Assembly (NCBI GenBank): GCA_036381125.1
Contig: DASVDK010000072.1
Span: 1 to 5,951, forward strand
Length of the DNA stretch: 5,951 nucleotides
Direction: 5' to 3'
Origin: DASVDK01 sp036381125 [NCBI: Thermodesulfobacteriota bacterium]
Lineage (GTDB): Bacteria > DASVDK01
In this document: piece by piece, positions 1 to 5,951 of the stretch
How positions within the stretch are numbered: position 1 is the stretch's first letter
Layout of the letters: every line of letters begins with the position of its first letter
Translations under genes and position numbers: made by a program
Notes under the pieces: generated by a model
What the model saw: the letters and a program-made list of their open reading frames with translations, nothing else
What the model was told of the DNA's origin: nothing
The model's database searches: none

Positions 1-129
1 CACTTCGGCACCGTCAATGCGATCTACGAGGAGGCGCTCGGCGGCGCCAGGCCGGCGCGGTCGACCGTGCAGGTGGCGGCCTTGCCGCGCGGCGCCGAGG
101 TCGAGATCGAGGTCGTCGCGGTCGCGTGA
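1..129 (+). CDS. RidA family protein (reactive imine/enamine deaminase), C-terminal fragment
   Basis: The first 42 codons in frame 1 encode the C-terminal third of a RidA/YjgF/UK114-family protein and end at a TGA at 127-129. The gene starts before the window. The visible part carries the family's C-terminal signature: a PARSTV block followed by a VEIEVVAV strand. The arginine of PARS (visible residue 20) lies 15 residues before the first glutamate of VEIE (residue 35). This is the same spacing as Arg105 and Glu120 of E. coli RidA, which bind the substrate carboxylate and the catalytic water, so this looks like an active member. RidA proteins are small cytosolic trimers that hydrolyse 2-aminoacrylate and other imines, including those released by amino-acid oxidases. 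The next gene starts 35 bases downstream on the same strand. The exact substrate cannot be read from this fragment. Confidence 0.85.
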   Translation, partial: HFGTVNAIYEEALGGARPARSTVQVAALPRGAEVEIEVVAVA

Positions 130-149
130 ACCCGTCTTCCCTCATTTCC

Positions 150-154
150 AGGAG
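150..154 (+). promoter_or_regulatory. Shine-Dalgarno AGGAG that sets the aldehyde dehydrogenase start
   Basis: AGGAG lies ten bases before the ATG at 165. It supports that ATG over the in-frame GTG at 126, which overlaps the RidA stop codon (GTGA) and would add 13 residues not typical of aldehyde dehydrogenases. Confidence 0.7.
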
Positions 155-164
155 TCAGCAACCA

Positions 165-1649
165 ATGGCCGAGGCCTTCAAGAACCTCGTCGGCGGCAAG
201 TGGGTGGGCGCCGCCTCGGGCAAGACCTTCGAGGACCGCAACCCGGCGGACCGCAACGACCTCATCGGGACCTTCCCGCGCTCCGACGCGAAGGACATCG
301 CGGCGGCGGTGGCGAGCGCGAAGGCGACCTTCGAGACCTGGCGCAAGGTGCCGGCGCCCCGCCGCGGCGAGATCCTCTTCCGCGCCGCCGAGATCATGGT
401 GAAGCGGAAGGAGGAGCTCGCGCGCCTCATGGTCCGCGAGATGGGGAAGGTCATCAAGGAGGCGCGGGGGGACGTCCAGGAAGGGATCGACATGACCTAC
501 TACATGGCGGGCGAGGGGCGCCGCCAGTTCGGTCAGCAGGTCCCCGCCGAGTTGCCCGACAAGTTCGCGGTGGCGGTGCGCGAGCCGGTCGGCGTCATCG
601 CGGCCATCACCCCCTGGAACTTCCCCTTCGCCATCCCGACCTGGAAGCTCATGCCGGCCCTCGTCACCGGCAACACGGTGGTCTTCAAGCCGGCCGAGGA
701 CACGCCGCTCATGGCGGTGAGGCTGGTCGAGATTCTCATGGAGGCGGGACTGCCGGACGGCGTGGTCAACATCGTCCACGGCTTCGGCGAGGAGGCCGGC
801 GCGCCGCTCGTCGAGCACCCGGACGTCGACCTCGTCACCTTCACCGGCTCCACCGAGGTCGGCCGCCTCGTCTCGATCGCCTGCGCGAAGAACGGCAAGA
901 AGTGCTCGCTCGAGATGGGGGGCAAGAACCCCATCATCGTCATGGACGACGCGAACCTCGACCTCGCCATCGACGGGTCGGTCTGGAGCGCCTTCGGCAC
1001 GAGCGGCCAGCGCTGCACCGCCGCCTCGCGCCTCATCGTGCACGAGGCCGTCGCGAAGCGGTTCGCCGAGCGCATGGCGGAGCGTGCGGCGTCGCTCAGG
1101 CTCGGCCCGGGCCTCGAGGAGACGACCGACGTCGGGCCGGTCATCAACGAGGACCAGCTCCGGCGGATCCACTCCTACACGGAGATCGGGAAGAAGGAGG
1201 GGGCCGAGCTGCTCGTCGGCGGCGACATCGCGAAGGACGGCGCGCTCGCCGGCGGGTACTTCTACAAGCCGACGGTCTTCTCGGGCGTCAAGCCGACCAT
1301 GCGGATCGCCCAGGAGGAGATCTTCGGGCCGACGACGGCCGTCGTGCCGGTCCGGTCGCTCGAGGAGGCGGTGCACGTCGCCAACGACGTGAAGTACGGC
1401 CTCTCGGCCGCCATCTTCACCTCGGACATCAACAAGGCGTTCCGGGCGATGCGCGACCTGCGGACCGGTCTCGTCTACATCAACGCCGGCACCATCGGCG
1501 CCGAGATCCAGCTCCCCTTCGGCGGCACCAAGGGCACCGGCAACGGCCACCGCGAGGCCGGCACCGCCGCCCTCGACGTCGTCACCGAGTGGAAGAGCGT
1601 CTACATCGACTACTCGGGGAAGCTCCAGAAGGCGCAGATCGACGTGTAG
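165..1649 (+). CDS. NAD(P)-dependent aldehyde dehydrogenase (ALDH superfamily)
   Basis: A complete 494-residue cytosolic aldehyde dehydrogenase that oxidises an aldehyde to the acid with NAD(P)+. All the family hallmarks are present: PWNFPF with the oxyanion-hole Asn152, FKPAE with cofactor-binding Lys175, the Rossmann turn GSTEVG at 228-233, the general base Glu250 in LEMGGKNP, the nucleophile Cys284 in GQRCTAASR, and EEIFGP with Glu385 and Phe387. Length and motif spacing are normal, so the enzyme should be active. The C-terminal part (GGTKGTGNGHREAG, then a VYIDYSG stretch) recalls the ALDH7-like and 2-oxoglutarate-semialdehyde-like groups rather than classic BetB/GabD types, but this subgroup call is from memory. 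Because a proline racemase-family epimerase and a DAO flavoprotein lie on the same contig, 2-oxoglutarate semialdehyde is a reasonable substrate guess. The gene follows RidA by 35 bases and probably shares its transcript. The ATG at 165 is chosen for its AGGAG. Confidence 0.95.
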   Translation: MAEAFKNLVGGKWVGAASGKTFEDRNPADRNDLIGTFPRSDAKDIAAAVASAKATFETWRKVPAPRRGEILFRAAEIMVKRKEELARLMVREMGKVIKEARGDVQEGIDMTYYMAGEGRRQFGQQVPAELPDKFAVAVREPVGVIAAITPWNFPFAIPTWKLMPALVTGNTVVFKPAEDTPLMAVRLVEILMEAGLPDGVVNIVHGFGEEAGAPLVEHPDVDLVTFTGSTEVGRLVSIACAKNGKKCSLEMGGKNPIIVMDDANLDLAIDGSVWSAFGTSGQRCTAASRLIVHEAVAKRFAERMAERAASLRLGPGLEETTDVGPVINEDQLRRIHSYTEIGKKEGAELLVGGDIAKDGALAGGYFYKPTVFSGVKPTMRIAQEEIFGPTTAVVPVRSLEEAVHVANDVKYGLSAAIFTSDINKAFRAMRDLRTGLVYINAGTIGAEIQLPFGGTKGTGNGHREAGTAALDVVTEWKSVYIDYSGKLQKAQIDV

Positions 1650-1651
1650 CC

Positions 1652-1756
1652 GCGGCCGGCTCGCGGCGTCGGACGTTCGGTCCGCGCGACCGGGGCCGGC
1701 CGCCTCGCGCGTGCGTCGCGACCGACGATCGCGACGGCGCGCGGGGCCTTGCGCGC
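1652..1756. terminator. GC-rich hairpin cluster between convergent genes (putative bidirectional terminator)
   Basis: The 111-base spacer between the convergent stop codons is full of inverted repeats. An outer 9-bp pair (1652-1660 with 1695-1703) encloses a perfect 5-bp hairpin with a 5-base loop (1670-1674/1680-1684). A perfect 8-bp stem follows (CGTCGCGA 1714-1721 with TCGCGACG 1729-1736, 7-base loop). Last is a 6-bp stem of GCGCGC (1737-1742/1751-1756, 8-base loop). No U-tract follows on either strand, so these are not textbook intrinsic terminators. The position between two converging genes favours a termination or RNA-end role, but short palindromes are also common by chance at this GC content. 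Confidence 0.35.
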
Positions 1757-1760
1757 CGGC

Positions 1761-2948
1761 CTACGAGGTGTCGGCCTGTACGGGAGGCTTCCGCTCGAGC
1801 GGCGCCCCGCGCACCCTGCCGGTCCGCTCCACGACCCGGTACGGGTGCGTCTTGCCGTGCTCGTGCGCGTACCACGCCGCCCCCGCCAGCGTCGCCGACG
1901 TCAGGACGAACATCCACCGGTAGCCGACGAGGTCGGCCGCGGCCCCGTAGGCGATCACGAGCAGGTTCGCCCCCATCGAGAAGCCGAGGCTGAAGATGCC
2001 GAGCGACTTGCCCCGGTGCTCGGCCCGCGCCTGGTCCATGACGAGCGCCGAGAGGACCGGCCAGAGGACCCCGTGGGCGAAGCCGAAGAGGATCCCGGCC
2101 ACGATGAACGTCGCGGCGCCCGCGCCGGTGGCCAGGATCGCGACGGCCACGGCGCCCATCACGAGGAACGGGGCCACGAGGCGGTGGCGGTCCGGGGCGT
2201 CGACCAGGCGGCCGCCCAGGACGCGCGACAGGACGACGGTGGAGGTGTAGGCGAGGAAGAAGGTCGTGAAGAGCACGCCCGACGCCTGCGCGTAGGCCGG
2301 CACGAACGTGACCAGCACGCCGAACCCGACCCCCTGGAGCACGGCGACCGCGGTCGGCTCCCGCAAGGCCCAGGCGTGCTCGCGCCGGAACGGCTTGAGG
2401 GCCAGCGAGCCGGTCGGCCGCTTCGCCTCCACCGTCTTGAAGGACATGATCGCCGCCCCGAGGGCGAGCAGGGAGCCCATGAGGAAGACGAGGCGGTAGG
2501 AGCCGGTCGCCTCGACCAGCGCCTCGGCGATGGGGGGGCCGATGGCGACGGCCGTGTTGCCGGCAAGGCCGTAGAGCCCCACGCCCTTGCCGCGCCGCTC
2601 GGGCGGCAAGAGGTCGGCGAGCATCGTGAGCGACGCGTTCGAGTAGAGGGAGAAGCCGATCCCCTGGATGATCCGGGCGACGAACATCCAGATCGAGAGG
2701 TAGGGGACGGCGATGAAGACAGCCGACCCGATCAGGGCGCAGAGCCCTCCCGCGATCATGAACGGACGTCGGCCCACCCGGTCGACCAGCAAGGCGACCG
2801 CCGGGATGGCGACCATGGCCGAGATACCGGCCCCGCCCATGATGGCGGCCACCTGGGAGTCGTTGCCGCCGAGCGTCTTGATGTAGACGCTGAGGATCAG
2901 GAAGAGCGCCCAGGTGACCTGGATGAAGAAGTTACCCACCATGGCCAT
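1761..2948 (-). CDS. MFS transporter (12 transmembrane segments)
   Basis: A 395-residue inner-membrane protein of the major facilitator superfamily. Hydrophobic stretches fit twelve helices: six before residue 170 and six after residue 200, separated by a charged cytoplasmic loop (about 171-198). The loop after helix 2 has the MFS motif A (DRVGRRP, residues 56-62). Helix 4 has the motif-B-like ARIIQGIG with Arg92, followed by a PPERRGKGVG loop at 115-124. The second half repeats a motif-A-like GGRLVDAPDRHR at 245-256, as expected from internal duplication. The C-terminal 30 residues are hydrophilic. The gene lies 41 bases behind proC on the same strand, probably in one operon. The overall type resembles drug:H+ antiporter or sugar/metabolite MFS proteins. 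The substrate is not predictable; export or uptake of a proline-related compound is only a neighbourhood guess. The start chosen is the ATG preceded by AGAGGA. Confidence 0.92.
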   Translation of the reverse strand: MAMVGNFFIQVTWALFLILSVYIKTLGGNDSQVAAIMGGAGISAMVAIPAVALLVDRVGRRPFMIAGGLCALIGSAVFIAVPYLSIWMFVARIIQGIGFSLYSNASLTMLADLLPPERRGKGVGLYGLAGNTAVAIGPPIAEALVEATGSYRLVFLMGSLLALGAAIMSFKTVEAKRPTGSLALKPFRREHAWALREPTAVAVLQGVGFGVLVTFVPAYAQASGVLFTTFFLAYTSTVVLSRVLGGRLVDAPDRHRLVAPFLVMGAVAVAILATGAGAATFIVAGILFGFAHGVLWPVLSALVMDQARAEHRGKSLGIFSLGFSMGANLLVIAYGAAADLVGYRWMFVLTSATLAGAAWYAHEHGKTHPYRVVERTGRVRGAPLERKPPVQADTS

Positions 2949-2956
2949 GAGGAAGG

Positions 2957-2962
2957 TCCTCT
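2957..2962 (-). promoter_or_regulatory. Shine-Dalgarno AGAGGA for the MFS transporter
   Basis: On the minus strand AGAGGA ends eight bases before the ATG at 2948 and supports that start. The frame stays open upstream through a protein-like stretch into the end of proC, but without ATG, GTG or TTG; the only near-start there is a CTG at 2993-2991. Confidence 0.5.
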
Positions 2963-2989
2963 GGCCCTGGGCATCGAGATGGAGCGTGG

Positions 2990-3835
2990 TCAGCGGCCTC
3001 CGTTCTGACGTTTCGCTCGGGCCTGCTCGCCCAGCTCGCGTGATCGCTTCGTCGCCGCCTCCACGGCGTTGATGAGCGTCGTGCGCAGGCCGCCCTGCTC
3101 GAGCGTGTGGAGCCCGGCGATGGCGGTGCCGCCGGGGGAGGTCACCTTGTCCTTGAGCGCCCCCGGGTGCTCGCCGGTCTCGATGAGGAGCTTGGCCGCC
3201 CCGAGCACCGTCTGCGCCGCCAGCGCGAGCGAGACGTCGCGCGACAGGCCGACGCGCACACCCGCGTCGGCGAGCGCGTCGATGATGACGAAGATGTAGG
3301 CCGGCCCGCTCCCCGAGAGGCCGGTGATCGCGTCCATGAGCCCCTCGTCGTCGAGCACGACGGTCGTCCCGACCGAGTCGAAGATCGCCTTGGCCATGGC
3401 GAGATCGCTCTCGGTCGCGTGGGCGCCCGCCACCAGGGCCGTGGCCCCCGCCTGGACGAGCGCGGGAGTGTTCGGCATCACGCGGACGACGCGCGAGCGC
3501 TGGTGCAGGTACGTCTCGATCGACTCGATCGGGACGCCGGCCGCCACCGAGACGATCAGCTTGTCGGCCGTCACGACCCCGGCGACCTCCTCGAGCACCT
3601 TCGGCAGGATCTGCGGCTTCACCGCCAGGACGACGATGTCAGCGCCGGTCACCACCTGCCGGTTGTCGCTGCAGGCCGCGATGCCGTAGACCTGGCGGAT
3701 GTGCGCGACGCGCTCCTCCGTGTGGTCCGAGGCGAGGAGTTGCGTCCTCGCCAGGCCCGCGGCGATGAGGCCCTTGATGAGCGCCTCGGCCATGTTGCCG
3801 GCGCCGACGAAGCCGATGGTCTTGTTGCCGAGCAT
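2990..3835 (-). CDS. proC: Pyrroline-5-carboxylate reductase
   Basis: A complete 281-residue P5C reductase, the last enzyme of proline synthesis, reducing 1-pyrroline-5-carboxylate to L-proline with NAD(P)H in the cytosol. The N-terminal Rossmann domain opens with IGFVGAGNMA (residues 7-16), the dinucleotide-binding glycine motif. It continues with VVLAVKPQ (68-75) and the conserved RVMPNTP (118-124). The C-terminal dimerisation and active-site domain carries GLSGSGPAY (172-180) and the P5CR signature KDKVTSPGGTAIAGL (228-242), complete except for the common TT being TA. Length is normal for the family. The start ATG is supported by GAGGA at 3847-3843, seven bases upstream. The MFS gene follows 41 bases after the TGA. 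The tail (ARAKRQNGGR) is basic and unremarkable. No yggS/ylmE-like gene precedes it, unlike the common proC context. A 5-bp hairpin (3872-3885) sits in its leader; its meaning is unclear. Confidence 0.97.
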   Translation of the reverse strand: MLGNKTIGFVGAGNMAEALIKGLIAAGLARTQLLASDHTEERVAHIRQVYGIAACSDNRQVVTGADIVVLAVKPQILPKVLEEVAGVVTADKLIVSVAAGVPIESIETYLHQRSRVVRVMPNTPALVQAGATALVAGAHATESDLAMAKAIFDSVGTTVVLDDEGLMDAITGLSGSGPAYIFVIIDALADAGVRVGLSRDVSLALAAQTVLGAAKLLIETGEHPGALKDKVTSPGGTAIAGLHTLEQGGLRTTLINAVEAATKRSRELGEQARAKRQNGGR

Positions 3836-3905
3836 GGGGAGATCCTCGACGGAAAGTGGGCCTGAGCCTACCCCCGGCCTCGGGGAGCGTCAAGGAAGCC
3901 GTGAG

Positions 3906-3912
3906 AAGGAGG
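3906..3912 (+). promoter_or_regulatory. Strong Shine-Dalgarno AAGGAGG ahead of a small ORF
   Basis: AAGGAGG is a full match to the 16S rRNA anti-Shine-Dalgarno and lies eight bases before a GTG codon at 3921. It is the best ribosome-binding site in the window and is the main reason to consider the short ORF that follows. Confidence 0.4.
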
Positions 3913-3920
3913 CGAGCCTC

Positions 3921-4031
3921 GTGACCGCCCTCGGCCGGGAGGCCTGGGAGGCCCTGTCGGCCGGCCTCGGCCGGATGGTCGCCGCGGCGGAGACCGCCGG
4001 GGCGCGACGCGGGGCCGACTCGCACCGGTAA
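3921..4031 (+). CDS. Possible small protein of 36 residues (hypothetical)
   Basis: A GTG-started reading frame of 36 codons ending in TAA at 4029-4031, divergent from proC. Support comes from an AAGGAGG eight bases upstream, G or C at every third codon position except one CGA codon and the stop, and an imperfect hairpin 16 bases after the stop. The peptide begins MTALGREAWEALSAGLG, looks like one amphipathic helix of about 25 residues, and ends with a basic tail (ARRGADSHR). It has no signal peptide or membrane segment. I do not recognise it. The frame remains open upstream of the GTG, so another possibility is the remnant C-terminus of a decayed larger gene; the alanine-rich helix loosely recalls the last helix of MarR-type regulators, but that is weak. 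High GC content inflates chance ORFs, hence the modest confidence. Confidence 0.33.
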   Translation: MTALGREAWEALSAGLGRMVAAAETAGARRGADSHR

Positions 4032-4046
4032 CCCCTGCCCCTCACC

Positions 4047-4073
4047 GACGGGCCGCGCGCGGTAGCGGCCGTC
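4047..4073 (+). terminator. Imperfect hairpin after the small ORF
   Basis: GACGGGCCGC (4047-4056) pairs with GCGGCCGTC (4065-4073) to give nine base pairs with one bulged G and an 8-base loop. It starts 16 bases after the TAA of the candidate small gene. No T-run follows directly, although an AT-rich stretch begins about ten bases later. It may act as a terminator in either direction, or be chance in GC-rich DNA. Confidence 0.25.
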
Positions 4074-4083
4074 ATCCGAAGGC

Positions 4084-4099
4084 AATAAATATATGCATA
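4084..4099. other. AT-rich island with TATGCATA palindrome
   Basis: Fourteen of sixteen bases here are A or T, in sharp contrast with the surrounding GC-rich DNA. The island contains the 8-base palindrome TATGCATA (4092-4099). Such islands in GC-rich genomes often mark promoters, protein-binding sites or the seam of inserted DNA. On the minus strand a TTGACG (4107-4102) lies just upstream, but no -10 element sits at the right distance, so I do not call a promoter. It lies about 260 bases before proC and about 90 bases from the repeat array. Confidence 0.4.
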
Positions 4100-4189
4100 C
4101 GCGTCAAATGGCCTCGCGCTCGGTCGCGCCGGCGACCCCGCTCCTCGGCGCCTGGCTCCTCGTCGACTCGGCCGGGGTCCTCCCCCGCG

Positions 4190-4289
4190 GGGGTCAGGTC
4201 TCAACGCTTTCCACGGGGTCAGGTCTCAACGTTTTCCATGGGGTCAGGTCTCAACGTTTTCCATGGGGTCAGGCCTCAACGTTTTCCGG
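4190..4289 (+). repeat. Tandem repeat array, left arm: four 25-base units
   Basis: Four head-to-tail units of exactly 25 bases, at 4190-4214, 4215-4239, 4240-4264 and 4265-4289. Each unit has a 12-base block GGGGTCAGGTCT, a 5-base centre CAACG, a 6-base block TTTTCC and two variable bases. Unit 1 has CTTTCC in place of TTTTCC, and unit 4 has GGCCT in place of GGTCT and ends in GG; units 2 and 3 are identical. The period is not a multiple of three and no gene runs through it. Unit 1 is preceded by a perfect 12-base palindrome CCCCCGCGGGGG (4182-4193) that overlaps its first bases. Confidence 0.97.
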
Positions 4290-4300
4290 CGCCGTCGGTC

Positions 4301-4375
4301 AGGAAAATGGAAAGACCTGACCCCCAGGAAAATGGAAAGACCTGACCCCCAGGAAAATGGAAAGACCTGACCCCC
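4301..4375 (-). repeat. Tandem repeat array, right arm: three inverted 25-base units
   Basis: Three identical head-to-tail 25-base units at 4301-4325, 4326-4350 and 4351-4375, in the opposite orientation to the left arm. Read on the minus strand each contains GGGGTCAGGTCT, then the 5-base centre TTCCA, then TTTTCC and TG. The 12-base and 6-base blocks are identical to the left-arm consensus, but the 5-base centre differs in every copy. The two arms are in register: blocks of left units 4, 3 and 2 face right units 1, 2 and 3. A transcript could therefore form a long hairpin (4215-4374) with a 14-base loop (4288-4301) and regularly spaced internal loops. The right arm ends seven bases from the epimerase stop codon, so it would form the start of that gene's 3' untranslated region. 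No transposase gene is present in the window. Confidence 0.97.
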
Positions 4376-4382
4376 GGATGCT

Positions 4383-5390
4383 CTAGATCAGGAACCCGTC
4401 CCGGAGGGGGTCGTCGGGATCGACGACGAGCGTGCTGATGGCGACGAGGTGCGCGCGGCCGGCCACCTCCGGGACGACGGCGCGCACGCCGTTCAGTGAG
4501 ACCTCGCGGAGCAGGCGGCCGCGGAAACGGGTGCCGACGACGCTCTCGTGGACGAACGGCTCGCCGAGCGCCAGCAGGCCCTTCGCGTGGAGGTCGGCCA
4601 TGCGGGCGCTCGTGCCGGTGCCGCAGGGGGAGCGGTCGACGGCCCGGGGGGCCACGATGACGACGTTGCGGCGGTGGGCGCCGGCGCCGGCGGCCGGGCC
4701 GGTCCACTGGATGTAGAGCAGCTCGGGGAAGCCGGGCCGTTCGGGGTGCTCGAGCGGGATGGTCGCCTCCATCAGCAGCCGGATCCGCTCCCCCGCGTCG
4801 ACGAGCCGCGGGCAGGCCTCGGGCGTGAGCGGAAGGTCGAGCTGGGCGGCCTCGACGATCGCGTAGAAGTGCCCCCCGTACGCCAGGTCGACCGTTACCG
4901 GCGGGAGCCCCTCGGCCTCCACGACGAGCCCGCGCCGGTAGGCGAATGCCGGCACGTTCTCGAAGGCCACCTCCACCACCCGCCGCGCCTCGACCCTGGC
5001 ACGCGCCGTCACGAGGCCGGCGGCCGTGTCGAGCGTCACCTCGGCCACGCCGTCCGAGACCGGCACGCGGCCGGTCTCGACGAGCCAGGTGGCGAGCGCG
5101 ATGGTGCCGTGCCCGCACATGTAGACGGGGCCGAGCGGCTCGAGGAAGACGATCCCGGCGTCGGCCCCGTTCACGGTCGGCTCGGTGACGATGGCGCCGC
5201 ACATGGCGCCGTGCCCGCGCGGCTCGAGGAGGACCTGCCTCCGGAGCGCGTCCATGTGGTCCCGCACGTGGACCGTCTTCTCCATCATGGTCGCCCCGGG
5301 GATCGGCCCGACGCCGCCGACGACGATCCGGAAGGGCTCGCCGGCGGTGTGGTAGTCGAAGCAGGAGAGGGTGCGGCTCACCGTGATCAC
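4383..5390 (-). CDS. Proline racemase family protein, probably 4-hydroxyproline epimerase
   Basis: A complete 335-residue cofactor-independent racemase/epimerase of the proline racemase family, cytosolic. The two catalytic thiols are both present: Cys92 in MCGHGT (91-96) and Cys256 in DRSPCGTGTS (252-261). The HTAGEP motif at 14-19 and the LEPRGH block at 55-60 are also typical. A cysteine at the second site separates it from trans-3-hydroxyproline dehydratases, which have threonine there. The family interconverts L- and D-proline or trans-4-hydroxy-L-proline and cis-4-hydroxy-D-proline. The MCGHG form and the adjacent oxidoreductase gene favour the hydroxyproline epimerase role, but sequence alone does not settle the substrate. 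The start chosen is GTG 5390-5388, eight bases after AGGAGG; the open frame extends to 5645, but that extra stretch overlaps the upstream gene and is not family-like. The gene lies 14 bases behind the flavoprotein gene. An inverted repeat array begins seven bases after its TAG. Confidence 0.93.
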   Translation of the reverse strand: MITVSRTLSCFDYHTAGEPFRIVVGGVGPIPGATMMEKTVHVRDHMDALRRQVLLEPRGHGAMCGAIVTEPTVNGADAGIVFLEPLGPVYMCGHGTIALATWLVETGRVPVSDGVAEVTLDTAAGLVTARARVEARRVVEVAFENVPAFAYRRGLVVEAEGLPPVTVDLAYGGHFYAIVEAAQLDLPLTPEACPRLVDAGERIRLLMEATIPLEHPERPGFPELLYIQWTGPAAGAGAHRRNVVIVAPRAVDRSPCGTGTSARMADLHAKGLLALGEPFVHESVVGTRFRGRLLREVSLNGVRAVVPEVAGRAHLVAISTLVVDPDDPLRDGFLI

Positions 5391-5398
5391 GGCCGGGA

Positions 5399-5404
5399 CC
5401 TCCT
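5399..5404 (-). promoter_or_regulatory. Shine-Dalgarno AGGAGG that sets the epimerase GTG start
   Basis: On the minus strand AGGAGG lies directly after the TAG of the upstream flavoprotein (5407-5405) and eight bases before GTG 5390. It fixes the start inside a much longer open frame and indicates that the two genes are translated from one message. Confidence 0.75.
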
Positions 5405-5951
5405 CTAGAGCAGCGCCTCCTCGGCGACGGGCGCCCCCTCGGCGAAGCGAGCGGGACGGAAGGGCGCCATGTCGAGCGTGGTCGAGCGCCCGAGCCGGAC
5501 GGTCTCGGCGATTGCCAGGCCGACGGCCGGCGCCAGCATGACCCCATGCCCGGAGAGGCCGGCCGCCAGGAGGAAGCCGGGCCGGTCGGGGTGCTCGCCG
5601 AGAAGCGCGGCATGGTCGGGCGAGTCGTCCTGCAGGCCGGCCCATCCCCGCAGCAGCCGGCCGCGCGCCACCGGCGGCAGGCGGCCCGAGAGCGACGGCA
5701 GGACCGCGGTCTTGAAGCGGGCGGCGTCGTACGGGAAGGGGCCCCCGCCGAGGTCGGCCGGGTCGGGGAGGCCGGCGCCGCGCCCCTCGCCGACCCGGAC
5801 CCGTCCCTCGCCGTCGGGCCGGAAGTGGATGCCGGACGGGTCGACGGTGAAGGGCCAGTCGTCGCCCATCGGGCTAGCCGGCTCGACCACGTAGACCTGG
5901 CGGCGCAGCGGCGTCACCGGCACGTCGACGCCGGCGAGGCGGCCGACGCGG
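5405..5951 (-). CDS. FAD-dependent oxidoreductase, DAO family (C-terminal part)
   Basis: The last 181 residues of a DAO-type flavoprotein (D-amino-acid oxidase / sarcosine oxidase beta / glycine oxidase fold). The gene runs off the window's right edge, so the N-terminal FAD-binding GxGxxG motif is not visible. The visible part starts in the substrate-binding domain, with the family pattern RLAGVDVPVTPLRRQVYVVEP. Next comes a PSGIHFRPDGEG strand and RGWAGLQDDSPDHAALLG. The C-terminal FAD-contacting motif is GFLLAAGLSGHGVMLAPAVGLAIAE, broken here as GFLLAAGLSGHG followed by VMLAPAVGLAIAE. These enzymes oxidise amino or imino acids to imines. Directly upstream of a proline/hydroxyproline epimerase, the likely substrate is cis-4-hydroxy-D-proline or D-proline, giving a pyrroline carboxylate; this is inferred from context. 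Whether it is an oxidase or a dehydrogenase feeding the respiratory chain cannot be told. Confidence 0.88.
   Translation of the reverse strand, partial: RVGRLAGVDVPVTPLRRQVYVVEPASPMGDDWPFTVDPSGIHFRPDGEGRVRVGEGRGAGLPDPADLGGGPFPYDAARFKTAVLPSLSGRLPPVARGRLLRGWAGLQDDSPDHAALLGEHPDRPGFLLAAGLSGHGVMLAPAVGLAIAETVRLGRSTTLDMAPFRPARFAEGAPVAEEALL

Follow-up and report, generated by a model that had tools for sequence, protein, structure and literature searches.

TIRYTs and TIRtrons, with GGGGWSAS ends and gene-less copies, were already described in 2013 (Di Nocera et al. 2013, PMC3733652), and the accessible part of that account gives their terminal inverted repeats (TIRs) as repeats that carry GGGGWSAS at the outer end, occur in inverted pairs, flank RAYT-like HUH/Y1 genes and also form gene-less dimers or clusters; such TIRs are present in an acidobacterium, Koribacter. 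According to the portion of the source consulted, TIRYTs probably correspond to subclass 2.1 of TnpA_REP, which includes RAYT group 1 and whose marks are GGGG[AT][CG]A[CG] repeats and long Y1 proteins extended at the C terminus (PMC6006769). The REPINs and BIMEs of RAYT/TnpA_REP also consist of two inverted repeats that make one hairpin, are tied to an HUH-Y1 transposase and are known in tandem clusters (excerpts of PMC3116915 and PMC8266576), which in P. fluorescens are composed of whole REPINs with their flanks (PMC3116915). RAYT and TIRYT enzymes are believed to disperse short hairpins across genomes, and how the repeats multiply is presented as unsettled in the section available (PMC8266576).

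Here, we analyzed an inverted array of 25-nt units on a 5,951-nt contig stretch from a Thermodesulfobacteriota bacterium (DASVDK010000072.1; this whole stretch is hereafter called the window). The features referred to below are as follows.

4190–4287, plus strand: left arm array of four units, starting at 4190, 4215, 4240 and 4265, centre CAACG
4288–4301, no strand: loop of 14 nt, GGCGCCGTCGGTCA, between the arms
4302–4374, minus strand: right arm array of three identical inverted units, with minus-strand starts at 4374, 4349 and 4324, centre TTCCA
4265–4324, no strand: innermost inverted pair, 60 nt, the proposed founding miniature element, to be compared with the pairs of 48–111 nt found elsewhere
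4383–5645, minus strand: long open frame of a proline racemase family gene, which probably begins in truth at about 5390
2990–3835, minus strand: proC (pyrroline-5-carboxylate reductase), the first gene after the array in the downstream direction, encoded on the same strand, with its start at 3835

All seven window units carry GGGGTCAG, a GGGGWSAS sequence, at the outer end, and they make up inverted pairs that can fold into a hairpin, as in the TIRs of TIRtrons. The related loci that we collected from other genomes likewise contain copies without a gene, as dimers or clusters, and heads (the outer blocks of the units) that flank RAYT-like HUH/Y1 genes. The window head fits the TIR-associated (TIRYT) branch of the RAYT/TnpA_REP HUH-Y1 systems rather than the classical GTAG REPs. 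With REPINs and BIMEs, the window shares the hairpin made of two inverted repeats, but it lacks their GTAG tag, and the published clusters repeat whole REPINs with flanks (PMC3116915, as far as its accessible text goes), whereas the window repeats single arms. Whole arms repeated in tandem towards the outside and two unlike centres, both of which the window has, are not described for TIRs in the available part of PMC3733652. A classical REP or REPIN was rejected because the units begin with GGGG and no GTAG (GTRG) adjoins them, and a CRISPR array because the units are joined by 2-nt links, not unique spacers, and lie in two orientations.

Anatomy and surroundings of the array

The array comprises four direct 25-nt units (4190–4287), the 14-nt loop and three inverted units (4302–4374); the last left unit, starting at 4265, has no 2-nt link. 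In order, the left units read GGGGTCAGGTCTCAACGCTTTCC, GGGGTCAGGTCTCAACGTTTTCC, GGGGTCAGGTCTCAACGTTTTCC and GGGGTCAGGCCTCAACGTTTTCC, and the right units read GGGGTCAGGTCTTTCCATTTTCC three times on the minus strand. Tandem Repeats Finder reported the left array at 4190–4287 (score 175, with 3.9 copies of period 25 and 95% matches) and the right array at 4300–4375 (period 25, 3.0 copies, 100%, score 152), and a separate repeat search recovered identical copies and paired the arms as inverted repeats. Both programs agree with the coordinates and the exact 25-base period given in a preliminary description made from the sequence alone, which was also right that the centre is fixed within each arm (CAACG in 4/4 left units, TTCCA in 3/3 right units) and that the right arm is uniform, all three of its units being identical. 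The unit formula that it gave as common to both arms, GGGGTCAGGTCT-N5-TTTTCC, applies letter for letter to five of the seven units but not to the other two. The drift that it placed in the outer left units is found in the outermost one (CTTTCC), but the other changed unit is the innermost (GGCCT), and the middle two are identical.

Complementarity between the left and right arms extends to the heads and the TTTTCC blocks but not to the 5-nt centres, CAACG and TTCCA. At a minimum length of 12, the repeat search reported only pairs between the arms; a 5-pair stem is present inside the right-arm units. When folded, the 190 nt from 4188 to 4377 form one nested hairpin, with a free energy of −61.5 kcal/mol as single-stranded DNA (mean of the shuffles −29.95, z = −8.99) and of −115.6 as minus-strand RNA (mean of the shuffles −67.7, z = −9.50), none of 200 shuffles being as good in either case. 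Because the folds beat all 200 shuffles, both as DNA and as RNA, the array is not a product of chance. Its anatomy and its family resemblance to the TIRs of TIRtrons can be read directly from the window.

The stop codon of the racemase gene (4383–4385, minus strand) lies 8 nt past the right array. The five window proteins scanned, namely an ALDH, an MFS transporter, ProC, the racemase and an FAD oxidoreductase, include no transposase, as had been noted before. The genes for the FAD oxidoreductase, the proline racemase family protein, ProC and the ALDH are clustered (2990–5950 on the minus strand and 126–1649 on the plus strand), presumably for proline or hydroxyproline breakdown. The window ProC matched proteins of a genome group in one class of the phylum of genome G010 at 60–64% over nearly the full length, and at 71% over 185 aa in genome G176, and it matched the phylum of genome G014 at 63% too (best of 118 genomes). 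The best racemase match among 145 genomes of the G010-phylum class reached 48%, in genome G192, outside the ProC-matching group, and the ALDH did not exceed 61% in any of the 26 genomes compared. With these values, an assignment of the host to that class on the strength of ProC was rejected. No racemase, MFS or ALDH gene was found in 11 proC-centred loci of other genomes, and, as a consequence, no empty site could be read from them.

The repeat and transposase genes in other genomes

The preliminary description had proposed a search for the two-block motif elsewhere. In one scan of a genome collection (84,980 species by its description), GGGGTCAGGTCT-N5-TTTTCC was found in 37 stretches of other genomes, so that the motif is not unique to this locus. 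The titles of these stretches name Proteobacteria, Planctomycetota, Omnitrophota and Aminicenantes, the last of which we take to be members of Acidobacteriota, among others; the genome groups used below likewise rest on the titles of the loci through which the genomes were reached. The centre CAACG does not occur among the matches listed for the two-block motif, and CAACG proper was present in 1 of 396 genomes of one phylum.

A Y1_Tnp match was detected in 24 of the 26 genomes behind the 37 motif stretches, compared with 5 of 14 control genomes. The head is present in 5 of 30 Y1-centred loci from genomes picked for carrying the motif (L046, L049, L050, L054, L066), in 6 of a further 30 Y1-centred loci, drawn from 19 genomes that belong to a different class (L090, L091, L093, L105, L106, L107) and in none of the 11 proC-centred loci. 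The genes beside the heads in the two Y1-centred sets encode proteins of 236–327 aa where complete, to be set beside the long Y1 proteins of subclass 2.1. Over all loci, several of which were fetched by the motif, a head lies within 600 nt of 17 of the 26 distinct RAYT-like open frames.

In these other genomes, the repeat is part of a transposase element. The right-hand repeat contains the TGA stop of six transposase genes (L016, L054, L066 of Rheinheimera baltica, L091, L093, L107); the stop supplied in this way stands in the context AGACC-TGA-CCCC or AGGCC-TGA-CCCC. The element in L016 measures 912 bp and terminates on both sides in a perfect inverted repeat of 26 bp. L005 and L019 contain its left end again (100% over 136 nt), and L028 contains its right end (99.3% over 275 nt), in each case bordered by different sequence. 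Since the ends recur in differing surroundings within one MAG, the element has either moved or been copied there. All five TIR-flanked proteins scanned match Y1_Tnp, and three of them pass the cut-off of 80 bits for NF047646 (REP-associated tyrosine transposase) with 89.6, 87.4 and 81 bits, the other two remaining below it with 77 and 66.1 bits. The HTH domain that the consulted portion of PMC6006769 names for subclass 2.1 was found, as HTH_23, in one of these five proteins and, at a looser threshold, in neither of two further TIR-flanked proteins.

In L017, L027 and L093, Y1 genes have the repeat GGGGTCAGGYCTTTCC at their flanks, and the repeats at these three loci share the window head and the TTTCC start of the centre. 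In genome G445, GGGGTCAGGTCTCAAC both flanks a Y1 gene and makes a symmetrical pair, and the CAAC head continues there as ATTCAACAAA, not as TTTTCC. Exact window units adjoining a gene were not found in other genomes. Y1 genes flanked by the head as inverted repeats exist elsewhere, and the RAYT-type link that the preliminary description had proposed stands to this extent; the branch concerned, however, is that of the TIRYTs and not that of the GTAG REPs. These observations establish the connection between the motif and transposase genes in other genomes.

At another locus (L154, genome G181, positions 32–1550), one Y1 gene lies amid several heads, and the flank outside these heads, CTTTCAAAAT, is itself common and inverted, as if the repeat ran past GGGG. 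The unit pattern had no match in viral contigs. Three viral occurrences of GGGGTCAGGYCTCAACG (L141–L143) are lone heads without the rest of the unit and were taken as chance; a looser pattern identified three viral loci (L144–L146) with GGGGTCAGGTCTTGAATTTTGCCG near an inexact inverted copy, AGACCCGACCCC. Plasmid matches, in four records, were short pieces only with E-values of 2 to 7 and were discarded.

Gene-less pairs and outward tandem copies

In all loci, the window's included, we identified 42 distinct inverted pairs of 48–111 nt, half of which (21/42) are 63 nt long. The innermost pair of the window (60 nt) can be aligned end to end with 11 pairs of genome G184. Its centre is mismatched at four of five positions, the most of all 42 pairs, the other 41 having no mismatch (28 pairs), one (8), two (3) or three (2). 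This pair fits the gene-less pairs of 48–111 nt, except for its non-pairing 5-nt centres.

Gene-less pair and Y1 gene flank have a common centre in genome G176 (TTTAC) and in G445 (CAAC). G184 holds 25 distinct sites of one repeat, many of them 63-nt inverted pairs; its Y1 gene flanks (TTCG) are unlike the common pair (TTGAT), and no other Y1 gene matching the common pair was found in this genome. At six G184 loci (L118, L124, L126, L128, L138, L139), two 63-nt pairs lie at an almost unvarying distance of about 143 nt, start to start, with a spacer of about 80 nt, and these double pairs may represent a larger composite element.

Heads are often preceded by at least one partial copy consisting of a few flank bases and GGGGTCA (for example, in L009, L012, L017, L026 and L159). 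With the loci picked for tandem copies left out, 15 of 127 heads (11 loci) have their own 5-nt flank and GGGGTC repeated on the outer side within 100 nt, compared with 4 of 149 arms that belong to other hairpins of these loci (Fisher p = 0.0035, a value that overstates the evidence because 5 of the 15 outward cases sit in one locus), and 3 of 127 heads have a partial copy on the inner side. A set-wise count also takes in the loci picked for tandem copies, where outward copies are seen at 28 of 61 heads and an inner partial copy at six. The rate of flank plus GGGGTC copies is 0.19% over all positions of L001–L037 and 0.28% at other GGGG sites. In 250 kb of E. coli, counted with what we take to be the REP consensus, 0 of 20 REP heads have outward copies versus 14 of 111 (Fisher p = 0.13), 20 heads being too few for this control to separate REPs from the other heads.

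We examined the nearest copy in 38 events from 24 loci, the tandem-chosen ones included. The part of the repeat that was copied measures 6–9 nt in 22 events (7 nt in 12) and 12–42 nt in 16, and the inserted flank measures 6–13 nt in 29 of the 38; shorter copies escape detection because the test demands at least 6 nt of repeat and at least 5 nt of flank. The copies in the window, whole arms with a 2-nt link, are a minority form among outward copies. In 11 of 41 genomes, two heads follow each other in the same orientation at a distance of 8–38 nt, compared with 0 of 41 for the reversed control pattern. Outward duplications are thus a demonstrable feature of this repeat in other genomes. We found no account of outward copies of single arms among the listed titles and opening parts of abstracts of the openly licensed literature, and such copies could perhaps be novel.

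Origin of the array

We interpret the window array, with a probability of about 0.72, as a miniature element without a gene that belongs to the GGGG-type TIR family of TIRYTs and whose arms were duplicated outward. The founding element would be the innermost 60-nt imperfect hairpin (4265–4324), with a 12-nt head, an unpaired 5 × 5 centre, a TTTTCC/GGAAAA stem and the 14-nt loop. It would presumably be recognized as folded single-stranded DNA by a TIRYT encoded elsewhere in the host genome; because no transposase was found in the window itself, we only infer that the element was mobile. The founder probably inserted behind the racemase gene before the arms were duplicated, and each arm would then have been duplicated separately, head to tail and on the outer side, the left one to four units and the right one to three. 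Such separate outward copying would leave the centre constant within each arm and unlike between the arms, and the two joined arrays or two founder units that had been proposed for this pattern are not needed, since a single imperfect hairpin whose two arms are unequal can account for both.

The likeliest motor of this duplication would be replication that stalls at the hairpin and then re-copies the flank and part of the arm. Stalling and re-copying would put the copies outside and the complete arm inside, which mostly matches the pattern seen elsewhere. Alternatively, the transposase itself might nick and re-join the DNA, and a transposase cut would explain the favoured end after GGGGTC(A). 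For the window, stalling at the loop would fit rather better because the whole arm was copied and the link measures only 2 nt.

An unlikely alternative to outward copying from one hairpin is a hybrid of two TIR families, one CAAC-centred and one TTTCC-centred and each served by a transposase of its own, whose arms came together here before being amplified. The two kinds do occur apart (the former in G445; the latter in L017, L027 and L093), and the common centres of gene-less pair and transposase gene flanks in G176 and G445 would be in keeping with separate families. However, TTTTCC lies at an equal distance in both arms and is paired, as in one hairpin, the window pair has the size of single elements, and the CAAC head of G445 runs on into a different sequence instead of TTTTCC.

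We consider it quite improbable that the array is a kept host RNA or DNA structure, such as a stabilizer or stop at the 3' end of the racemase transcript, for which transposon ancestry would be irrelevant or wrong. No T-run follows the large hairpin, a terminator scan returned two weak 5-pair minus-strand stems inside the units against 0.3 expected, and the same head accompanies transposase genes elsewhere, whereas the proC-centred loci of other genomes have neither a racemase beside proC nor the motif (0/11). These findings have to be set against the start of the array 8 nt behind the racemase stop, the very stable fold predicted in that transcript and the frequent location of REPs downstream of genes (PMC3733652, in its accessible part). 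An assembly artefact in the number of units or in the entire array is hardly credible: exact short tandem units are difficult for short reads, but this array spans only 186 nt, its left units can be told apart by substitutions, and tandem heads are present in 11 of 41 other genomes.

Beyond the window, we tentatively suggest, as a doubtful generalization, that GGGG-type TIR elements grow outward from the insertion site, their edge being duplicated repeatedly, from about 6–13 nt of target flank plus GGGGTCA up to a whole arm. It is likewise conceivable, although we would not rely on it, that the complete arm usually stays innermost in this mode of growth and that the window, with full arms on both sides, is an extreme case. 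If the transposase does set the break after GGGGTC(A), the copies would record a nick-and-rejoin activity that has not been described for TIRYTs. Outward copies with a favoured break point provide a footprint on which replication slippage can be tested against transposase action, and outward copying shows a route from one small element to an inverted array with two unlike arms.
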